Shown here: one piece after another, positions 1 through 8,606 of the stretch
Layout of the letters: the number at the start of each line of letters is the position of its first letter
How positions within the stretch are numbered: position 1 is the stretch's first letter
Assembly: GCA_023247595.1 (NCBI GenBank)
Contig: JAHFGF010000046.1
Coordinates: 1,356 to 9,961 of the forward strand
DNA length: 8,606 bases
From: Candidatus Omnitrophota bacterium
Lineage (GTDB): Bacteria; Omnitrophota; Koll11; Zapsychrales; Fredricksoniimonadaceae
Reading direction: 5' to 3'
Notes under the pieces: generated by a model
Told to the model about the DNA's origin: nothing
What the model saw: the letters and a program-made list of their open reading frames with translations, nothing else
Database searches by the model: none
Made by a program: the position numbers and the translations under genes

Positions 1-658
1 TCCAAAAAGTTTTGATCTCCAGTTTACGTTCCGATAACAGATCCACCAACACGTCAAAAAAAGTAAATGACGCGATAACCGAAAAGAAAGTCGAAAATTC
101 CCGACGGGCCACGGTTTTAAAGGAAAACCGTATATCCGGCCTTTGCCAATTTTTCAGGCGGGGCCAAAACACCGGGGTTTTCCCTGCCCATTTAAGAAAA
201 ACAGACCCGAATTTATCCTGCAGGAAATCTTCCTCGGTAAAAACGATCCGTTCATAATAGAAATAAAAACCAACGCCGGCTATTAAAACCATCCACCAGG
301 ATTGAACAAAAAGAAAAAGCCCGAACGCGATGAGAAAATTGCCCACATAAAGCGGATTTCTGACAATCGAATACATTCCGGTGGTGTTAAGCGTCTCAGC
401 CGCCTGCCAGTGCACGTTTCTTCCCGACGTTCCCCGGGGCACATACCCGGCGACCAAAGAGCGCATCAATAATCCGCTCAAAGAAACAGAAACACAAAAC
501 CCTTCCCAGAGATTGTTAGCTTGGCTTCCAAAAGCACGCTCAATAGATTCCGATTGAAAAAGCGCGGGAATAAACATAGGAATCGCCAGTAACGGCAGGT
601 AACTTCTCCAGCGAAAAAGAAAGGCGCCCTGCTTTTTAAAACTTTCGTTAAGAGTCAT
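1..658 (-). CDS. ICMT/PEMT-like integral membrane methyltransferase, C-terminus beyond the window
   Basis: An open frame of 219 codons runs from an ATG at 658 to the left window edge without a stop, so the C-terminus is missing. AAGGAAG lies 7 nt before the ATG. The protein is hydrophobic, with probable membrane segments near residues 20-35, 50-70 and 105-135. The signature is SIVRNPLYVGNF (residues 97-108), followed by YYERIVFTEEDFLQDKFG (134-151) and W157. This is the pattern of the isoprenylcysteine carboxyl methyltransferase / phospholipid methyltransferase superfamily, in which an R-[HN]-P-x-Y motif and downstream glutamates form the SAM pocket at the membrane face. The substrate cannot be read from sequence; bacterial members methylate lipids, isoprenoids or unknown small molecules. 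About 50 residues follow the usual end of the family core (after TPVFW, 161-165), so there is a C-terminal extension. The gene is separated from the thioesterase by the 129-bp inverted-repeat element and is probably transcribed on its own. Confidence 0.8.
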   Translation of the reverse strand, partial: MTLNESFKKQGAFLFRWRSYLPLLAIPMFIPALFQSESIERAFGSQANNLWEGFCVSVSLSGLLMRSLVAGYVPRGTSGRNVHWQAAETLNTTGMYSIVRNPLYVGNFLIAFGLFLFVQSWWMVLIAGVGFYFYYERIVFTEEDFLQDKFGSVFLKWAGKTPVFWPRLKNWQRPDIRFSFKTVARREFSTFFSVIASFTFFDVLVDLLSERKLEIKTFW

Positions 659-709
659 TTTGCTTCCTTAATATAGTTAGATACGTGTTTTCAATCATTA
701 CGTTCAATA

Positions 710-762
710 GACCGTTTCTTCACTCATTGTTACGCTTCAACGGCTTACAGCAGAACTGTCCC
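710..762 (+). repeat. 53-nt end module A (left end of the small element)
   Basis: Reading inward: GACCGTTTCT (710-719), 31 nt of unconserved sequence, then CAGAACTGTCCC (751-762). Both core motifs match the other intact copies exactly. The base before the outer motif belongs to ATAG, close to the GTAG seen in module D. Confidence 0.8.
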
Positions 763-797
763 TGTATGCCTTCTCATTCTCAAAAGGGACACTTCTG
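751..797 (-). terminator. Possible transcription barrier: central hairpin of the small element downstream of the thioesterase gene
   Basis: Inner arms 751-762 and 786-797 can pair over 12 positions with one mismatch around a 23-nt loop, and the outer arms can extend the structure. In the minus-strand transcript this follows the thioesterase stop by about 48 nt. There is no long U tract, so it is not a classical intrinsic terminator. It could still end or stabilise the thioesterase mRNA before the methyltransferase gene. This is an inference from position only. Confidence 0.3.
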
Positions 798-838
798 TCA
801 GAAACTTATTATTTTCAATGTCTTCATGAGAAACGGTC
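786..838 (-). repeat. 53-nt end module B (right end of the small element)
   Basis: Read inward on the minus strand: GACCGTTTCT (838-829), 31 nt, then CAGAAGTGTCCC (797-786). The inner motif carries the only substitution (C to G at its sixth base) among the four modules. The spacing is preserved exactly. Confidence 0.78.
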
Positions 839-844
839 CCTTGA

Positions 845-1207
845 CTATCCTGAAACCTTGATCGCTTTTTTCTGCCCCTCTGCATCGACGTTCACAAACA
901 CGATGCCGGTCTCAAACAGCAATTCGTCTTTCCTCGACGGGTCTTTGGCGTTATGAACCCTGATCGCGTAGCTCAACGAGGTCGTGCCTTTCCTGACCTG
1001 CACGACGTCGAAACACAGGATATATCCGACCTTGATCGGTTTGCGAAAGACCACGTTGTCCAGGCTTACAGTTACAAAACGGTTAGCCGGATAATCGAGG
1101 CTCGCGGTGATGTAGGCGAACTCGTCGATCCATTTCAAAAGATAGCCGCCGAAGAGCACTCCCTGCTCGTTCATGAATTCCGGAAGGACCAACTGATAAT
1201 ATTTCAT
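845..1207 (-). CDS. Hotdog-fold acyl-CoA thioesterase (YciA/BACH-like)
   Basis: This is a 120-residue single hotdog domain, the usual size for a stand-alone member. The N-terminal part holds LFGGYLLKWIDEFAYITA (residues 18-35). It matches the family pattern in which a glycine pair precedes the long central helix carrying a conserved aspartate (D28 here). VTVSLDNVVFRKPIKVG (45-61) gives the second conserved strand region with the F-x-x-P-I-x-x-G signature. FETGIVFVNVDAEG (98-111) is the closing strand. Members hydrolyse acyl-CoA to free fatty acid and CoA in the cytoplasm; chain-length preference is not readable. AAGGAA lies upstream of the ATG. A TTGCCT-17-TATAAT promoter stands just before the gene, so it is expressed independently of the upstream cardiolipin synthase gene. 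A truncated sister copy lies at 3524-3646. Confidence 0.85.
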   Translation of the reverse strand: MKYYQLVLPEFMNEQGVLFGGYLLKWIDEFAYITASLDYPANRFVTVSLDNVVFRKPIKVGYILCFDVVQVRKGTTSLSYAIRVHNAKDPSRKDELLFETGIVFVNVDAEGQKKAIKVSG

Positions 1208-1246
1208 TTTTTAAATTCCTTTTCTTAGTTCTTCATAATATGCCGG

Positions 1247-1275
1247 ATTATACAATCATTCGACGGCAAAGGCAA
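1247..1275 (-). promoter_or_regulatory. Sigma-70-type promoter for the thioesterase gene
   Basis: On the minus strand the -35 element TTGCCT (1275-1270, four of six consensus bases), a 17-nt spacer and a perfect -10 TATAAT (1252-1247) occur in the 71-bp gap after the cardiolipin synthase stop. The predicted start near 1240 leaves a leader of about 33 nt. Confidence 0.6.
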
Positions 1276-1278
1276 TCG

Positions 1279-2736
1279 TCACAACACCCCGCTCATCAGG
1301 CGCAGGATAGAATTGCGCAGGCGGACAATGATGGAACCTTGCGTGACATCGGCCAGGGTGACCTCCTTAGACAAGGCCAGATCCTTCTCGATCTGCAGGT
1401 CGATATCTTTGGTCAATTCCTGCTCGTAACACACCGCATTGATCTCGTAATTAAGTTTCAGGCTGCGGATATCAAAATTGGCGCTTCCTATCGAAGAAAC
1501 TTTTCCATCGATCGAAACCATCTTCGCGTGCAAAAACCCCGGCTGATACTGGAATATCCGCACGCCGGCGCGCAGGAGTTCATTAAAATAGGAATACGCC
1601 GCCCAGTACGGAATAGGATTATCCGGAACGCCGGTCATAAGCACAACCACCTTGACCCCCTTCATCGCCGCGGTCTTTAACGCCATCATGAGGCTCTCGT
1701 CGGGAATGAAATACGGCGAGACAATGTAAATATTCTTCTGGGCCGCGGTGATGAACGTAAAATACAGCTGAAGGATGGAATGCCAGGGCGAATCATAACC
1801 GGAGGTCACGATCTGCATCGGCAAATCCCCATTGACCGACGGTTTGTCGCTAATTTCCGTGTAATAGCGTTCTTCAAAGATATCTTCCTTAGGCACGGTG
1901 TTGTACCAATCGATCGCGAAAATAGCCTGCAGGATACTCACCGCTTCTCCCTCGATCCTCATGTGCGTGTCGCGCCACGACTCATATTTCTTCCCGCCGT
2001 CGATATACTCCTGCCCGACATTCATGCCGCCGGTATATCCGATATGCCCGTCGATAACCGCGATCTTGCGGTGATTGCGGTAATTTAAGGTGTGCAACTT
2101 AAAATTCGCGAGGTAATTAAAGAACGGATAGATCTCGATCTTTTCTTTGCGCATCTCATTAATATCGCGTTTTTTAAAGCGCAGGAAACAGCCGGAATAA
2201 TCATATAAGATCCGGACCTCCACCCCCTGGCGGGCCTTCTCGAGCAAGAGCCGCTTGATCTCAAGACCGAGCACATCGGATTGCCAGATGAAATATTGCA
2301 GATGGATGAATTTTTTCGCATTCTTAATGTCATTTTTCAAGCTGTCGAATTTTGACTGCCCGTCGTGAAAAACAACCGTTTTGTTATTGACCGTCAATAA
2401 GGCGCGGGAATTGCGCAGCAAAAGCGTCATCATATCATCCTGATAGACCGTTTTTGTGCTCTTTAACTGCTCGATCAAATCTTCCTGCCTGTCAGAGAAC
2501 GGCTTAAATATCGCGGTCAGATTTTTAGCAATGCCCTGCGGCAATTTTCTCGTGCGGTCATAGTTCCTGCGCCAGTTGCGGCCCGTGACCATATACAGGG
2601 TAAAGCCGATGAACGGAAAGAATGTGATGACAAATATCCAGGCAAACGTCTCCCCCGGATCTTTGTTATCCAGCAAAAGCGGAATGATCGTGCACACGCA
2701 CAGGATGATATAGAGAATAAATAAAAACTCAGACAT
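1279..2736 (-). CDS. cls: Cardiolipin synthase (phospholipase D superfamily, ClsA type)
   Basis: This is a 485-residue, full-length ClsA-type protein. Two N-terminal membrane segments (about residues 3-22 and 30-50) form the PLD-N region, with DPGETFAWIFVITFFPFIG at 26-44. Two PLD domains follow. The first HKD motif is HRKIAVID (H222, K224, D229) followed by GGMNVG; the second is HAKMVSID (H403, K405, D410) followed by GSANFDIRS. All catalytic residues are present. ClsA-type enzymes condense two phosphatidylglycerols into cardiolipin and glycerol; ClsB/ClsC-type relatives can use other donors. The start is supported by GGGA 4 nt before the ATG, immediately after the EEP stop codon, so the two genes are translationally close (8-nt gap) and almost certainly one operon. 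An EEP gene next to a PLD-type cardiolipin synthase recalls the E. coli ybhP-clsB arrangement. Confidence 0.92.
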   Translation of the reverse strand: MSEFLFILYIILCVCTIIPLLLDNKDPGETFAWIFVITFFPFIGFTLYMVTGRNWRRNYDRTRKLPQGIAKNLTAIFKPFSDRQEDLIEQLKSTKTVYQDDMMTLLLRNSRALLTVNNKTVVFHDGQSKFDSLKNDIKNAKKFIHLQYFIWQSDVLGLEIKRLLLEKARQGVEVRILYDYSGCFLRFKKRDINEMRKEKIEIYPFFNYLANFKLHTLNYRNHRKIAVIDGHIGYTGGMNVGQEYIDGGKKYESWRDTHMRIEGEAVSILQAIFAIDWYNTVPKEDIFEERYYTEISDKPSVNGDLPMQIVTSGYDSPWHSILQLYFTFITAAQKNIYIVSPYFIPDESLMMALKTAAMKGVKVVVLMTGVPDNPIPYWAAYSYFNELLRAGVRIFQYQPGFLHAKMVSIDGKVSSIGSANFDIRSLKLNYEINAVCYEQELTKDIDLQIEKDLALSKEVTLADVTQGSIIVRLRNSILRLMSGVL

Positions 2737-2744
2737 GATTTCCC

Positions 2745-3509
2745 TTAGAACGTAAGATCAGCAATGACGGGCAAATGATCGGAAGCCCTGCGCGTCAGAG
2801 CATTAAAAGGAACTTTGACGGATGTCACTTCAAAATGTTCGCTAAAAAAAATATGATCGAGCGCGAAGACCGGCAGGACGCTTGAGAAGGTCTTCATTTT
2901 TTTACCGGGCACGTGCGACCTGACTTCTCTAAAACACCGGGACATCTTGGTGCACGTCACGGATTTTGGCCCCGCGTTAAGATCGCCGCAGACAATGATG
3001 GGGCAGTTGTCCTTCTGCGCTTTTCCGAGCCACGTCTCATCCAGAAGGCCGTTGATCTGCATCAGCCTGTCTTTAGGCCGCAGGCCAAGATGCGTGTTAA
3101 TAAAATAAAGTTGTTTGTCGTCTAAGGTAACGCTGCACCAGATGGCGTGGCGGGACTGAAAGAATACATTGATCAACGGGGTTTTAAACTTGGAAGTGAA
3201 ATGCCCGGGGAGTTCTCCCGATCTTTTGATATCAAACGGATAACGGCTCAGAATGCAGATGCCAAAATGTCCGCCTTCAATGGCGATGGCGGGCTGAAAA
3301 TGACTGTGCATGCGCAGATGCTGGGCAATGACAAGCGACTGGTCCGGATTGTTTAATAATCCCGGGCGGACAGTAATTTCCTGAAGCGCGACCAAGTCGG
3401 GTTCAAACTGTTCAATGACCTTCGCGATCCTCACCGGATCGACCCTGCCGTCCATCCCCCGGCAGCTGTGGACATTGTAGGTCATGACGCGGATCTTTTT
3501 AATGCTCAT
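2745..3509 (-). CDS. Endonuclease/exonuclease/phosphatase (EEP) family protein
   Basis: This is a 254-residue EEP domain with the metal-binding and catalytic motifs in order: MTYNVH (residues 9-14, N12), LQE (42-44, E44), INTHLG (137-142, H140), CGDLNAGP (174-181, D176 and N178), LDHIF (217-221) and SDHLPV (243-248, D244/H245). The set is complete, so the enzyme is probably an active Mg-dependent phosphodiesterase or phosphomonoesterase. No signal peptide is evident. Family members cleave DNA, inositol phosphates or phospholipid head groups. The 8-nt spacing to cardiolipin synthase favours a lipid or membrane role (compare E. coli YbhP beside ClsB), which is inference. The ATG at 3509 has only a weak AAAGATAGA upstream, whereas the 40-codon thioesterase remnant ending 14 nt before it has a better ribosome site, so translational coupling is possible. 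Confidence 0.88.
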   Translation of the reverse strand: MSIKKIRVMTYNVHSCRGMDGRVDPVRIAKVIEQFEPDLVALQEITVRPGLLNNPDQSLVIAQHLRMHSHFQPAIAIEGGHFGICILSRYPFDIKRSGELPGHFTSKFKTPLINVFFQSRHAIWCSVTLDDKQLYFINTHLGLRPKDRLMQINGLLDETWLGKAQKDNCPIIVCGDLNAGPKSVTCTKMSRCFREVRSHVPGKKMKTFSSVLPVFALDHIFFSEHFEVTSVKVPFNALTRRASDHLPVIADLTF

Positions 3510-3523
3510 AATAAAATCTATCT

Positions 3524-3646
3524 TTAATCCGTTCGTTTTTTATAGGACATTTCAGCCAATTCGTCGATCCACTTTAAAAGATACCCGCCGAAAAGCGCGC
3601 TCTGCCCGTTCATGAATTCCGGAAGGATGAGTTTATGATGTTTCAT
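3524..3646 (-). pseudogene. Truncated second copy of the hotdog thioesterase gene (N-terminal 40 codons)
   Basis: From an ATG at 3646 the frame gives 40 residues. 22 of the first 29 match the N-terminus of the thioesterase at 845-1207, including the shared LPEFMN and LFGGYLLKWIDE segments. Similarity stops abruptly after the conserved WIDE, and the frame ends with seven unrelated residues and TAA. The catalytic helix end and all later strands are missing, so it cannot fold as a hotdog enzyme. The frame is open upstream to about 3721, but the ATG at 3646 is favoured by homology and by GAAGGGA about 9 nt before it. It lies directly ahead of the EEP gene. It may be a plain relic, or a short leader whose translation now feeds ribosomes to EEP. 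Confidence 0.72.
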
Positions 3647-3686
3647 TCGTTTTAGTTCCCTTCGTAATAATCTATTTACCCGGTCT

Positions 3687-3714
3687 CTGGGCACTGAGTA
3701 CCCCAGCGTCCCAG
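3687..3714. repeat. Short GC-rich inverted repeat (CTGGG/CCCAG boxes)
   Basis: CTGGG at 3687-3691 faces CCCAG at 3702-3706 across a 10-nt loop, and CCCAG occurs again at 3710-3714. It is a GC-rich island in AT-richer surroundings, about 40 bp upstream of the thioesterase remnant. It could be a regulatory hairpin in the EEP operon leader or the remains of another repeat. The stem is only 5 bp. Confidence 0.25.
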
Positions 3715-3743
3715 GCTCCAATTACAAAATCCCTACTTCTTTT

Positions 3744-3989
3744 CTAAATATCCTCTCCCTCGTAATAATCCACGGATGGTTGTTCTTTAACGATAAACCT
3801 AACTTTCGCCCCAATGACACCAACCTTAGGTTCGGCACAACCGACGCCGGCGAGTTTTTTGGAATCCGGATAACCCACGATCTCGGTCGTCTGCATGGTT
3901 GACAGGCACAGATATCGTAATGGTCCCTGTCCGACGCTGAGTGTATCTTTGCAGATCCTGGCTTCAGCCTGCCCTCCTTTATTGCCACT
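3744..3989 (-). pseudogene. Relic or small open frame of unknown function
   Basis: On the minus strand a frame is open from just after a TGA at 3992-3990 down to a TAG at 3744. An internal ATG at 3896 would give a 50-residue product beginning MQTTEIVGYPDSKKLAGVG and ending in an acidic tail. Its composition (VGVIGAKVRFIVKEQ at residues 25-39) reads like natural protein rather than noise. A neighbouring frame over the same bases gives an arginine- and serine-rich shadow. No ribosome binding site precedes the ATG, and sequence upstream of it in the same frame also looks protein-like. I therefore read it as the C-terminal remnant of a degraded gene. The family is not recognised. Confidence 0.35.
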
Positions 3990-4076
3990 TCAGGGAGGTC
4001 GTGACGAGTTTATAAAAACAAACTGAATTCTCTCCTAAACTTCAAGAGGCGAAGTTCATCAACAAACAACAATTTC

Positions 4077-4874
4077 TTATGCTTTCTTGCGCCGTGTTGC
4101 CAATAATCCGATAAGCCCTGAACCAAAAAGGCCCAACGTTGCCGGCTCCGGAACAACTGGCTGTTGATCATCGAGATGCAATCCCACCATGAGTCCAGTG
4201 TACGACCCTTCAATCTCATCAAAGAAAATACTGGGCGAAGAAACCCTTGCCTGCAGAACGCCTATCACAGCATCCGCATGACCGACCGACGGATGTTCCG
4301 CGGCATTGCCGTCAACACCATAAGCCAGTTGACTGAACAGTCCTGGCGTTTTGTTACCGGCACTTAAATCAACGTTGAATTTCATAGGCAATCCCGAGGT
4401 GTCATCGCCCTCGTGAGGAAAATCATTAGTACTTAATTTGCCGGTGTGCGTGAGCGTTCCGTCCCACTTGATGTGATCATTGGGGTCAACAATAATAGCT
4501 GACGACGGATCAAACGTGAGTTTGGAATCAAGCGTCCAGTAATTGCCGAAGACATCAAGATCAAATTCCTGAAACGTGTCCACTTTGACGTTGCTACCTT
4601 CGGCATTAAAACCAAACGCCAACTGCGTCGGGGTCTCTCCCCACATTGAACGTTGCGGAAGCGCGTTGGGCGAAGGGGAACCAAACAGATTTTGGTAGGC
4701 TGTCTGCAGATTAAATTCGGAGGTTTCCTGCCCGTTGGACGGGTTAGTTCCCGTGGATGTTCCTTCAAAAGCTCCATTGGGGTCGTTGGCGATGACAATG
4801 GTGATTGCCTCGGATGGTCGGGACATCATAACAAACATAAACAAAAAACAGACAATCAGGATCGGTATTCTCAT
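4077..4874 (-). CDS. PEP-CTERM sorting-domain protein (exosortase substrate)
   Basis: This is a 265-residue secreted protein. The ATG at 4874 is chosen because GGAAAGGA lies just upstream and a signal peptide begins at once: MRIPI, a hydrophobic core (residues 4-17), and cleavage near SEA (21-23). The frame is open nine codons further up, but that stretch (to 4901) contains the ribosome site. The C-terminus is a textbook PEP-CTERM signal: VPEPATLGLFGSGLIGLL (241-258) is the VPEP motif plus membrane helix, followed by the basic tail ATRRKKA. Exosortase (EpsH/XrtA-type) cleaves such proteins at the PEP motif during export to the cell surface or extracellular matrix. The body (about 25-238) is acidic, Gly/Asn/Asp/Thr-rich, probably beta-structured, and not recognised. 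No exosortase or exopolysaccharide gene lies in this window, which is normal for PEP-CTERM substrates. The FMN reductase frame ends 62 nt upstream, so co-transcription is possible. Confidence 0.9.
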   Translation of the reverse strand: MRIPILIVCFLFMFVMMSRPSEAITIVIANDPNGAFEGTSTGTNPSNGQETSEFNLQTAYQNLFGSPSPNALPQRSMWGETPTQLAFGFNAEGSNVKVDTFQEFDLDVFGNYWTLDSKLTFDPSSAIIVDPNDHIKWDGTLTHTGKLSTNDFPHEGDDTSGLPMKFNVDLSAGNKTPGLFSQLAYGVDGNAAEHPSVGHADAVIGVLQARVSSPSIFFDEIEGSYTGLMVGLHLDDQQPVVPEPATLGLFGSGLIGLLATRRKKA

Positions 4875-4936
4875 TTTTTCCTTTCCGAAACAGAGACACA
4901 ATAGCCGTTGTTATATATTAAACTTCAAACTCCAGC

Positions 4937-5472
4937 TCATCCTCCCACGTGTTTGATGAATTGCTCCAATAATTTTTGCAACTGCGAAAGAGGTTTTTCC
5001 TCTTTAAGCCTGCCTTGTTCATTAAACGCGTTAGGCAAACCCATCATTCCAGGAAACACATGCACGCCGATCGTTTCAAACGGCTGGCGCGTATGCCACA
5101 AACTGCGGACACCACCCAACGCGCCGGGCGACGCGGCCAGTAACAACAAATGTTTATTAGTAGCAACACCGGCTTCTCACGCGAAAGCCAGTCCACCACA
5201 TTCTTAAGAATGCCCGGGATCCCTCCGTTGTATTCGGGTGTTGAAATAATCAGCGCATCCGCGGATGCGATCTTTTTGCCAAGCTTAACCGTAAACTCAG
5301 GGATACCCGATGCGGTTTCCAAATCTCCGTCATAAACAGGCATGTGATAATCCTTAAGATCCACCAATTCAGCGTCGATGCCGGCCTCTTGGACAAGACG
5401 TAACGCTTCGCGCGCAAATTTTTTATTACAAGAGTCAACCCTAAGCGACCCTGCAAAAATAAGCAGCTTCAT
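4937..5472 (-). pseudogene. NADPH-dependent FMN reductase, frameshifted
   Basis: The first frame from the ATG at 5472 (GAGGTGAT 3 nt before it) encodes the N-terminal flavodoxin-like half. It has GSLRVDSCNKK (residues 8-18, phosphate-binding loop), STPEYNGGIPGILKNVVDWLSR (split 77-86 and 87-98, the family's FMN-contact signature) and EKPVLL. It then runs into an unrelated tail ending at 5044. The expected C-terminal half continues in another frame from about 5161 to a TGA at 4937: LLLLAASPGALGGVRS, then a segment ending GVHVFPGMMGLPNAF. Adding one base near 5158-5163 restores a single frame of about 178 residues, the normal length for this family. The enzyme would reduce FMN or quinones with NAD(P)H in the cytoplasm. 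Both halves are otherwise well preserved and the promoter is intact, so the shift is either very recent or an assembly error. Confidence 0.85.
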
Positions 5473-5525
5473 AAGATCACCTCAATAATGACAATAAAAT
5501 TATTTTGGATAATTTAGTGAAGCCA

Positions 5526-5554
5526 ATTATAGCCGTTCCGCTTTAGAAAGTAAA
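5526..5554 (-). promoter_or_regulatory. Sigma-70-type promoter for the FMN reductase gene
   Basis: On the minus strand TTTACT (5554-5549, four of six consensus bases), a 17-nt spacer and a perfect TATAAT (5531-5526) stand about 54 bp upstream of the start codon. AT-rich sequence upstream could act as an UP element. This is the best promoter in the window and may also serve the PEP-CTERM gene downstream. Confidence 0.65.
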
Positions 5555-5619
5555 ACGCCATCTTAAGACGATTTTAGAAACATTTTGAAGGAAACAAGGC
5601 GGGCGGATTACGGCATAAT

Positions 5620-6687
5620 TTAGAAGTTCATCAGAAAAGAAACTGTTACTTCGCGGGGTTTTTTATTAGGCAAAATGAGGTTCCATTGGCCAGGTGAATA
5701 TCCATCATCATAATTCGCGATGGAAAAACCAATAGGAGTCTGATAATCAACAACCTTTTGTTCCGGCATCAACTTTCTTGATCCGGTCCACAGCACATGC
5801 ATTTTGGCGCGCGGATTTTCTTTCACAAAAGTCTTTGAACTGCTGTCATAAACTTCCTTGGCATGACCAAGCTTTGACTTATTATTCTTGATTAGAAAAA
5901 CAAACGTGAATGCCCGGCGGCTTTTATTATACGGAACCCGGGTCAGAGCCAAAAAATTCCTGTTAACTTTGTAATCAGGAGAGATTTGTGAAATGAGGCC
6001 GGAAGAATTGGATTGGGCATATTGATTAGTTTTCGATAACGGATTAACCGTAGCGCTTATAAACCCCATGGAACTACTGCCTCCAGCCTGCCAGTTCTCG
6101 CGGTTAATTTTCCAAAGGTTATCTTCTTTAACTAAACCAATCAGCCCCTGCGTTATGCCAAACGTCGAACGGCCTCTTACGGCCAATTGAGCATTGTTGT
6201 CCTGAAGATTGAAATCTAAAATTTCGATATGACTCGGACGCATGGCCTGAACCATGGCCAAAACAATGTAGGGCGACTTTCCGCTATTAACTTTCTCCTG
6301 TAACAATTGAAAATTATTATGCGACAAGACTTCGGTTAAATCTTCAAGCCGGTTAGCGCCATTAACGGAATTACAAATATGTTCAAGCTCTTTAATCGAA
6401 ACATCTGCGGCTTCAGCCGTAGGCATCAAATGGAACAAATCCCCGCTTTTAGTCTGGGCAGTATGGTCAATTTTGACGGTCTGTACCGGACCGTTATGAA
6501 ACTTCAAACTGGAAAATCCGTAATGGATTTCAAGCTCATCGGGATTTTGTTTGTTTTGTAAATTGTTCTGTTTTAATAAATTAGACGGGATTTGCTGATT
6601 GGGCGTGTCATTAAAAGAAGGCATATCGGCCTTGCAAACCAAAGTCGGAAGGAAAACCAGAATCAGAGTCAACCATAACCTTCGCAT
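5620..6687 (-). CDS. Secreted protein of unknown function, possibly with an NTF2-like domain
   Basis: This is a 355-residue protein. The ATG at 6687 is supported by AAGGTGG 9 nt upstream and by a signal peptide: MRR, a hydrophobic stretch (residues 4-17), and a likely cleavage after CKA (18-20). The residues before C18 (T-L-V) fit a lipobox poorly, so a lipoprotein is less likely. Residues 24-50 are Asn/Gln/Pro-rich and look like a linker. Around 92-200 the sequence has helices and an ending pattern QLAVRGR...GLIGLVKEDNLWKINRENW that resembles SnoaL/DUF4878-like NTF2 domains. These typically close with a lysine-tryptophan-rich last strand. The C-terminal 240-355 region looks beta-rich (for example AFTFVFLIKNN at 259-269 and REVTVSFLMNF at the end). 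The family is not recognised. Probable location is the periplasm or outer surface. It appears monocistronic with its own promoter. Confidence 0.7.
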   Translation of the reverse strand: MRRLWLTLILVFLPTLVCKADMPSFNDTPNQQIPSNLLKQNNLQNKQNPDELEIHYGFSSLKFHNGPVQTVKIDHTAQTKSGDLFHLMPTAEAADVSIKELEHICNSVNGANRLEDLTEVLSHNNFQLLQEKVNSGKSPYIVLAMVQAMRPSHIEILDFNLQDNNAQLAVRGRSTFGITQGLIGLVKEDNLWKINRENWQAGGSSSMGFISATVNPLSKTNQYAQSNSSGLISQISPDYKVNRNFLALTRVPYNKSRRAFTFVFLIKNNKSKLGHAKEVYDSSSKTFVKENPRAKMHVLWTGSRKLMPEQKVVDYQTPIGFSIANYDDGYSPGQWNLILPNKKPREVTVSFLMNF

Positions 6688-6786
6688 CGCAGATCACCAC
6701 CTTTACCAACAACAGCCGTAAGCTGGAACGGCAAGGGATGAATCGAAAAGAGCTACAATTTCAAAAGATCGATTACGTCCATTTAA

Positions 6787-6795
6787 AGTATAGCA
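6787..6795 (-). promoter_or_regulatory. Extended -10 promoter for the 355-residue secreted protein gene
   Basis: TGC-TATACT on the minus strand (6795-6787) is a TGn extended -10 element. No good -35 hexamer is found 16-18 nt upstream, which extended -10 promoters tolerate. The predicted leader of roughly 90 nt (6688-6780) holds the AAGGTGG ribosome site and no riboswitch that I recognise. Confidence 0.4.
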
Positions 6796-6899
6796 CAGAT
6801 TCTCAAATTAAAAGGGTAACGGACGGGCACGCAAAGGCTTGCGGTTCTGAAGGTTGGAGGAAAGACAAAAAAAATTTAAAATAACTTCAAAAAACATCG

Positions 6900-6952
6900 G
6901 ACCGTTTCTAAATATCGCTATTAATGTCAAATATTTATGACAGAACTGTCCC
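6900..6952 (+). repeat. 53-nt end module C (left end of the RAYT element)
   Basis: GACCGTTTCT, 31 nt, then CAGAACTGTCCC, identical in both cores to modules A and D. The AT-rich middle contains a small possible hairpin, TGTCA facing TGACA (6925-6942), which is not conserved in the other modules. Confidence 0.8.
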
Positions 6953-6991
6953 CAAAACAACCATAATCATTATTTGTTCTAAGTTTCCTCT

Positions 6992-7498
6992 TTACTGATA
7001 TCTCTTCCCCCGATGCATCAACCAGCCGCCGATTTTACGGCCGGAAGGGTCGTGGTGGGTCCAATGGATAACACCGCCTTTGTTGTTCCACACATACTCG
7101 CCGTAGAACGCCACGGTATCGCCAAGCTTAAGATTTCCAACTCTCCCAGCCAGGTCAATGTTATGGGCAATTAATACGGTGTGGTCATTAAACAAACGAA
7201 GCAAAAACCGTTGATGCCGGCCGCCGTCTATGTCATCTTTTAAGATTTTAATCACCACACCTTGCGACTGCACCCAGAAATCAGATTTGACCGTTTGATA
7301 GGCTTCTTTAATTCTGCTGTCGGTATCTTTGACATCGATTTTTTGATCAACGTTTAAATTTTGATACGTTATTTTTTTCGACTGGTCAGACCAAGCAGAC
7401 GGGTTAAAAACAGATAAAAACAAAACCAAATTAATCCATACAATAATCCGCGTATAAAAAGAATCTCTAATCATACAAAGCCCCAAACTGTTTCTCAT
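6992..7498 (-). CDS. DUF3465 family exported protein (cargo of the RAYT element)
   Basis: The C-terminal two thirds match the DUF3465 pattern: VVIKILKDD (residues 81-89), HQRFLLRL (95-102), TVLIAHNIDLAGRVG (107-121), LGDTVAFYGEYVWNNKGGV (125-143), IHWTHHDPSG (144-153) and GGWLMHRGKRYQ at the C-terminus. The family is small, uncharacterised and predicted to be OB-like; the conserved His/Trp/Asp cluster suggests metal or ligand binding. A signal peptide-like hydrophobic stretch (about 17-31) ends near SAWS, so it is probably periplasmic. I favour the ATG at 7498 (168 residues). A TTG at 7510 and an ATG at 7474 are alternatives, and no start has a strong ribosome site. The gene begins 16 bp after the transposase stop, so it is likely translated from the transposase mRNA. 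It lies wholly inside the element's terminal repeats. Confidence 0.85.
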   Translation of the reverse strand: MRNSLGLCMIRDSFYTRIIVWINLVLFLSVFNPSAWSDQSKKITYQNLNVDQKIDVKDTDSRIKEAYQTVKSDFWVQSQGVVIKILKDDIDGGRHQRFLLRLFNDHTVLIAHNIDLAGRVGNLKLGDTVAFYGEYVWNNKGGVIHWTHHDPSGRKIGGWLMHRGKRYQ

Positions 7499-7514
7499 TT
7501 TACAAATCAATCAC

Positions 7515-8012
7515 TTAAAAAATTGCGAATCGCTCTACGGTCAAAAGTCCATCGACTTTGTCATTAGCCTTCCCCATATAATATCGAGCCGAACTAAACG
7601 GATACTCTTCAGAATATCCCGCCATTTTGGAACGCACCGGATTTTGATGGATGTATTTAATGCATTCCAAAATATAACGTTCCCTAGAGATACAAAAACT
7701 TTTAAACCTTCCCTGCCAAACATACCCGACATAATCATGAGTGCGGCGAAACCAACCGCTGTAAGAAAGAAGTATTGACTGCATCACTCGTGAAATATTG
7801 TGCGGATCTTGAACCTGTATAATTAAATGCGCGTGGTTATCCATCAGGACAAACGCATGCAATACGAATTTAAATTTGGCACGGTAACGTTCAATGGTTT
7901 GAAGGAATTTTTCTTTGGCTGAATTATCTTGAAGAACAAAATGACGATTGTTGCCACGAACAATCACATGATACACAGCATTTGAATAGTACAACCTTTT
8001 ATTTCTTGCCAT
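7515..8012 (-). CDS. REP-associated tyrosine transposase (RAYT, Y1/HUH family)
   Basis: This is a 165-residue Y1 transposase. VYHVIVRGNNR (residues 13-23) is the N-terminal strand of the fold. LMDNHAHLIIQ (56-66) carries the HUH metal site (H60, H62). WQGRFKS (99-105) and ECIKYIHQNPVRS (116-128) hold the family signature with the candidate catalytic tyrosine Y120, followed by EYPFSSARYYMG (136-147). All key residues are present. Family enzymes cut and rejoin single-stranded DNA at hairpins and are linked to the spread of REP/REPIN sequences. The protein lacks the C-terminal extension of many RAYTs. The ATG at 8012 directly follows a perfect 10-bp inverted repeat made from the element's inner end motif, and the Shine-Dalgarno-like GGGGA lies inside the stem. 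Confidence 0.9.
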   Translation of the reverse strand: MARNKRLYYSNAVYHVIVRGNNRHFVLQDNSAKEKFLQTIERYRAKFKFVLHAFVLMDNHAHLIIQVQDPHNISRVMQSILLSYSGWFRRTHDYVGYVWQGRFKSFCISRERYILECIKYIHQNPVRSKMAGYSEEYPFSSARYYMGKANDKVDGLLTVERFAIF

Positions 8013-8047
8013 AACTGTCCCCTTTCATGCGAACCTGGGGGACAGTT
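8013..8047 (-). promoter_or_regulatory. Inverted repeat covering the transposase ribosome binding site
   Basis: In the minus-strand mRNA AACTGTCCCC (8047-8038) and GGGGACAGTT (8022-8013) pair perfectly over 10 bp around a 15-nt loop, and the start codon follows without a gap. The only Shine-Dalgarno candidate, AAAGGGGA 6-7 nt before the ATG, lies mostly in the 3' arm. The fold would hide it and reduce translation; binding of the transposase to this copy of its own end motif would be a second possible control. Confidence 0.55.
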
Positions 8048-8091
8048 CTGTTGTAAACATATTGGTTTGATAATACTTTGAAGAAACGGTC
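8039..8091 (-). repeat. 53-nt end module D (right end of the RAYT element, upstream of the transposase)
   Basis: Read inward on the minus strand: GACCGTTTCT (8091-8082), 31 nt, then CAGAACTGTCCC (8050-8039). Its inner motif doubles as the 5' arm of the hairpin at the transposase start. GTAG precedes the outer motif. Confidence 0.8.
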
Positions 8092-8138
8092 TACTACATT
8101 TTCAGATCTCACGAGGCAGGATGCCGCGCGGTATTTGC

Positions 8139-8606
8139 TTAGCGGCCGAAGAACTTAAACAGGGATTTGCGGGAAGCATATTCCAGCTCTTCTTCCTGAT
8201 TCTTATCCTGACCGGATTTCTCCTTAGCCATTTTCTCCGCCAGCAAAAGCTTTTCATCAGCCGGCAATTGAAAAGGTGTTTGAGGCGCGGGTTGAATAGC
8301 TGCCTGGGCCGCTTCAACAACTGAAGACGCAACTGCAGCTTCAGGCTGAATTTCTTTAGAACCTTGCTCACCTGAAAAGAGCGCTTTGAGTTTATCAAAG
8401 GACTGCGCACCTGTTGCCGTTGAAACGGGCATGAGAGTATCTAAGTCAACCTTATCATTAATCCCTGTGACCACCACAGAACCGGAAGTTTTGCTTTTCA
8501 CAATACAGCGCAGCCGGTCAAGGCGACGGATATCAATTAAAGCGGCTGAATGCGTGCTAAAAAGGATCTGCATCGAACCTGACGAACGTTTTTCCATGAC
8601 GGTCAA
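8139..8606 (-). CDS. C-terminal part of a probable AAA/RecF-like (ABC-type) ATPase, start beyond the window
   Basis: The frame is open to the right window edge and ends with a stop at 8139, giving at least 155 codons; the true start lies outside. MQILFSTHSAALIDIRRLDRLRCIVK (split 12-25 and 26-37) resembles the end of AAA_15/AAA_21-type ATPase domains. There the strand after Walker B leads into a T-H-S switch histidine and a short VxxxDRLR segment. Walker A and B would lie upstream and are not visible. A low-complexity Ala/Gln/Pro linker (about 88-113) and a charged, helical Lys/Glu-rich tail (115-155) ending SRKSLFKFFGR follow; these are not typical of the family and suggest a tethering or coiled segment. 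The family call rests on one motif region. The RAYT element begins 47 bp downstream of the stop. Confidence 0.5.
   Translation of the reverse strand: MTVMEKRSSGSMQILFSTHSAALIDIRRLDRLRCIVKSKTSGSVVVTGINDKVDLDTLMPVSTATGAQSFDKLKALFSGEQGSKEIQPEAAVASSVVEAAQAAIQPAPQTPFQLPADEKLLLAEKMAKEKSGQDKNQEEELEYASRKSLFKFFGR

Follow-up and report, generated by a model that had tools for sequence, protein, structure and literature searches.

A RAYT transposase gene of Candidatus Omnitrophota lies between two inverted copies of a 53-nt arm in which two short motifs are held at a fixed distance, and we consider it likely that the gene and the arms belong to a RAYT/REPIN ('REPtron' or 'TIRtron') system of this phylum in which the 53-nt arm goes with one RAYT clade. 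The window (the whole 8,606-nt stretch of DNA that was analysed) has motif A (GACCGTTTCT), a gap of exactly 31 nt and motif B (CAGAACTGTCCC) at 6900–6952 on the forward strand (A 6900–6909, spacer 6910–6940, B 6941–6952; matrix score 64), on the downstream side of the RAYT gene and of a DUF3465 gene, and the same module inverted at 8039–8091 on the reverse strand (matrix score 42), on the upstream side of the RAYT gene. Both motifs are exact at both ends, as the initial annotation had claimed in describing two-part ends with strict spacing, and the unit measures 1192 nt from arm to arm. The RAYT gene (7515–8012, reverse strand) encodes a 165-aa transposase of the Y1/HUH type (Pfam Y1_Tnp, 2.8e-16) with the motifs NHAH (NH.H), WQGRF and YIHQNP. 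The DUF3465 gene (6992–7510, reverse strand; Pfam DUF3465, 1.3e-46; in-frame ATG starts at 7495 and 7474) has RAYT on one side and the downstream arm on the other.

The window also contains a gene-free inverted doublet of 129 nt at 710–838 that the initial annotation missed (arms 710–762 forward and 786–838 reverse, core 23 nt, ssDNA fold z −2.4), so the repeat that flanks the RAYT gene is dispersed here as it is in the other genomes. In total GACCGTTTCT is found four times exactly and five times at ≤1 mismatch (chance mean 0.49; at least five in 0/200 shuffles), and CAGAACTGTCCC five times at ≤2 mismatches (chance mean 0.36; at least five in 0/200 shuffles). In the RAYT leader (8008–8050, reverse strand) motif B of the upstream arm faces a B-like copy (GGGGACAGTTATG, one mismatch) that contains the RAYT start codon; the predicted RNA fold has −19.3 kcal/mol and z −3.0, with 2/200 shuffles equally good, and this suggests that the fold over the start codon might limit translation of RAYT itself. 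The window had no match in Rfam at gathering scores, and a known RNA family was therefore set aside. A virus origin was considered and set aside, the exact paired motif having 0 matches in viral_contigs, as was a plasmid origin, there being no near match of the window in the plasmid collection. Elsewhere in the window a 112-nt repeat (3555–3666 vs 1116–1227, 77% identity) partially duplicates the start of a 4HBT thioesterase gene (845–1207), and 4077–4901 encodes a PEP-CTERM protein.

The general plan of the arm is A (GACCGTTTCT), a 31-nt spacer and B (YAGAASTGTCCC), 53 nt in total. A single pass through the species-genome collection in which the gap could vary (A, 16–46 nt, AGAACTGTCCC) gave 47 matches in 37 stretches, 44 of them exactly 53 nt long; 43 of these 44 are in genomes labelled Omnitrophota and one (L021) is labelled only 'bacterium', while two of the three of other length, L003 and L022, carry labels of other bacteria and the third, L025, is from an Omnitrophica genome. 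When gaps from 5 to 79 nt were counted, 54 arms had a gap of 31 nt vs 11 at all other gaps together. The spacer is weakly conserved rather than unconserved: over 53 distinct arms columns 36–37 are TT in 53/53 and column 30 is A in 49/53, and columns 14–16, 34 and 39–41 each exceed 1 bit, which rules out a spacer of random DNA and corrects the initial annotation, according to which the spacer had no sequence conservation. A 53-column weight matrix made from the arms never exceeded −14.2 at 448,654 control positions, for which the same loci were read backwards or complemented in their original order; the window's arms score 42–64, all four being among the training sequences. The distance from A to B is 42 bp centre to centre, or four turns of B-DNA.

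When 11 genomes were searched with the gap fixed and ≤2 mismatches allowed, 10 of them yielded 85 matches in total (27 in the richest; reversed pattern 0/11), and at ≤1 mismatch the module is present in 17/285 Omnitrophota genomes (reversed control 0/285), so that the many copies that the initial annotation expected of a motif-pair search are there. The compared genomes for which titles were shown are metagenome-assembled and several are thinly covered. The matrix was run over 60 sources, namely the window and 59 of 107 loci (L003, L022 and L025, where the match is not at gap 31, and loci overlapping re-fetched stretches were omitted; L004 and L018, which look like two assembled versions of one locus, were both counted), and it found 90 arms with scores of 23–71. 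These form 62 loci, 28 inverted pairs and 34 single arms, and 33 of the 34 singles have no partner, although three (L037, L023 and L014) have only 206–580 nt of flank for the partner search. Because 34 of 62 loci are unpaired, the arms are dispersed modules rather than transposon ends alone, and the initial annotation's view that they mark the ends of one unit and nothing else does not hold. It had named unpaired motifs and random spacing as the observations that would speak against it: the first is common, whereas the second was not seen.

The pairs are mostly doublets of 109–129 nt (10 of 109 nt, 3 of 110, 1 of 117 and 7 of 123–129, with 1 of 187; 22 are under 300 nt), and the longer ones are five of 643–677 nt that enclose RAYT, plus the unit of the window; RAYT-bearing units have 560–678 nt, apart from the window's unit of 1192 nt. 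Within a pair the arms are of unlike type: column 39 is T+C in 21 of the 28 pairs, T+T in 5, A+T in 2 and C+C in none. Short doublets lie between co-directional genes in 17/22 cases and singles in 23/34, as judged with a crude frame caller and no baseline. At six loci of one genome, G001 (L069, L070, L071, L072, L073 and L082), tandem duplications of 9–19 nt abut the arm, some including motif A; perhaps they are the footprint of cutting and rejoining at the arm terminus.

In the RAYT protein residues H60, H62, Y120, N124 and P125 are invariant in six relatives. The NCBIfam model REP_Tyr_transpos gives the window protein 79.3 bits, just below its cut-off of 80, and a profile of six RAYTs flanked by 53-nt arms (arm-53 RAYTs) hits E. 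coli TnpA_REP (4er8) at 3.5e-9 as its sole PDB hit. This profile matched 220/285 Omnitrophota genomes at E≤1e-20, and ten matches stand apart (E<1e-65; the next at 5e-54), one per genome in ten genomes, in agreement with the statement of the initial annotation that RAYTs are in general single-copy. The 53-nt arm is on both sides of all ten of these close RAYTs vs 0/20 of the next more distant loci, which gave one weak single-arm hit and no pair; the claimed link between arm and RAYT is thus borne out. As the ranking profile was built from six arm-53 RAYTs this split is not fully independent of the arms. A tree of 33 RAYTs places the 13 that have 53-nt arms on one side of a branch with support 100/99, and all 13 units have arms on both sides. 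A single conserved RAYT locus was ruled out, since a flanking frame is common to just 2/78 pairs of arm-53 RAYT loci (L109/L115 on both sides, L111/L112 partly).

The more distant RAYTs have arms of their own. At the 18 of 20 loci with a recognised frame, inverted blocks around the gene exceeded all 40 shuffles in 17, the exception being L129 (the other two gave no frame). The same generic two-block test did not rise above shuffles for L111 and L112, two of the ten arm-53 loci, yet the matrix detects their arms. Many of the distant loci have two blocks with different letters and a shorter spacing, for example GGGACGGTTCT-N13-AAGYGTCCC, and this pattern, with any gap of 4–34 nt allowed, was found in 23/285 genomes (control 0/285). 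Among the 91 places listed 73 sister arms are of 33 nt and 13 of 34 nt (gaps of 13–14 nt), with 5 others, and five RAYTs lie between two such arms (G159:C60, G131:C56, G224:C4, G119:C2 and G115:C9). Sister A and B are self-complementary with one mismatch (GGGACG/YGTCCC, then TT/AA). The 53-nt arm resembles the sister plan, its loop being longer by about 20 nt and its A–B pairing weaker, and it may be a long-loop derivative of it. The flanks of the RAYTs at L135 and L133 carry not a single arm but an array of several tandem blocks (GAAACACTTTCC / GGGAAAGTGTCCC).

Orthologous sites without the element, which the initial annotation had called for, were found for single arms, for doublets, for RAYT units and for the window's own unit. 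The joined flanks of six paired elements of G001 were compared with the genomes of its genus (six besides G001), and all six loci, the RAYT unit included, are element-free in at least one congener. At the site of the RAYT unit G274 has flanks 75 and 78% identical with 15 nt between them; because G001 and G132 share the RAYT locus, this absence may reflect a loss rather than an insertion in G001. One further genome, G011, has an element (L103) at the same site as L070. Four of eight single arms queried could be aligned, and three of these (L078, L069 and L077) have element-free sites, L082 being unreadable. The L078 arm is absent from G274, G292 and G290 (flanks 84, 81 and 78% identical). In these genomes the genes on either side seem to overlap at ATGA, and the extra DNA at L078 is little beyond 53 nt and a CAA tag. 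Other DNA stands at the site of the missing arm in L184 (for L078) and in L191 and L186 (for L069).

The two genes that neighbour the window's unit have counterparts in G310 (48% identity over 355 aa and 70% over 88 aa) with 194 nt between them where the window has 1328 nt (6810–8137), and both unit genes and both arms are missing together. This G310 site (L173) holds a different hairpin-like repeat, AGGGAAACTTTC...GAGAAAGTGTCCCT, which resembles the arms of other Omnitrophota RAYTs. Most insertion points could not be fixed to the base, and no target duplication was seen at the element sites compared.

The bases just outside motif A are lineage-specific, with TTG at 16/21 arms in G001 (background 2.1%), TA at 14/17 in G002 (6.6%) and AA at 22/27 in G003 (12%), so that by genome the tag is TTG, TA or TAA. 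A GTAG tag was not found (the arms have no GT[AG]G at a hairpin foot), nor do the window's four arms have a tag in common. At two filled loci with orthologous arms (four arm pairs) the motifs differ at 9/88 positions and the spacers at 51/124 (p 5e-7), the motifs thus changing less than the spacers; in the first-arm pair of L070/L103 the difference in the spacer is so great that one arm may have taken the place of another. As ssDNA the doublets form strong folds (4/4 tested, z −2.4 to −10.7), with A pairing with A' and B with B'. Single arms fold no better than shuffles (89 arms, mean −2.44 vs −2.61 kcal/mol), and neither do the two arms of the window's RAYT unit (2/2). A long hairpin running through the spacers was rejected, spacer identity being 14.2/31 within elements and 15.2/31 between them. 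Nor was there covariation for a hairpin in which A pairs with B inside the arm; such a hairpin is unsupported by either approach and we retain it just as a presumed ancestral state. Because single arms do not fold and A and B do not covary, recognition of the arm as a classical REP hairpin is not supported.

The RAYT, a relative of E. coli TnpA_REP among the HUH nucleases of single strands, would most likely act on the arms in ssDNA. It would nick the strand at the lineage-specific tag just outside A and could move arms, doublets or its own unit, in trans; the spacer would most likely be kept mainly for its length, and A and B probably correspond to the two sides of the short imperfect hairpin of the sister families, if the arm descends from them. 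Against such a RAYT/REPIN system count the unfolded single arms without A–B covariation, the lack of GTAG, the frequency of singles, nearly all without a partner, the window arms without a shared tag, the insertion points that mostly could not be fixed to the base and the chance that the RAYT locus was lost from G274. A variant in which the 53-nt arm moves singly rather than as a doublet, one arm at a time being inserted or removed with its tag while the Y1 enzyme of the clade measures the distance between two contacts (about four turns, two more than in the sisters of 33–34 nt), we regard as unlikely.

The elements might otherwise be an insertion sequence that has two-part terminal inverted repeats and brings about its own movement, in duplex or single-stranded form, with the doublets as MITEs and DUF3465 as a passenger. 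It would account for the same arms in RAYT units and gene-free doublets, for the presence/absence polymorphism of both and for RAYT loci that so rarely share a flanking frame, but one close RAYT per genome in ten genomes, single arms that are as common as pairs and polymorphic on their own, and the lack of target duplications speak against it; we find it quite improbable. The arm might instead be bound as dsDNA, at A and B and over the four turns between them, by a RAYT complex or another protein, the singles being mainly regulatory sites between operon genes. Fixed spacing with weak spacer letters, a single arm that does not fold, the position of most singles between co-directional genes and the equal upkeep of A and B in singles and doublet arms (0.32 vs 0.38 mismatches, in sets both found by near-exact motifs) are all consistent with such a duplex ruler. 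However, RAYT relatives act on single strands (PMC8266576), the singles between co-directional genes occur in either orientation relative to these genes (12 and 11), the sister arms are self-complementary, and the four-turn phase argument, which rests on very few arm lengths, is only suggestive; the probability of a duplex ruler is in our estimate very low.

A different question concerns the window alone, where the arms may come from separate repeats that happen to bracket the RAYT gene and a resident DUF3465 gene, with no composite unit; to this we give a little less than even weight. In 10 of the 11 units extracted (13 examined) the position of the RAYT stop codon relative to the downstream arm ranges from 6 nt before it to 44 nt within it; in the window, the one exception, stop and arm are 562 nt apart. 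The arm types are reversed relative to the five other RAYT units compared, and the RAYT start sits in the second, B-like motif. Outside the window, a single 53-nt arm (score 24) stands 17 nt after a DUF3465 stop in G195 (L179, 1842–1894), and in G309 DUF3465 lies 2.4 kb from the ortholog of the window's neighbouring gene without arms. The joint absence of both genes and both arms from G310 is what speaks for a composite unit, in which the DUF3465 gene, placed between RAYT and the downstream arm, would possibly be cargo. The DUF3465 family is present in 5/285 Omnitrophota genomes. As the usual cargo it was rejected, since of five further loci four are without an arm and one has a single arm.

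These results extend RAYT/repeat systems to Omnitrophota, a phylum for which the literature searched (most subscription journals lying outside its coverage) holds no description of such a RAYT/repeat family, and what is new is a 53-nt arm within a known, RAYT/REPIN-type system. The arms of 33–34 nt and of 53 nt, with their different tags, form a natural series for comparing enzyme and repeat across the clades; a spacer of variable letters and fixed length makes the choice between a folded strand and a measured distance directly testable, and likewise the movement of single arms, and the element-free sites are a starting point for finding events in populations.

The initial annotation knew of no described family with such ends, but TIRtrons, named in 2013 (Di Nocera et al., PMC3733652), are RAYT-like genes between long inverted repeats that share GGGGWSAS, and they are the closest system that we found in print. 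There as here repeats flank a RAYT-like gene, and GGGGACAG, present in both window arms if the flanking base is counted, fits GGGGWSAS; TIRtron repeats are also described as overlapping gene ends and as dispersed singly and as dimers, some self-complementary (PMC3733652). The text passages of that paper on which our comparison is based describe no fixed-spacing two-motif 53-nt arm, and TIRYTs are mostly of subclass 2.1 with a C-terminal domain according to the sections of PMC6006769 on these classes, whereas the window RAYT has 165 aa and other motifs. Subclass 2.6 of TnpA_REP is given there as mostly from Bacteroidetes with a median of 179 aa (Quentin et al., 2018, PMC6006769) and resembles the window protein in the motifs NH.H / WQ / YIH[QN]NP, in its shortness and in atypical flanking structures copied elsewhere in the genome, a placement that comes from comparing three motifs by eye with the published table. 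From the IS200/IS605 family, with which it has in common the Y1/HUH transposase superfamily and a short tag outside the end, the system differs, in its ends as the initial annotation claimed and in other respects: the ends are inverted, there is no stable hairpin within the arm and one close RAYT is present per genome, so that neither subterminal hairpins nor a recent multi-copy element was found, and the NCBIfam IS200 model gives the RAYT 31 bits vs a cut-off of 55. REPINs, among which doublets are said to prevail (Bertels and Rainey, 2011, PMC3116915), differ in that the 53-nt arm has no hairpin of its own, no GTAG and tens of copies at most in the genomes examined, and in that singles, decayed remnants in the REPIN pattern, are common and undecayed here. 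The likeness to REPINs as they are described in PMC3116915 lies in inverted doublets that fold, in a RAYT flanked by the same repeat, and in a stretch of lower conservation, apparently of some importance in its length, between two conserved regions.
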